Positions 1 through 64,000 of a stretch of 64,000 nucleotides of DNA are shown here, in pieces. Position numbers and translations under genes: made by a program. The notes beneath the pieces were generated by a model. The model was not told the DNA's origin, searched no databases, and was given only the letters and a program-made list of their open reading frames with translations. Positions within the stretch are counted from its first letter, which is position 1. Each line of letters starts with the position of its first letter. Where the stretch lies: assembly GCF_900099775.1 (NCBI RefSeq), contig NZ_FMTM01000006.1:124001-188000 (forward strand). Direction: 5' to 3'. The stretch is from Rhizobium mongolense subsp. loessense. Lineage in GTDB: Bacteria > Pseudomonadota > Alphaproteobacteria > Rhizobiales > Rhizobiaceae.

Positions 1-357
1 CTTGCGCCGCGCGGCGGAATCGATCAGCGCCTGGCGGATGTTCGTGCTGCTTTTGTCCAGATCGGCGATGCTTTTTTGCAGCGCCGCCACTTTATCTGAC
101 GAAAGATTGATCGTTTTTGATATGGCCTCGAGTTGAGTGCGGGTCTCGTCGCGCTTTTTTTTAAGCTCGGCAGCCGGGTCCGGCAACGTCTGATCGGCCT
201 GTTGAGATGTTCCGGCCACAGGCGCTGCGACTGGTGCATTCTGGGCGAACGCGCCCGCTCCACCAATATCGAACTGGACGAAAATGACTGTCGCGCCGAG
301 GCCACCCGCGAATGCGGGCAGGATCAGTCGCTTTCGCTTGCGGGCAGTTCTCGTCAT
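1..357 (-). CDS. EnvC-like murein hydrolase activator, N-terminal part (cut by window edge)
   Basis: Reading the minus strand from an ATG at 357 gives 119 codons that run off the left edge without a stop. The product starts with a basic stretch (MTRTARKRKR), then a hydrophobic segment ending near AFAQ (about residues 12-42), which looks like a signal peptide or signal anchor. From about residue 60 it becomes a Lys/Glu/Asp-rich heptad region typical of the coiled coil of EnvC-type peptidase M23 proteins, which activate septal amidases in the periplasm. The catalytic-like M23 domain would lie outside the window. In Rhizobiaceae an M23/EnvC gene normally follows rlmH, which supports the call; the spacing to rlmH is 112 bp. 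The family call rests on context and coiled-coil character only. Confidence 0.62.
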   Translation of the reverse strand, partial: MTRTARKRKRLILPAFAGGLGATVIFVQFDIGGAGAFAQNAPVAAPVAGTSQQADQTLPDPAAELKKKRDETRTQLEAISKTINLSSDKVAALQKSIADLDKSSTNIRQALIDSAARRK

Positions 358-469
358 ACGTGTTCAGGGGTAACTTTCAAATCGCGCGGAGACTATGCCG
401 ATTTGCCGTCATTTGCCAGAAAGATTGGCGAACAAGGCCACACTTGGCAAAACACGGCTGCGTGACTGA

Positions 470-952
470 TCAGACGCGGTGATAGGGGTGACCGGAAAGG
501 ATAGTGACGGCGCGGTAGAGCTGTTCGGCAATGAGCGTCCTCACCAACTGATGCGGCCAGGTCATCTTGCCGAGGCAGAGGGTCATGTCCGCACGGTCGT
601 AAAGCGTAGGGTCAAGGCCGTCGGCACCGCCGATGGCAATCATCAGATCCCGCTTTCCCTGGTCGCGATAGTTGCCGAGGACCTTTGCAAAAGTTTCGCT
701 GTCCAACGCCTTGCCGCGTTCGTCGAGGAGAATGAGAATGCTGCCTTCAGCCATCGCCTTTTGAAGCATGGCTGCTTCTTCGCGCTTGCGCGTTTCTGCA
801 TTGGCGGCGCGACTTTCAGCAACCTCGGCAACGCGGGAGAATTCGAGACCGATCGCAGGACCAGCCTTGGCAAAACGGTCGAAATAGCGGGCCGCAAGAT
901 CCTTCTCGGGGCCGGACTTCAGCCGTCCCACCGCAAAAAGACCAACCCGCAT
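470..952 (-). CDS. rlmH: 23S rRNA (pseudouridine1915-N3)-methyltransferase RlmH
   Basis: The 160-residue product matches the usual RlmH length (about 155-160). It starts MRVGLFAVGRLKSGPEKDLA and carries the SPOUT knot region with LLDERGKALDSETFAK, then IAIGGADGLDP (AdoMet-binding loop) and the conserved end LRTLIAEQLYRAVTILSGHPYHRV. RlmH methylates pseudouridine 1915 in helix 69 of 23S rRNA in assembled ribosomes. The reading frame extends far upstream, but the ATG at 952 gives the family start and the upstream extension has no family similarity. The gene lies 113 bp downstream of rsfS on the same strand, the usual rhizobial order rsfS-rlmH-envC. Confidence 0.93.
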   Translation of the reverse strand: MRVGLFAVGRLKSGPEKDLAARYFDRFAKAGPAIGLEFSRVAEVAESRAANAETRKREEAAMLQKAMAEGSILILLDERGKALDSETFAKVLGNYRDQGKRDLMIAIGGADGLDPTLYDRADMTLCLGKMTWPHQLVRTLIAEQLYRAVTILSGHPYHRV

Positions 953-1065
953 CCCATCCGCTCCTGTCATGCGCCCAGAAGGCACAATACCGGCTTTGGG
1001 CCGGGTTCTCATGTTTCCGGCCTGTTTACTGCCGCGCTCAGGCGCCGGACAAGCCGGCCCGCCTA

Positions 1066-1515
1066 TCAGTGCCGCGTTTCTTCGTCCATATCCGGCGCTG
1101 CCCACATCTTTTCGATGTTGTAGAACTCGCGGATTTCGGGGCGGAAGACGTGCACGATGATATCGCCGGTGTCGATCAGGACCCAATCACCGCCGTCCTT
1201 GCCCTCAACGCGGGCTGCGCCAAAGCCCTCGTCTTTCAAGTCGGTGAGCAGATGATCCGCGATCGCCAGGACATGGCGGTTCGATCGGCCGGAGACGACG
1301 ACCATATAGTCCCCCAACGCAGATTTCCCAGCAATGTCGATGGTGACGATATCTTCAGCTTTGGAGTCCTCAAGGCTTGTGAGGACAGCTTGCAGAGCGC
1401 GGGCGGCAGCATCGGCGCCACGTTCCAGGCTCTTCGGGACAACGGCGAGCGTTCTTCCCTTGGCGTGTACTGTTGTCAGTGCTTTTCCTTTCCTGCAATA
1501 ACAGAACATGCGCAT
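1066..1515 (-). CDS. rsfS: Ribosomal silencing factor RsfS (Iojap family)
   Basis: The core SLEDSKAEDIVTIDIAGKS, then DYMVVVSGRSNRHVLAIAD, VEGKDGGDWVLIDTGDIIVHVF and the end RPEIREFYNIEKMWA, is the RsfS/Iojap fold that binds L14 and blocks subunit joining under nutrient limitation. Coordinates use the ATG at 1515 (149 residues). The start is uncertain: no ribosome-binding site precedes 1515, whereas AGGAAAGG lies 7 bases before an in-frame CTG at 1479-1477, which would give 137 residues starting L/M-TTVHAKGRT. In most Rhizobiales nadD precedes rsfS directly; here the two are 5.6 kb apart, so rsfS must have its own promoter in 1516-1711. Confidence 0.9.
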   Translation of the reverse strand: MRMFCYCRKGKALTTVHAKGRTLAVVPKSLERGADAAARALQAVLTSLEDSKAEDIVTIDIAGKSALGDYMVVVSGRSNRHVLAIADHLLTDLKDEGFGAARVEGKDGGDWVLIDTGDIIVHVFRPEIREFYNIEKMWAAPDMDEETRH

Positions 1516-1711
1516 CACTGATTTGGGCGAACCAAATCATGGTTAAGATAGGCATCAAACCGTTAATCTTTCAAGACACGAGCCGGTTATCATTTCGCGA
1601 AGACTTAAATTCGCGTTCAAGATTTATGTCGTTACCGGCAGCAAGGCGGCTGTGTACAGCGCCAACGGCCAAGCGTAAAGTGGCTTCGAGTTTCCGTAAC
1701 TGCAGAACCGA

Positions 1712-2089
1712 ATGGACACTACCGCCAGAAATCAACTCGTTCCCATCCTACGCATCAGCTTTCCACACGAGGATCGCCTAGGCCGCGGCAAGATGGAACT
1801 CCTGGAGCGCATCCGCGAAACCGGCTCGATTTCGGCAGCCGGCAGGGCGATGGACATGTCCTATCGGCGCGCCTGGTTGCTCGTCAGCGACATGAACCGC
1901 ATGTTCAACGCGCCGGTAGTCGAATCCCAGCGCGGCGGCCAGAAGGGTGGCGGCGCTGCGCTGACGCCATTTGGCGAGGAGTTGCTGTCCCGGTTTCGGC
2001 ATATGGAGGATGCCATGCGAACTGCCCTTGCGGGTGATCTTGCCTGGCTGGAAGGCAACCGCAGTCAGGCCGAAGCGGCAAGAAAATAG
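1712..2089 (+). CDS. Single-domain ModE-type molybdenum-responsive regulator
   Basis: The 125-residue protein is a winged helix-turn-helix of the ModE N-terminal type (RILLERIRETGSISAAGRAMDMSYRRAWLLVSDMNRMF-like block, helix-turn-helix about residues 37-62, then the wing with GGGAALTPFGEELLSRFR). Classic ModE adds two C-terminal molybindin (TOBE) domains that bind molybdate; these are absent, so this is the short form seen in several alpha-proteobacteria. It presumably represses modABC. It is convergent with modC: its TAG (2087-2089) abuts the modC stop (2090-2092) with no gap. How a protein without a Mop domain senses molybdate is not evident from sequence; ModC carries such a domain. The ATG at 1712 lacks a strong ribosome-binding site. 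Confidence 0.8.
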   Translation: MDTTARNQLVPILRISFPHEDRLGRGKMELLERIRETGSISAAGRAMDMSYRRAWLLVSDMNRMFNAPVVESQRGGQKGGGAALTPFGEELLSRFRHMEDAMRTALAGDLAWLEGNRSQAEAARK

Positions 2090-3157
2090 TCAAGGCTGCA
2101 GGGCGACTGTCTTGATGACAGCGAAGACAGGCTTGTTGGGCACAAGATCGAGCCTCTCAACCGACAGTGCGGTGATGCGCGACAGGATGATATCGCCGCC
2201 GCAGTCGATCTGCACCTCGACCGTTCCGTCTTCCGCAGGCGATATCTGTCGGACGATGCCGTCAATAATATTCAATGCACTTAAACCTTCCGGCCTGACG
2301 GTCGCCAGCATGACATCGCGGGAAGGAATGTGGACGCGAACGCGCTTGCCCGACGGCACCGTAGCACCCGGCACATAAAGGCGGGACGCCTTCAATGCGA
2401 GCGTCGCAAGCCGATGTTTTTCATCGAAGCTTTCGATAGCGCCTTCCAGAAGGGCGCCTGCTTCGCGCCGGTCTTCGGCCGCCGAAGGCCGGCTCAGCAC
2501 ATCGGTCGCGCTGCCCGCGGCCTCAACCTTGCCATCGTGCATCACGACGACCTGATTGGCGAGGCGTGCCACTTCTAAAATCGAATGGCTGACATAGACG
2601 ATCGGAATCTGTGTCTCGTCACGCAGCCGTTCGAGATAGGGCAGGATCTCGGCTTTGCGGGCCTCGTCAAGCGCTGCGAGCGGTTCGTCCATCAGCAAAA
2701 GACGCGGAGAGCAAAGCAGCGCACGGCCGATCGCCACCCGTTGCTTTTCTCCGCCTGAGAGGTTGGAAGGGCTCCGATCGAGCAGGCTTTCGATACCGAG
2801 CAGGTCGACGATGTGGTCAAAGTTTCCGGTTGGCGAAGCCTTCGGCGCGAACCAGCTTCCATAGGAGAGGTTCTTTCGAACGCTCAAGTGCGGGAAGAGC
2901 CTGCCATCCTGGAAGACATAGCCGAAACGGCGGCGATGGCGGGGAACGAAGATGCCTTTGCCCGTGTCGGTGAGTGGCGTACCGTCCAACAGAACCCGGC
3001 CTTCATCCGGTCGGACGAGGCCGGCAATGATGCGGATCATCGATGTCTTGCCCGAACCGGACCGGCCGAAGAGGGCTGTCACGCCGACCTCGGAGGTAAA
3101 GGCTGCATCAAGGGTGAAGGCACCGAGGCGGTGCCTGGTTTCGATGGTGAGCGTCAT
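2090..3157 (-). CDS. modC: Molybdate ABC transporter ATP-binding protein ModC
   Basis: The 355-residue ATPase has Walker A GRSGSGKT (31-38), signature LSGGEKQR (133-140), Walker B LLLMDEP (153-159) and an H-loop VSHS around residue 210. The C-terminal part (from about 290) is a TOBE/Mop domain ([20 protein letters not shown]), which distinguishes ModC from generic ATPases and can bind oxyanion. It energises molybdate import in the inner membrane with ModB and ModA. The start overlaps the modB stop by four bases (ATGA at 3154-3157), indicating translational coupling. It is the last gene of modABC and ends tail-to-tail with the ModE-like gene. Confidence 0.93.
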
Positions 3158-3852
3158 TCCGGGTCTATCCTTCGGCCCGCGAGATGCGCCATGAATTCAG
3201 ACGCCAGCAGCGCTGACATGGAGATGACGATAGCAACCAGCGTAAGGCGCATAGCGCCGGCATCGCCGCCTGGGACCTGGGTGAATGTGTAGATGGCGGA
3301 CGACAGCGTCTGCGTCTCACCCGGGATGTTCGACACGAAAGTGATGGTTGCGCCAAATTCGCCCATGGCCTTGGCAAAGGACAGGATCATCCCAACGATG
3401 ATTCCAGGCGTCGTCAGCGGCAGCGTGACGGTCAGGAACACCCATAGCGGGCTCGCGCCAAGGGTGCCTGCCGCTTCCTCGATCCTGCGGTCGATCGCCT
3501 CGATCGAAAGCCGTATGCTTCGGACCATCAGCGGGAACCCCATGACCGCACAGGCGAGAGCTGCGCCTGTCCAACGGAAGGAAAAGACGATCCCGAAGTA
3601 TTGATCCAGCAAGCTGCCGATCGGCCCCCTGCGTCCGAAAAGGATCAGAAGAATGAAGCCGGTGACGACCGGCGGAAGGATCAGCGGCAGATGAACGATG
3701 CCATTGACAACAGCCTTGCCATAGAAGCGGCCGCGGGCAAGAAGCAGCGCAACCGCAATGCCGAACGGCAAGCTCGCGAACATGGCGACAACGGAAACCC
3801 GCAGGCTGAGCAAGATCGCCGTCCACTCATCATTGCTCAGGCCAAAATCCAA
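3154..3852 (-). CDS. modB: Molybdate ABC transporter permease ModB
   Basis: The 232-residue inner-membrane protein has five or six hydrophobic segments (for example residues 17-39, 52-73, 95-112, 145-165, 205-222) and the permease EAA loop [15 protein letters not shown] near residues 125-139, where the ATPase docks. The start [20 protein letters not shown] is typical of ModB. It forms the molybdate channel with ModC. It is separated from modA by 49 bp and overlaps modC by four bases, so modABC is one minus-strand operon. Confidence 0.93.
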
Positions 3853-3901
3853 GTTGGGTATCTCCGATAGATCGGTTCGAAGCTGAGGATAAAATCCCTA
3901 T

Positions 3902-4696
3902 TCACTTCAGGATCGTAAAGCCCTGCGCAGTAAAGAAGGGGGCGGCGTTCTCCGACTTTAGAAACTTTAGATAGGAAACCGCGTCCGGGTTCTTGCTGGC
4001 GGCAAGCAGGGCGAGAGGGTAAATGATCGGCGGATGTGAATCGGCTGGAAACATGCCGACGATTGCGACGCCTTCATCTGCCGCCGCATCTGTCTGATAG
4101 ACAATGCCATAAGGCGCTTCGCCGCGGGAGACGAGCGCAAGAGCAGCACGCACGCTTTGCGCACCTGCAATCTTTGGCTCCACCGATGTCCAGACGCCGA
4201 GCTTTTCGAGCGCGGCCTTGCCGTATTTGCCAGCGGGGACGGATGTCACTTCTCCCATGGCGAGCCTGCCATCACCAAGAAGACCGGAAAGATCGAAGCC
4301 CGGCTTGATATCGACCTGCTTTGCCTTATCGCTGGCAGTCACCAGCACCATGCGGTTGCCAAGGAAGTCTGCGCGGGTGTCTTCCCTGATCAGGCCTTTC
4401 TTGGCGACGTAGTCCATCCAGTCGAGATCGGCGGGGATGAAGATATCGGCTGGTGCGCCACTTTCGATCTGCTTGGCGAGTGCGGAGCTCGCTGCATAGG
4501 AAGCGACGGCCTCCTTGCCGCTTTCCTTTCCCCAGGCTGCATTTGCGGCATCAAGCGCATTCTTGAGGCTCGCCGCCGCAAAAACGGTAATTCTATCTGT
4601 GGCGCCTGCTGGCTGCGGCAGCAGCCCGGCAGCGCCAATCCAGGCCATGGAAAACATTCCGACTACGCGTTTCATCCATTGCCGGCGATTATACAT
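3902..4696 (-). CDS. modA: Molybdate-binding periplasmic protein ModA
   Basis: The 264-residue solute-binding protein has the ModA opening ITVFAAASLKNALDAAN (about residues 36-52), the block SSALAKQIESGAPADIFIPADLDWMDY and the late motifs GEVTSVPAGKYGKAALEKLG and APYGIVYQTDAAAD. Mature start is probably after PAGA (about residue 33). The N-terminus NRRQWMKRVVGM resembles a twin-arginine signal, unusual for ModA, which is normally Sec-exported. A ribosome-binding site AAGGAGA lies about 10 bases before the ATG. It captures molybdate (and probably tungstate) for ModBC. Two palindromic elements sit immediately upstream and probably mediate ModE repression. Confidence 0.92.
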   Translation of the reverse strand: MYNRRQWMKRVVGMFSMAWIGAAGLLPQPAGATDRITVFAAASLKNALDAANAAWGKESGKEAVASYAASSALAKQIESGAPADIFIPADLDWMDYVAKKGLIREDTRADFLGNRMVLVTASDKAKQVDIKPGFDLSGLLGDGRLAMGEVTSVPAGKYGKAALEKLGVWTSVEPKIAGAQSVRAALALVSRGEAPYGIVYQTDAAADEGVAIVGMFPADSHPPIIYPLALLAASKNPDAVSYLKFLKSENAAPFFTAQGFTILK

Positions 4697-4711
4697 ATCT
4701 TCAATTCTCCT

Positions 4712-4780
4712 TCGAAATATTCAGAGGAATATATCGATATCAATCAAATTGGCTAGGGATATGTTTCGAGGAATATATCG
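4712..4780. promoter_or_regulatory. Putative ModE-type operator pair upstream of modA
   Basis: TCGAAATATTC (4712-4722), a 4-base spacer and GAATATATCGA (4727-4737) form an inverted repeat with 10 of 11 matches. The half-site GAGGAATATATCG occurs at 4724-4736 and again at 4768-4780. The palindrome begins just upstream of the modA ribosome-binding site and overlaps an AT-rich -10 candidate (TATATT on the minus strand). ModE proteins recognise AT-rich palindromes of this kind, and a modE-like gene lies in the same cluster. Binding itself is inference. Confidence 0.55.
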
Positions 4781-5060
4781 TCGTCCAAATTGTTCGAAAT
4801 CGGCCAGACGGACGACAGGCTTGCCGCAGTATAGCCGGTACCTTGAGATGGCCGACGGTTGGGGCGTGTGTGGTCGATGCGAACCTGGTCAACAGGGGTG
4901 ACGGTACCCAACTGGAGGCAGGTGAAATCAAGGACAGGGTTGGTGAAATTCGCTTCCTTGGCATCGACGGAGGACATATGCCGCCGCATGTGGTAGCCGA
5001 AAGCCGGCTCCCAAGGGAATTGACCCGCCAAGCACGGGGCAATCGAAATGCGTCACATCC
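4781..5060. other. Intergenic, no gene supported
   Basis: Between the modA regulatory region and the Tad-like gene there are only short open frames on both strands, none with a recognisable family, a ribosome-binding site or consistent codon use. I see no RNA structure here. Confidence 0.5.
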
Positions 5061-6308
5061 TCATTGGACAAGCCGGACGGCACCGAGATTATTGATCTCG
5101 TTGTTCGCCAGTTCCGACTTGCAATCGAGCTTGAAAGTGCTGTTGCCGGTCATGGTAATTTTCTGGGCGATGATTCGGACGCAGTCGCCAGACGTCGTAC
5201 CATTGCCGGAATACTCGACTTCTTCAGCTGCAGGCATGTAGATGATGCCGCTGATGTTCGAGTTGCTGTTGCCATTGATCACTGCGGATGCAGTGTTATC
5301 GCGGTCGGCGACGATAACGAAACCCGCCCATGGCCCCGATGTCGGGGCAGTGACGTTAACGGTCGAACCGCCATGAATGTCGATTTCAGCGCCGTTGAGC
5401 AGAAAGAATGTGATCCCTTCGCCGGTGATGACCGACTGGCTCCCGAAACTCAGCTTGCCCCCGTCGATGATATAGTCGCCGGGTTGCAGCTTCACAGCGC
5501 CCTTGATTTGGAGACCCTTGTACGTCCCGGGCTCCAGTTCGCCGGGGCCCCTGTTCTTGGCCAACGCCCCTGTTTTCGGCATCGTTTTTTGTCTGAACGG
5601 GTCAAGGGCCGCTGCCGTTCCCTCGTACGGCTTGTCGCATTCGAGATCGATTTTGGACGGCGAGGCCGAGACTTTACCTGGCGTATAAAGACATTCCGTC
5701 TTCAGGCTACCTGATCCACCGATATAGATGGCTTCGTTGCTGCGCGAGTTTGCGGTGATCGCACACTTCGACGTGTCGACCTTCGAACTACCGGTGACCT
5801 CGAAGGCGCGATCTGCCGTCGGGCTGAGCGCGAGAATGCAGGCTTCGTTGCCCGCTTGGTAAGCGGTGCTGCTGCGGCGGGAGATAGGGAATGATAATCG
5901 AGTCAGGAATACCGGGTGATAGTTGACTGCATAGTCAGCTGTCGCCATTACCTGCTGTCCCGCCAGGGAATAGGCGATATGCAAAGATGGAGGTTCCGCT
6001 GCCGGGCTGATTGCATCCTTGCCCTGAGAGACGGCACCCGCCTCTTGATAATTGCCGAAGAACATTTCGTTCGCCAATTGCGTTGCTTCCGCCTCGCTAT
6101 AGCCCTCGCCGTAAAGGCGCACCGCCGCAAGCGTGGCGCTGTCCAGCGCCTCCTGCAACTTGTCGGCCTCGAAACTGGCATTAACGAAGTCGATCGCGAC
6201 GGAGCCCGCCCCCAGCAAGGGGACGATTGCAACCGCAGTCAGGATTCCAAAGTTGCCGACCTCGTCACGAATAAATCGATCGACATGCCGTTTGAGAACT
6301 TCACGCAT
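5061..6308 (-). CDS. Tad-like (TadE/TadG-type) membrane-anchored protein with beta-rich C-terminal domain
   Basis: The N-terminus MREVLKRHVDRFIRDEVGNF followed by GILTAVAIVPLLGAGSVAIDF (about 21-41) is the Flp-pilus Tad domain: a short cytoplasmic basic segment, one transmembrane helix, then the block FEADKLQEALDSATLAAVR. About residues 160-400 are Gly/Ser/Thr-rich with repeated short strands (GTYKGLQIKGAVKLQPGDYI, GSQSVITGEGITFFLLNGAEIDIHGG), suggesting a right-handed beta-helix. The real start is probably ATG 6308 (415 residues), preceded by GGGGCG; an in-frame TTG at 6335 is less likely. No other tad or cpa genes lie nearby, so it is an orphan. Its role, cell-surface or pilus-associated, is inferred from the N-terminal domain only. 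Confidence 0.75.
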   Translation of the reverse strand: MREVLKRHVDRFIRDEVGNFGILTAVAIVPLLGAGSVAIDFVNASFEADKLQEALDSATLAAVRLYGEGYSEAEATQLANEMFFGNYQEAGAVSQGKDAISPAAEPPSLHIAYSLAGQQVMATADYAVNYHPVFLTRLSFPISRRSSTAYQAGNEACILALSPTADRAFEVTGSSKVDTSKCAITANSRSNEAIYIGGSGSLKTECLYTPGKVSASPSKIDLECDKPYEGTAAALDPFRQKTMPKTGALAKNRGPGELEPGTYKGLQIKGAVKLQPGDYIIDGGKLSFGSQSVITGEGITFFLLNGAEIDIHGGSTVNVTAPTSGPWAGFVIVADRDNTASAVINGNSNSNISGIIYMPAAEEVEYSGNGTTSGDCVRIIAQKITMTGNSTFKLDCKSELANNEINNLGAVRLVQ

Positions 6309-7004
6309 TAGTACGCCCCAGTTCCGAGTAGCCAAGCCGACACATTAGATGTTAGCAATATACGATTGATTGCCACGTTCATTCGAATTGTACGTATTCC
6401 AAAGAATACAAGTCCTACCCGTATATGCCGAGACGCCGTTTTTACGCATCCTGGAACAGTTGGACCTATCCAGCGCAAGTGCTCATGCGCAGGTCATCAT
6501 TTTGTTCGGCAAGTAGCAGCCACGCGGAAAACGCGGGGCACATTGCCCCGAGCTTCGAGGGCCAAGGTGGCCGAGGTCGATCAGATACCAAGGCGGAGAC
6601 GGCTGGTAAGCTGCTCGGGAGTCCGGACCCAATTGCTCCAGCATCGGAGGCCGCGTCGGGCCAAATGCTGCCCTGCCGTGATCTTGTTTGCCACTTATGT
6701 CCGAACATATGTGGACCAGTCGGCAACCGCTACGGCGTGACGCGGCGAATCCGGCCTGATCCTAACTTCGTTGGTTTTGTGGCCTCTCCGGCTTGAGGAC
6801 CGCTCCGCCCTCTCTTCTGGAACTAGAATTCCGCTCACGGGGATACCCTTTGAGAGGGTCACTGACTGTGCGACGCCTTAGGCCATCTTCCCAATGCCGC
6901 AAAAAGCGGCAATGTTGCAATATTGATTCGAGGAGCCCTGCGCACATCGCATTGCTGCAATGCAATATACGATATTCCAGTTTTCCGAAGTTATGATAAA
7001 ACAT
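6309..7004. other. Intergenic, about 0.7 kb without a supported gene
   Basis: Several overlapping open frames of 80-124 codons exist on both strands, but they lack ribosome-binding sites and recognisable families and conflict with one another. The right end must hold the promoter of the sRNA that starts near 7005; TATGAT at 6992-6997 is a possible -10 element, without a clear -35. Confidence 0.5.
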
Positions 7005-7125
7005 ACTTATCGAAACGGCGATCTCCTCCTCCCAAAGCCGTTAGATATGGGTCGGCAGCACTCCTCCTCCCAGCTGTCGATCAAGTTTATAAAGCCCGAC
7101 GGATCCTCCCCCGTCGGGCTTTTCA
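7005..7125 (+). ncRNA. Alpha-r14 family sRNA (NfeR1/Smr14C2-like), three anti-Shine-Dalgarno hairpins
   Basis: Three consecutive hairpins each expose a CU-rich loop. Hairpin 1: AACGGC (7014-7019) with GCCGTT (7037-7042), loop containing CTCCTCCTCCC. Hairpin 2: TCGGCAGC (7052-7059) with GCTGTCGA (7073-7080), loop ACTCCTCCTCCCA. Hairpin 3 is the terminator, 7091-7122, with ATCCTCCC in its loop. The layout (about 120 nt, conserved CCUCCUCCC motifs in the loops, terminator last) is that of the alpha-r14 trans-acting sRNAs of Rhizobiales, such as NfeR1 of Sinorhizobium meliloti, which pair with Shine-Dalgarno regions of transporter mRNAs. The 5' end is estimated. Family membership is recognised from structure and motif, not from an alignment. 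Confidence 0.8.
7091..7122. terminator. Bidirectional rho-independent terminator (sRNA end; nadD end)
   Basis: A 12-bp perfect stem AAAGCCCGACGG / CCGTCGGGCTTT encloses an 8-base loop. On the plus strand it runs into TTTTCATTTG and ends the sRNA. On the minus strand it lies 29 bases beyond the nadD stop and ends in TTTATAA, so it probably terminates the obgE-nadD transcript too. Confidence 0.85.
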
Positions 7126-7150
7126 TTTGTCAGCCTTCCTGAAATTGCCG

Positions 7151-7771
7151 CTACTCAGCCGCTTTGCGAATAGCGGTCGAGCTCAACGCAGAGCGCGGGC
7201 CATGAATAAAGGTCCAGGCAGGCGCAGATTTTTTCCAGAGCACGCGGGCATCGTCCTCGTCGATACGGGCGAAATCGAAGGTTTTTGCCATTTTCGACGA
7301 GAGATAGGAAAGCGTCGCGCCGGGACGATCGATGACGGCGATCGGAAAGGTGCGCGCGATCTCTTGCCACTTTTGCCATTTGTGGAAGGTTTGCAGGCTG
7401 TCGGCACCCATGATCCAGATGAAATGGATGTTCGGATTGCGCGCCTTTACCCTGGCGAGTGTGTTTGCCGTGTAACTGACGCCGAATGTTTGTTCGAACG
7501 CAGTCACCTTGATATGCGGATCGGTTGTGATCGCTTCGCTGAGTGCGATCCGCTCGGCAAGCGGCGCAAGATGGTTGCGATTCTTCAGCGGATTGCCAGG
7601 TGTCACCATCCACCAAAGTTGGTCGAGGGCGAGGCGCCGTATGGCGATCTCCGCAACCAGTGCGTGCCCCTGGTGCGGTGGATTAAACGATCCGCCGAAA
7701 AGACCGACGACCATGCCGCGTTCGGTGTGCGGCATGCGAAGGTAGCGACGGTCTATTTCGGCTGTCGTCAC
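7151..7771 (-). CDS. nadD: Nicotinate-nucleotide adenylyltransferase NadD
   Basis: The 206-residue enzyme transfers AMP from ATP to nicotinate mononucleotide in NAD synthesis. It has the nucleotidylyltransferase motif GGSFNPPHQGH (about residues 26-36), the loop VTPGNPLKN, the block FIWIMGADSLQTFHKW, and the closing motif SSTAIRKAAE equivalent to ISSTxIR. The frame is open further upstream into proA, but GTG 7771 lies one base after the proA stop and gives a normal length; ATG 7735 and ATG 7714 are alternatives. It is the last gene of obgE-proB-proA-nadD. In relatives rsfS follows directly; here a terminator and an sRNA follow instead. Confidence 0.92.
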   Translation of the reverse strand: MTTAEIDRRYLRMPHTERGMVVGLFGGSFNPPHQGHALVAEIAIRRLALDQLWWMVTPGNPLKNRNHLAPLAERIALSEAITTDPHIKVTAFEQTFGVSYTANTLARVKARNPNIHFIWIMGADSLQTFHKWQKWQEIARTFPIAVIDRPGATLSYLSSKMAKTFDFARIDEDDARVLWKKSAPAWTFIHGPRSALSSTAIRKAAE

Positions 7772-7772
7772 G

Positions 7773-9048
7773 TCAGGGCCGCGTTTGTCCGGTGCCGCGC
7801 ACGCGGTATTTGAAGGAGGTAAGCTGCTCGACACCTACAGGACCGCGGGCATGCATCTTGCCCGTCGCAATGCCGATTTCCGCACCCATGCCAAACTCGC
7901 CGCCGTCGGCGAATTGCGTGGAAGCGTTGTGCAGCAAAATGGCCGAATCGATCTCGGTGAAGAATCGCTCGACGACGACCGGATCTTCCGCGATCACGGC
8001 TTCCGTATGGTTCGACGAATACTTTTGGATATGTGCGATCGCGCCGGAAATGCCGTCCACGACGGCAACGGAAATGACTGCATCGAGATATTCGGTCGAC
8101 CAATCCTCCTCGGTCGCCGGCTTAATGCCCGGGGCAACCTTCAACACCGTGGCGGATGCGCGGATCTCACAGCCTGCCTCGGCCAGCGCTTCGAGAAGCG
8201 GTGTCAGATGCGTGCCGATTGCAGCGCCGTCGACAAGCAGGGTTTCCACGGCCCCGCAGATGCCTGTGCGGCGCATCTTGGCGTTGACGATGATCCTCGT
8301 TGCCATTTCGATATCGGCAGACTTGTCTACATAGATGTGGCAAAGGCCTTCGAGGTGGGCAAATACTGGCACGCGAGCTTCGTTCTGCACGCGCGCGACG
8401 AGGCTCTTGCCGCCGCGCGGCACGATGACGTCGATTGCACCTTCCAAGCCCCGCAGCATGGCGCCCACGGCGGCACGGTCCGAAACCGGAACGAGCTGTA
8501 TGGCATGCTCTGGAAGATCGGCTGTCTTCAACCCTTCAACGAGGCAGGCATGGATTGCCTGCGACGAACGGCGCGAATCCGAACCGCATCGCAGGATCAC
8601 AGCATTGCCTGCCTTCAGGCAAAGCGCACCGGCATCTGCCGTCACATTCGGCCGGCTTTCGAAGATGACGCCGATGACGCCGAGAGGTGTGCGCACCCGC
8701 TCGATCTTCAGTCCGTTCGGCCGGTCCCAGGCGGCAATCACTTCGCCGACCGGGTCCTTCAGAGCGGCAATGGCGCGGATGCCTTCGGCCATTTCGGTGA
8801 TGCGCTGGTCGTTCAGTGTCAGGCGGTCGATGAAGGAGGCAAGCATATCGGTGCCAGCGACATCCTTCAGATCCTTGGCGTTTTCGGCAAGGATGTGCTC
8901 CTTGCTTGCGAGGATCGCGTCGGCCATTGCATACAGCGCCTTGTTCTTGGCCTCGGTGGACGCAAAGCCTAACGGTCGTGCCGCTGCCTTGGCCTTGCGG
9001 CCGATGTCGTTCATCAGCGCATCAATGTCAGGGCCTTGCACAACGGTC

Positions 9049-9056
<8 letters not shown>
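7773..9056 (-). CDS. proA: Gamma-glutamyl phosphate reductase ProA
   Basis: The 427-residue enzyme reduces gamma-glutamyl phosphate to glutamate-5-semialdehyde with NADPH, the second step of proline synthesis. Visible blocks are [17 protein letters not shown] (127-143), [15 protein letters not shown], the tail of the nucleotide-binding fold [13 protein letters not shown], and the catalytic cysteine in [15 protein letters not shown] (Cys267). Length is normal for the family. It overlaps the proB stop by eight bases (9049-9056), consistent with coupled translation of ProB and ProA, which act in sequence. Confidence 0.96.
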
Positions 9057-11350
<2,294 letters not shown>

Positions 11351-11368
11351 CTAAGGTCAAAGATTATC

Positions 11369-12232
11369 GTGAAGTTTGCGAGCTATAACATACAGTACGG
11401 CTTCGGTCTTGATGGGATTTATGATCTCGGCCGTATTGCGGAGACACTCGATGGCGCAGATATCATCGCGCTTCAGGAGGTGACCAGAGGCTTCTCGCGA
11501 AACGATTTTTCCGACATGCCGGCTGATCTTGCGGCCTTCTTTCCCAACCATTTCTGGGTCTATGGCCCGGCCTGCGATCTGCATGTCGACGCCGGTGAAG
11601 AGGGTTTTCCGCCGCGCGGCACGCGCTTCCAGTTCGGCAACATGATCCTTTCGCGTTGGCCCATCCTGTCGGCGCGCACCCTGCTTTTGCCGCGCAGCCG
11701 CACAGTTTCGAAAATCAATTTGCAGCGTGGGGCGACCGAGGCCGTCATTCATACGCCGGAAGGGGCGCTTCGCGTCTATTCCGTTCATCTCGATCATGTT
11801 TCGCCCGACGAGCGCATCCGCCAGCTCGCCTACTTGAACGAGCGCATCAATGCGTTTCCGTTCGAGGGCGGTTGCCTGTCGGGTGCCTGCGAATTCGAGA
11901 TCACGGATCTGCCGCTTCCGGAAGACTACGTCATCTTGGGCGACTTCAACATGGTGCCGGAATCGCCGGAATATTGCTCGTTTGCCGGGACGAAGGACGG
12001 ATATTACGGCCGCGTGCCGCGCATCGGAACACCTGTCGATGCGCTGGCCGCGCTCGAAGGCTATGCGCCCGCAAGCTATAGCTGGATGGACCCGAAGAAC
12101 CACGGAAAACGCATGCATCTCGATTACTGCTTTGTCAGTTGCGGACTGCATGGCCGCCTGAAATCTGCTCATGTGGATACAGCTTCGGTAGGCTCCGACC
12201 ATTTCCCTGTCTGGGTCGAGATCGGCGGATAG
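11369..12232 (+). CDS. Endonuclease/exonuclease/phosphatase (EEP) family protein
   Basis: The 287-residue product has the EEP-fold metal and catalytic motifs: FASYNIQYG (Asn near the N-terminus), IIALQEV (metal-binding Glu), VYSVHLDH, VILGDFNMVPES (Asp/Asn pair) and the closing GSDHFPVWVEI (Asp-His). The fold hydrolyses phosphodiester or phosphomonoester bonds in nucleic acids, inositol phosphates or sphingolipids; the substrate cannot be read from sequence. The frame is open for 183 codons upstream inside obgE on the other strand, but GTG 11369 begins the domain and is preceded by AAGGTC. No signal peptide is present, so it is cytoplasmic. It is the only plus-strand gene in this stretch. Confidence 0.85.
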   Translation: MKFASYNIQYGFGLDGIYDLGRIAETLDGADIIALQEVTRGFSRNDFSDMPADLAAFFPNHFWVYGPACDLHVDAGEEGFPPRGTRFQFGNMILSRWPILSARTLLLPRSRTVSKINLQRGATEAVIHTPEGALRVYSVHLDHVSPDERIRQLAYLNERINAFPFEGGCLSGACEFEITDLPLPEDYVILGDFNMVPESPEYCSFAGTKDGYYGRVPRIGTPVDALAALEGYAPASYSWMDPKNHGKRMHLDYCFVSCGLHGRLKSAHVDTASVGSDHFPVWVEIGG

Positions 12233-12235
12233 GAA

Positions 12236-12261
12236 AACACCGCAGCGGCGGCTGCGGTGTT
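12236..12261. terminator. Bidirectional terminator between convergent genes
   Basis: AACACCGCAGC and GCTGCGGTGTT pair perfectly over 11 bp with a GGCG loop, four bases after the phosphodiesterase stop. The minus-strand read ends in TTTTCC, so it probably also ends the acetyltransferase transcript. Confidence 0.7.
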
Positions 12262-12270
12262 CTTGTCTGG

Positions 12271-12858
12271 TCAGGCAGCCTTCGTGATCTGCAGAGCGCC
12301 GGGCTGAAGCACGGTTTCGACGTGCGATACCATGGTGTTGCGGGCGAAGCTGTAGATCTCCGCACATCCCGTCATCCGGAAACCAAGCTTTTCCTGCAAT
12401 CTCAGCGAGGCTGGATTGTCCGCGAACACGCCCGAATGAACGGCGCTTTCCGGCATCCGCCGGGAGAAGCGCTCCAGCACGGCTGCGACAGCCTCGCTCA
12501 TATAGCCGCGCCGCCAAAAGTAGCGGTTCAGCCAGTAGCCAAGGTGCCAGCGGCCGTGGCGGAGCTCGACGGAGACGACGCCGATATGCGTGTCGTCGCC
12601 ATCGGTGACCGCCAAGTGCCAATCCGGCAGACTACCGGACGTCACGGGAACCAGCCAATCAAGCGCGTCCTGCCTGTCATAGGGCGCGGGCACGCGGGCA
12701 AGCATGCGGGTGACTGCGAAGTCGGACAGCGATTCGGCAATCGCATTCGCATCGGCCAACCTGTGCGGGCGGAGCGTCAGCCGGGGCGTGGTGACGACCG
12801 GCACGGGGCCGGGCGTCACTTGCTCGCTCTTGGGTCGCTGCAAGATGGCGGCGCTCAT
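12271..12858 (-). CDS. GNAT family N-acetyltransferase
   Basis: The 195-residue protein has the RimJ/RimL-type acetyltransferase pattern: TPRLTLRPHRLADANAIAE near residue 23, DWHLAVTDGDDTHIGVVSVE, then the acetyl-CoA region GYWLNRYFWRRGYMSEAVAAVLE and NPASLRLQEKLGFRMTG. Substrates of this subgroup include N-terminal amines of ribosomal proteins and small molecules. The ATG at 12858 shares its first base with the TGA of the preceding acetyltransferase, so translation is coupled. The longer upstream frame lies inside the neighbour and is not coding. Tandem GNAT genes between rpmA and obgE are common in rhizobia. Confidence 0.87.
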   Translation of the reverse strand: MSAAILQRPKSEQVTPGPVPVVTTPRLTLRPHRLADANAIAESLSDFAVTRMLARVPAPYDRQDALDWLVPVTSGSLPDWHLAVTDGDDTHIGVVSVELRHGRWHLGYWLNRYFWRRGYMSEAVAAVLERFSRRMPESAVHSGVFADNPASLRLQEKLGFRMTGCAEIYSFARNTMVSHVETVLQPGALQITKAA

Positions 12859-13490
12859 CACAAGCTCCCCCAACTTCTCAGCGACATCCAGGTCTTCCGG
12901 TCGAGCCGGTACCATTCCACGGGCACGTTGCTGCCGAGTGCCAGAGATGCGGCAAGGCCTGAGCCCTGGAACTGGAAGCCGCACTTCTGGATGACCCGCC
13001 GCGACGCGATGTTCATCACCCGGCAACGGGCATCGATCTGATCGACGTTTTCGCGCGTGCGAAAGACCATATCCACCAGAGCGTGGCACGCTTCGGTCGT
13101 ATAGCCCTGGTTCCAGTAGGGTTCACCGAGCCAATAGCCGATTTCGACGGTACGCCCGTCTGCATGCGGCTCAACTCCGCAGCACCCCATGAAGGCGCCG
13201 TTTTCAGCTTTGGTGATGGCATAGACGCACTTACCAATCTCGCCGTTCTTCGTCCGACGCACGAAGTCGGCTGCATCATTGGCGGTATATGGGTGCGGCA
13301 TACGCGATACCATTGTGGCGACTTTGGCGTTGTTGGCGAGATGGGAAAGGGCGTCAATGTCTTCCTCGTGGGGCGCGCGCATGACGAGCCTTTCCGATAA
13401 CAAGACAGGGCAATCGGTCCTTAACCGCTCCGGCCTCAGCCGCTCTTGGGGTGACCGTGATTGGTCAACCCTTATCAGTTCGCCTTGCAT
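12858..13490 (-). CDS. GNAT family N-acetyltransferase (RimJ/RimL-like)
   Basis: The 210-residue protein has LLSERLVMRAPHEEDIDAL (about 30-48), the acetyl-CoA motif EIGYWLGEPYWNQGYTTEAC and the following block NIASRRVIQKCGFQFQGSG. It is a paralogue-like partner of the next gene, with which it shares a one-base stop/start overlap. The 35-residue N-terminal extension before the domain (MQGELIRVDQSRSPQERL) is basic and probably disordered. A terminator stands between it and rpmA, so it needs its own promoter or read-through. Its acceptor is unknown. Confidence 0.87.
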   Translation of the reverse strand: MQGELIRVDQSRSPQERLRPERLRTDCPVLLSERLVMRAPHEEDIDALSHLANNAKVATMVSRMPHPYTANDAADFVRRTKNGEIGKCVYAITKAENGAFMGCCGVEPHADGRTVEIGYWLGEPYWNQGYTTEACHALVDMVFRTRENVDQIDARCRVMNIASRRVIQKCGFQFQGSGLAASLALGSNVPVEWYRLDRKTWMSLRSWGSL

Positions 13491-13504
13491 GTTCAGTCCT
13501 CCTT

Positions 13505-13544
13505 ATGGACAAAGAAAAAGGGGAGATGGCGCCCCATCTCCCCT
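13505..13544 (-). terminator. Rho-independent terminator of rplU-rpmA
   Basis: An 11-bp perfect stem AGGGGAGATGG / CCATCTCCCCT (13519-13529 with 13534-13544, loop of four) is followed on the minus strand by TTTTTCTTTG. It lies 71 bases beyond the rpmA stop. Confidence 0.88.
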
Positions 13545-13614
13545 GTTTTCTGGACTGAACCTGGTACGGCCAGCCGGGTCGATGAGACGCCGGCTGTTTT
13601 TGAGCGCTACCGGC

Positions 13615-13884
13615 TTATTCCGCTGCTTCCGCTTTCGGCATTACAGACACGTAAACGCGACCATTGGCCTTCGTTCGGTAGTCCACATTGCCTGCCGTAA
13701 GCGCAAAAATGGTGTGGTCCTTCCCGAGGCCGACATTGGCGCCCGGATGCCACTGCGTACCGCGCTGACGCACGATAATGTTGCCTGCGATGACGGCTTC
13801 GCCGCCGAACTTCTTCACGCCAAGGCGCTTGGATTCGGAATCACGACCGTTACGCGATGAACCGCCAGCTTTTTTGTGTGCCAT
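13615..13884 (-). CDS. rpmA: 50S ribosomal protein L27
   Basis: The 89-residue protein has the L27 start [20 protein letters not shown] followed by [23 protein letters not shown] and [18 protein letters not shown]. The Gly/Ser-rich N-terminus reaches into the peptidyl transferase centre. There is no Firmicutes-type N-terminal cleavage extension. A ribosome-binding site AAGGAG lies eight bases before the ATG. It follows rplU after 34 bp in the conserved rplU-rpmA pair. Confidence 0.98.
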
Positions 13885-13918
13885 TGGAGTTCTCCTTTAA
13901 ACCTTTAGTCTTGTGATC

Positions 13919-14236
13919 TTACTTGGCAGCCACGATGTCCGTGATGCGGACGACCGTATGATGCTGGCGATGGCCGCGCGAACGCTTCGAGTTCTGACGG
14001 CGGCGCTTCTTGAAGGCGATGACCTTCTTGCCGCGGTTGTGCTCGACCACTTCGGCCTTGACGGAAGCGCCCTTGACGAAGGGAGCACCAATCGAAGCGT
14101 CGGCGCCTTCGCCGATTACGAGGACTTCGGTGAATTCGATGGAGTCGCCAGCGGTTGCTTCAAGCTTCTCGATGGTCAGCACGTCGTTGGCTGCCACACG
14201 GTACTGCTTACCGCCGGTCTTGATGACTGCGAACAT
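13919..14236 (-). CDS. rplU: 50S ribosomal protein L21
   Basis: The 105-residue protein begins [20 protein letters not shown], the L21 signature, with [35 protein letters not shown] as the basic rRNA-binding part. It binds 23S rRNA near L20. A good ribosome-binding site (AAAGGA) precedes the ATG. The transcript carries a leader of about 170 nt with a terminator-like hairpin, so expression may be attenuated. Confidence 0.98.
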
Positions 14237-14354
14237 TTTTTAATCCTTTCATGTTCGATCCAGCTCTCCCCGCAAACCGCAGGTGGCTGTCTTCTTATCA
14301 GTCGAAGTTAAGCAGGGATTTCAGGGCATTCGCCCGGAACTCTGTCTGCCGGTG

Positions 14355-14376
14355 AAAACCCCGCGCGAGCGCGAGG
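14355..14376 (-). promoter_or_regulatory. Attenuator-like hairpin in the rplU leader
   Basis: On the minus strand CCTCGCG (14376-14370), loop CTCG and CGCGGGG (14365-14359) form a seven-pair GC-rich stem followed directly by TTTTC. It lies downstream of the predicted promoter and about 120 bases before the rplU ATG, where a terminator could control the ribosomal protein operon. Function is inference from structure. Confidence 0.4.
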
Positions 14377-14415
14377 CTGGCAAGGCACGGACTTCTCCAT
14401 GCCTATTGCGTGAGC

Positions 14416-14444
14416 GAGATACGCGAGTGTCAAAAAGCTGTCAA
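14416..14444 (-). promoter_or_regulatory. Predicted promoter of rplU-rpmA
   Basis: On the minus strand TTGACA (14444-14439) is followed after 17 bases by TATCTC (14421-14416). The -35 box is a perfect sigma-70 consensus; the -10 box matches weakly. A second TTGACA lies 11 bases further downstream. Confidence 0.55.
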
Positions 14445-14476
14445 GGCAAAAGGATGAAAAGCTTTACAATTTCGTC

Positions 14477-14505
14477 TTGCCAGCCTGCCTTTTGATCGCT
14501 ATGAG
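14477..14505 (+). promoter_or_regulatory. Possible promoter of tRNA-Ser
   Basis: TTGCCA (14477-14482), 17-base spacer, TATGAG (14500-14505), ending 35 bases before the mature tRNA. Both boxes are imperfect. Confidence 0.35.
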
Positions 14506-14540
14506 ACAGCCCGCGCGAAACAAGCGCCAACCAGCACCGC

Positions 14541-14630
14541 GGAGAGGTGGCAGAGTGGTTGAATGCACCGCACTCGAAATGCGGCATGCCTGCAAGGGCA
14601 TCGGGGGTTCGAATCCCCCCCTCTCCGCCA
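14541..14630 (+). tRNA. tRNA-Ser(CGA)
   Basis: The 90-base class II tRNA has the acceptor stem GGAGAGG / CCTCTCC, anticodon stem CCGCA / TGCGG around loop CTCGAAA (anticodon CGA, reading UCG), a long variable arm with ATGCC / GGGCAT, T arm GGGGG-TTCGAAT-CCCCC and an encoded CCA end. tRNA genes of this kind are common integration sites; integrase remnants occur 2-4 kb downstream, but I found no second copy of the tRNA 3' end in the window. Confidence 0.97.
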
Positions 14631-14775
14631 GATTTTATTTGAAATCAAATGATTGTGAAACCTCGGCATCTGCCGAGAGCCTTTGCCGTTGGGTGGCTGC
14701 GATCACAAATCATGGCAGGCCACGCTGACGGCGCGTCCGTTGTAGTGGGCACTATTCAAGCCGTTGTGATCTGAT

Positions 14776-15087
14776 TCAGCCGAAGCTCTCGACTGCCCTC
14801 TCAATCCCGGGCCGGGCCTTCGCCAGGTCATCGCGGTTCATGACCGCCTTGATCTCAACACTGGCATCAAACGCAAGGAACCATGGCTCAGCAACGGCCG
14901 GAATCTCCGAGGTGTCCGTCATGTCGAAGAAAATCAGGCCCGTTCTTTTCCCGTCGAATTCAGTGAAGTAGGCCGCTTCGGGTTTGAGATCAGCAAGGAT
15001 GGATTGAATCTTGGTGACGAGGCTGCCGTCTTTGATTGCTGCGTTTCCCTTGTCAACGGGAAGCGAAACTTTGAGCATCATTCGCAT
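14776..15087 (-). CDS. Conserved hypothetical protein, 103 residues
   Basis: The product begins MRMMLKVSLPVDKGNAAIKD and contains AYFTEFDGKRTGLIFFDMTD and PAVAEPWFLAFDASVEIKAVM. The alternating strand/helix pattern over about 100 residues is consistent with a dimeric alpha/beta barrel (ferredoxin-like) fold. Similar small proteins occur widely in rhizobia, but I know no function. An AAGGAGAA ribosome-binding site lies before the ATG (15087). It stands alone on the minus strand between tRNA-Ser and a small membrane protein gene. Confidence 0.72.
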   Translation of the reverse strand: MRMMLKVSLPVDKGNAAIKDGSLVTKIQSILADLKPEAAYFTEFDGKRTGLIFFDMTDTSEIPAVAEPWFLAFDASVEIKAVMNRDDLAKARPGIERAVESFG

Positions 15088-15201
15088 TTCTATTCTCCTT
15101 TTTCCTGCATATGTTGCGTTCAGCGATGCCTCATGCCCGACGAGCGGGTCGATGAGGCCGTGCTTTACGCTGCTTTAAGCATCTCCGTATATAAGAATAC
15201 G

Positions 15202-15354
15202 ATGAGATACGTCATCGCTGCTTTTATTCTAGCGTGTTTCGTTACCTGGGATTTTGCCGAGAAAAAGGGATCCTTCTCTTTGGCGGCTCTGGATACCATC
15301 ACTCATTATGCGAAGCAGCCATCTCGAATTCTACAAAGGCTAGCGCCTCGATAA
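15202..15354 (+). CDS. Small single-helix membrane protein, 50 residues
   Basis: The ATG at 15202 opens a 50-residue frame MRYVIAAFILACFVTWDFAEKKG..., a hydrophobic helix at about residues 3-16 followed by a charged tail ending RILQRLAPR. Rhizobial genomes contain many similar short proteins (MRYxIAAxxLxxFxxWD type), which is why I keep it. The frame is open further upstream (from 15004) but that part is antisense to the neighbour. The ribosome-binding site is weak, so this is tentative. Confidence 0.45.
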   Translation: MRYVIAAFILACFVTWDFAEKKGSFSLAALDTITHYAKQPSRILQRLAPR

Positions 15355-15692
15355 TAAGTAGCGCACGCTCCCTTATTCCATACGCATTGGAATCATTGGA
15401 GATTTGGATATTCTAACTTGCGTTCGGGATTTCTGCCGCCTCCACAGCTCAGAGGCCGATAGCAAGCACAAGTGCGCCGGCGCAGTATGAAGCCTCGCTG
15501 TAGGCTACGTTGAACCAGAAATCCTCCCGTTCTCAATCAACCGAGATTTGCCTCGGGCGCTGATCTGGGACACAGCGGGAGGCACTTGTCATCCAAGAAC
15601 GCAGTAGCAGTTCGAAGCACGTAACGCTTTTATTAGATATTAGATATACGCTTACAACGAGAAGTATTAGCAGACGTGAGGAGTCGCTAATC
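15355..15692. other. Intergenic, no gene supported
   Basis: No frame here has coding character on either strand. AT-rich stretches near 15630-15680 (ATTAGATATTAGATATACG) may include the promoter of the following HD-GYP gene. Confidence 0.5.
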
Positions 15693-16619
15693 GTGGTTCT
15701 GCGTATTCGAAAGTCCTTGCTTCGAAAAGGAATGTATATTGAAGCGGTAGAATGCGCTGACTTGGAGTTCTCCGGACGACGCTTCCTGCTTGAAACGGAT
15801 TCCGCCCTGCATTCCATACTCGCCTCTTCGGCGGAATACGTTCTGATCAACCGTGCGAAAAGCAATGTCGATTGCGGTTTGCCTGTTTGCCGCCAGCCGG
15901 ACGAGCACGTCCAGCCCACATCCCTGCGTGAATCAGACCAGCGCACACGGATCCAGCATGCGGTATCTCAAGTAACCGCGACTTTGCGGGACGGTTTTGA
16001 CGAGATCAAATCAGGCAAGTTCGATATCGATCGATTCGCCCCCGCCGCCATGAACATCACCGCTTCCTTAGTCGCCTCGCCCCATGTCTTGGTCGAGGTC
16101 ACGCGGCTAAAGACCAAGGATGAGGGAACTTATATCCACTCGCTCGCGGTCAGCGGGCTCATGACGGGGCTCGGTCACCTGTCGGACCTGGGAGAGGAAA
16201 CGACAAGGGAATTAACCATAGCCGGGCTGTTGCATGATCTTGGCAAGTTGCTGATACCCAACGCTATCCTCAATAAGAGCGGACAGCTGACAGAGGCCGA
16301 GCGGCATGTAATGCGCACCCATCCTGAGCGTGGCTACCTCCGCCTTAAGCAGCATCCGGAGGTATCTGACCTGATTCTCGAAATCTGCCGATTTCACCAC
16401 GAAGCCCTTGACGGAAGCGGCTACCCGCTTGGCCTTCGAGCTGATCGACTGAGTTTACCTGTTCGCATATGCACCGTGTGCGACGTGTTTGACGCCCTTA
16501 CGAGCGTCCGCCCCTACAAGCGCGCATGGACCAGCACAGAAGCGCTGAAGTGGATGTTCGATAGGGGACATCTCTTCGACAGGAGACTGGTCCTGCGGCT
16601 CGGAAGCTTGATTAACTAA
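15693..16619 (+). CDS. HD-GYP domain protein, probable cyclic-di-GMP phosphodiesterase
   Basis: The 308-residue protein has an N-terminal DUF3391-like segment (VLRIRKSLLRKGMYIEAVE..., about 1-60), a linker, and an HD-GYP domain. Metal and catalytic motifs are present: HS at 149-150, HDLGK at 181-185, HHExxDGSGYP at 235-245 and CDVFDALTSVRPYK at 263-276. HD-GYP enzymes hydrolyse c-di-GMP to GMP and thereby affect motility and biofilm state. The start codon is GTG or the ATG-equivalent at 15693 without a clear ribosome-binding site. No partner gene is adjacent. All catalytic residues look intact, so activity is expected. Confidence 0.87.
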   Translation: MVLRIRKSLLRKGMYIEAVECADLEFSGRRFLLETDSALHSILASSAEYVLINRAKSNVDCGLPVCRQPDEHVQPTSLRESDQRTRIQHAVSQVTATLRDGFDEIKSGKFDIDRFAPAAMNITASLVASPHVLVEVTRLKTKDEGTYIHSLAVSGLMTGLGHLSDLGEETTRELTIAGLLHDLGKLLIPNAILNKSGQLTEAERHVMRTHPERGYLRLKQHPEVSDLILEICRFHHEALDGSGYPLGLRADRLSLPVRICTVCDVFDALTSVRPYKRAWTSTEALKWMFDRGHLFDRRLVLRLGSLIN

Positions 16620-16727
16620 GTGCAGTTTGGTTTGATGGTTTGCCGAGGAGAAAACCCGTTCCAGGAGTTCAAAAGTCGATCCGGCTCGCCGAGCAGTGAA
16701 TGCATGCGAGAATTAATAGGTGAGGAT

Positions 16728-16833
16728 GCCGGGATAATCCTTGGCTCACCCCCGAGGGCGTCCTACGCGCGATCTTCAACATCCGCTGGAGACCACATGG
16801 CGACAATCAGAAAACTAAGAGGGCGTCTGGCTG
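16728..16833 (+). repeat. Integrase 5'-end remnant, copy A (direct repeat with 18408-18515)
   Basis: The segment GGGATAATCCTTGG ... GATCTTCAACATC ... GGAGA(C/T)CACATGGCG and the following ACAATCAG are repeated at 18408-18515 in the same orientation with about 80 percent identity by eye. After the ATG (16798) it encodes MATIRKLRGRLAG, the typical beginning of rhizobial tyrosine integrases, and then diverges. Similarity ends about 24 bases before the end of the minus-strand DUF6880-like gene. It is a fragment only. Confidence 0.65.
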
Positions 16834-16856
16834 GCGCCGTTGCAGATGATCCTTCG

Positions 16857-18293
16857 TCACTGTCCTGCGGCCGTCCAGAATCCGGCCTTCTTCGCGTGCT
16901 TGCCCCTCAGATCTGCAACATAGTCGGGATGTGACGTAAAAGTGTCGAGGGCGCAAATCTTCGTCGACAATCGCTCACATTGAACGAGATGTCGCGCGGC
17001 AAAGCGATAGCGACTGGATTTCGCTCGATCGAGCGTAAAGTCAATCATAGCCCGCAGGACGATGGTCGCTGCCAACGGATACTTCTCCTGCAGATGCTCG
17101 GACGCCGGCGTCAAAAGTTCGTAGTGATCGCCATCAAGTTCGGCTGCACGCGCGCGAATGAGAGTCGCAGCCCTGTCGAGCGCCGGCCATGACAGCAGGA
17201 AGGCGAGCGCCTGGTGGACATCCGAGAAGTGGCTCACACAATCGAAGGCGTTTTCCTCTGCTTCGAGATCATCGAAATCCGGTAGGCGGTTCAGAAAAGC
17301 TCGCAGGTGCCGCTCGTTCAGCGATTGTTCGAAGCACTGCCAGCGAAAGGCCTGCGCTTCGTCCCTCCGCCCCAGAGCTTCAAGCACATCGAGGCGGGCT
17401 TTTTCCCACTCGAACGGGGATTGTCGGCCCTTCATCTCAATGCGATTGATGGCATCCCATGCCTCTCCGGCCCGGCCCGCCTTCAGCAGTCGCTGGGCGA
17501 TTTCTGCCGCAATCATCGGCACGGATCTCGCCTGCTCGCTCTGCTGCGCGATGAAGGCATCAACGTCGCCCTGGGCATCGGCGATCTGCTCCAATGCTGA
17601 CCTGATGGTTCTGCCGCGATGGCGGAGATTGAATTCGTCTTCGTAACCCGGGCCACTGCTTGCCCAACCGATTACGGCAAGGCCTGCCTCAGTCGGCGTA
17701 TCGACCGGCGCTTTTGCCCAATCGTCGAACAACGACTTCAGCCGGTCGAGGCCTTCCGCACCCAGCGCCGGCGACAGATTCTCGATTAGGCGATCATACT
17801 GTCCGTAGCCATTGTCCTGCAGCGCGCGGAAGGTTTGTTCGCCGAGCAGGCGCGGGTCCGGTCTTGCCGCGCTTGCTATCGTGCCCAGATCAACGCAGGC
17901 CTGATGAAAGACATCCATGATCGTGCCGTTGCCATCGTCGCATCGCTCGAAAATCGAACGCGCCAGGCCCATGAAGCGCCACATCACCTCCACCGCCTCG
18001 TCCGGATCGCTGCTGGCGATCGTATCAACGATCACGTGCCGCTGCGTCTCCAGATCGCTCTTCAAGGCCTTCACCCGGCGCCAGTTGATCATGGAGCGGG
18101 AGCGCTCGATCGATGAAAGCCGCTTTGTTACTTCCCTTGCAACTTCAGCGCTGCTCTGCGTTCCGGCGAGCTCGATCCGCAGCCGGCGTTTGGTCGCGGC
18201 GCTGCCCGTGCTGATCTCGATCAGCAACTCGGCCAGCCTCTCGGCGCCTAGCACTTCCAGGTTTTTGGCGTTCAGCGTCGTTTTCGGTGCCAT
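16857..18293 (-). CDS. DUF6880-like protein, 478 residues
   Basis: The protein starts MAPKTTLNAKNLEVLGAERLAELLIEIS and is almost wholly alpha-helical, with several Leu/Ala-rich helix pairs (for example FIAQQSEQARSVPMIAAEIAQRLLKAGRAGEAWDAINRIE), suggesting a TPR- or HEAT-like superhelix in the C-terminal half. I recognise it as the DUF6880 type common in alpha-proteobacteria; its function is unknown. No transmembrane segment or signal peptide is visible. ATG 18293 is preferred over an in-frame TTG at 18305. The gene sits between two fragments of the same integrase 5' end in the opposite orientation, which suggests arrival as mobile cargo. Confidence 0.75.
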   Translation of the reverse strand: MAPKTTLNAKNLEVLGAERLAELLIEISTGSAATKRRLRIELAGTQSSAEVAREVTKRLSSIERSRSMINWRRVKALKSDLETQRHVIVDTIASSDPDEAVEVMWRFMGLARSIFERCDDGNGTIMDVFHQACVDLGTIASAARPDPRLLGEQTFRALQDNGYGQYDRLIENLSPALGAEGLDRLKSLFDDWAKAPVDTPTEAGLAVIGWASSGPGYEDEFNLRHRGRTIRSALEQIADAQGDVDAFIAQQSEQARSVPMIAAEIAQRLLKAGRAGEAWDAINRIEMKGRQSPFEWEKARLDVLEALGRRDEAQAFRWQCFEQSLNERHLRAFLNRLPDFDDLEAEENAFDCVSHFSDVHQALAFLLSWPALDRAATLIRARAAELDGDHYELLTPASEHLQEKYPLAATIVLRAMIDFTLDRAKSSRYRFAARHLVQCERLSTKICALDTFTSHPDYVADLRGKHAKKAGFWTAAGQ

Positions 18294-18407
18294 CCATTTT
18301 TCCAAGATTTCAGTCGTCGAGAACCATATACGCCGGCAGCATTCAGGGCGACAACCGGTTGAGCTTTACGTCGACAACCGTCCGTAGACGAAACATCGAT
18401 GTGTGCC

Positions 18408-18515
18408 AGGGATAATCCTTGGCGCCCCTTCAGGGTATCCTAGGCGTGATCTTCAACATCGATTGGAGATCACATGGCGGCGACAATCAGGAAGCTCAGA
18501 GCACGCTGGCAAGCC
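18408..18515 (+). repeat. Integrase 5'-end remnant, copy B (direct repeat with 16728-16833)
   Basis: This copy keeps the same leader (GGGATAATCCTTGGC, GATCTTCAACATC, GGAGATCACATGGCG) and then encodes MAATIRKLRARWQAHP, even closer to the usual integrase start MATIRKLRGRWQAQVRRRG. The frame degenerates within about 40 codons, before the next gene at 18655. The preserved leader suggests that it once carried the promoter and ribosome-binding site of the integrase. Confidence 0.68.
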
Positions 18516-18654
18516 CATCCTCGGAAAACACGGCGTCTGCTCGATGTCGGCGAACGTCATCTTATTCAGGGCACCAAGTCCGCGAAATATGGTTGTAATG
18601 TTTTATCTATGCGCGTAAAGAGTTTAGATGCGTAACAACCGATGAGCCGCTACG

Positions 18655-19590
18655 ATGGATACGATTCCCACCGAAGGCTTCGACGCGGCAGTGACCCTGA
18701 CAGACCATCTCGACCATCTGCCCGACAAGAAGCGTCGAGAGCTCGCCCGTATTCTGCAAATCCTGTTTTTCGAGGTCGAGCAGTTCCGTGCCACCAAGCT
18801 GTCCGGCAAGAAGGCCGCCGGCAAGGTCCTCATGGTCATCCTTTACGGCTCCTATGCCCGCGGCGACTGGGTCGAGGATCGCGCAAGCGGCTACCGTTCC
18901 GACTATGACCTTCTCATCGTCGTCAACACCAAGAGCTTTGCGGAAGAGCATGAGCTGTGGGAGGCGCTGGAGGAACGGTTGCTGCAGGAGCAGATCAGCC
19001 ACCGGATCGAAACCCCGGTGATCCCGATCGTCCACTGCCTGGCAGACGTCAACGACCAGCTTGCCCGCGGCCGTCCGTTCTTCACCGACATCGCCAAGGA
19101 TGGGATCGTGCTCTACGAGGAGCCCGGCCATCCGCTTGCCCAGCCGAAGGCGCTGACATCAGAGGAGGCGAAGACCGAAGCACAGCGGTATTTCAATCAG
19201 TGGATGAAGCTCTCGCGTGAAGCGCTGACGATTGCGGAGTTCAGCATCTTAAACGAAATTTGGCGGGACGGCGCTTTCATGCTCCATCAAGCGACGGAGC
19301 GTGCCTATCACAGCCTTCTGTTGACACTTAATCTCTATAGCCCGAAATCGCACCGGATCAGGGTGCTGCGGTCGCAAGCCGAAAGCACGGATGCGCGGCT
19401 GGTTTCCGCCTGGCCGCGCGATACCCGCTTTGCCCGCCGTTCATTCGAGCTGTTGTCGCGCGCCTATGTCGAGGCGCGCTATTCGTCGGAATACGCGATC
19501 AGCAGTGAAGAGCTGCAATGGCTCGTAACGCATGTGAAAGATCTGCAGGCGCTTGTGGAGACGATCTGCAAGGAGCGTCTGAACGGGTGA
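18655..19590 (+). CDS. Nucleotidyltransferase-HEPN fusion protein
   Basis: The 311-residue protein joins a MNT-type nucleotidyltransferase domain (about 50-150) to a C-terminal HEPN domain (about 175-305). The first shows LYGSYARGDW (63-72) and YRSDYDLLIVV (80-90), the GS-x-DxD metal-binding pattern of the pol-beta fold. The second shows WMKLSREALTIAEFSIL, AFMLHQATERAYHSLLLTLNLY and SRAYVEARYSSEY. As separate proteins, MNT and HEPN form type VII toxin-antitoxin pairs in which MNT adenylylates the HEPN RNase; here both are in one chain. Such fusions are widespread in Rhizobiaceae. I cannot confirm a complete R-x4-6-H RNase motif. It follows integrase remnant B by 140 bp. Confidence 0.83.
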   Translation: MDTIPTEGFDAAVTLTDHLDHLPDKKRRELARILQILFFEVEQFRATKLSGKKAAGKVLMVILYGSYARGDWVEDRASGYRSDYDLLIVVNTKSFAEEHELWEALEERLLQEQISHRIETPVIPIVHCLADVNDQLARGRPFFTDIAKDGIVLYEEPGHPLAQPKALTSEEAKTEAQRYFNQWMKLSREALTIAEFSILNEIWRDGAFMLHQATERAYHSLLLTLNLYSPKSHRIRVLRSQAESTDARLVSAWPRDTRFARRSFELLSRAYVEARYSSEYAISSEELQWLVTHVKDLQALVETICKERLNG

Positions 19591-19759
19591 AAGTGCCTTT
19601 CGTGACCGGGCGGGGTAGCTGCCCGAAAAATTTGGGGCGCCGTTGAGGCTTTGCGATATCGGCATGGTGCGCTGCAGCACGTTTTGCGGATTCCTTCTTT
19701 TTCTTGCCGTCGATCTCCGCTAAGTCTTCTCATATCCGATGTGGCAACAAAGGTGATAA

Positions 19760-20740
19760 ATGGCAGGTGAAACTGTTCTCGTGGTCGGCGGAGCCGGCTA
19801 TATCGGCTCTCATACGTGCCTCGATCTGGCGAACAAGGGTTACAAACCTGTCGTCTTCGACAATTTCTCGAATGGACATCGCGAATTCGTCAGGTGGGGT
19901 CCCGCCGAGGAGGGCGACATTCGTGATCGCGCCCGGCTCGAGGAGGTACTGGCCAAGCACAAGCCTTCGGCGATTTTGCATTTTGCAGCGCTGATCGAAG
20001 TCGGCGAATCGGTGAAGGATCCTGTTTCCTTCTACGAGAACAATGTTATCGGGACGCTGACCCTGCTTTCGGCCGCGCAGGCCGCAGGCATCAAAGCTTT
20101 CGTCTTCTCATCCACCTGCGCAACATACGGGCTGCCGCAGAGCGTGCCGCTTGACGAGGCGCACCGGCAGGTGCCGATCAATCCCTACGGGCGCACAAAA
20201 TACATCGTCGAGCAAGCGCTCGCCGACTACGACCAGTATAAGGGTCTCCGTTCCGTAATCCTGCGGTATTTCAATGCGGCGGGTGCGGATTTCGAAGGAC
20301 GGATCGGCGAGTGGCATCAGCCCGAAACCCATGCCATTCCGCTTGCAATCGATGCGGCACTCGGGCGCCGCCAGGGTTTCAAGGTCTTCGGCAGCGACTA
20401 CGAGACACGCGATGGCACCTGCGTGCGTGACTATATCCACGTGCTCGATCTGGCGGATGCGCATGTGCGCGCTGTCGAATATCTATTGAAGGGCGGCGAT
20501 TCCGTTGCGCTAAACCTCGGGACGGGGACGGGCACGACGGTCAAGGAGTTGCTCGGGGCGATCGAAGACGTGTCGAAGCGGCCGTTCCCGGTTGAATATA
20601 TCGGGCGCCGGGAAGGCGATTCGCACACGCTGGTTGCCAATAACGACAAGGCCCGCGATGTGCTTGGCTGGGCACCGCAATATGATCTTTCGCAGATCAT
20701 CCAGTCGGCGTGGAACTGGCATTCCAGATCCAATCACTGA
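19760..20740 (+). CDS. galE: UDP-glucose 4-epimerase
   Basis: The 326-residue short-chain dehydrogenase/reductase has the NAD-binding GGAGYIGSH (10-18), the SSTCATYG strand (118-124) with catalytic Ser/Thr, and Tyr143-x3-Lys147 in PYGRTKYIVEQ. The GalE-specific blocks ILRYFNAAGAD and DYIHVLDLADAH are present. It interconverts UDP-glucose and UDP-galactose and in rhizobia (exoB) feeds galactose into exopolysaccharide and LPS. The ATG has GGTGATAA nearby as a weak ribosome-binding site. It is followed after nine bases by the sulfatase-like gene, with which it is probably co-transcribed. Confidence 0.95.
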   Translation: MAGETVLVVGGAGYIGSHTCLDLANKGYKPVVFDNFSNGHREFVRWGPAEEGDIRDRARLEEVLAKHKPSAILHFAALIEVGESVKDPVSFYENNVIGTLTLLSAAQAAGIKAFVFSSTCATYGLPQSVPLDEAHRQVPINPYGRTKYIVEQALADYDQYKGLRSVILRYFNAAGADFEGRIGEWHQPETHAIPLAIDAALGRRQGFKVFGSDYETRDGTCVRDYIHVLDLADAHVRAVEYLLKGGDSVALNLGTGTGTTVKELLGAIEDVSKRPFPVEYIGRREGDSHTLVANNDKARDVLGWAPQYDLSQIIQSAWNWHSRSNH

Positions 20741-20749
20741 GGCGTCTTT

Positions 20750-22267
20750 ATGAAGCGGCCGAACGTCCTTCTCATCACCGCGGATCAATGGCGCGGTGAT
20801 TGCCTTTCGGCCACCGGCCACGCCTGTGTCAGGACACCGAATGTGGATGCGCTGGCGAGGGAGGGCGTTCTTTTTCGCAATCACTTCGCCGGCGCGGCAC
20901 CCTGTTCGCCGGCGCGGGCGACGCTTTATACCGGCCTTTACCAGATGAACCACCGGGTTTGCCGGAACGGCTCGCCTCTGGACCGCCGCTTCGACAATCT
21001 GGCGCTGGCGGCAAGGCGCGCCGGCTATGACCCGACGTTGTTCGGCTATACGGATACTGCGCCCGATCCGCGCGAACTTGATGAAAACGACCCGCACCTT
21101 GAGACCTACGAAGGTCTCCTGCCTGGGTTTACCGCACGCCAGCTCCTGCCCGAGCATGAGAAGCAGTGGCTTTCGTGGTTGCGCTCACGCGGGCATCGCG
21201 ATGCGGTCAGCCGAGACATCCATATTCCGCCTGGTGCCGCCCGCGGCGAAATTTCGGCGGAACCCACCGCGTACTCCAGGCAAGAAACGCAGACTGCGTT
21301 TCTTGCCTGCGAATTCATTCGCTGGCTCGGCGAACAGGATGCGCCATGGTTTGCCCACGTTTCCTTCCTGCGACCGCATCCGCCATTTTCGGTGCCTGAG
21401 CCCTTCGGCAGGATGTTCAAACCGGACGACGGACCGGAATTTTCACGGGCGAAAAGCCGTGAGATCGAAGAGGCGCTGCATCCCTATCTTGGCTATTCGA
21501 TGCCGAGAAACGACAAGGGCAGCTTCATATATGGCGCCGAGGGTCCGGTCAGCGACTGGAAAGCCCAGGATTTCGCGGCGATCCGGGCGATCTATTATGG
21601 GATGATTGCCGAGGTGGATGCGCAGCTCGGCCGGATCTGGCAGGCCCTGAAGGATGCCGGCGTGTGGAACGATACGATCGTCATCTTCACCTCCGACCAT
21701 GCCGAGATGATGGGTGATCACTGGACGCTTGGCAAAGGCGGTTTTTTTGACGGCAGCTATCACATTCCTCTGGTCATCCGCGACCCGAAAGCGGCGGTGA
21801 GAGGTCACGTGGTCGAGCGCTTCACGAGTGCGGCGGATATCTTTCCAACGCTTTGCGACAGCCTGGGTGTCGAGACAGCCAACCATGTCGACGGCCGCTC
21901 ATTGCGCTCGTTCATCGATCATAAAGATGCGATCGACTGGCGGGAGGCGGCATTCTTTGAATTTGATTTCCGCGACATCGCCAATGGCGAAGCGGAGCGC
22001 CACTTCGGCCTGAAATCGAACCAGTGCAATGTCGCAGTGATCCGGGACGAACGGTTCAAATATGTGCATTTTGCCGCCCTGCCGCCGCTGCTCTTCGATC
22101 TCAGGGCCGATCCGATGGAGCTCAACAATCTCGCTCTTGATCCGGCCTACGCAGCGACACGCCTGGAGTGCGCCGAAAGGCTGTTATCGCTCCGGGCGCG
22201 GCATCTCGATCAGACGCTCGCCTATACCGAGCTGACGAACGAAGGGCCGGTCACGCGCCGGCCCTGA
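20750..22267 (+). CDS. Sulfatase-family hydrolase (arylsulfatase / phosphonate monoester hydrolase-like)
   Basis: The 505-residue alkaline-phosphatase-superfamily enzyme has the metal-binding start NVLLITADQWRGD, the formylglycine motif CSPAR (Cys52-Arg56) in PCSPARATLYTGLYQMN, HVSFLRPHPPF, and the second metal site FTSDHAEMMGDH. Overall sequence style (GLYQMNHR, LGYDPTLFGYT-like AGYDPTLFGYTDTAPDPRE) resembles the rhizobial phosphonate monoester hydrolases more than classical choline sulfatases. Cys52 would need conversion to formylglycine. No signal peptide is visible, so it is cytoplasmic. The substrate, a sulfate or phosphonate/phosphate ester, is not determined. It ends four bases from the convergent DUF1993 gene. 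Confidence 0.85.
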   Translation: MKRPNVLLITADQWRGDCLSATGHACVRTPNVDALAREGVLFRNHFAGAAPCSPARATLYTGLYQMNHRVCRNGSPLDRRFDNLALAARRAGYDPTLFGYTDTAPDPRELDENDPHLETYEGLLPGFTARQLLPEHEKQWLSWLRSRGHRDAVSRDIHIPPGAARGEISAEPTAYSRQETQTAFLACEFIRWLGEQDAPWFAHVSFLRPHPPFSVPEPFGRMFKPDDGPEFSRAKSREIEEALHPYLGYSMPRNDKGSFIYGAEGPVSDWKAQDFAAIRAIYYGMIAEVDAQLGRIWQALKDAGVWNDTIVIFTSDHAEMMGDHWTLGKGGFFDGSYHIPLVIRDPKAAVRGHVVERFTSAADIFPTLCDSLGVETANHVDGRSLRSFIDHKDAIDWREAAFFEFDFRDIANGEAERHFGLKSNQCNVAVIRDERFKYVHFAALPPLLFDLRADPMELNNLALDPAYAATRLECAERLLSLRARHLDQTLAYTELTNEGPVTRRP

Positions 22268-22271
22268 TGAC

Positions 22272-22781
22272 TCACGAGAAGCGGCCAAGATAATCAATCT
22301 TGCCGACCGGCACGCCCTGATTGCGCAGGATCGCGTGTGCCGTCGCGACGTGAAAATAGAAGTTCGGCAGTGCGAAGGTCGCGACATATTCGTCGCCGCG
22401 GAAGGTCATCTTGTTGCCGCCCGGCGCAATCGTCACTTCATTCGTTTCTGTGCCTTCGAGCGTTTGCGGCGCAATCGTCGCGAGATAGCCTTCGGTCTTG
22501 GCGATGCGCTCGCGCAGTTCGGCGATCGTCGTTTCGCTGTCCTCGAATTTCGGCGCTTCGGTGGCGGTCAGGCGGGCGACCGCCAGCTTGGCGCTGTCGC
22601 TCGCACGTTGATATTGGCCCGATAGCGGGAGCATATCGGGCGCAAGCCTGGCAGCGACCAGTTCATCCGGATCAATCCCCTTCTCCTTTGCATAAGCCTC
22701 GGCCTTTTCGAGGTAGTTTTTTAGCGTCGTAAGCCCGCGCTGAAACATCGGAACGGTCAGGCGGTACATGGAAATGGACAT
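22272..22781 (-). CDS. DUF1993 family protein
   Basis: The 169-residue protein starts MSISMYRLTVPMFQRGLTTL and includes LAPDMLPLSGQYQRASDSAK, IAKTEGYLATIAP and NFYFHVATAHAILRNQGVPVGKIDYLG. This is the DUF1993 family, a DinB-like four-helix bundle; the conserved His in FHVATAHAILR corresponds to a metal-ligand position in DinB-like proteins, but no activity is established. AAGGAGAAGCC precedes ATG 22781; the longer upstream frame is not supported. It is convergent with the sulfatase-like gene and divergent from the sugar transporter operon. Confidence 0.88.
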   Translation of the reverse strand: MSISMYRLTVPMFQRGLTTLKNYLEKAEAYAKEKGIDPDELVAARLAPDMLPLSGQYQRASDSAKLAVARLTATEAPKFEDSETTIAELRERIAKTEGYLATIAPQTLEGTETNEVTIAPGGNKMTFRGDEYVATFALPNFYFHVATAHAILRNQGVPVGKIDYLGRFS

Positions 22782-22950
22782 GGCTTCTCCTTGGGGATTT
22801 TCGTGAGCGCGGCGGTTTTGATCGTCACGTCCGCACATTTAGGCGCGCGCTCTGACAATTTCATCGGCCTGCTCGCCCATGGCTTCATATTTCCAGTGCG
22901 GCTTTCTGTCTTCATCTCCTTAAAAACAGTTGACGCCGCGTGCGGAAAAT

Positions 22951-22964
22951 GGAATGAATATTCC
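22951..22964. promoter_or_regulatory. IolR-type palindromic operator GGAA-N6-TTCC
   Basis: GGAATGAATATTCC matches the GGAA-N6-TTCC motif reported for the RpiR-type inositol repressor IolR in Sinorhizobium. It sits inside a longer dyad GCGGAA...TTCCGC (from about 22943 to 22966), 149 bases upstream of the transporter gene, and a -35-like TTGACG at 22930-22935 would place it near the -10 region. Another TTCC...GGAA pair follows at about 23000-23020. No iolR gene is in the window. Confidence 0.5.
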
Positions 22965-23112
22965 GCGAGACAAATTTTACGGTTTGTTTGTTCCGTTTTG
23001 ACAGAAGCTGCGGAATGGGAGTGGCAGCGCGACGCAATACGGCTTTTGGGCAGTGCCCGAAGTTCCGGCGTGAGGAGGGTGCAGCCGGACACCGCTTTGT
23101 GGAGGAAATAAA

Positions 23113-24042
23113 ATGAGAAAGTTTATCCTGGGCACTGCGATGGCGCTCGTCATGTCGACGGCGGCTCACGCGGAAACCATTGGCGTTTCCATGGCGCTTT
23201 TCGATGACAACTTCCTGACCGTTCTGCGCAACGGCATGCAGGATTACGCCAAGACGCTGGATGGCGTAACGCTGCAGGTGGAAGACGCACAGAACGACGT
23301 CGCCAAGCAGCAGAGCCAGATCCAGAATTTCATCGCATCCAAGGTTGACGCCATCATCGTTAATCCGGTCGATACCGATGCCACCACCGCCATGTCGAAA
23401 ATTGCTGCCGATGCCGGAATTCCGCTCGTCTACGTGAACCGCGAGCCGGTGAATGTCGATGCGCTACCGGACAAGCAGGCCTTCGTCGCTTCCAACGAAC
23501 AGGAGTCCGGCACGCTGGAAACGAAGGAAGTCTGCCGCCTTCTCGGTGGCAAGGGCAAGGCTGTCGTCATGATGGGCGAGCTTTCCAACCAGGCTGCCCG
23601 CATGCGTACCAAGGACGTCCACGACGTCGTCGCGACCGACGAATGCAAAGGCATCGAGATCGTCGAAGAGCAGACGGCCAACTGGTCCCGCACCCAGGGT
23701 TCGGATCTGATGACCAACTGGCTCTCCAGCGGCATTGAATTCGATGCCGTCATCTCGAACAACGACGAAATGGCAATCGGTGCGATCCAGGCGCTCAAGG
23801 CTGCCGGCAAGGATCTGAGCAAGATCGTCATCGGCGGCGTCGATGCCACACAGGATGCGCTCGCCGCCATGCAGGCCGGCGACCTCGACGTGACGGTGTT
23901 CCAGGACGCTGCCGGTCAGGGTAAGGGCTCGCTTGACGCGGCTCTGAAGCTCGCCAAGGGCGAAAAGATCGAGAAGAAGGTCTATATTCCCTTCCAGCTC
24001 GTCACGCCGGAAAACGTCAAGGACTTCGTTGCCAAGAACTGA
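23113..24042 (+). CDS. Sugar ABC transporter substrate-binding protein (inositol/rhizopine type)
   Basis: The 309-residue protein has a Sec signal peptide (MRKFILGTAMALVMSTAAHA, cleaved after Ala20) and a periplasmic-binding-protein type I fold. The mature start ETIGVSMALFDDNFLTVLRNGMQDYAK, with IIVNPVDTDATTAMSKIA, LVYVNREPV, MMGELSNQAARMRT and ISNNDEMAIGAIQALKAAG, closely resembles the rhizobial myo-inositol/rhizopine-binding proteins (IbpA, MocB). An AGGAGGAAAT-like ribosome-binding site (GTGGAGGAAATAAA) precedes the ATG. An IolR-like operator upstream supports inositol or a derivative as ligand. It is followed by a stem-loop and then by the ATPase and permease genes. Confidence 0.9.
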   Translation: MRKFILGTAMALVMSTAAHAETIGVSMALFDDNFLTVLRNGMQDYAKTLDGVTLQVEDAQNDVAKQQSQIQNFIASKVDAIIVNPVDTDATTAMSKIAADAGIPLVYVNREPVNVDALPDKQAFVASNEQESGTLETKEVCRLLGGKGKAVVMMGELSNQAARMRTKDVHDVVATDECKGIEIVEEQTANWSRTQGSDLMTNWLSSGIEFDAVISNNDEMAIGAIQALKAAGKDLSKIVIGGVDATQDALAAMQAGDLDVTVFQDAAGQGKGSLDAALKLAKGEKIEKKVYIPFQLVTPENVKDFVAKN

Positions 24043-24054
24043 GGCGAAGAAATT

Positions 24055-24085
24055 GCGGATGCGGCCCTAGCCGGCTCGCATCCGC
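24055..24085 (+). promoter_or_regulatory. Intercistronic stem-loop between binding-protein and ATPase genes
   Basis: GCGGATGCG (24055-24063) pairs perfectly with CGCATCCGC (24077-24085). No T-run follows. Such stem-loops after the binding-protein gene commonly stabilise the upstream mRNA or cause partial termination, giving excess binding protein. Confidence 0.5.
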
Positions 24086-24120
24086 TTCGTCCGTCGTCGG
24101 ATATCCGGAGAGGAGATGAG

Positions 24121-25662
24121 ATGGCTGTCAGCCCTTCCACTATGGCCGCTGTTCGTGCAAGCGGAGCAATTCCGAACGCGGAATATCTCCTGAGCGCTGA
24201 AGGCATCCGCAAGGAATTTCCCGGTGTGGTCGCACTCGATGATGTGCAGTTCCGGCTGAAGCGCGGCTCCGTGCACGCGCTGATGGGGGAGAACGGCGCC
24301 GGCAAGTCGACATTGATGAAGATACTGGCCGGCATCTATACGCCGGACAAGGGTGATGTGCACCTGAAGGGCGTTGAGATCCAACTCAAATCGCCGCTCG
24401 ATGCGCTGGAAAACGGCATCGCCATGATCCATCAGGAACTGAACCTGATGCCTTTCATGACGGTTGCTGAAAACATCTGGATCCGCCGCGAGCCCAAGAA
24501 CCGGTTCGGCTTCGTCGACCACGGCGAAATGTACCGCATGACCGAAGAGCTTTTCCAAAGGCTCAACATAACCATCGATCCTGACATCGAGGTTCGGCAC
24601 CTCTCGGTCGCAAGCCGTCAGATGGTCGAGATCGCCAAGGCGGTTTCCTATAATTCCGACGTGCTCATCATGGACGAACCGACCTCGGCGCTTACCGAGC
24701 GCGAAGTGGCCCATCTCTTTGAGATCATCCGTGGTCTGAAGGTCCAGGGTATCGGGATCGTCTACATCACCCACAAGATGAACGAGCTGTTCGAGATTGC
24801 TGATGAGTTTTCAGTGTTTCGTGACGGCAAATATATCGGCACGCACGCATCGACCGATGTGACGCGCAACGACATCATCCGGATGATGGTCGGCCGCGAG
24901 ATCACGCAGATGTTCCCGAAGGAAGAAGTTCCGATCGGCGACGTGGTACTGTCGGTCAAGAATCTCAGTCTCAACAACGTCTTCCATGAGGTTTCCTTCG
25001 ACGTGCGCGCGGGGGAAATCCTCGGTGTTGCAGGCCTCGTGGGCTCCGGACGTTCGAACGTTGCCGAGACGCTGTTCGGCGTAACGCCGGCAAGCTCCGG
25101 CACGATCGAGCTTTTCGGCAAGAAGGTCGATATCAGCTCGCCGACGGTGGCGATCAGGAACCACATGGCGTTCCTGACGGAGGACCGGAAGGAAACGGGC
25201 TGCCTGCTGATTCTCAACGTGCTCGAGAACATGCAGATTGCCGTGCTGCAGGACAAATTCGTCAAGGGCGGCTTCGTGCAGGAAGGCGCGATAGAAGCGA
25301 CATGCGAGGACATGGCGCGCAGGCTGCGCGTCAAAACGCCGAACCTCGATGAACGCGTCGAGAACCTGTCGGGAGGCAACCAGCAAAAGGTGCTGATTGG
25401 GCGATGGCTGTTGACCAACCCACGTATCCTCATTCTCGATGAGCCGACGCGCGGTATCGATGTCGGCGCCAAAGCGGAAATCCACAAACTCGTGACGGAG
25501 ATGGCCCGAAACGGCGTCGCGGTCATCATGATCTCGTCGGAGATGCCGGAAGTGCTCGGCATGAGTGACCGCATCATGGTCATGCATGAAGGACGCGTGA
25601 CTGGTTTTCTCAATCGCGACGAAGCAACGCAAGTCAAGGTGATGGAGCTTGCCGCGCAGTGA
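24121..25662 (+). CDS. Sugar ABC transporter ATP-binding protein, double ABC domain
   Basis: The 513-residue protein is of the RbsA/MglA type with two ABC cassettes. The first has Walker [10 protein letters not shown] (about residue 57), signature-like [14 protein letters not shown] and Walker [12 protein letters not shown]. The second, from about 275, has a degenerate P-loop ([12 protein letters not shown]), TEDRKETG, the intact signature [15 protein letters not shown] and Walker [20 protein letters not shown]. It drives uptake of the pentose/inositol-type substrate through the permease encoded next. A ribosome-binding site GGAGAGGAG lies before the ATG. The spacing to the permease gene is 34 bp. 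Confidence 0.93.
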
Positions 25663-25696
25663 TTGCGGCCCAATCAATCGCCGGAGGGAGGTTAAC

Positions 25697-26722
25697 ATGA
25701 ATACTGAGGCAGCCGAAAGCCAGGCCACGCTCGCAACCCGGCCGAGGCGGCACCGTGTGCCGCCGGAACTCACCATCTTCCTGGTGCTGATCGGTATTGC
25801 GCTTGTTTACGAAATGCTCGGCTGGATTTTCGTAGGCCAGAGTTTCTTGATGAACCCGCAACGCCTGACGATCATGATCCTGCAGGTGTCGGTGATCGGC
25901 ATTATTTCAGTGGGTGTTACACAGGTGATCATAACCGGCGGCATCGACCTCTCCTCCGGCTCCGTCGTCGGCATGACGGCTATGATCGCGGCGAGTTTCG
26001 CGCAAGCATCGACATGGCCGCGCGCGCTTTATCCAGGCCTGACCGACATGCCGTTTTTCGTGCCTATCGGCGTCGGCCTGCTGATCGGACTCCTGGCCGG
26101 CTACATCAATGGACAGTTGATCGCCAAGACGAAGATTCCGCCCTTCATCGCTACGCTCGGGATGATGGTCTCGGCGCGCGGTCTTTCCAAATGGTACACG
26201 AAGGGCCAGCCGGTATCAGGGCTTACGGATCAGTTCAATTTCATCGGCACGGGCATCTGGCCGGTCGTCGTTTTCCTTGTCGTCGCGCTGATCTTTCACA
26301 TCGCCCTTCGCTATACGCGCTACGGCAAGTTCACCTATGCAATCGGCGCGAATGTGCAGGCGGCGCGTGTTTCCGGTATCAATGTCGAAGCACACCTGAT
26401 CAAGGTCTATGCGATCGCCGGCCTTCTGGCAGGTCTTGCCGGCGTCGTCACGGCGGCTCGCGCTCAAACGGCACAGGCCGGCATGGGCGTGATGTACGAA
26501 CTCGATGCGATCGCCGCTGCCGTTATCGGGGGCACGTCGCTGACGGGCGGCGTCGGCCGCATTACCGGTACGGTGATCGGCACGGTCATTCTCGGCGTGA
26601 TGACGTCGGGCTTCACCTTCCTGCGGGTGGATGCCTATTACCAGGAGATCGTCAAAGGCGTGATCATCGTCGCGGCCGTCATCGTTGACGTCTACCGACA
26701 GAAGAAGCGGACAAAGCACTGA
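25697..26722 (+). CDS. Sugar ABC transporter permease (RbsC-like)
   Basis: The 341-residue membrane protein has 8-10 hydrophobic segments and RbsC-family motifs: VTQVIITGGIDLSSGSVVG, INGQLIAKTKIPPFIATLGMM and GELDAIAAAVIGGTSLTGG-like YELDAIAAAVIGGTSLTGGVG near the C-terminus. ATG 25697 is preceded by GGAGGGAGG and is preferred over the upstream in-frame codon. The cytoplasmic N-terminal 30 residues are polar (RPRRHRVPPE). It forms the channel of the inositol/rhizopine-type transporter and is followed by a strong terminator. Confidence 0.93.
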   Translation: MNTEAAESQATLATRPRRHRVPPELTIFLVLIGIALVYEMLGWIFVGQSFLMNPQRLTIMILQVSVIGIISVGVTQVIITGGIDLSSGSVVGMTAMIAASFAQASTWPRALYPGLTDMPFFVPIGVGLLIGLLAGYINGQLIAKTKIPPFIATLGMMVSARGLSKWYTKGQPVSGLTDQFNFIGTGIWPVVVFLVVALIFHIALRYTRYGKFTYAIGANVQAARVSGINVEAHLIKVYAIAGLLAGLAGVVTAARAQTAQAGMGVMYELDAIAAAVIGGTSLTGGVGRITGTVIGTVILGVMTSGFTFLRVDAYYQEIVKGVIIVAAVIVDVYRQKKRTKH

Positions 26723-26730
26723 TCAAGAAT

Positions 26731-26750
26731 GGGGCCTTCGGGCCCCGTTT
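26731..26750 (+). terminator. Rho-independent terminator of the sugar transporter operon
   Basis: GGGGCC-TTCG-GGCCCC with a UUCG tetraloop, followed by GTTTCC, nine bases after the permease stop. Confidence 0.8.
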
Positions 26751-26874
26751 CCATTCAAGCCAAGGCGCATTTACCGATCCGCTATAAATTTCTGAGAAGG
26801 GGGCTGGCCAATTCTGCCAGCTTTTCTATTCTGCACGCTTGTCATTTGCTCGGCAGGGCAGAGCAGGAAAACAG

Positions 26875-27933
26875 ATGCAGCTTGTATTTGATGGCCATAA
26901 TGACGTTCTCCTCAGGCTTTGGACACATGAAAGGGACGGCAACGACCCGGTTGCCGAATTTCTAAACGGGGCGACATCAGGCCACATCGATGGACCACGC
27001 GCCCGGCAGGGCGGTCTCGCTGGTGGACTTTGCGCCATCTACGTGCCCTCGGGCGATCTCGTCTTCGCCGATCCCGATCAAAACGGACATTACGAAACGC
27101 CGCTGGCCGCACCTCTCGACCGGCTGCCGTCACTTGGCGTCGCGACCGAGATGGCGGCGATTGCGTTACGTCTCGACAAGGCAGGCGCCTGGCGCCTCTG
27201 CCGGACGGTGAAGGACATCCGCAACGCCATGGCAAGCGGTGTTTTTGCCGCGGTCATGCATATGGAAGGCTGCGAGGCGATTGGGCCCGACCTTTCCGCG
27301 CTCGAGGTCTTCCATGCGGCGGGCCTGCGCTCTCTGGGACCTGTCTGGAGCAGGCATAACGTCTTCGGACACGGCGTGCCCTTCGCCTTCCCGATGTCGC
27401 CAGATACTGCGCCGGGGCTGACCGGTGCCGGCTTTGAGCTGGTGCGCGAATGCAATCGCCTGGGCATCATGATCGATCTGTCCCACATAACGGAAAAGGG
27501 CTTCTGGGACGTCGCGAAGACAACAGATCAACCACTGGTCGCTACGCATTCGAACGTGCATGCGCTGACGCCGGTGGCGCGCAATCTGACGGATAAGCAG
27601 CTTGATGCGATCAGGGAGAGCAAGGGGCTAATCGGTCTCAATTACGCCACTGCGATGCTGAGGCCGGATGGCCGCTCCGAGGGCGACACGCCGATCAGGG
27701 ACATGATCCGCCATATCAACTATCTCGTCGACCGCGTCGGGATCGATTGCGTTGCGCTCGGATCCGATTTCGACGGCGCGACAATTCCGGACGAAATAGG
27801 CGACGCGGCTGGCAACCAGAAGCTGATTGCCGCTCTCCGGGACGTTGGATATGGTGAGGAGGATCGACGGAAACTCGCCAGCGAAAACTGGCTTCGCATC
27901 CTGGCTTCGGCGTGGGGGGAGAAGAACGCCTGA
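26875..27933 (+). CDS. Membrane dipeptidase family (peptidase M19) enzyme
   Basis: The 352-residue zinc enzyme has the M19 metal ligands: HND at about residues 8-10 (FDGHNDVLLRL), the bridging Glu in MHMEGCEAIGPD, THSNVHALTP and a late His/Asp region LGSDFDGATIP. Family members hydrolyse dipeptides, including those with a C-terminal D-residue. Bacterial forms are often cytoplasmic, and no signal peptide is visible here. ATG 26875 with GCAGGAAA in front is chosen over an upstream in-frame start. It is the first gene of a peptide operon, 46 bp before the peptide-binding protein gene, so it probably cleaves the imported dipeptide. Confidence 0.91.
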   Translation: MQLVFDGHNDVLLRLWTHERDGNDPVAEFLNGATSGHIDGPRARQGGLAGGLCAIYVPSGDLVFADPDQNGHYETPLAAPLDRLPSLGVATEMAAIALRLDKAGAWRLCRTVKDIRNAMASGVFAAVMHMEGCEAIGPDLSALEVFHAAGLRSLGPVWSRHNVFGHGVPFAFPMSPDTAPGLTGAGFELVRECNRLGIMIDLSHITEKGFWDVAKTTDQPLVATHSNVHALTPVARNLTDKQLDAIRESKGLIGLNYATAMLRPDGRSEGDTPIRDMIRHINYLVDRVGIDCVALGSDFDGATIPDEIGDAAGNQKLIAALRDVGYGEEDRRKLASENWLRILASAWGEKNA

Positions 27934-27979
27934 GCCAAAATATTGCTTTGTAATCAAACAATAACAGGGGATCAGATCA

Positions 27980-29623
27980 ATGATGATTACTAAACTCAGC
28001 CGCAACTTTCGTGCCCTTTCTGCGGGTGCCGCGCTTTCGCTGCTCATGCTGACGGCGCCTGCCGCTTTTGCCGAGACGCCGAAGGATACGCTCGTCGAAG
28101 GTTTCGCCATCGATGACATCATTACGATGGATCCAGGCGAGGCCTTCGAGCTTTCAACGGCGGAAATGACAACCAACTCCTATAGCCTGCTGGTCCGCCT
28201 CGACCTCAACGACACGACGAAGGTCAAGGGTGATCTTGCCGAGAGCTGGAGCGTCTCCGATGACGGCCTGACCTATACGTTCAAGCTGAAGCCCGGTCTG
28301 AAGTTCGCCTCCGGCAACCCGGTCACCGCTGAAGATGTCGCCTGGTCCTTCGAGCGCGCCGTCAAACTCGACAAGAGCCCGGCATTCATCCTGACGCAGT
28401 TCGGCCTGACCGGAGACAACGTGACTGAAAAGGCCAAGGCTGCGGACGAAAACACGTTCGTCTTTAAGGTCGACAAGGCCTATGCGCCGAGCTTCGTCCT
28501 GAACTGCCTGACGGCGACGGTTGCCTCCGTGGTCGACAAGAAGCTGGTGATGGACCACATCAAGCCGATGACGCCGAGTGCCGAATACAAGTATGACAAC
28601 GACTTCGGTAATGAATGGTTGAAGACGGGCTATGCCGGCTCCGGCGCCTACAAGCTTCGTGAATGGCGCGCCAACGAAGTCGTCGTCCTGGAGCGGAACG
28701 ACAATTACTACGGCGACAAGCCGAAGCTGAACCGCGTCATCTACCGCAACATGAAGGAAAGTGCCGCGCAACGTCTGGCGCTGGAGGCAGGCGATATCGA
28801 TATCGCGCGCAATCTCGAGCCGGGCGATCTCGACGCTGTTTCGAAGAACGCCGACCTTGCGGCGACGAGCGCACCGAAAAGCACGATCTATTATGTCAGC
28901 CTCAACCTCAAGAATGAGAACCTGAAGAAGCCGGAGGTGCAGCAGGCCTTCAAGTATCTCGTCGATTACGATGCGATCAGCTCGACGCTGATCAAGGGCA
29001 TCGGCGAAATCCACCAGACATTCCTGCCGAAGGGTCAGCTCGGCGCGCTTGACGAAAATCCGTTCAAACTCGACGTCGCCAAGGCGAAGGAACTGCTGGC
29101 AAAGGCCGGTCTTGCAGATGGTTTCTCGGTGACGATGGACGTGCGAAACACTCAGCCTGTCACCGGCATTGCCGAATCCATGCAGCAGACGCTGGCACAA
29201 GCCGGTGTGAAACTCGAGATCATTCCGGGCGACGGTAAGCAGACGCTGACGAAATATCGCGCACGCACGCACGACATGTATATCGGCCAATGGGGTTCCG
29301 ACTATTTCGACCCGAACTCGAATGCCGATACCTTCACGGCGAACCCGGACAATTCGGATGCGGGCACGAACAAGACGCTCGCATGGCGCAATACCTTCGA
29401 AACGCCGGAACTCGACAAGCAGGCCAAGGCAGCACTGCTTGAGCGCGACGGTGCCAAGCGCGCCGCGATGTACCAGGATATCCAGAAGAAGTACCTGGAG
29501 AACAGCCCCTTCATCTTCATCTTCCAGCAGATCGAAGTCGCCGGCTATCGCAAGAACCTGAGGGACTTCAAACTCGGACCAAGCTTCGATACGAACTTCG
29601 TTGGCCCAATCGCCAAGGAATAA
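27980..29623 (+). CDS. Peptide ABC transporter substrate-binding protein (DppA-like)
   Basis: The 547-residue SBP family 5 protein has a signal peptide (about residues 1-30, LMLTAPAAFAET) and the family blocks SWSVSDDGLTYTFKLKPGLKFASGNPVTAEDVAWSFERAV, GSGAYKLREWRANEVVVLERND, NMKESAAQRLALEAGDIDIA and QWGSDYFDPNSNADTF. The gene order with a dipeptidase, two permeases and two ATPases makes a di- or oligopeptide the likely ligand. ATG 27980 follows GGGGATCAGATCA, a modest ribosome-binding site. The next gene starts 18 bases after its stop. Confidence 0.92.
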   Translation: MMITKLSRNFRALSAGAALSLLMLTAPAAFAETPKDTLVEGFAIDDIITMDPGEAFELSTAEMTTNSYSLLVRLDLNDTTKVKGDLAESWSVSDDGLTYTFKLKPGLKFASGNPVTAEDVAWSFERAVKLDKSPAFILTQFGLTGDNVTEKAKAADENTFVFKVDKAYAPSFVLNCLTATVASVVDKKLVMDHIKPMTPSAEYKYDNDFGNEWLKTGYAGSGAYKLREWRANEVVVLERNDNYYGDKPKLNRVIYRNMKESAAQRLALEAGDIDIARNLEPGDLDAVSKNADLAATSAPKSTIYYVSLNLKNENLKKPEVQQAFKYLVDYDAISSTLIKGIGEIHQTFLPKGQLGALDENPFKLDVAKAKELLAKAGLADGFSVTMDVRNTQPVTGIAESMQQTLAQAGVKLEIIPGDGKQTLTKYRARTHDMYIGQWGSDYFDPNSNADTFTANPDNSDAGTNKTLAWRNTFETPELDKQAKAALLERDGAKRAAMYQDIQKKYLENSPFIFIFQQIEVAGYRKNLRDFKLGPSFDTNFVGPIAKE

Positions 29624-29641
29624 TCCGGCAGGATTCGTTCG

Positions 29642-30709
29642 TTGAGCATTATCGAAACAAAAATGGAGGCGCGACCCGCCAAGGGTCGTGCCGTGCCTCT
29701 CGCGAAAGCAATCGGGCGCTTCCTGATCGCTGCCGTGACGACCTATCTCGGACTTCTGGCCGTCACCTTCTTCATCGGCCGTGTCGTGCCGATCGATCCG
29801 GTTCTTGCAATCCTTGGCGACCGCGCGCCGACGCATGTCGTGGAGCGCGTGCGTGAAGAGCTCGGCTTCAATCTGCCGCTCTATCAGCAATTCTTCATCT
29901 ATATCAAAGGCATCCTTTCTGGTGATTTCGGCAATTCGGTGCTGACCACCAATCCGGTGATGACCGATATCCGCCGCGTCTTTCCGGCAACGATCGAGCT
30001 TGCGACCCTCGGCACCATTTTTGGCGCACTGATTGGCATTCCGCTCGGCGTGCTTGCGGCTGTGCGGCGCGGCAGCCTTGCCGACCAGTTCGTGCGTGTC
30101 GTCGGGCTTGTCGGCTATTCCGTGCCGATCTTCTGGCTGGCCTTGATCTCGCTTGTCGTATTCTATGCGCAACTGCGCTGGGTGGCCTTCCCGGGGCGCA
30201 TCGATATCGTATTTGAATATACGTTCACGCCGATTACCGGCTTTTATCTGATCGACAGCGCCTGGCAGGGGCAGTGGGATGTCTTTTACGACGTCTTCCG
30301 GCACATTATCTTGCCAGCATCGCTGCTCGGCTATTTCTCGCTCGCTTATATCAGCCGGATGACGCGCAGTTTCATGCTGAACGAGCTCAGTCAGGAATAT
30401 ATCGTGGCTGCGCGCGCCAAGGGGCTTTCGGAAACCCGGGTAATTTGGGGCCACGCATTGCGCAATGCCGCAGTGCCGCTTGTGACGGTGATTGCGCTCT
30501 CCTACGCCGGGCTTCTCGAAGGCTCGGTGCTGACGGAGACGGTGTTCTCCTGGCCGGGCATCGGCCTTTACATCACCAACTCCCTGCAGAATGCCGATAT
30601 GAACGCTGTCCTCGGCGGCACGATCGTCATCGGCACGGTGTTCATCGGCATCAACCTCCTGTCCGATCTTCTCTACCGGACGCTCGATCCAAGGACGCGA
30701 AGCCGATGA
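29642..30709 (+). CDS. Peptide ABC transporter permease (DppB-like)
   Basis: The 355-residue membrane protein has the DppB layout: N-terminal helix (LIAAVTTYLGLLAVTFFIGRVVPIDPV), periplasmic loop with PLYQQFFIYIKGILSGDFGNSV, and the EAA loop near the C-terminus (FMLNELSQEYIVAARAKGLSETRVIWGHALRNA). It begins with TTG at 29642, with an in-frame ATG seven codons later as alternative. A loop of about 35 extra residues (VFEYTFTPITGFYLIDSAWQGQWD) precedes the EAA region. Its TGA overlaps the ATG of the next permease. Confidence 0.93.
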   Translation: MSIIETKMEARPAKGRAVPLAKAIGRFLIAAVTTYLGLLAVTFFIGRVVPIDPVLAILGDRAPTHVVERVREELGFNLPLYQQFFIYIKGILSGDFGNSVLTTNPVMTDIRRVFPATIELATLGTIFGALIGIPLGVLAAVRRGSLADQFVRVVGLVGYSVPIFWLALISLVVFYAQLRWVAFPGRIDIVFEYTFTPITGFYLIDSAWQGQWDVFYDVFRHIILPASLLGYFSLAYISRMTRSFMLNELSQEYIVAARAKGLSETRVIWGHALRNAAVPLVTVIALSYAGLLEGSVLTETVFSWPGIGLYITNSLQNADMNAVLGGTIVIGTVFIGINLLSDLLYRTLDPRTRSR

Positions 30710-31641
30710 CGGTCCCAGCCAGCCAGCCAGCGCCGATGAGCCGCCGCGAGTGGCTGCTTTCCGATCGCCCGCAATCACGCGTACAAGCCCGTCTCGGGCG
30801 CGCCTATGTGACCTGGCGGCAATTCAGTGCGAACAAGCTTGCCGTCCTTGGTCTCGTTATCATTATCGTGCTGCTCTTCGTTGCCGCCTTCGCTGATCTC
30901 TTGGCCACGCATTCGCCGGTGGTCGGCGATCTAAAGAATGCGCGACTGCTGCCGCCAGGTACCGGCGAGTACCTGCTCGGCACGGACGACCAAGGTCGCG
31001 ATATCCTTTCGCGCCTGATCTACGGGTCGCGGCTGACGCTCTTCGTCGTCGTGCTGGTGGCGATCATCTCGGCGCCGATTGGACTGATTGTGGGCACGGT
31101 CTCCGGCTATGCCGGCGGATGGGTGGATGCAGTGCTGATGCGTATCACCGATATCTTCCTAGCGTTCCCGAAGCTGGTGCTGGCGCTTGCCTTTGTCGCG
31201 GCACTCGGGCCGGGCATCCAAAACGCGATCATCGCGATTGCAATCACGTCCTGGCCTCCTTACGCCCGCATCGCCCGGGCGGAAACGCTGACGGTGCGGC
31301 GCTCGGATTACATCTCGGCGGTCAAGCTGATGGGTGCATCGCCGGCCCGCATTATCATCCGCCATGTCATGCCGCTCTGCCTCTCGTCGCTGATCGTTCG
31401 CGTAACGCTCGACATGGCGGGCATCATCCTGACGGCTGCCGGTCTCGGCTTTCTCGGTCTCGGCGCGCAGCCGCCACTGCCGGAATGGGGTGCGATGATC
31501 GCCTCGGGTCGCCGTTTCATTCTCGATCAATGGTGGGTCGCAGCCATGCCGGGTATTGCGATCCTCATCGTCAGCCTCGGTTTCAACCTGCTTGGCGACG
31601 GCCTGCGCGATGCGCTCGATCCCAAGGAGAGCGGCCAATGA
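30706..31641 (+). CDS. Peptide ABC transporter permease (DppC-like)
   Basis: The 311-residue permease has the DppC N-terminal helix (LAVLGLVIIIVLLFVAAFADLLATHSP), the motif LLGTDDQGRDILSRLIYGSRLTL and the EAA loop RRSDYISAVKLMGASPARIIIRHVMP. Its ATG (30706) overlaps the stop of the preceding permease by four bases (ATGA), and it overlaps the first ATPase gene in the same way. The much longer upstream frame lies inside the previous gene and is not used. Confidence 0.93.
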   Translation: MTVPASQPAPMSRREWLLSDRPQSRVQARLGRAYVTWRQFSANKLAVLGLVIIIVLLFVAAFADLLATHSPVVGDLKNARLLPPGTGEYLLGTDDQGRDILSRLIYGSRLTLFVVVLVAIISAPIGLIVGTVSGYAGGWVDAVLMRITDIFLAFPKLVLALAFVAALGPGIQNAIIAIAITSWPPYARIARAETLTVRRSDYISAVKLMGASPARIIIRHVMPLCLSSLIVRVTLDMAGIILTAAGLGFLGLGAQPPLPEWGAMIASGRRFILDQWWVAAMPGIAILIVSLGFNLLGDGLRDALDPKESGQ

Positions 31642-32471
31642 CGGCTTTGCTGACGGTCGACAATCTGAAGGTCAGCTACCCGACGCGCACCGGCGTGATC
31701 GAAGCTGTTCGCGGCGTTTCCTTCACGCTGGACAGGGAACGCCTCGGCATTGTCGGGGAGTCGGGATCTGGCAAGTCGCAGACCGGCCGAGCGATCATGG
31801 GGCTCACGCCGAAGCACGGCATCGTCACGGCCGACAAGCTCGACTTCAACGGCATCGATCTCATAGAGGCTTCAGCGAAGGAACGGCGGCTCCTGCGCGG
31901 CAAGCGCATCGCCATGGTGTTGCAGGATCCGAAGTATTCGCTCGATCCGGTGATGTCGATCGGCCGGCAGATCTGCGAGACGCTGAGAACGCATGAGAAA
32001 GTCAGCAAGGCCGAGGCGACCGAACGGGCGCTTGCCATGCTGGAGGCGGTGCAGATTCGCGATCCCAAGCGTGTCTTCGATCTCTACCCGCATGAGGTCT
32101 CAGGCGGCATGGGCCAACGTGCAATGATCGCCATGATGCTGATTGCAGGGCCGGAACTGCTGATCGCAGACGAGCCGACCTCGGCGCTCGACGTCACCGT
32201 GCAGCTCGACGTGTTGAAGATCCTGGACAAGCTTGTTTCCGAGCGCGGCATGGGGCTCATCTTCGTGTCGCACGATCTGCGTCTTGTTTCCTCGTTCTGC
32301 GACCGCGTCATCGTGATGTATGCCGGTAAGATCGTTGAAGAGCTTAGGGCTTCTGACCTTAAGAATGCACAGCATCCCTATACGCAGGGACTTTTGAACT
32401 GCATGCCGCAAATCGGAGAAGACCGCCATCCGCTGCCAGTGCTCGACCGCAAGCCGGAGTGGGCTGCATGA
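31638..32471 (+). CDS. Peptide ABC transporter ATP-binding protein (DppD-like)
   Basis: The 277-residue ATPase has Walker A GESGSGKSQTG (about 41-51), Q-loop VLQDPKYSLDPVM, signature VSGGMGQRAMIAMML and Walker B LLIADEPTSALDVT. Signature SGGMGQR instead of SGGMRQR is a small deviation typical of some DppD proteins. It lacks an extended C-terminal oligopeptide/Fe-S region. ATGA overlaps join it to the permease upstream and the second ATPase downstream. It hydrolyses ATP at the inner face of the membrane with the next protein. Confidence 0.92.
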   Translation: MTALLTVDNLKVSYPTRTGVIEAVRGVSFTLDRERLGIVGESGSGKSQTGRAIMGLTPKHGIVTADKLDFNGIDLIEASAKERRLLRGKRIAMVLQDPKYSLDPVMSIGRQICETLRTHEKVSKAEATERALAMLEAVQIRDPKRVFDLYPHEVSGGMGQRAMIAMMLIAGPELLIADEPTSALDVTVQLDVLKILDKLVSERGMGLIFVSHDLRLVSSFCDRVIVMYAGKIVEELRASDLKNAQHPYTQGLLNCMPQIGEDRHPLPVLDRKPEWAA

Positions 32472-33241
32472 GTGTGGCGCTTTCGGTCGAAAATCTCAGC
32501 GTCGTCTATGACGATTTTCATGCGCTTCGAGATGTCAGCATCGCGGTGGCATCCGGCGGCTCATTCGGGCTGGTTGGGGAATCCGGCTCCGGCAAGTCGA
32601 CGCTGCTGCGTGCGGTAGCGGGCCTGGCGCCGGTCAAGGGTGGCGCAATTCGCATTCATGATCAGCTGCTGCACGGTCCAAAACGCAGCAAGGCTTTCTA
32701 TCGAAATGTCCAGATGGTGTTCCAGGACCCTTATGGCTCGCTGCATCCACGTCAGACGATCGACCGGCTGCTGCTCGAGCCATTGGCAATTCACCGGATT
32801 GCCGACAGCGAGAAGCGCATCGCGCGGGCACTGGATGAAGTCGGCCTTGGGAACGGCTTCCGCTTCCGCTATCCGCACCAGCTTTCCGGCGGCCAGCGGC
32901 AGCGTGTGGCGATTGCGCGCGCCCTGATCGTCGAGCCGTCGATCCTGCTGCTCGATGAACCGACGTCGGCGCTCGACGCTTCCGTGCAGGCGGAGGTGCT
33001 CAATCTGCTGGAACAGATCAGGCGTGACCGCAAACTGACCTTTGTCATGGTGAGCCACGACCTTGGTGTCGTTACCCATATGTGTGAAAGGCTTGCCGTG
33101 ATGCGCAATGGCGCCGTCGTCGAACGGCTGACCTCCGGCCAGCTGGCCAGCGGGGACATTCATGAGGATTACACGAGAAATTTGATGATCGCGAGCAAAG
33201 GCTTCGTCAAAACCAGAACTGCAGATTTTTCAAATATTTGA
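32468..33241 (+). CDS. Peptide ABC transporter ATP-binding protein (DppF-like)
   Basis: The 257-residue ATPase has Walker A GESGSGKSTLLRAV (about 38-51), Q-loop VFQDPYGSLHPRQTI, signature LSGGQRQRVAIARAL and Walker B ILLLDEPTSALDASV, all canonical. ATG 32468 overlaps the previous stop by four bases. Its TGA lies within a 16-bp AT-rich palindrome (TTTCAAATATTTGAAA, 33228-33243) that may serve as the operon end; no strong GC terminator follows. It is the last of six genes. Confidence 0.92.
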   Translation: MSVALSVENLSVVYDDFHALRDVSIAVASGGSFGLVGESGSGKSTLLRAVAGLAPVKGGAIRIHDQLLHGPKRSKAFYRNVQMVFQDPYGSLHPRQTIDRLLLEPLAIHRIADSEKRIARALDEVGLGNGFRFRYPHQLSGGQRQRVAIARALIVEPSILLLDEPTSALDASVQAEVLNLLEQIRRDRKLTFVMVSHDLGVVTHMCERLAVMRNGAVVERLTSGQLASGDIHEDYTRNLMIASKGFVKTRTADFSNI

Positions 33242-33304
33242 AATCCTTTTGAACACTGGTCATTCAAGGTTAAGCAGCCGTTAAAAGACTATTCGACTAG
33301 ACTA

Positions 33305-33332
33305 TTGACAGCCGATTTTCATCTGTCATGAT
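33305..33332 (+). promoter_or_regulatory. Possible promoter of the 62-residue small gene
   Basis: TTGACA (33305-33310), 16-base spacer, CATGAT (33327-33332), 42 bases before ATG 33375. A GACTATT heptamer is repeated just upstream. Confidence 0.4.
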
Positions 33333-33374
33333 CCTGTTAACGAGTGTTAGCTTTCGTGATCATGGAGGTGAGGC

Positions 33375-33563
33375 ATGTTCTTTCTCGGCGGAATGACCAT
33401 GGGATATCTCGATCCTCCGGCCAAGGTCGAACGGAGCGAGCAGACAAGCGTTTCCATTCCCGCTGAAAGAGATCGCCGATTGATCGAGGCTTCCTCGGGT
33501 GCCCAAAGAGAAGAAAACGCAATCGAGCGTTCGTTGATCTGGGCATGGCGCACTCTTTGCTGA
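33375..33563 (+). CDS. Small hypothetical protein, 62 residues
   Basis: MFFLGGMTMGYLDPPAKVER begins a 62-residue frame with an excellent ribosome-binding site (ATGGAGGTGAGGC before the ATG) and a plausible sigma-70 promoter upstream. The first 11 residues are hydrophobic; the rest is polar and helical (SIPAERDRRLIEASSGAQRE). I do not recognise a family. It stands alone between the peptide operon and the next small gene. Confidence 0.5.
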   Translation: MFFLGGMTMGYLDPPAKVERSEQTSVSIPAERDRRLIEASSGAQREENAIERSLIWAWRTLC

Positions 33564-33686
33564 GCCGGGTCAGATTTTCTATCCCTCGCGCTGTGGAAGG
33601 AAATTTATCTCTACCTAGCTTATAGAGAATATAGGAATATCAGTGCCGGCAGACGCCGCGCCAATAATAAGAGACGGAGGCAACAC

Positions 33687-33851
33687 ATGGCAGACCTGGG
33701 TATTTCGCATACTCAAGCGAACTATTATGGTTCCGTACCGGCCAAGAAGCCGGCTTCAATGCGCCAGAAGTTTCATTTTGCGCTCAATGCCACGCTGTTT
33801 ACCGCGGCGTTCGCTTTCGTTGCGGCCTTGGTCTGCGGCGTTATCGGCTGA
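33687..33851 (+). CDS. Small single-helix membrane protein, 54 residues
   Basis: The frame from ATG 33687 to TGA 33851 encodes MADLGISHTQANYYGSVPAK followed by a basic patch (KKPASMRQKFHF) and one clear transmembrane helix (ATLFTAAFAFVAALVCGVIG) at the very C-terminus. A ribosome-binding site GACGGAGG lies eight bases before the ATG. The layout is that of a tail-anchored small protein with its N-terminus in the cytoplasm. Function is unknown. A terminator follows about 100 bases later. Confidence 0.6.
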   Translation: MADLGISHTQANYYGSVPAKKPASMRQKFHFALNATLFTAAFAFVAALVCGVIG

Positions 33852-33948
33852 TCGAGCTGTCGTGCCGGCATTGCCGGCACATTGCGAACTTACTTCTCAA
33901 GTCCGCGGGCTGGGTCGGCCAACAACAACAGCGGTCCAATCACGTTTG

Positions 33949-33985
33949 AAAATCCGGTGCCCGATGGGTGCCGGATTTTTATTTT
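33949..33985 (+). terminator. Rho-independent terminator
   Basis: AAAATCCGG (33949-33957) pairs with CCGGATTTT (33971-33979); the inner TGCCC / GGGTG extends the stem with two wobble pairs. TATTTT follows. A separate hairpin GTGCCGGC-ATT-GCCGGCAC lies at about 33861-33879. It probably ends the 54-residue gene transcript. Confidence 0.75.
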
Positions 33986-34283
33986 GATAGCCAAGAACTG
34001 CCAAAATTGAGGTAAGCAAAGCTGGGCAATTCCGTGCCTTTTGACTTGATTTATCGGGAGGGTGTCCAACTTTCCCGGATGGTTCTTCGGGGGTGGAGGC
34101 AAAATGCAGCTCTGACCGGCAGAATCGTGCCATAAATCGGGCCTAAACCGTTTCGTATCGGAAATCTGTGGCTTTCGCGTCTTCCTGGAAAGCCCCTTGG
34201 CCGTTCATGTCGCAGTCATAATTGCCGGTGCAAAAGGCTAGGCAAAATTACCATAACCTTAGTTTGGACCCAGAACCGAACCC
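33986..34283. other. Upstream region of ndvB
   Basis: No gene is supported. The stretch should hold the ndvB promoter; TTGGCC with TAATTG 16 bases later (about 34197-34224) is one weak candidate. No clear Shine-Dalgarno sequence precedes the ndvB ATG. Confidence 0.4.
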
Positions 34284-37200
34284 ATGACCATTTCCATTCC
34301 GTCTCCAAACCCGTCACGCGAAACCGAAGTCAAGCACATCGACCACAACGATTCGGTCCGCTCGACCTACCTGTCGATTGAAGACATCAAGGCGATGGGT
34401 GAATCGATCGCCCGCAAAGGCGTCGATTCGCTGCCGGCTTTTACTCCCTTCGATTTTTTTGCACGACATAAGGAGAACGAGAAGGAAATCCTGCGCGTTT
34501 ACCGCACGACCGCGGCCGACGTGGAAGCGGGCGAGACAATCACGCCTGCCGCCGAATGGCTTCTCGACAACCACTATATCGTCGAAGAGGCAATTCAGGA
34601 GGTCCGCCGCGACTTCCCGCGGCGCTTCTACCGCGAGCTGCCGACCATCGATGTTGATGGTGTGCAGGTACCACGCACGCTGGTGCTCGCCTGGCTCTAC
34701 GTCGCTCACACCCACAGCACCGTGTCACAGGAAAGTCTAACGGCGCTTGTCGATGGCTTCCAGCTGGGAGAGACGTTGCGCATCGGTGAGCTTTGGGCGG
34801 TCCCCTCCCTCGTGCGTTATGTTCTCGTCGAAAACCTCCGTCGCATTTCCAGTCGCGTTGAACGCAGCCGGCGCATACGCCGCCGCGCGAACGAGGCGGC
34901 CGACGAACTCGTGCGTTTGGACGATCCGGCGAAGGCTGCAGAGTATCTGAGGACGCTCGAACCGCTTGCTGAGGACAATACGTTCTCGACGCAGTTTCTC
35001 TATCGCATGCGCGACGGTTCGCAGGCGTCTAGTCTTGCGATCGCCTGGCTCGACGAGCGTCTGGAAATGCTCGGCCGTGATACCGAGGAAGCGACGATGG
35101 CGGAGCATAGCCGCCTCTCCTCCGGCAATGTCACGATGGGCAACATCATCCGGAGCCTTCGCGAGATCGACGATGCGGAATGGTCGGTCTGGGTCGAGCA
35201 AGTCAGCCATGTCGACAAGCTGCTCTGGGAGAATTCCGATTACGGGATCCTCGATTCGGGATCACGCAACAAATACCGCAAACAGATCGAAAAGCTCGCC
35301 AAGCGCTCGCCGCTGACGGAAATGGAAGTCGCCCAATTGGCGCTCGACATGACCAGCGAAGCCAGAGCCTCCGAGGAGCCGCAACCGCATGAGCCGAATG
35401 TCGGCGGCTTTCTCGCCGGCATGCACCGGCCGAAGCTTGAAGAACGTGCCAACTATAGTCCGACCTTTGTCCAGCATTTTGTTCGAACGGTCCGCAAGTT
35501 CAACTGGCTGTCGATTGCCGTCCCCGTCATGCTGCTTACCGTCATTGCGATGGCGATCGTCGGGCGCTTCATGGCCAATGCCGGCATGGGCACGTTGGAA
35601 ATCGCCGTATTGCTGCTCATGTTCTCTCTTCCGGCATCAGAGGGCGCGACCGGTCTTTTCAATACCTTGCTGTCCTTCTTCGTGACGCCATCGCGGCTTG
35701 TCGGCTACGAGTTCAAGGAAGGTATCCCGGAGGATGCACGCACGCTGCTTGTCGTGCCATGCCTGATTTCGAACCGCGACAGCGTCGACGACCTGGTTCG
35801 CAATCTCGAGGTTCACTATCTCGCCAATCCGCGCGGCGAAATCTATTTCGCGCTGCTGAGCGACTGGCCGGACAGTGACTTCGAGGAGACGCCGAACGAT
35901 CTGGAAGTGCTGGACTACGCCCGACGTGAAATCGCCAATCTTTCGGCACGTTACGCCTATGACGGCAAAACGCGCTTCTATCTCCTGCATCGCCGCCGCC
36001 TCTACAACCCGTCAGAGGGCGTCTGGATGGGTTGGGAGCGCAAGCGCGGCAAGCTGCACGAGCTGAACATGCTTTTGCGCGGCGACAGCGACACGACCTA
36101 TCTGCCGGGCGCCAATATTGTACCGGCTGGCGTTCAGTATATCATGACGCTCGATTCCGACACGCGCCTGATGCGCGATGCCGTGACAAAGCTTGTTGGC
36201 AAACTCTATCATCCGATCAACCGTCCGGTGATAAACCCGAAGACAGGCCGCGTCGAAAGCGGCTATGGCGTGCTGCAGCCGCGCGTGACCCCGTCGCTGA
36301 CGACCGGCAAGGACGCTTCGGTCTTCCAGCGCGTCTTCTCGATCAACCGCGGCCTCGACCCTTACGTCTTCACGGTTTCCGATGTCTATCAGGACCTCGC
36401 AGGCGAAGGCACGTTTACCGGCAAGGGCCTTTATCATGTCGATGCCTTCGAAGCTTCGCTGAGGGACCGCATCGATGAGAATTCGGTGCTGAGCCACGAT
36501 CTTCTCGAAGGTTCGATGGCGCGCTGCGCACTCGTCACCGATCTCGAGCTCGTCGAGGACTTCCCGATCCGCTACGAAGTCGAGGCTTCGCGCCAGCATC
36601 GCTGGGCGCGTGGCGACTGGCAGCTTCTGCCGTATATGTTCAATCCAAAATACGGCGTCACCGCTCTCGGGCGCTGGAAGATGTTCGATAACCTGCGCCG
36701 CTCGCTGACGCCGATCGCCTGGTTCTTTGCTTCCGTGCTCGGCTGGTATTTTATGGGCCCGCTTGGCGCACTCGTATGGCAGATCCTCCTGATCTTCTGC
36801 CTCTTCGTTGCGCCGACGCTGTCGCTCATACACGGCATCATTCCACGCACCAGCGATATCGTTGCACGGGCACATCTTTATACCGTGTGGTCGGATATCC
36901 GCGCTGCGAACGCCCAGGTGGCGCTTCGTATCGTTTTCATTGCCGATACGGCTTGCATGATGGCCGATGCGATCGGCCGCTCGCTCTACCGTCTTCTCGT
37001 CAGCCATAAGTTGATGCTGCAATGGCGCACTGCTGCCAGCGTCCAAGCGGGCGGGCAGGGAACAATTCTCTCCTACTACGGCGCGATGTGGCACGCCCCG
37101 GTGCTGGCGCTGCTCGCACTCGGCTTTGCAGCACTTCCCGGCGACAATGCATTCCTCGTCGGCATTCCATTTGCCATGTTGTGGACCTTGTCGCCGCTCG

Positions 37201-40200
37201 TTGCCTGGTATGTCAGCCAGTCGGCAGAAACCGAAGACCGCCTGGAAGTCGCCGATTCGGTCTCAAGCGAGCTCAGAAAGATCGCGCGCCGCACCTGGCG
37301 TTACTTCGATACGTTCACTACGGCAGAACAGAATTACCTGCCACCGGATAATATTCAGGAGACGCCGCACGTCATCGTCGCGAGCCGCACCTCGCCGACC
37401 AATATCGGCGTATATCTGCTCTCGGTCGTTTCCGGTCGCCAGTTCGGCTGGTTTTCCTTCGAGGAAACGATCGAGCGGCTGGAGCAGACGATCGCTACCA
37501 TCGACAAGATGGAAAAGTATCGCGGCCATCTCTTTAACTGGTACCACACCGATACGCTTCAGACCCTTGGGCCGCGATACGTTTCCGCTGTCGACAGCGG
37601 CAATCTCGCCGGTCACCTGATTGCCGTTTCGTCAGCTTGCCGCAATTGGGCCGAGGCGCCGTCGGCGCATATGCAGGGCAATCTCGATGGCGTCGGCGAC
37701 ACTGCCGGCATCCTCGGCGAAGTACTGGCCGACCTCCCAGACGATCGCAAGACGGTCCGTCCGCTCCGCCGCCGCCTGGAAGAACGGATCGTCGGCTTCC
37801 AGAACGCGCTCGCCGCCGTTAAGCGCGAGCACGAGTTCGCCTCGATCCGCGTCATCAACCTTGCGGTTCTTGCGCGTGACATCCAAAAGCTTGCGGCAAA
37901 TCTCGATCATGAAGTGAAGTCGGCACTCAGCGGCGAACTTACCCGTTGGGCCGAAGCACTCGTCAAGATTTGCGAAGCGCATATTTCCGACAGCACGTTC
38001 GACCTTTCAAATATCGATGCCTTGCGGCCACGGCTGATTGCCCTTCGCGACAAGGCCCGCGATCTCGCCTTCTCGATGGACTTCAGCTTCCTGTTCCGTC
38101 CGGAACGCCGGCTTCTTTCGATCGGCTATCGCGTCGAAAGCGGCGAGCTCGACCAGGCCTGCTACGACCTTTTGGCGTCGGAATGCCGGCTGACCAGTCT
38201 CTTCGGCATCGCAAAGGGCGACTTGCCGACGGAGCATTGGTATCGCCTCGGCCGCCAGGTCGTGCCGGTCGGTTCGCGCGGCGCTCTGGTCTCTTGGTCC
38301 GGCTCGATGTTCGAATATCTGATGCCGCCGCTCGTCATGCAGGAGCGCGGCGGGGGTATTCTCAATCAGACCAACAATCTGGTCGTGGTCGAGCAGATGA
38401 ACTACGGACGCAAGCTCGGTATTCCGTGGGGCATATCGGAAGCGGCCTTCAATGCTCGCGACCATAACCTCAACTATCAGTACACGAACTTCGGCGTACC
38501 TACGCTTGGCCTGAAGCGCGGCCTCGGCCACAACGCCGTCATCGCGCCTTATGCCTCGATCCTCGCCAGCCAATACGACCCGCAAGGGGCGCTCGAAAAT
38601 CTGCAGCGCCTGCGCAAGCTCGGTGCGCTCGGCAAATTCGGATTCCATGATGCCGTCGACTTTACGCCGACCCGCGTGCCGGAAGGCAAGAAATGCGCTG
38701 TTGTCTACAACTACTATGCGCACCATCATGGCATGTCGATTGCGGCGGTTGCCAACGTCGCTTTCAATGGGCATCTGCGTGAGCTCTTCCACTCCGATCC
38801 GGTGATCGAAGCAGCCGAACTGCTGCTGCAGGAAAAGGCACCGCGCGACATCCCCGTCATGAGCGGCAAGCACGAATCGGATACGCCTGCCAGCATCCAG
38901 GAAGATCTGCTGCGGCCGGAGCTTCGCAAGATCGCCGATCCACTTTCGCGCGATCGCGAAGTCATGTTCCTGTCCAACGGTCACTATTCGATGATGCTGA
39001 CGGCGACCGGTGCCGGCTACGCACGCTGGAACGGTCAGGCCGTTACCCGGTGGAAAGCCGACCCGACGGAAGACCGCTGGGGAAGCTTCATCTTCCTGCG
39101 TGACACGGCGACCAATGAATGGTGGTCGGCCACGGCCGAACCAAAAAGTGTCGAGGGCGAAAAGGTCAATGTGCTCTTCGCCGACGAAAAGGCGGAATTC
39201 ACCAAGGTCGTTGGCGACCTCAGCAGCGAACTGGAATGCATCGTTGCGACTGAGCATGATGCGGAAGGCCGCAGGCTGACACTTCTCAACATGGGATCGG
39301 AAGACCGCTTCATCGAAGTCACCTCCTATTTGGAACCGGTGATCACATTGGATGACACGGACAATGCGCATCCGGCTTTCGCCCGCATGTTTGTGAAGAC
39401 GGAATTCGGCAGGCGCGGCGACGTCATCCGTGCCGAACGCAACAGACGCGATCCGGGCGAACCGAACATGAGCATTGCCCATCTGATCGTCGACAGTGCC
39501 GGTCCTTCCCGGCAAACGGAATTTGAGACCGATCGCCGCAAATTCCTCGGCCGCGGCCGTAGTCTTGCGGATGCCGCAGCCTTCGATCCTGGCGCGACGC
39601 TTTCGGGCACCGACGGCTTCACGCTCGATCCGGTCCTTTCGCTGCGCCGCACGGTTCGTGTGCCGGCCGGCAAGAAAGTCAGCGTGATCTTCTGGACGAT
39701 CGCCGCTCCTAGCCGCGACGAGGTGGACAAGGCTGTCGAGCGCTATCGGCACGCCGATGCCTTCAACCATGAGCTTGTCCAGGCCTGGACCCGCACCCAG
39801 GTGCAAATGCGCCATGTCGGCGTGACGTCGCAGCAGGCTGCCGCCTTCCAGTATCTCGGCCGGCATTTGGTCTATCCCGACATGGATTTGCGCGCCGATG
39901 CTGCGGCAGTTCGAGCCGGTATGCAGTCACAATCGTCGCTGTGGCCGCTTGCGATCTCCGGCGACTTCCCGATCTTCATGCTGCGCATCGACGACGACAT
40001 GGATCTCGATATCGTTCGTGAGGCGTTGCTGGCGGAGGAATATCTGCGCTCGCGTGGCGTGACGGCCGATCTTGTCATCATGAACGAGCGTGCATCCTCC
40101 TATGCGCAGGACATGCAGCATGCCGTGGACCAGATGTGCGAAAACGTGCGCCGCATTGGCCAGGCCGATGGCCTTCGGCAACACATCTTTGCCGTCCGGA

Positions 40201-42800
40201 AGGATTTGATGGAGGAGGCGACCTATCATGCCCTGATCGCCGCTTCGCGCGTCACCTTCCATGCGAAGAACGGCAAGGTTGTCGATCAGATCAACCGCGC
40301 CATCGCCCTTTCTGCACCTTCCAAGGACGACCTGCCGGAAATGGAACGCGAGCAGCGCAAGACCCCGGTCAAGCGCGTGGCGCGTGTCGTGCAGCCCAGG
40401 CCGCCGGCGCTCGTGATCGAGGAGGAAGGCGATCTCGACTTCTGGAACGGCTTCGGTGGTTTTGCCCGCGACGGCCGCGAATATGTCGTTCGTCTTGCTG
40501 GCGGCACGGCAACACCGCAGCCCTGGATCAACGTGATCTCGAACGAGAAGTTCGGCTTCCATGTGTCTGCGGAAGGCGCGGGTTTCACCTGGAGCGTCAA
40601 CTCGCGCGACTATCAGTTGACCTCCTGGTCGAACGATGCCGTTGTCAATCGCTCAGGCGAGGCGATTTACGTCACCGATCTTGAAAGTGGCGCGCTGATG
40701 ACGCCCTTTGCTGGGCTTTCGCAGAGGAGCGATGTCCGCTTTGAGGCACGCCATGGTCTCGGCTACTCTGTCTTCTCCAGCGAGCAGAACGATATCGCCC
40801 TCGAAGTGACACAGACGGTCGATCGCCAAAGGCCGGTCAAGCTGCAACGCGTCCGGTTGCGCAACATAGGCACCACCGCGCGCAAGCTGCGGCTCTACGG
40901 CTATGTCGAGTGGGTTCTCGGCAACAACCCACAGCGCTCGGTGCCCTTCATCCTCTCATCGCGCGACGAGGAAACCGGCGCACTCCTTGCCGCCAACCAG
41001 TACAGCATCGACTTCTCGAACCGGGTATCCTTCTTTGCCGCCAGCGTGAAGCCGTCGAGCTTCACGACAAGCAGGCGCGAGTTTATCGGCAAGGCGGGCA
41101 CGATTCAGGCTCCGCAGGCGCTCAAGTCATCCGTTGCGCTTTCCGGCGCCACGGAACTTGACGGCGATCCGGCAGCGGCTCTCGCAATCGATATCGAAAT
41201 CGGTGCTGGAGAAGAGCGTGACGTCACGTTCTTCCTGGGCGACACGGCCTCGAGGCAAGAGGCACAAAGCTTGATCGCCGAGATCCGCAAGACCTCTGTC
41301 GAGGACACTGTTCAGGCAAACCGTGATTTCTGGCAAAGCTTTACGGGCAAGGTTCAGATTTCGACGCCGAACCAGGCCATGAACAATCTCGTCAATGCCT
41401 GGCTGCCCTATCAGAGCCTTGGCTGCCGCATCATGGCACGGTCGGCCTTCTATCAGGCAAGCGGCGCCTTTGGCTTCCGCGACCAGTTGCAGGATACGCT
41501 GGCTTTCGTGCTTCAGGAGCCATCGCTCGCGCGCAACCAGATCGTCAACGCTGCCTCGAGGCAGTTCCGCGAGGGCGATGTCCAGCATTGGTGGCTGCCG
41601 GGAACCGGCGCGGGTGTCCGTACGCTGATTTCGGACGACGTGGTCTGGCTCGCCTATGCGATCCATCACTATTGCAGCGCAACGGGCGACAAGAGCGTGC
41701 TTGACGAGGAATTGCCGTTCCTCGAGGGCCCGGCGTTGCTCGAAGGCCAGCACGACTCCTTCTATCGTCCGGAAGTTTCGGACGACAAGGCCAGCATCTA
41801 CGAGCATGCTGCCTTGGCCCTTGATCTCGCGATCAAGCGAAAGGGCTCGAACGGCCTGCCGCTGATCATGGGCGGCGACTGGAACGACGGGATGAACCGC
41901 GTCGGCATCCAAGGCCAGGGTACAAGCGTCTGGCTTGGCTGGTTCCTGGCAGGCGCGCTGCGGTCCTTCATTCCTTATGCGCAAGAGCGGAGCGACGCTG
42001 CCCGCGTCGAGCGCTGGACGAAACATCTCGGTCAACTGAAGTCCGCGCTCGAAAGTGAAGGTTGGGACGGCGGCTATTATCGTCGAGGCACATTCGACGA
42101 CGGCAGCCTGCTCGGTTCGAAGGAAAGCCTGGAATGCCAGATCGATTCGATCGCGCAATCCTGGAGCGTGCTTTCCGGCGAAGGCAATCCCGATCACGCG
42201 GTCAAGGCCATGGACGCAGTTTTGAACCGTCTTGTGGACAAAGAAGCGCGAATCATCCGCCTCTTTACCCCGCCTTTTGCCACGTCGGTCAGGGATCCGG
42301 GTTATATCAAGGCCTATCCTCCCGGCGTTCGCGAGAATGGCGGCCAGTATACGCATGCGGCCACGTGGGTGGTTATGGCGCTTGCTGAGCTCAACCGGGG
42401 CGATGATGCACTGGCCTGCTTCGAACTCCTGAACCCGATCACCCATGCGCGCGACAAGGCTTCGGCCGAGCACTATCGAGTCGAGCCCTACACCGTGGCT
42501 GCCGATGTCTACGGCGAAGGCGCGCTCAAGGGCCGCGGCGGCTGGACGTGGTATACGGGTTCCGCGGGCTGGCTCTATCGTGCCGCAGTCGAAGGGATTC
42601 TCGGTATCCGTTTGAAAAACGGACGGATTTTTGTTCGTCCGGCACTGCCGAGCGGTTGGGACGGTTTTTCGGCGGAGATCGAACACTCAGGTGTGAAATA
42701 TCGCATTTCGGTCTCAAAATCGTCCCATCCGGACGGCTACACTCTGGTCATCAACGGCAGCGAAGTCGCCAATCCCCATGAGGGATATTCGGTCGGATAG
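34284..42800 (+). CDS. ndvB: Cyclic beta-1,2-glucan synthase NdvB/ChvB
   Basis: The 2838-residue protein matches the size of S. meliloti NdvB. Membrane segments lie at about 404-455, 805-850 and 930-975. Between them is a family 84 glycosyltransferase with LDSDTRL near residue 622 and the ASRQHRWARGDW motif (QxxRW) near 770. The middle carries two glycan-binding/beta-sandwich-like regions, and the C-terminal part (from about 2300) is a family 94 phosphorylase domain with GFRDQLQDTLAF and the catalytic-acid motif GGDWNDGMNR near 2530, which controls ring size. It builds, elongates and cyclises beta-1,2-glucan from UDP-glucose on a protein-bound intermediate. The cyclic glucans serve osmotic adaptation and plant infection. 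OpgC and NdvA genes lie downstream. Confidence 0.98.
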   Translation: MTISIPSPNPSRETEVKHIDHNDSVRSTYLSIEDIKAMGESIARKGVDSLPAFTPFDFFARHKENEKEILRVYRTTAADVEAGETITPAAEWLLDNHYIVEEAIQEVRRDFPRRFYRELPTIDVDGVQVPRTLVLAWLYVAHTHSTVSQESLTALVDGFQLGETLRIGELWAVPSLVRYVLVENLRRISSRVERSRRIRRRANEAADELVRLDDPAKAAEYLRTLEPLAEDNTFSTQFLYRMRDGSQASSLAIAWLDERLEMLGRDTEEATMAEHSRLSSGNVTMGNIIRSLREIDDAEWSVWVEQVSHVDKLLWENSDYGILDSGSRNKYRKQIEKLAKRSPLTEMEVAQLALDMTSEARASEEPQPHEPNVGGFLAGMHRPKLEERANYSPTFVQHFVRTVRKFNWLSIAVPVMLLTVIAMAIVGRFMANAGMGTLEIAVLLLMFSLPASEGATGLFNTLLSFFVTPSRLVGYEFKEGIPEDARTLLVVPCLISNRDSVDDLVRNLEVHYLANPRGEIYFALLSDWPDSDFEETPNDLEVLDYARREIANLSARYAYDGKTRFYLLHRRRLYNPSEGVWMGWERKRGKLHELNMLLRGDSDTTYLPGANIVPAGVQYIMTLDSDTRLMRDAVTKLVGKLYHPINRPVINPKTGRVESGYGVLQPRVTPSLTTGKDASVFQRVFSINRGLDPYVFTVSDVYQDLAGEGTFTGKGLYHVDAFEASLRDRIDENSVLSHDLLEGSMARCALVTDLELVEDFPIRYEVEASRQHRWARGDWQLLPYMFNPKYGVTALGRWKMFDNLRRSLTPIAWFFASVLGWYFMGPLGALVWQILLIFCLFVAPTLSLIHGIIPRTSDIVARAHLYTVWSDIRAANAQVALRIVFIADTACMMADAIGRSLYRLLVSHKLMLQWRTAASVQAGGQGTILSYYGAMWHAPVLALLALGFAALPGDNAFLVGIPFAMLWTLSPLVAWYVSQSAETEDRLEVADSVSSELRKIARRTWRYFDTFTTAEQNYLPPDNIQETPHVIVASRTSPTNIGVYLLSVVSGRQFGWFSFEETIERLEQTIATIDKMEKYRGHLFNWYHTDTLQTLGPRYVSAVDSGNLAGHLIAVSSACRNWAEAPSAHMQGNLDGVGDTAGILGEVLADLPDDRKTVRPLRRRLEERIVGFQNALAAVKREHEFASIRVINLAVLARDIQKLAANLDHEVKSALSGELTRWAEALVKICEAHISDSTFDLSNIDALRPRLIALRDKARDLAFSMDFSFLFRPERRLLSIGYRVESGELDQACYDLLASECRLTSLFGIAKGDLPTEHWYRLGRQVVPVGSRGALVSWSGSMFEYLMPPLVMQERGGGILNQTNNLVVVEQMNYGRKLGIPWGISEAAFNARDHNLNYQYTNFGVPTLGLKRGLGHNAVIAPYASILASQYDPQGALENLQRLRKLGALGKFGFHDAVDFTPTRVPEGKKCAVVYNYYAHHHGMSIAAVANVAFNGHLRELFHSDPVIEAAELLLQEKAPRDIPVMSGKHESDTPASIQEDLLRPELRKIADPLSRDREVMFLSNGHYSMMLTATGAGYARWNGQAVTRWKADPTEDRWGSFIFLRDTATNEWWSATAEPKSVEGEKVNVLFADEKAEFTKVVGDLSSELECIVATEHDAEGRRLTLLNMGSEDRFIEVTSYLEPVITLDDTDNAHPAFARMFVKTEFGRRGDVIRAERNRRDPGEPNMSIAHLIVDSAGPSRQTEFETDRRKFLGRGRSLADAAAFDPGATLSGTDGFTLDPVLSLRRTVRVPAGKKVSVIFWTIAAPSRDEVDKAVERYRHADAFNHELVQAWTRTQVQMRHVGVTSQQAAAFQYLGRHLVYPDMDLRADAAAVRAGMQSQSSLWPLAISGDFPIFMLRIDDDMDLDIVREALLAEEYLRSRGVTADLVIMNERASSYAQDMQHAVDQMCENVRRIGQADGLRQHIFAVRKDLMEEATYHALIAASRVTFHAKNGKVVDQINRAIALSAPSKDDLPEMEREQRKTPVKRVARVVQPRPPALVIEEEGDLDFWNGFGGFARDGREYVVRLAGGTATPQPWINVISNEKFGFHVSAEGAGFTWSVNSRDYQLTSWSNDAVVNRSGEAIYVTDLESGALMTPFAGLSQRSDVRFEARHGLGYSVFSSEQNDIALEVTQTVDRQRPVKLQRVRLRNIGTTARKLRLYGYVEWVLGNNPQRSVPFILSSRDEETGALLAANQYSIDFSNRVSFFAASVKPSSFTTSRREFIGKAGTIQAPQALKSSVALSGATELDGDPAAALAIDIEIGAGEERDVTFFLGDTASRQEAQSLIAEIRKTSVEDTVQANRDFWQSFTGKVQISTPNQAMNNLVNAWLPYQSLGCRIMARSAFYQASGAFGFRDQLQDTLAFVLQEPSLARNQIVNAASRQFREGDVQHWWLPGTGAGVRTLISDDVVWLAYAIHHYCSATGDKSVLDEELPFLEGPALLEGQHDSFYRPEVSDDKASIYEHAALALDLAIKRKGSNGLPLIMGGDWNDGMNRVGIQGQGTSVWLGWFLAGALRSFIPYAQERSDAARVERWTKHLGQLKSALESEGWDGGYYRRGTFDDGSLLGSKESLECQIDSIAQSWSVLSGEGNPDHAVKAMDAVLNRLVDKEARIIRLFTPPFATSVRDPGYIKAYPPGVRENGGQYTHAATWVVMALAELNRGDDALACFELLNPITHARDKASAEHYRVEPYTVAADVYGEGALKGRGGWTWYTGSAGWLYRAAVEGILGIRLKNGRIFVRPALPSGWDGFSAEIEHSGVKYRISVSKSSHPDGYTLVINGSEVANPHEGYSVG

Positions 42801-42832
42801 CAGCATTTTCGACGCTCACACTCCGGCGATTC

Positions 42833-42867
42833 GTTGCAGCCAAAAGGTGAAACTTTTTGGCTGCAAC
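42833..42867 (+). promoter_or_regulatory. 13-bp stem-loop between ndvB and opgC
   Basis: GTTGCAGCCAAAA (42833-42845) and TTTTGGCTGCAAC (42855-42867) are perfectly complementary around a nine-base loop. No T-run follows on the plus strand, so it is more likely an mRNA-stabilising or translation-affecting element than a terminator. It ends 31 bases before the opgC start. Confidence 0.55.
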
Positions 42868-42898
42868 CGCGTTTGCAGATCGAAACAGGAGAAACATC

Positions 42899-44128
42899 AT
42901 GGCGGCTACGCCGGAAAACGCCATCGGCGCTGAGCGCTTGCCTCAATCAGCAGTGCGACCGGCGCGCGACACGAGGCTTGATGTTCTGCGTGGCCTTGCC
43001 CTCATCACGATTTTCATCAATCACGTTCCCGGCCAGATATTCGAGTTTGTGACGACGAAGAATTTCGGCTTCTCGGACGCTGCGGAAGCCTTCGTGCTGA
43101 TCTCGGGCATTGCGGTCGGACTGGCCTATGGCGCCGGCTTCAAGGTCGGCAGGCGACTTGACATGGCGAAGAAGGCGATCAAGCGCGCCTTCACCCTCTA
43201 TCTCGCCCACATGATCACGACCTTCATAACGCTCGCGCTGTTCATTTGCGGCGCCTGGTTGTTCCACCGGCCGGGATTGCTGGTCGAAATCAATATCCTC
43301 GCCGTCTTGATGAACCTGACGGAGGGAATACCCGCCCTGCTTCTGCTTGGCCACCAGATCGGCTACAACAACATATTGCCGATGTACGGCGCGCTGATGC
43401 TCATGGTCCCGGTCATCTTGCTTCTTTACTCGGCCCATCCGCTTCTGGCGCTTGGTGTTTCGGGTGCTGTGTGGCTCATTGCGGGCATCTATCAGATAGC
43501 GCCGCACAACATGCTCATCGCCGACTACTGGTTCCTCAATCCACTCTCCTGGCAGTTCTTGTTCACGATCGGCGCCGTTGGCATCATGCATGTCAAGCGT
43601 GGCGGCAAGCTGCCGGAGCACCCGATTTTGTTCGTGTTGGCTTCCGGCTACGTAGCGCTGTCCTTTGCTTGGGTTGTCGGTCACCTCTGGGACCTCGGCA
43701 ATGTACTGGCAGCACTTGGCTTGCCGCCTGTGCTTACCGGTTTCGACAAGACTTTCCTGTCACTGCCGCGGCTGCTGCATGTGTTGGCGCTCAGCTACCT
43801 CGTGATCAATATTCCCGTGCTGTCTCGTATCCTGCGCCGTCCGTCGGATCATCCGCTGACCATCATTGGCCGTCACTCGCTGAATATCTTCGTGGCAGGG
43901 ACAATTCTTGCGATGGCGGGCCAGGTGCTGCTCTACATTACCAATCACGACCAGATGATCGGTGCACTCTTTGTCGTCGCAGGCATCTCGGGTCAGTTCG
44001 CGTATGCCTACCACCTCGAGCGCAAACGCATCGACGGTACCGCGAAGGCCAGGTCGATGGGGCGTGGTGCTTCCGTTCCCGTCGCCGTCCGCGTCGGTGA
44101 TGGACGAAAGCTCTATCGCGACAAATAG
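42899..44128 (+). CDS. opgC: OpgC family protein, cyclic glucan succinyltransferase
   Basis: The 409-residue inner-membrane protein has about ten transmembrane helices and the OpgC start RDTRLDVLRGLALITIFINHVPG, then FGFSDAAEAFVLISGIAVGLAYG and the late IIGRHSLNIFVAGTILA. OpgC proteins are acyltransferase-3-like and add succinyl groups to periplasmic glucans. ATG 42899 with ACAGGAGAAACATC is preferred over the in-frame ATG at 42857, which overlaps the stem-loop. It lies directly downstream of ndvB and is followed by a terminator, so both probably form one unit. Confidence 0.92.
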   Translation: MAATPENAIGAERLPQSAVRPARDTRLDVLRGLALITIFINHVPGQIFEFVTTKNFGFSDAAEAFVLISGIAVGLAYGAGFKVGRRLDMAKKAIKRAFTLYLAHMITTFITLALFICGAWLFHRPGLLVEINILAVLMNLTEGIPALLLLGHQIGYNNILPMYGALMLMVPVILLLYSAHPLLALGVSGAVWLIAGIYQIAPHNMLIADYWFLNPLSWQFLFTIGAVGIMHVKRGGKLPEHPILFVLASGYVALSFAWVVGHLWDLGNVLAALGLPPVLTGFDKTFLSLPRLLHVLALSYLVINIPVLSRILRRPSDHPLTIIGRHSLNIFVAGTILAMAGQVLLYITNHDQMIGALFVVAGISGQFAYAYHLERKRIDGTAKARSMGRGASVPVAVRVGDGRKLYRDK

Positions 44129-44146
44129 CTCTCTCTTTTTGCGATA

Positions 44147-44182
44147 TCAAAACCGGCTGGCGAAACCGTCAGCCGGTTTTGA
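44147..44182 (+). terminator. Rho-independent terminator after opgC
   Basis: TCAAAACCGGCTG (44147-44159) and CAGCCGGTTTTGA (44170-44182) form a 13-bp stem; the TTTT is part of the 3' arm. It lies 18 bases beyond the opgC stop. Confidence 0.8.
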
Positions 44183-44285
44183 TCGATCGGCCTTGGCCTG
44201 CAGTTCGGCCATCGGCCGACAATTGATGATGGCGAGCTCGCCGTATCTTTTCCCCGCCCAAATGCAATTGCCCAAGGAGAAATTC

Positions 44286-45599
44286 ATGGTCGACGAAAAG
44301 CAACTGATTGCCAAAATCACGTGGCGGCTCATGCCGTTCCTAGGCGTTCTTTATCTCATCGCCTACATCGATCGCCAAAATGTCAGCTTCGCCAAGCTGG
44401 AAATGGTCGGCGCGCTTGGAATGAGCGAATATGCCTACGGCCTCGGCGCCTCGCTCTTCTTCATCGGTTATTTCCTGTTTGAAGTCCCGAGCAATCTGCT
44501 GCTCGAGCGGTACGGCGCCAGCAAATGGTTTGCGCGTATTTTGCTCTCGTGGGGCGCAGTTACGATCGCCCTGGCCTACACGCAGAATGCGACGATGTTC
44601 TACATTCTCCGCTTTCTTCTTGGTGCCTGCGAAGCCGGGTTCTTTCCGGGCGTCCTTTATCTGCTGACACTTTGGTATCCGTCCGCCTATCGCGGTACGA
44701 TGGTCGGACTGTTCATGATCTTCAGCGCCCTTGCCAATGCCGTCGGCGCGCCGCTGGGCGGCATGCTGCTCGATCTCGACGGGCTTTATGGCATCGCCGG
44801 CTGGCAATGGGTGTTCATCGCGACGGGTATTCCAGCCGTCGTGGCAGGTGTGGTCACGCTGTTTTACCTCTCGGATCGCCCAGAGAATGCGAACTTTCTG
44901 AGCGATGCGGAGAAGAGCTGGCTCAAACGCAGGATTGAGGCGGAAAATGCAGACATGGACAAGAACGCGGAGAATGGCTTCAAGGCGCTCATCAATCCGA
45001 AGGTACTTCTCATGGCATTGTGCTACGTCGGCTTTCCTCTTGCAGCCTACGGTCTGAGCTATTGGCTCCCGACCATCGTCAAGGAATTCGGCGTCAGCAA
45101 CACGGGCAACGGCTTTCTGAACATCATACCCTGGGTCCTCGTGGCGGTGGCGCTTTACATCGTCCCGTCGATGGCAGACAGGGCAGCTTCGAAGACACCG
45201 TATATCGTCATTCCGGCACTGCTGGGCGCCATATGCCTTGTCCTTTCTGCTGTTATTCCGGACCATGGCGTCCAGTTCGCATTTCTCTGCATCGCTGCAG
45301 CGGGCATCTTCGCCGGCCAGCCGGTCTTCTGGAGCCTGCCGTCACGCTTTCTGAGAGGCGCTGGTGCGGCGGCCGGGCTCGCCGCAATCAACTCCGTCGG
45401 CAATCTCGGCGGCTTTGTCGCCCAGAACGTCGTGCCCTGGATCAAGGACAGTACGGGAAGCACGATTGCGCCGATGTTCTTTCTTGCCGCGTGCTTGGCT
45501 GCCGCCGCGCTGCTGGTGCTCGTGGTCGGACGCGTGATGTCGCGTACACAGATTCCCGCCGTAGAGAGCGCAACTGTGCAACAGCGCGCGCAATCCTAA
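44286..45599 (+). CDS. MFS transporter, anion:cation symporter (ACS) family
   Basis: The 437-residue protein has twelve hydrophobic segments and the ACS-family signatures ITWRLMPFLGVLYLIAYIDRQNVSFAKLEM, SEYAYGLGASLFFIGYFLFEVPSNLLLERYGA and GACEAGFFPGVLYLLTLWYP, with the central loop YLSDRPENANFLSDAEKSWL. Members import carboxylates such as tartrate, phthalate or glucarate; substrate is not evident here. ATG 44286 follows CAAGGAGAAATTC. It is a single-gene unit between two terminators, in the middle of the cyclic glucan genes but without clear functional connection. Confidence 0.9.
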   Translation: MVDEKQLIAKITWRLMPFLGVLYLIAYIDRQNVSFAKLEMVGALGMSEYAYGLGASLFFIGYFLFEVPSNLLLERYGASKWFARILLSWGAVTIALAYTQNATMFYILRFLLGACEAGFFPGVLYLLTLWYPSAYRGTMVGLFMIFSALANAVGAPLGGMLLDLDGLYGIAGWQWVFIATGIPAVVAGVVTLFYLSDRPENANFLSDAEKSWLKRRIEAENADMDKNAENGFKALINPKVLLMALCYVGFPLAAYGLSYWLPTIVKEFGVSNTGNGFLNIIPWVLVAVALYIVPSMADRAASKTPYIVIPALLGAICLVLSAVIPDHGVQFAFLCIAAAGIFAGQPVFWSLPSRFLRGAGAAAGLAAINSVGNLGGFVAQNVVPWIKDSTGSTIAPMFFLAACLAAAALLVLVVGRVMSRTQIPAVESATVQQRAQS

Positions 45600-45607
45600 C
45601 AATGCCA

Positions 45608-45650
45608 AGCCAAGGTCCCAGCAGAAGTATCGGCTCCTGGGGCTTTGGCT
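45608..45650 (+). terminator. Imperfect terminator after the MFS gene
   Basis: AGCCAAGGTCCCAG (45608-45621) pairs with CTGGGGCTTTGGCT (45637-45650) at 12 of 14 positions, the others being wobble pairs; TTAGT follows. Confidence 0.45.
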
Positions 45651-45720
45651 TTAGTCGGTCAGCAACGGCATTATTCCGCGAGAGAAGGTAAACGTTAACC
45701 AACACAAGCCTAACAGTCTG

Positions 45721-46065
45721 ATGGAAACATGGATTGATTCGATGGCATCTTCTTTCGACACCCCTCTCGCCGCGCTGACTGCAAGCGAAATCGTGATATT
45801 TCCAACCATCCCCCAGCCCGGCGATATCGAGCGCTGCGCCGCAACGCTTGATGATCTGCACGGAGAACCGGCGGTCGCGTTCTGGAAAGCCGAGTGCCGT
45901 TTGCTGGCGGAGGAGCTTTCAAGATGTGGCTTGCGCGAGGAGAAGATTCGGGAGCGCGTCTTGTCCTTCCAGGCCGCGGTTCAGGCCGCTCTGGTAGAGA
46001 GACATCAGTTGCGCGCTTTATCCGAAAGCCGCGCGAGGCAAGGCAGAGGGCGCCGTCGCCTCTGA
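45721..46065 (+). CDS. DUF6074-like small protein, 114 residues
   Basis: The product contains IVIFPTIPQPGDIERCAATLDDLHGEPAVAFWKAECRLLAEELSRCGL and LSFQAAVQAALVERHQLR, the pattern of the small rhizobial DUF6074 proteins (short strand with FP, then a helical part with FW/YW and a helix rich in Ala/Arg). Function is unknown. Two in-frame starts exist (45721 and 45742); neither has a strong ribosome-binding site. The C-terminus (RARQGRGRRRL) is basic. It ends 278 bp before the convergent ndvA gene. Confidence 0.6.
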   Translation: METWIDSMASSFDTPLAALTASEIVIFPTIPQPGDIERCAATLDDLHGEPAVAFWKAECRLLAEELSRCGLREEKIRERVLSFQAAVQAALVERHQLRALSESRARQGRGRRRL

Positions 46066-46292
46066 CGCGATAAACCGTCCGCTGCCGCAGCTGTCACGGC
46101 ATCAAGGCCTTGAGACCCGTCTGAGGTACTGAGCCGTATCGCTTTACAGTTCGTAACCCTTCACTGAACACCCGAATGCCATAGCGTTGTCTTAGCATCG
46201 AATTCCACTTTGCGGCGGCGGAAGAAAGGGCTCGGGTGCATTCCGGCAACGATCTCATTTGCAGCGCGTCCCGAGTTTCTAACCCCGATAAA

Positions 46293-46322
46293 AAAGGCCG
46301 GTAGGTTTCCCCTCCGGCCTTT
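46293..46322. terminator. Bidirectional terminator between DUF6074-like gene and ndvA
   Basis: AAAGGCCGG (46293-46301) and CCGGCCTTT (46314-46322) form a 9-bp stem. The minus-strand read continues into TTTTTTATCG, a strong ndvA terminator; on the plus strand CATTTTCG follows. Confidence 0.85.
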
Positions 46323-46343
46323 CATTTTCGCTTTCGAACCTAG

Positions 46344-48107
46344 TTAAGCAGCTTCGGTCGTATGAGCCTTGCGGACTTCCTCGTCCGTCAGGATACCGCT
46401 GGCGCGAAGCAGCGCTGCAAAGCGGCCGTTGCTGTGGCTGAGTTCATCGAAACTACCCTGTTCGACGATCCGGCCATTGTCGAGGAAGAGCACCTTGTCT
46501 GCTTCACGAACCGTCGAGAGGCGGTGCGCGATGATAAAGGTGGTTCGGTTCTGGCGAAGGTTGTCGATTGCAGCCTTCACGCGGTTCTCGGTCTCCACGT
46601 CCAGCGCGCTGGTCGCCTCGTCGAGAACCAGGATCGGCGCATCCTTGAGGATGGCGCGGGCGATGGCCACACGCTGGCGCTCCCCGCCCGAGAGCCTGTT
46701 GCCACGCTCGCCGACATGCGTGTCATACTGTTCCTCGCGCGTCTCGATGAAGTCCGCCGCGGCTGCCGCTTCCGCAGCACGGCGCATCTCTTCCTCGCTG
46801 GCACCTTCTCGGCCAAGGCGGATATTGTCGCTGATCGAACGGTTGAGCAGACCCGCATCCTGGAACACGGTGGCGATATAACGGCGCAGCGACCTACGGG
46901 TGACCTTGGTGATGTCGTGGCTATCCACCAGGATCTGGCCGCTGTCCGGATCGTAGACGCGCTGCAGCAGATTGACGAGCGTCGTCTTACCCGCACCTGT
47001 CGGGCCTACGATCGCGACTGTCTGGCCAGCCTTCACCGAGAAGGAGACATTGTGCAGGCCTTGCGACGAGTTGCCGAAGCCGAAGGAGACGTCGCGGAAT
47101 TCGACTTCGCCCTTGACGTCCTTGATGTCGGCATTGCCCGCCGGTTCTTCGCGCTCGCGAACGGAGTCTTCGAGCATATAGAAGTCTTCAAGCTTCGCGC
47201 GGGCTTCGAAAATCTGCGTAGCGAACTGGCGCATCTGGTCGAGGCGCGAGATCAAGAGGTTTGCAAAGCCGATGAACGCGATGACGTCACCGATCCGCAA
47301 CTCGCCGGCCTGCACCAAAAGCGTGCCGATCACAAGGATGATCATCATGGCGATGGTCGATGCCATTCGGTTCAGAGCACCGGCAAGGGCCCACCAGTCG
47401 AGGACCGGGTACTGAGCCTGCAGCAGGCGGTCGGCAAAGCCCTTGAGCGCCTTGGTTTCAGCTTCGATGCGGTTGTAGCTGTGCAGGACCGAAACGTTGC
47501 TGATCGAGTCGCTCACATGCGAGAAAACGGTGTGATAGTGGTTTTCGACCGAAGCCTGTCCGTCCTTCGTTCGGCTCATGACCAGACGGCCGATCAGCCA
47601 GTAGGCAAGACCAAGCACGACCAGCACGCCGGACAATCTCAGGTCCATGGCCATGGCGGTCGGCACCAGAAGCGCAATGGCGACCGCGGTCGAGAGGTGG
47701 TTACGCATGAATTCGAGCCAGAGACCGAAGAGCGTTTCGCAAGCGCGCAGCAGCGTATGCAACGCGTTCGACGTACCGCGCTGGTGATGCCAGGAGAGCG
47801 GCATCGAGATGATGCGGCCAAATGCTTCCGTCAGCAAAGTCGCGCGCCGGCCATGGGCCAGCCTGTCCGCCTCGCGGGCGACAAGAACGAAGGCGATTGT
47901 ATTGAAGACGGCAAACCCGGCCCACATGAACAGAATGGGCTTGACCTCGCCATTGCCTGAAATGGCATCGATGATGCGACCGAACAAAACAGGCTCCGCA
48001 ATCGTGATCGCAGCCAGAACAATGTTCGCAACGACCACCAGGGATACGCGGAGCTTGTAAGCGCCAAGGTAGCGCAAAGCTCTTGCATAGACCTTGAATA
48101 ATGACAC
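46344..48107 (-). CDS. ndvA: Cyclic beta-1,2-glucan exporter NdvA/ChvA
   Basis: The 587-residue half-size ABC exporter has six transmembrane segments in residues 20-285 and an ATPase domain with Walker A GPTGAGKT (368-375), signature RLSGGERQR (471-479) and Walker B ILVLDEATSALD (492-503). The start VSLFKVYARALRYLGAYKLR and the ending GILTDEEVRKAHTTEAA are those of rhizobial NdvA. GTG 48107 with AAGAGGTACC upstream is chosen; a longer frame reaches 48167 without support. NdvA moves cyclic beta-1,2-glucan across the inner membrane to the periplasm. It lies 3.5 kb from opgC on the other strand. Confidence 0.97.
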   Translation of the reverse strand: MSLFKVYARALRYLGAYKLRVSLVVVANIVLAAITIAEPVLFGRIIDAISGNGEVKPILFMWAGFAVFNTIAFVLVAREADRLAHGRRATLLTEAFGRIISMPLSWHHQRGTSNALHTLLRACETLFGLWLEFMRNHLSTAVAIALLVPTAMAMDLRLSGVLVVLGLAYWLIGRLVMSRTKDGQASVENHYHTVFSHVSDSISNVSVLHSYNRIEAETKALKGFADRLLQAQYPVLDWWALAGALNRMASTIAMMIILVIGTLLVQAGELRIGDVIAFIGFANLLISRLDQMRQFATQIFEARAKLEDFYMLEDSVREREEPAGNADIKDVKGEVEFRDVSFGFGNSSQGLHNVSFSVKAGQTVAIVGPTGAGKTTLVNLLQRVYDPDSGQILVDSHDITKVTRRSLRRYIATVFQDAGLLNRSISDNIRLGREGASEEEMRRAAEAAAAADFIETREEQYDTHVGERGNRLSGGERQRVAIARAILKDAPILVLDEATSALDVETENRVKAAIDNLRQNRTTFIIAHRLSTVREADKVLFLDNGRIVEQGSFDELSHSNGRFAALLRASGILTDEEVRKAHTTEAA

Positions 48108-48386
48108 GGCGGTACCTCTTGTGTGCATCTGCAAAAAACGGGATGGCGCGATGCTATGAAAGAACACCTGAACCGACGATTAACGGCGCATTCAGATGAG
48201 ATGTTTCTGCAGGATTCGACAGATTAACCGTAGCGCGAAGCTGCTCAACCGATCGGGAGTGCAACAATTTCCACTTGTATTTAAACCAAGCTTTAGCAAT
48301 CCATAAACCTTATATGAAAGCCAGCTTGTTAATCGAAGACCGTCGTTGCCACGTTCAGGTGGTCCGACCGACGGCCTTCACCGATC

Positions 48387-48413
48387 GCCCATTGCCGGGC
48401 AAGGGGCTTTTTT
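48387..48413 (+). terminator. Terminator-like hairpin abutting the luxR-type start codon
   Basis: GCCC (48387-48390), TTGC (48392-48395), loop CGG, GCAA (48399-48402) and GGGC (48404-48407) form a stem with one A/G mismatch, followed by six T (48408-48413). GTG 48414 starts immediately afterwards. The 3' arm contains AAGGGG, the only Shine-Dalgarno candidate of that gene. It may end an upstream short RNA (a second stem CCGTCG/CGACGG spans 48340-48374) or act as attenuator and translation lock. The rest of 48108-48386 shows no gene. Confidence 0.5.
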
Positions 48414-49154
48414 GTGAATATCCATTCTTTGGTTCAATTGCTCGTCGTCATAGAGGAATGCACGAAGTCCGAAAATGTCGTTGAGGAACTCCGGCGAGCC
48501 GTTCATTCCTATGGCTTCGAATATTATGGATTGCTGCGTCACCTGAAGCAGAACCACGATCCTTGGGGTCTCGTACTTGCTGGGCATTGGCCTGAGAACT
48601 GGCCGCAAACATATGTTGCAAAAAAATATGTCCTGATAGATCCAACAGTGCGGTATCTGGCCCAGGCGCAAAGGCCATTTCGATGGAAGGAAAGCCTTGC
48701 CGCCTACCGCCGCGATCCGCATCAGCGGCGAATGGAACAGATGATGGCGGATGCCCATGCCCACGGCCTCCGCGACGGCTACATCTTCCCCATTCACGGC
48801 AAAAGCGGCGTGCTCGGAAACTTGAGCGTCGGCGGTGGGCCCGTCGAATTGTCGCCGGTCGAGATGTCATTGTTCGAAACCGTTGCCCGCAAAGCGTTCT
48901 GGCGGCTGCTTGATCTCAAAGGCGAAGCAAAGTCACTCGAAAGCGCTTCATCGGTCAATATGCCGCTAACGCGCCGTGAGCTCGAAATCCTGCATTACTT
49001 GGCCGACGGCCTGACCTCGATGGAGATCAGCAAGGTGCTCAGCATCTCGAACCACACGGTCGATTGGTATATGAATGGGTTGCAGGACAAGCTGAAGGCC
49101 AAGAACCGCCAGCAGGCGGTGGCGCTGGCTTTCCGGCACGGGCTCGTCACCTAG
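48414..49154 (+). CDS. LuxR-family regulator with autoinducer-binding domain
   Basis: The 246-residue protein has an N-terminal autoinducer-binding-like domain (about 10-165; GFEYYGLLRHL, YVAKKYVLIDPTVRYLAQAQRPFRW) and a C-terminal LuxR helix-turn-helix (LTRRELEILHYLADGLTSMEISKVLSISNHTVDWYMNGLQDKLKAKNRQQAV, about 183-240). The DP pair of the ligand pocket is present. No luxI-type synthase is nearby, so it would be a LuxR solo responding to foreign or distant acyl-homoserine lactones or other ligands. The start is GTG 48414. It is followed by pyc on the same strand after 127 bp. Targets are unknown. Confidence 0.87.
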   Translation: MNIHSLVQLLVVIEECTKSENVVEELRRAVHSYGFEYYGLLRHLKQNHDPWGLVLAGHWPENWPQTYVAKKYVLIDPTVRYLAQAQRPFRWKESLAAYRRDPHQRRMEQMMADAHAHGLRDGYIFPIHGKSGVLGNLSVGGGPVELSPVEMSLFETVARKAFWRLLDLKGEAKSLESASSVNMPLTRRELEILHYLADGLTSMEISKVLSISNHTVDWYMNGLQDKLKAKNRQQAVALAFRHGLVT

Positions 49155-49281
49155 TTTGCTCGCGACCCTCGCATTTGGGAAATTCTATTTCGCAAGGGAA
49201 ATTGAACTTTCTGTAACGGCGCGTTAAGAATTTTCTTCGCGGGTGCAGCATTGCCCGTTTCGATGCCGTGAGGAGAGCGCA

Positions 49282-52746
<3,465 letters not shown>

Positions 52747-52813
52747 TTGGAAATCGAAGGGCTAGGGTGGCCACCGGGCCGCCCTTGCGTGTAATGGACA
52801 GGAAAGGCCGAAA

Positions 52814-53374
52814 ATGAGCAACCTCAAGATTGCAGTTATCGTTGGAAGCACGCGCATCGGTCGCTTTGCCGATCATCCGGCGAAGTGGATTGCCGAGATT
52901 GCCGCGCAGCGGCCGGATTTTGAGGTCGAGGTGCTCGATCTCCTCGACTACCCCATGGCTTTCTTCGGTGAAGCACGTGCGCTGGAAGCTGAGAGCGAGG
53001 CGGCAGAGCGCTGGAAGAAGAAGCTGCGCGAATTTGACGCCTTTATCTTCACCGTTGCCGAATACAATCACGGCCCGACGGCCGTGCTCAAGAATGCGAT
53101 CGACCTCGGCGAATTCATCCACAAACCGGTTGCCTTCGTTGGGTATGGCGGTGTCGGCGCTGCGCGTGCCGTCGAACAGCTTCGCATGATCTTCGTAGAA
53201 ATGGGCGCGGCTTCGGTGAAGACGGGCGTCCATATTTCTCTGCCCGAATATATCGGCGTTGCCAGGGAAGGTAAAAGCCTCAACGACTACCAGCACCTTA
53301 TCGATGCCGCCGGCAAGCAGCTCGATCAGCTGGCCTGGTGGGGCAATGCGCTGAAAGCTGCGCGATCGAAGTAA
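52814..53374 (+). CDS. NADPH-dependent FMN reductase family flavoprotein
   Basis: The 186-residue flavodoxin-like protein begins KIAVIVGSTRIGRFADHPAKW, where GSTR is the FMN phosphate-binding loop, and carries FIFTVAEYNHGPTAVLKNAID and AFVGYGGVGAARAVEQLR, signatures of the NADPH-dependent FMN reductase (ChrR/ArsH-like) family. Such enzymes reduce flavin, quinones or metals; specificity is open. GGAAAGGCC provides the ribosome-binding site. It starts 67 bp after pyc and may be read through from it. Confidence 0.92.
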   Translation: MSNLKIAVIVGSTRIGRFADHPAKWIAEIAAQRPDFEVEVLDLLDYPMAFFGEARALEAESEAAERWKKKLREFDAFIFTVAEYNHGPTAVLKNAIDLGEFIHKPVAFVGYGGVGAARAVEQLRMIFVEMGAASVKTGVHISLPEYIGVAREGKSLNDYQHLIDAAGKQLDQLAWWGNALKAARSK

Positions 53375-53505
53375 ACGAGAGCTCCGCTTAGAACCGGAGC
53401 CGAAAAACCATTTCGAGGCCCTCAAGCGGACAAGCGTTTGAGCTGGCTTGCGCACGAAGTCCTATCTTTTCAACCCGGAAAGCGACCGGCAGCGCTTGGC
53501 TGGAG

Positions 53506-54311
53506 CTACGCGCGCCGGGCGGTATAGATTGCAGTTGTCATGTTGCGATCTACGCGGCCCGCAAGCTGCCCTGTGACAACTTCGGCCAAGGCATCGAGCA
53601 GATTGGCCCGTTCTGTAGGCGCAAGGCGGAAACATTAGAGTACGTGGCATAGAGGCTGCGCACGCCGGACGCATCAAGTCTCAATGTCCAGCGGATAAAT
53701 TCAGGAGGATCGGGTACGAAGCCAGCATCCGTCATCTCCCGAATTCGTGCATCCGCATCAAGCGCGTAAGGAGGACTGTCGCGCCCACCCGCTGACAGGC
53801 TGGCACGATGGCCAACGAACAAATGCGCGGTGGCATCATGAAAGGGATCGGGCCGACTTTCATCGCCAAAGACGTTCCACCAAAGGGCGACGCCGCCGCC
53901 CGGTCGCAGCAATCCATGAATTCGTTTCAGAGCAGACCCAGCGTCCAGCCAGTGAAAAGCCGTCGCACTTGCAACCAGGTCGAACGAGGCAGGCTCCAGA
54001 TTTGCGTCTTCAAATGGCAGCGCGAACACCTGCAGGCAGTCAACCGCAATCGAGGTTCGCAGGAAGTCTGCCAGCCTCATGTCAGGTTCAACTGCTGCCA
54101 ACCGCCGCGGCTTGTGCGCCAGCAATTCCGCCGTTGCAAGCCCAGTACCAGCGCCGATCTCCAGAATATCAATGCCGGGTCCAAGGTCAGAACGCCCGCG
54201 CAACAGCTCCCACGTTTCTTCAGGATAGCGCGGGCGGGCAGCATGATAGTTGGAGGGATCGGTCCCGAAAGCCACACGGCCAAACACACGATCCAATCCT
54301 CGAACTGTCAT
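53506..54311 (-). pseudogene. SAM-dependent methyltransferase gene with a late frameshift
   Basis: The open frame 53550-54311 (253 residues) has the class I methyltransferase motifs IDILEIGAGTGLATAELLAH, AVEPD, ALPFED and FDLVASATAFHWLD, then LLRPGGGVALWWN. After SNVSAL the frame continues RLQNGPICSMPWPKLSQ and stops at 53550. Shifting by one base near 53618-53621 instead gives ERANLLDALAEVVTGQLAGR and a further natural end NMTTAIYTARRA with stop at 53506, which is the usual family C-terminus. A single-base deletion (or a sequencing error) therefore replaces the last 35 residues. The catalytic core is intact, so residual function is possible. Confidence 0.75.
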
Positions 54312-54971
54312 CGCGTCCTCCCGACTGCACAGACTACTCTCAGACCGTGTTTTTGTAGCCGGAAGCGCTCGCCTGCGACACTGCTCATCGGCGTATCGTC
54401 GTCATTGCCAGGAAGCCTGCAGAAGGGCGGAGCTCACAGATCGGCTCCGGTCCGAGCCTTCTCAAGCCCTGCGAGACCCACGGCAGAATGACCTCTGCTA
54501 CCTCCATACCCCTTTAAGAGTAACGAGTAGACTAAAGGTTAGCTTGCAGGACAAAAGGAAGCGGCGCCTTGCTAGGCTGGCAGGAATTGCACCGACAAAC
54601 ATGAAGAGGAGCGGACGCGGTCAACGAAAAAATCCGCGACGCGTTACGCACCCTGAGTTCCGAGAGTGCCGTGGAGGCGGCACTCCAGCGCCGTCACGGT
54701 TCACTTGTACGGTGACGAACTGCGATCCGAAGTGGGAGAAGCCCTGGGCTGGTAAGCCAGTCGCAGGGGTGCGGAAAGCACGCGCGGGGAATTCTTTGTT
54801 CCGGTGAGATTCTGGATTGTTGCGTACGAGCGCATCGCGCTCCCTCGAAATCGCCCCGTCATGTTTATCTTACTCTTCTCCTGAGGTCTCCTGAGGGGCT
54901 CTAGTCGTGGTTAGTCCGCAGGTAGGCCGCAACCGCCGGCCGTGAGGGCAGGCAATCAGGGAGCTAGAACA
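54312..54971. other. Intergenic, 0.66 kb with decayed coding-like pieces
   Basis: No complete gene is supported. At about 54619-54714 the plus strand reads VNEKIRDALRTLSSESAVEA and on to HGSLVR before a stop; in the next frame GDELRSEVGEALGW and, after a stop, RGEFFVPVRFWIVAYERIAL follow up to about 54840. This looks like a frameshifted remnant of an unidentified gene. A tandem 10-bp repeat TCTCCTGAGG lies at 54877-54896, in the probable promoter region of the secretion operon. Confidence 0.4.
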
Positions 54972-57443
54972 ATGGCTATCACGATCACACCGACAGGCGA
55001 ACTCGTCGTCCTCGACGAGACAGACGGCCTGCAGAACGCAACCGCAACAGCGTCCCCAGCCGGCGACGCCGACGACAACGATTTCGGCGGCGTCGTGCCG
55101 ACGGCATTGTCGAGCCGGCTGACGTTTTATGGAGTGGCGCCGGATGAGGCGGCGCTGAGCGGCTACAGCGGCGCTGCCGGCGACACCGGCGACAACATCC
55201 TCAACGTCACCGGCGCCACCTTGGATAGCGATTTTGCGCTCACCGGTGAAGGTGGAGCTGCGTTCCCGGATTACGGGGCAGGCACGTCCAGCTTCAGCAG
55301 CGGTTTGTTCGCGCTCGACGACGCAACCGGGACTACCACGGAAATCTTTCTCTTCACCGATCCGACCAACAATAACATCGTCTACGGCGTAGCCGGGGAC
55401 GGCGGTACCGATCCCATCGTGTTCGCGGTCTATCTCGACGAGGTTAAGACGTCCGGCATCACGACCGGCACCAAGCTGTGGACCGCGCTCGCCGACGGCT
55501 ACACGCTGGCACACAACACGGATGGCACAACCGTTACTGATCATGACGACTCCCTCGACCTGACGAACAAGCTGTTCGTCGCCGCCGTCGGGGAGGACTC
55601 CTTCTCCTTCGAAAAGGCGCCTTCGGGCCAGAACCTTTTCATGATGTTCGGAAACACGTCGCTGGCGATCCTCGTGACCGGCGAGGATCCGGCCAACGAG
55701 TCGGCCGGCCAGCAGGTTTCGAATGACGGCGACACCGTCAATACGGGCCAGGGCGGCGGTGCCACCACGCTCGGCACTGAAGGTCAGCAGATCAAGGCCC
55801 AAAAGGCGATGGTCGTCACCTTCGTCACGGGCGCTGATTCCCAGTTCCTCGTTCCGGACCTTACCCCCGGCGAGGCAACCGATGAGACCAGCATCGCTTT
55901 CACCGGCTATGCTGAGCACGTTCGGGGCGCCTCGATCACCATCTCGCAGATGACCCCAGGCGGTAGCACGACGACCGCGACCGTCGAGCTCGCGGCCTAT
56001 TTCACGACAGACGCGGCGGGGGACAGCTATATCAACGATGACCCGCTCGTGACCGGCGACACCGAAATCAATATCACGGACGTGAACGTTATCCGCGCAG
56101 GGGTCGACGTCACCGGCACCTTGAGCGTGAATTACGATGGCAACACGGCCGTAATCACGGGCGTGAAGGACGACGACATCATCGAGTACACAACCGATGC
56201 CGACCACAATCGCGTGCTGGTGCGCAACGACCAGCCGGAAAAGGGTTCTGGCAGCAACGTGTCCTTCGATCTCGGCGGCTTTACGATCACTCAGGTCTCG
56301 AGCGACGTGGAAGAGGTCGGCTCGAAGGTCAAGTTCGAGGATGACGGACCGACTGTCACTGTGGAGGACCTCGACGGAACCTTTACCGATGCTGTCCAGA
56401 CCGGCGGCATATGGGATCACACGAATAGCGAAGACGACTTAAACTCGCTGAACGTGAACTTCGATGGCTACCAGATCGACGCCCATCCTGCCGTCGTCGT
56501 CGACGCCGCGCTGACGAAGACGGGCGGTTTCACCTTCGACGGATCTATCACGGACGACTTCAACGGCGATAATGTCGATGAAACGGTGCCATTCACGCTG
56601 ATCTTCAATCCGGACACCGACGCGTACACGTTCCAGATGGAGAACCCGCCGACGACGATCATCCAAAGAGACAGCACGCAGGGTGCGCTCAAGGCCGGCG
56701 GTCCTGATCCGGTGCAGACGCTGCTCTTCGGCGGCAGCGAGACGGGAGCTGACGACGTCGTCTTCTTCGGGGCTGTCGCGACCGCGCCCCAATCGGGCGT
56801 GGCGGGCGACCCGCCCCCCAACGACCTTCTTGATCTGATCGTGACCGGTGCAACGGACCTGAATGAGGACCAGATCCAGGCGTTTCTGTCCCCGACGAAC
56901 CAGATCCCGACGCTGATCAATGCCGACACAAAGATGAACGTGTCGACTGCGGGGATAGGGATCAACAACAACAACCTTGACGGCAACGGAACGCTGGGGA
57001 TCCAGGCGGGCGACGAGAGTTTCGTCTTCAACCCCGAGGAAGTCGTCGACAAGGTGAGGGTCTACATCGACAATTCCGTCGGCGGCTATAGCCCGCCAGC
57101 AGAGCAACTGTACTATACGATCTATTATACCGACGGGACCATCAGCAGCAATAACCTGGTCTCGGCGGCCGATCTGCAAAATGCACCCCGCAAGGATCCT
57201 ACCGTTCCCGACGTGGCCGAGGGCGGGAAGTTCTTCGAGATCGATGGCGGCACCAAGCAGATCGATGCGATCCAGCTCACAATGGGCGCAGGCACCGTCA
57301 AGATCCCGGTGATCCAGTGGACCATCGAGCAGGAGTTCAATCCGGAGCCCCTCCACCTCGACTTCACGGCGTCGCTGTTCGATGGCGATGGCGATAGCGA
57401 TGAGGACGCCTTCGCGATCGATCTGGCCGATGCGACAGTCTGA
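54972..57443 (+). CDS. Type I-secreted acidic repeat protein (DUF5801-like), 823 residues
   Basis: The product is strongly acidic, rich in Thr/Gly/Asp/Asn, and I see no cysteine, all typical of type I secretion substrates. It has no N-terminal signal peptide. The first 250 residues (RLTFYGVAPDEAALSGYSG, GDTGDNILNVTGATLDSDFA, LFTDPTNNNIVYGVAGDGGT) resemble the DUF5801 repeats-in-toxin domain, and related blocks recur later. The end FDGDGDSDEDAFAIDLADATV combines a calcium-loop-like acidic run with a hydrophobic tail, like type I C-terminal signals. Classical GGxGxDxUx nonapeptides are absent. ATG 54972 is preferred over 54942. Genes for an exporter ATPase and fusion protein follow directly, so this is their probable cargo; its function outside the cell is unknown. 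Confidence 0.78.
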   Translation: MAITITPTGELVVLDETDGLQNATATASPAGDADDNDFGGVVPTALSSRLTFYGVAPDEAALSGYSGAAGDTGDNILNVTGATLDSDFALTGEGGAAFPDYGAGTSSFSSGLFALDDATGTTTEIFLFTDPTNNNIVYGVAGDGGTDPIVFAVYLDEVKTSGITTGTKLWTALADGYTLAHNTDGTTVTDHDDSLDLTNKLFVAAVGEDSFSFEKAPSGQNLFMMFGNTSLAILVTGEDPANESAGQQVSNDGDTVNTGQGGGATTLGTEGQQIKAQKAMVVTFVTGADSQFLVPDLTPGEATDETSIAFTGYAEHVRGASITISQMTPGGSTTTATVELAAYFTTDAAGDSYINDDPLVTGDTEINITDVNVIRAGVDVTGTLSVNYDGNTAVITGVKDDDIIEYTTDADHNRVLVRNDQPEKGSGSNVSFDLGGFTITQVSSDVEEVGSKVKFEDDGPTVTVEDLDGTFTDAVQTGGIWDHTNSEDDLNSLNVNFDGYQIDAHPAVVVDAALTKTGGFTFDGSITDDFNGDNVDETVPFTLIFNPDTDAYTFQMENPPTTIIQRDSTQGALKAGGPDPVQTLLFGGSETGADDVVFFGAVATAPQSGVAGDPPPNDLLDLIVTGATDLNEDQIQAFLSPTNQIPTLINADTKMNVSTAGIGINNNNLDGNGTLGIQAGDESFVFNPEEVVDKVRVYIDNSVGGYSPPAEQLYYTIYYTDGTISSNNLVSAADLQNAPRKDPTVPDVAEGGKFFEIDGGTKQIDAIQLTMGAGTVKIPVIQWTIEQEFNPEPLHLDFTASLFDGDGDSDEDAFAIDLADATV

Positions 57444-57453
57444 ACGCACTGCG

Positions 57454-57475
57454 GGCTCGCCCACCCGGGCGGGCC
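57454..57475 (+). promoter_or_regulatory. GC-rich stem-loop between secreted-protein gene and exporter genes
   Basis: GGCTCGCCC (57454-57462), loop of four, GGGCGGGCC (57467-57475), with one wobble pair and no T-run. It may reduce read-through so that substrate exceeds exporter. Confidence 0.4.
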
Positions 57476-57518
57476 TGCACCCTTGCCAACAATGCTGTTC
57501 CATCACGGTGCGTAGTCG

Positions 57519-59285
57519 ATGCTTCCTCAGGTCAGTACCACCCGTCTCGCGGAGGTCATGGGCGCCATACGCAGGCAGTTCCCGCTGCTGATCGTGCTGA
57601 GCTGCCTTCTCAACCTGCTGCTCCTCGTCACCAGCATTTACATGCTGCAGGTTTATGACAGGGTGCTGTCGAGCGGGTCGCTGGACACGCTTATGTGGCT
57701 GACGCTGATCGCGATATTTGCCGTTGCCGTCTACGGCATGCTCGAGCAGGCGAGGCGAATGGTGCTCGGCCGCGCGGCCGGCTGGCTCGACACCGAGCTC
57801 AACGCGCCGATGCTGAAGCGCGCCATGGAGGTGCGGCTCGCGGGCAAGGATGGTCCCGCCGGCACCCGAGACGTGGCCGATCTTCGGGCCTTCTACGGGG
57901 GCGATGCTGTCCTCGCCTTTTTCGATATGCCCTGGAGCGTGATCTTTCTCGTCTTTATCTGGGCTCTGCACCCGGCACTGGGGGTGGTCGCCACGGCCGG
58001 TGCCGTCATCCTGCTGGCCCTCGCATTGGCAAACGACGCGCTGACCCGGAGCCGGCAGAAGCGCGTCGCAGCCGTCACCAAAACCCACCAGGAGAATGCC
58101 ATGCGCTATGTCGATGCCGGCGAGACGATCGCGCCTCTCGGCATGGCGCGGGCAGTCTTCGACCGCTGGCGCCGCCGGCAGGCCGAGGTGGTGGCCGAGC
58201 AGCAGCTATTGGGCGATCGGACGACCACGATCCTATCGATTTCGCGCAGCCTTCGGATGATCCTGCAAATTGCCATCCTGACTGTCGGCGCCTACTTCGT
58301 TCTTCTCGGGGAGATAACCGCAGGCGCCATGATTGCAGGCTCAATTGTCATGGGCCGCGCGCTCGCCCCGATCGAACGGGCGACCAGCGCCTGGCGTTCC
58401 TTGGTCGCAGCAAGAAGCGCGCTTGCGAACCTGACGGAGCTCTTCGCCGGCACGTCACGCGATGAACGCGACCGCGTCTCGCTTCCCCGCCCGAAAGGCG
58501 GGCTTGTCTTCGATAACGTCCTCTATCTTCCTCCAGGCACTCAGGAACCGCTCCTCACTGCGATCAGCTTCGCGCTTGAACCGGGCGAAAACTGTGTCGT
58601 AGTCGGTCCATCCGGCGCCGGCAAATCGACCCTTTGCCGTCTTGCCGTGGGCGCCTGGAAACCGACCAAGGGCCATGTTCGGCTCGACGCAGCGGACGTT
58701 TTCGACTGGGATTCGGAGGATCTCGGCCCGCATATCGGCTATCTGCCGCAGCAGGTCGAGCTCCTGCCTGGCACGGTGGCTCAGAACATCGCACGTTTCG
58801 GTGAGGCAAACAGCAACGCGTTGATCCGGGCAGCGCAGATCGCCGGCGTTCATGATCTGATCCTCTCACTGCCGAACGGCTACGAAACCGAGATCGCGCT
58901 GCATTCACAGCGTATCTCGCTGGGCCAGCGGCAGCGCCTCGGTCTCGCACGCGCGCTTTACGGCGATCCGGCCTTCGTCGTACTGGACGAACCGAATGCA
59001 AATATGGACGAGGCGGGAGACCGAGCTCTGATCGAGGCGCTGACAACGCTCAAGCAGCTTCAAACGACCGTGTTGATCGTCACTCACCGAGCCTCGGTTC
59101 TGAAATGCGCCGATAAGGTGCTGGCACTGCACGGCGGCGCCGTTGCAGCCTTCGGCCCGCGCGAGCAAATGGTGCGGCCGGTACAGCCGACCGGACCAGC
59201 GGTCGCGAGACCCTTACCTGCTTGTCCTCCAGAGGAGCCATCGCAGGTTCCTGGTCGTGAGACCCGCCTTTCCGCAGGGGAATGA
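57519..59285 (+). CDS. Type I secretion system permease/ATPase (PrtD-like)
   Basis: The 588-residue ABC exporter has six transmembrane segments between about residues 22 and 290 (LLIVLSCLLNLLLLVTSIYMLQVYDRVL at 23-50 is the PrtD/PrsD start) and an ATPase with Walker A GPSGAGKS (363-370), Q-loop YLPQQVELLPGTV, Walker B FVVLDEPNANMD (486-497). The ABC signature reads RISLGQRQRLGLARAL (465-480): the second Gly of LSGGQ is Leu, an unusual but not unique variant. It exports the acidic protein encoded upstream in one step with the fusion protein and an outer-membrane TolC-type channel, which is not in this window. Its stop is three bases before the fusion protein start. Confidence 0.92.
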   Translation: MLPQVSTTRLAEVMGAIRRQFPLLIVLSCLLNLLLLVTSIYMLQVYDRVLSSGSLDTLMWLTLIAIFAVAVYGMLEQARRMVLGRAAGWLDTELNAPMLKRAMEVRLAGKDGPAGTRDVADLRAFYGGDAVLAFFDMPWSVIFLVFIWALHPALGVVATAGAVILLALALANDALTRSRQKRVAAVTKTHQENAMRYVDAGETIAPLGMARAVFDRWRRRQAEVVAEQQLLGDRTTTILSISRSLRMILQIAILTVGAYFVLLGEITAGAMIAGSIVMGRALAPIERATSAWRSLVAARSALANLTELFAGTSRDERDRVSLPRPKGGLVFDNVLYLPPGTQEPLLTAISFALEPGENCVVVGPSGAGKSTLCRLAVGAWKPTKGHVRLDAADVFDWDSEDLGPHIGYLPQQVELLPGTVAQNIARFGEANSNALIRAAQIAGVHDLILSLPNGYETEIALHSQRISLGQRQRLGLARALYGDPAFVVLDEPNANMDEAGDRALIEALTTLKQLQTTVLIVTHRASVLKCADKVLALHGGAVAAFGPREQMVRPVQPTGPAVARPLPACPPEEPSQVPGRETRLSAGE

Positions 59286-59288
59286 AAT

Positions 59289-60833
59289 ATGGCTGACAGG
59301 TTGGATCTGATGGATTTTGCCGTTAACTGGGTCGAAACGCAGTTTTCCCGCGCCATGGAAGGACTGCGGTCAGGTAGCGCTGCGATGATCGCTTCAATCC
59401 GTGATCAATTGGCGCTTGCCGGCATCGAATTGAGCGAAACAACCGTTGCATTCATCGTTTTGGCGACTGCAGCGGTTGCCGTATTCGCGCTTGCGTGCAT
59501 GCTTCGCATCAACATCCGACGCAGCGCCGAAAAATCAACAGACGGGCTTGCGACTGCCGTTAGGAATCCGCGCCGCCTGGGGCTTTTGGCAATAACAATG
59601 TTCATTCTGGTTTTCGGCGGCTGGTCCGTTCTTGCCCCCTTGGCAAGCGCGGCACTCGCGCCGGGGGTGATCAGCCTGGATGGACGCCGCAAGACCATCC
59701 AGCATCTCGAAGGCGGCATCATCCGAACGATCCACGTGCGAGAGGGGGATGCGATCAAGCCAGGTGACCCGCTAATTACGCTCGTGGACACGAAAGCCAA
59801 GGCCCTCGATGCCGAGGTCCGCGAGCGGTTCTTGCATTTCTTGGCAACAGAGGCACGCCTCGAGGCCGAGCGTGGCGATGCCGCCGAGATCAGCTTCCCG
59901 GAGATCCTTCTGCGGGAAGGCTCGAAGGAGCCGCAACAAATCATGCAAGGTCAGCGGCAATTATTTTCCATCCGGCGCGCCGCGCATGAAGGTCGGGCGC
60001 AAGTCCTCCAGGCCCGCATTCGCCAGCTCGAAGAGCAAAATACCGGCCTGAAAGAGGTGATTGCTGCAGGTAACGATCAACTCACGCTTATCGAGGAGGA
60101 ATTATTATCCGCGCAGGAGCTTCTCGAGAAGGGCCTCGAACGCAAGCCGAGGGTCTTGGCCTTGAAGCGCTGGCGCGCCGATGCCGCCGCCACGAAGGCG
60201 ACCGGCCGCGCGAAAATCGCCGAAAACGAGCAAGCAATCGGAGAAACGCGGTTGCAACTGCTGACGATGGCCGAAGAACGCCAGGAAAAGGTCGCCGCAG
60301 AGTTGGCCGACGTTCGCCGGGCGTTGGGCGAGCTCAAGGGCCAATTGCCATCGCGCGAGGACATTCTTGCGCGCACCGTGGTTCGCGCGCCGATCGCCGG
60401 CAGAGTGATGGACATCCGGGTGACGACCGAAAGCGGCGTCGTAAGTCCCGGCCAGCCTCTTCTCGACATTGTGCCGGACGCCAGCAAACTCATCATCGAC
60501 GCGAGGGTTCGGCCGACCGACATCGAGCGTGTCAGGCCAGGCATGCCTGCCCGGGTGGTCCTGACGGCCTATCGGCAACGGAATCTGCCGCAGATTCATG
60601 GAAGGCTGCGTTCGATCTCGGCGGACGCACTGGCTGACGAACGAACAGGAACCACCTACTTCCTTGCCAAGGTTGAGGTCCTTCCCGAAGATCTCGCAGC
60701 GTTGGGCGGAAAAGTGCAACTTCTCCCAGGCATGCCTGCCGAGGTGATGCTCATGGATGGCGAACAAAGCCTGTTTACGTACCTCCTTGCACCGATACTC
60801 AACAGCGGACGGCGAGGCCTTCGCGAGAACTAG
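59289..60833 (+). CDS. HlyD-family membrane fusion protein of type I secretion
   Basis: The 514-residue protein has two predicted membrane helices, TVAFIVLATAAVAVFALACML (about 53-73) and LGLLAITMFILVFGGWSVLAPL (about 97-118). Then come the first lipoyl half (VISLDGRRKTIQHLEGGIIRTI at about 127-147), a long coiled coil (about 175-355) and the second half with VVRAPIAGRVMDIRV and VVSPGQPLLDIVP, ending with the beta-barrel region. HlyD proteins normally have one helix near residue 20-60, so the 90-residue N-terminal extension with an extra helix is atypical. It links the ABC exporter to TolC in the periplasm. Its start is three bases after the exporter stop. Confidence 0.92.
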   Translation: MADRLDLMDFAVNWVETQFSRAMEGLRSGSAAMIASIRDQLALAGIELSETTVAFIVLATAAVAVFALACMLRINIRRSAEKSTDGLATAVRNPRRLGLLAITMFILVFGGWSVLAPLASAALAPGVISLDGRRKTIQHLEGGIIRTIHVREGDAIKPGDPLITLVDTKAKALDAEVRERFLHFLATEARLEAERGDAAEISFPEILLREGSKEPQQIMQGQRQLFSIRRAAHEGRAQVLQARIRQLEEQNTGLKEVIAAGNDQLTLIEEELLSAQELLEKGLERKPRVLALKRWRADAAATKATGRAKIAENEQAIGETRLQLLTMAEERQEKVAAELADVRRALGELKGQLPSREDILARTVVRAPIAGRVMDIRVTTESGVVSPGQPLLDIVPDASKLIIDARVRPTDIERVRPGMPARVVLTAYRQRNLPQIHGRLRSISADALADERTGTTYFLAKVEVLPEDLAALGGKVQLLPGMPAEVMLMDGEQSLFTYLLAPILNSGRRGLREN

Positions 60834-60965
60834 CCTGCTTCATTTCCACACGAAGGCCGCAGCAATCACAAGGCCGCGAGGCGATTGCTCACCCGCTTGA
60901 TGAAAGCCCCCCTCGATACCTGCATGTTGTGAGACGGGTCCACCGGTCCCAGGCGAACATTGAGC

Positions 60966-61727
60966 CTAGATATCGTAGGTATGCGCGGCGTTGATCGTCG
61001 AGATGAAGCGTTTGGTGCGCTCGCGTTCCGGCGCCGTGAAGATGGACTTCGCCGTGCCGGTTTCGACGACGTTTCCTGCTTCCAGGAACACGACGTTGTG
61101 GGCGATCTTCGAGGCGAGCCGCAGATCATGTGTCGCCATGACCATGGTCGTGCCTTCGCTGGCCAGCCGGCCGAGAACATCGACGACTTCCGCCGAAAGT
61201 TCGGGATCGAGTGCCGAGGTCGGCTCGTCGCAGAGCAGGACGCGCGGCGAAGGCGCCAGCGCACGGGCGATCGCGACGCGCTGCTGCTGGCCGCCGGAAA
61301 GTGTCGAAGGCCAAGCATCCGCCTTATGTGCCATATCGACCTTTGTCAGCAGTTCCATGGCGCGGGTGTGCGCCCTTTCTTTCGGCCATTTCAGGACCGT
61401 CACCAGGCCTTCCATGACGTTTTCGATCGCGGTCTGATGTGGGAAGAGCTGGAAATTTTGGAAGACCATGCCCGTCTGGCGGCGGATCTTCTGGATCGCT
61501 TGCCAACCAACCCGCCTTCCCGGCACAAAATCGAGCGTCTCTTCGCCGATCCTGATCGAGCCAGCGGTCGGGATCTCAAGCAGGTTGATGCAGCGAAGCA
61601 GCGTGCTCTTGCCGCCGCCGGAGGGACCCACGAGAGCAGTGACGGTGCCTTCTGGGATGCGGATGCTGATATCCTTCAGGATGATGACATCGTCGAAGCG
61701 CTTCTCGATATTGGAAAGCTCGATCAT
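60966..61727 (-). CDS. Polar amino acid/cystine ABC transporter ATP-binding protein
   Basis: The 253-residue ATPase of the HisP/GlnQ type has Walker A GPSGGGKST (34-42), Q-loop MVFQNFQLFPHQT, signature LSGGQQQRVAIARAL and Walker B VLLCDEPTSALDPEL. The block LRCINLLEIPTAG is typical for amino acid importers. ATG 61727 overlaps the permease stop by four bases. The substrate follows from the binding protein, which resembles cystine-binding proteins. It is the last gene of the unit; no clear terminator is visible in the 130 bp before the convergent secretion gene. Confidence 0.92.
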   Translation of the reverse strand: MIELSNIEKRFDDVIILKDISIRIPEGTVTALVGPSGGGKSTLLRCINLLEIPTAGSIRIGEETLDFVPGRRVGWQAIQKIRRQTGMVFQNFQLFPHQTAIENVMEGLVTVLKWPKERAHTRAMELLTKVDMAHKADAWPSTLSGGQQQRVAIARALAPSPRVLLCDEPTSALDPELSAEVVDVLGRLASEGTTMVMATHDLRLASKIAHNVVFLEAGNVVETGTAKSIFTAPERERTKRFISTINAAHTYDI

Positions 61728-62404
61728 GCATTTGCCTCCAGCATGCCGCCGTAGCGCGCGAAGCGGCGCTCGAGCCGTACCTGCAGCGCTGAAAGAACGG
61801 AGCTCAAAACGAGGTAGATCAGCGCTGCCTCGATATAAAGGATCAGCGGCTCATAGGTTGTCGCAACGATGCGCTGTGCAGCCTGGAAAAGCTCCGGCAC
61901 GGTGATTGCTGCCGCCAGCGATGTATCCTTGACCAATGAAATGAAGGTATTTGAGAGCGGCGGCACAGCGACACGACCGGCCTGCGGCAGGATCGTGCGG
62001 CTCATCGCCTGCCGCCAGTTCATGCCGATCGAATAGGCAGCTTCCCATTGTCCCTTCGAAACGGAGGAGATGACCGCCCGGATGATTTCGGAGCTGTAGG
62101 CGCCGATGTTCAGCGTGAAGCCGATCAGAGCCGCCGGAAAAGCGTCGAGCAGAATGCCGAGGCTCGGAAGGCCGTAGAAGATGACGAAAAGCTGCACGAG
62201 CAGCGGCGTGCCGCGGATGACCCAGACGTAGAACCGCGCGATTGAGGCGATGGGAGCCGGGCCGAAGAGGCGTGCTACGGCAGTCACCAACCCGAGCGCC
62301 AGGCCGAAGACGAATGAGAGCAGGGTCAGCGGTATGGTGAAGATCAGTCCGGCCCACAAAAGCGTGGGGAGCGATTCCGCCATCAGTTGAAGCCAGTGCG
62401 GCAC
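61724..62404 (-). CDS. Polar amino acid/cystine ABC transporter permease
   Basis: The 226-residue permease has about five membrane helices, the HisM/GlnP-type start LPTLLWAGLIFTIPLTLLSFVFGLALG, ARFYVWVIRGTPLLVQLFVIFYGLP and the EAA loop QWEAAYSIGMNWRQAMSRTILPQA. GTG 62404, preceded by AAGGAACACACCC, fits the family start (VPHWLQLMAESLP); ATG 62383 is an alternative. The upstream open frame covers the stem-loop and is not coding. It overlaps the ATPase gene by four bases. Confidence 0.9.
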   Translation of the reverse strand: MPHWLQLMAESLPTLLWAGLIFTIPLTLLSFVFGLALGLVTAVARLFGPAPIASIARFYVWVIRGTPLLVQLFVIFYGLPSLGILLDAFPAALIGFTLNIGAYSSEIIRAVISSVSKGQWEAAYSIGMNWRQAMSRTILPQAGRVAVPPLSNTFISLVKDTSLAAAITVPELFQAAQRIVATTYEPLILYIEAALIYLVLSSVLSALQVRLERRFARYGGMLEANA

Positions 62405-62426
62405 GGGTGTGTTCCTTAATGAAAGG

Positions 62427-62452
62427 GCGTCCAGCGGGTTTTCGCTGGACGC
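62427..62452 (-). promoter_or_regulatory. Stem-loop between binding-protein and permease genes
   Basis: GCGTCCAGCG (62427-62436) and CGCTGGACGC (62443-62452) pair perfectly around six bases. On the minus strand CCTTTCATT follows, so it could cause partial termination after the binding-protein gene. Confidence 0.55.
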
Positions 62453-62507
62453 TCTTCGGCAGATATAGAGGATGTGCTGGCGGCAGGAAACCGCCCTTTC
62501 GAAGCGC

Positions 62508-63281
62508 TTACTTCGATACGTCCTGGCCGAAATACTTATCAGCGATCTTCTTGTAGGTGCCGTCTGCCTTGATGTCTGCCAGTGCCTTGTTGATCGCCTC
62601 GAGCAGTTCCGGCTCTCCCTTGCGGATGATGATGCCGGAGTAGTCGGCGTTTTCCTGCTCTGCCGCAATCTTCACATTTGCGTCCGGCTTGTGCTTCTTG
62701 AAGTCCAGGAAAGAGAGGCTGTCATTGATCGTCGCATCGGCGCGGCCGGTCAGCACGAGCTGGATCGATTGGTCGAAGCCTTCGGTACCGACGAGCTCTG
62801 CGCCGGATTGCTCGGCGAGCTTGCCGAAGTTGCTCGTCAACGACTGGGCAGATTTCTTCCCCTTCAGGTCGGCGAAGCTCTTGATGCTGTCGTCGTCTGC
62901 ACGGGCGATGAGCACCGCCTTGGAGGCGATGTAGGGCTCGGAGAAGTCGTATTTCTGCTTGCGGGCTTCGGTGATGCCGACCTGGTTGATGACGGTATCG
63001 TAGCGCTTGGCATCGAGGCCGGCAATCAGGCCGTCCCACTTGCCTTCAACGAACTCGGCCTTGACGCCGAGCTTGGCGGCAACCGCTTCGCCGATCTCGA
63101 CGTCGAAGCCCACGAGCTTGCCGCTTTCGTCATGGTAGGTGAACGGCGCATAGGTGCCTTCCGTACCGATCTTGAAAACACCTGCGGATTTGATGGCGTT
63201 GAGATTTTCGCCGGCCTGGGCGGCGACGAAGGCAGCGGCCGAGATAAAGGCCGCGGCAGCGATGGTCTTGAGGAGCTTCAT
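62508..63281 (-). CDS. Polar amino acid ABC transporter substrate-binding protein (cystine-like)
   Basis: The 257-residue SBP family 3 protein has a signal peptide (MKLLKTIAAAAFISAAAFVA, cleavage near AQA-GE) and the blocks VFKIGTEGTYAPFTYHDESGKLVGFDVEIGEAVA, KWDGLIAGLDAKRYDTVINQVGITEARKQKYDFSEPY and GTEGFDQSIQLVLTGRADATINDSL. The KWDGLIAGLDAKRYDTVINQV stretch is very close to the cystine-binding FliY/TcyJ type, so cystine or a related amino acid is the likely ligand. ATG 63281 is chosen; an upstream frame to 63374 lacks support. It is the first gene of the three-gene minus-strand unit. Confidence 0.9.
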   Translation of the reverse strand: MKLLKTIAAAAFISAAAFVAAQAGENLNAIKSAGVFKIGTEGTYAPFTYHDESGKLVGFDVEIGEAVAAKLGVKAEFVEGKWDGLIAGLDAKRYDTVINQVGITEARKQKYDFSEPYIASKAVLIARADDDSIKSFADLKGKKSAQSLTSNFGKLAEQSGAELVGTEGFDQSIQLVLTGRADATINDSLSFLDFKKHKPDANVKIAAEQENADYSGIIIRKGEPELLEAINKALADIKADGTYKKIADKYFGQDVSK

Positions 63282-63460
63282 GTTTGCGGGTCCATTTGGG
63301 AGGAATTCGACGACAGATAGATCGCAGAAAATAGGGCGTGGCGAAGCGTAGAAAACTGCAAAGAAATTGGGCAACTGCGAATATTTTTCTCATTTATCTG
63401 GCTTTTGACGCGGCTTGTTTCAGGGCGTCAGAAAACGTGTGGCCAATACCTATTGTGTGC

Positions 63461-63485
63461 ACGTTCATATACGTTTATGCACGTT
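63461..63485 (+). promoter_or_regulatory. Three ACGTT direct repeats at 10-bp spacing, possible DeoR operator
   Basis: ACGTTCATAT (63461), ACGTTTATGC (63471) and ACGTTTCCAG (63481) place ACGTT exactly one helical turn apart three times, 37 bases before the regulator start. Direct repeats at such spacing are known operators of DeoR-family proteins. The site is between divergent genes and could serve either. Confidence 0.45.
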
Positions 63486-63521
63486 TCCAGAAAACGAGCG
63501 CCAATTGCGAGCTAAACAGGC

Positions 63522-64000
63522 ATGAATACGACCGAGATGCTGTTAAGGGAGCGGCAGAACATCATATCCGGCAAGCTTCAGGCGAACGGCCGTGTGCTTG
63601 CGGCTGAACTCGCGCTGGAATTCGGGGTCTCCGAAGATACGATCCGCCGCGATCTGCGCGAGATGGCAGCTGCCGGGCTCTGTGAGCGGGTCTATGGCGG
63701 TGCGCTGCCGGTTTCGCCTGCCGGCGGGAGCCTCAAGCAGCGAATGGGTATTGCCCTCGATCGCAAACAACTGCTGGCCCAGGCCGCCGTCTCGCAGATC
63801 GCGGCCGGGTCGACGGTATTCTTTGATGCCGGAAGCACCAATCTGGCGATTGCCAAAGCCCTTCCATCAGACATAACGCTGACGGCTGCGACGAATGCTC
63901 CGGCAATTGCCGCAGCGCTGATAGACAACGGCGGTGTCGATGTCATCCTGATCGGCGGAATGGTCGACCGGCAGGTGGGCGGCACGCTGGGCGCCAAGGC
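63522..64000 (+). CDS. DeoR-family transcriptional regulator (cut by window edge)
   Basis: From ATG 63522 the frame is open to the window end (159 codons). The N-terminal helix-turn-helix LRERQNIISGKLQANGRVLAAELALEFGVSEDTIRRDLREMAAAGLCERVYGGAL is the DeoR type, with the signature VSEDTIRRDL at about 43-52. The second domain begins with the sugar-phosphate-binding pattern FFDAGSTNLAIAKALP and ILIGG. DeoR regulators usually repress sugar or nucleoside catabolism and respond to a phosphorylated sugar. Target genes are probably beyond the right edge. The repeats at 63461-63485 suggest autoregulation. Confidence 0.93.
   Translation, partial: MNTTEMLLRERQNIISGKLQANGRVLAAELALEFGVSEDTIRRDLREMAAAGLCERVYGGALPVSPAGGSLKQRMGIALDRKQLLAQAAVSQIAAGSTVFFDAGSTNLAIAKALPSDITLTAATNAPAIAAALIDNGGVDVILIGGMVDRQVGGTLGAK

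Follow-up and report, generated by a model that had tools for sequence, protein, structure and literature searches.

The 64-kb stretch of DNA analysed here (the window) carries, at positions 7005–7126 of its plus strand, a member of the ar14 (alpha-r14) family of small RNAs with three anti-Shine-Dalgarno hairpins. Our reading, to which we assign a probability of roughly 85%, is that this RNA acts in trans by blocking ribosome-binding sites, that it is probably activated by LsrB, and that it is perhaps modulated by NtrC where an NtrC-type dyad is present. When the window was scanned against 4227 Rfam families at their curated cut-offs, only two matches exceeded the cut-off: a tRNA (14541–14627) and ar14 (RF02344, 7005–7126), the latter with 94.5 bits against a cut-off of 58.8. 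At E = 5e-16 across the window, the element as a whole is beyond chance. A preceding sequence-only reading had proposed an architecture like that of alpha-r14 RNAs such as NfeR1 of Sinorhizobium meliloti, which a covariance-model search should recover; the ar14 model indeed matched end to end (model positions 1–123 of 123), and the fold, loop conservation, covariation and NfeR1-type operator motifs in the promoter described below agree with it. The window RNA genuinely belongs to a known RNA family and is well conserved, so that the result confirms more than it surprises. New here are the covariation, the two operator motifs and the finding that the place at nadD is shared across the clade.

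The predicted plus-strand fold consists of three hairpins (MFE = –49.1 kcal/mol, z = –6.5; as stable in 0 of 200 shuffles), and a CCUCCUCCC-type motif is unpaired in the loop of each. Hairpin 1 spans 7008–7047 (core stem 7014–7019/7037–7042) with the loop CTCCTCCTCCC at 7023–7033, hairpin 2 spans 7050–7082 with ACTCCTCCTCCCA at 7060–7072, and the terminator-like hairpin 3 spans 7091–7122 with ATCCTCCC at 7103–7110. The three CU-rich single-stranded loops quoted in the sequence-only reading were thus all found, and all are unpaired in the fold. The third motif is short (UCCUCCC), as it is in many other nadD-linked copies. The last hairpin had also been called a strong terminator. It does match the terminator pattern, with 12 pairs followed by a T-rich tail, but the pattern scan of 6300–7400 found 2 sites against a shuffle mean of 1.2 and by itself is not above chance.

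Covariation was counted among 53 distinct sequences, which were left when 22 RNAs with identical letters had been dropped from a set of 75 orthologues. The 24-pair consensus structure was paired in 99.9% of cells. Both-side changes were observed at 9 of the 24 pairs and in 52 cells, against shuffle means of 3.1 and 6.6 (0 of 500 shuffles as high, a comparison that relatedness among the sequences inflates), and most of this signal was lost when the partners were slid by 1–3 columns. The changes fell at 2 of 3 modelled pairs in hairpin 1, 5 of 10 in hairpin 2 and 2 of 11 in hairpin 3; only three pairs of helix 1 were modelled, as its outer part aligns with gaps. The loop motifs were invariant across all 53 sequences, while the stems varied yet stayed paired. 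These compensatory changes support the predicted structure.

On our reading, the locus has its own promoter, from which an RNA of ~120 nt would run in the direction of nadD until the third hairpin ends the transcript. The three stems would hold the CCUCC-type loops open, and many mRNAs would be blocked in translation by pairing of these loops with their purine-rich ribosome-binding sites, as for S. meliloti NfeR1. The three motifs of NfeR1 are reported to act redundantly (passages of PMC10746234), and by analogy the three loops of the window RNA may be interchangeable antisense seeds.

Two candidate operators were found upstream by sequence match, with distances taken from a reference that precedes the first loop motif by 18 nt (position 7005 of the window). 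An exact match to the LsrB binding consensus GCAT-N3-TG-N3-T, as given in passages of PMC8844928, lies at 6949–6961 (plus strand, –56) and is a candidate operator of LsrB/VtlR type. Further upstream, at 6895–6911 (plus strand, –110), the NtrC-like dyad TGCCGC-N5-GCGGCA fits TGC-N11-GCA, the NtrC-type motif of NfeR1 (passages of PMC10746234), and falls within the about 100–116 nt upstream sought for NfeR1-like regulation. A probable core promoter (ATATTC ... ATGATAAAACA; 6972–7003, plus strand) has partly conserved columns in the 75 loci and is weak relative to the sigma-70 consensus; a consensus scan of 6300–7400 found no sigma-70 site (shuffle mean 0.8), which would fit dependence on an activator.

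The LsrB consensus was present at –54 to –56 in 73 of the 75 nadD-linked loci, and the two exceptions differ from it by one base. With both strands counted, the 64-kb window contains 11 instances of the same pattern, the site upstream of the sRNA included, or ~0.003 per 35-nt stretch. TGC-N11-GCA was found at –108 to –111 in 48 of the 75 loci, and anywhere in ~3% of shuffled upstream sequences; being missing from this position in the other 27 loci, it is not universal. Since orthologues share ancestry, these operator counts show conservation, not independent events. Of 18 other ar14 copies, one being the weak match described below, that were examined in four genomes, nine had the LsrB pattern no more than 100 nt ahead of where the model starts, and the pattern was present in 27 of the 35 ar14 loci fetched (L001–L036 without L006, missed by pattern; the window copy and other nadD-linked copies are included). 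The genome to which the window belongs also contains an AbcR-like pair, and the LysR gene next to it is, by position and domains, a candidate for LsrB. For NfeR1, activation by LsrB and repression by NtrC have been reported (passages of PMC10746234). In the window, LsrB probably activates the promoter, and NtrC may repress or modulate it where the dyad is present; under such control, the RNA should respond to stress and to nitrogen supply.

We searched for further copies of the RNA. The same genome (6.73 Mb, 32 contigs) contains five ar14 copies over the cut-off plus one weak match (C15:11074–11170, L151; 38.6 bits, C-rich loops), which was left out of the copy count and is perhaps a decayed ar14 copy or an unrelated hairpin RNA. 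Among 61 genomes (this one and 60 relatives), 46 had an ar14 match, over the cut-off in 38, and matches were present in all 37 genomes of the same genus, this one included. No match was found in 14 unrelated control genomes. With several copies per genome, the nadD-linked one could be redundant and weakly used while another does most of the work, for example that at C16:1041350, which has the same promoter type and an LsrB pattern that likewise lies at –56. Of the six ar14 copies of S. meliloti, Northern blots gave reliable detection of only one under the conditions tested (passages of PMC7143759), so the window copy could be silent or conditional; the passages of the cited papers are silent on which ar14 copies matter in Rhizobium. 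However, the invariant loops in 53 sequences and the LsrB pattern in 73 of 75 loci argue for selection on the nadD-linked copy itself, and we regard its redundancy as possible but doubtful.

The RNA converges on nadD (7151–7834, minus strand; Pfam CTP_transf_like), which is 97% identical to nadD of R. mongolense USDA 1844. The gene rsfS (1066–1518, minus strand; named from the sequence-only reading and by eye), on the far side of the interrupted junction, is 5.6 kb from nadD. Between the two lie, besides the sRNA, the molybdate transporter genes modCBA (2090–4696, minus strand; modA by Pfam SBP_bac_11, modB and modC named by eye), a gene for a short LysR-type HTH protein conserved beside modC (1712–2089, plus strand; Pfam HTH_1; probably ModE, a name we infer) and, between the sRNA and modA, a TadG-like pilus-assembly gene (5061–6335, minus strand; Pfam Tad, 27 bits, cut-off 22.3).

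A scan with nadD, of which the best 80 of 515 relatives were kept, placed an ar14 RNA converging on the 3' end of nadD in 74 of 74 Rhizobium-group loci (L037–L110, comprising Rhizobium and Rhizobiales/Rhizobiaceae records). The first motif scan gave 63 of these and reading of the sequence the other 11; a revised pattern matched exactly once at the nadD-linked place in each of the 75 loci, window included. The six most distant loci (L111–L116: two Agrobacterium, Ciceribacter, Shinella, Sinorhizobium and R. oryziradicis) had no ar14 beside nadD and a nadD-rsfS spacing of 84–210 bp, and in each of the five of these genomes that were searched (L111–L115) ar14 was present elsewhere. The sRNA, modABC and the short LysR-HTH (ModE-like) gene were found together between nadD and rsfS, in a gap of 3.6–7.2 kb, in all 72 loci spanning the junction (L038 and L073 were dropped from the 74, as their contigs end before rsfS). 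The sequence-only reading was right that the sRNA sits where the nadD-rsfS junction is broken, but the break is clade-wide and not confined to this genome. On the same count we rejected an origin of the break specific to one genome, and we take the broken junction as a shared, probably old arrangement of the Rhizobium group.

Flanking DNA at several ar14 loci was ~95–96% identical to R. mongolense, and the window sRNA was identical; together with the nadD identity, this marks the host as a Rhizobium near that species. The TadG-like gene gave no tblastn match (E 1e-8) within the stretches fetched for the 80 relatives. R. mongolense has in its place an ORF of 595 aa (L037:9272–11056), adenylate cyclase-like by eye; the differing genes between the sRNA and modA indicate that the gap takes up extra genes. 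A ModE-like dyad, CGATATAT...ATATTTCG, was also noted just upstream of modA (4697–4760), and a pattern of this type precedes modA in 55 of 74 loci, the window being one of them.

The geometry of the junction bears on a second alternative, in which the hairpins are mainly a shared terminator and 3' region of nadD, and the small RNA merely arises alongside and regulates nothing. Hairpin 3 does lie between the converging 3' ends (the nadD stop at 7151 and the RNA end at 7126), and read on the reverse strand it likewise leads into T-rich sequence. However, invariant CCUCC loops in three hairpins, covarying stems and a conserved operator motif upstream on the plus strand are all more than a terminator needs, and four other ar14 copies over the cut-off are found elsewhere in the genome. 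We therefore consider this alternative very improbable, and retain the reading of a trans-acting RNA.

Targets of such an RNA were sought by predicted loop pairing. GGAGG-type sites had been noted at 23101 and 25681 before transporter genes of the window, and both are real: they precede the starts of a Peripla_BP_4 protein (23113, GGAGG) and a BPD_transp_2 permease (25697, GGAGGGAGG), with an ABC_tran gene (start 24121) between the two; all three assignments are by Pfam. The leaders of the genes at 23113, 25697 and 24121 (stretch –30 to +15) gave –16.2, –16.5 and –18.4 kcal/mol, respectively, against a 10% point of –17.6, a 25% point of –14.5 and a median of –11.3 kcal/mol among 892 genes (stretch –25 to +12). 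By this model, the three leaders are good but not exceptional predicted targets. Strong ribosome sites are common in the window, where 13 of 37 genes reached –14 kcal/mol or better.

The 892 genes came from a home-made caller applied to the window and to 60 further stretches of the same genome, each 20 kb long (~19% of 6.73 Mb), and motif-based labels marked 41 of them as ABC-type transporter genes. No enrichment of labelled transporters was observed among the best targets at any of four cuts (2/45, 4/89, 9/134 and 13/223 versus 39/847, 37/803, 32/758 and 28/669 in the rest; P = 0.60 at the 4/89 cut and 0.15, the smallest of the four, at the 9/134 cut). Pfam domains were also compared between the best 90 genes and 90 controls picked randomly among the remaining 802. 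ABC_tran was found in 7 of the best and at most 1 of the controls (it was not among the 25 families listed for controls), BPD_transp_1 in 3 versus 2, and SBP_bac_1 in 3 versus 2. Peripla_BP_4 occurred 3 times in the best 90, as did LacI-type regulator domains, so the Peripla_BP_4 matches may be regulators. Labelled transporter genes have stronger Shine-Dalgarno sites anyway (P = 0.03), a confound that makes the Pfam enrichment suggestive at most. Since strong ribosome sites are common and the enrichment is mixed, we infer rather than observe transporter repression, that of the local genes in particular. GGGAGG, complementary to CCUCCC, also stands shortly ahead of the start of the ORF that precedes ntrC and that we take, from its position, as ntrB; this core match is shorter than the published NfeR1-ntrB pairing of eight nucleotides (passages of PMC10746234). 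Action on the neighbours modABC and nadD is a further alternative, favoured by the joint presence of sRNA and modABC in the nadD-rsfS gap of all 72 spanning loci. It is very improbable, as the modA leader (AAGGAGAA) pairs weakly (–8.7 kcal/mol, weaker than the 892-gene median, which was taken on a slightly shorter stretch), and modA was rejected as a special target.

Among known systems, NfeR1 (Smr14C2/SmelC397), which affects nodulation and nitrogen metabolism in S. meliloti (passages of PMC10746234), resembles the window RNA in its alpha-r14 family, its three hairpins and its loop motif and, as far as the published passages describe it, in an LsrB consensus upstream with TGC-N11-GCA further upstream. 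Unlike the window, the one Sinorhizobium locus examined (L114) has no ar14 beside nadD, and the window RNA is at best ~73% identical to the five over-cut-off ar14 copies of that genome; we do not claim orthology to NfeR1. AbcR1 and AbcR2 (alpha-r15; suhB, RF00519), which are separately present in the genome studied here, likewise carry anti-Shine-Dalgarno motifs and have ABC-transporter targets, with AbcR1 under LsrB (passages of PMC8844928 and PMC7143759), but they belong to another family, have two motifs and bind Hfq. NfeR1 is reported without Hfq binding, while AbcR1/2 interact with Hfq (passages of PMC8844928), so Hfq co-immunoprecipitation would be a poor test for the window RNA.

Similarly, the RFM RNAs SmelA075 (three hairpins) and SmelA099 (four hairpins) are built of hairpin modules with CCUCCUCCC loops and stems that vary; each genome has several copies, and local microsynteny of these RNAs in R. 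leguminosarum is described (passages of PMC3927594). The main text of that paper contains neither nadD nor rsfS; the locus may nevertheless be among its members. RS0680a-type stress RNAs of Rhodobacter sphaeroides also have an anti-Shine-Dalgarno motif in each hairpin, with two hairpins versus three in the window RNA, a likeness drawn from their description (passages of PMC3927594). The nadD-linked copy is not mentioned in the passages covered of PMC10746234, PMC7143759, PMC3927594, PMC8844928, PMC2881028 and PMC5596092, although it may have been reported. A term search of PMC3738593 gave no match, nor did the main text of the R. etli tiling-array study match the locus-tag numbers assumed for this region.

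A tentative evolutionary reading is that a second NfeR1-type regulator, specific to the lineage, arose in the Rhizobium group when an ar14 gene with LsrB and NtrC operators came to lie, along with the molybdate-uptake operon, in the nadD-rsfS junction; in this clade, which includes symbionts of bean, pea and clover, the silencing of uptake genes at their ribosome sites would thereby depend on nitrogen status. We think it a speculative possibility, on the unlikely side. The nadD-linked copy is an obvious one to study first, with the same place in 74 of 74 loci and, in many, both NfeR1 regulator motifs.

Variant forms were noted among the other ar14 copies. Some (L148, which is C14:310895 of the same genome, L158, L159, L162, L166 and L032) have an extra CCUCC hairpin just upstream, giving a four-hairpin form comparable to RFM SmelA099; in all of these except L032, the LsrB pattern was recorded at –93 to –95 from the start of the three-hairpin model. 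Sinorhizobium sp. A49 (L156, about 4944–5352) has a tandem pair of copies ~160 nt apart; in the 170 nt ahead of each, the first lacks the LsrB pattern and the second has it. The Rhizobium region L150, which is partly syntenic with this one, contains a single match to ar14. The copy in L150 (C15:235674 of the same genome as the window) and L165 have a CTATAT box ~70–80 nt ahead of the model start and GC-rich sequence after the box, so their transcripts may be longer, with extra 5' structure.
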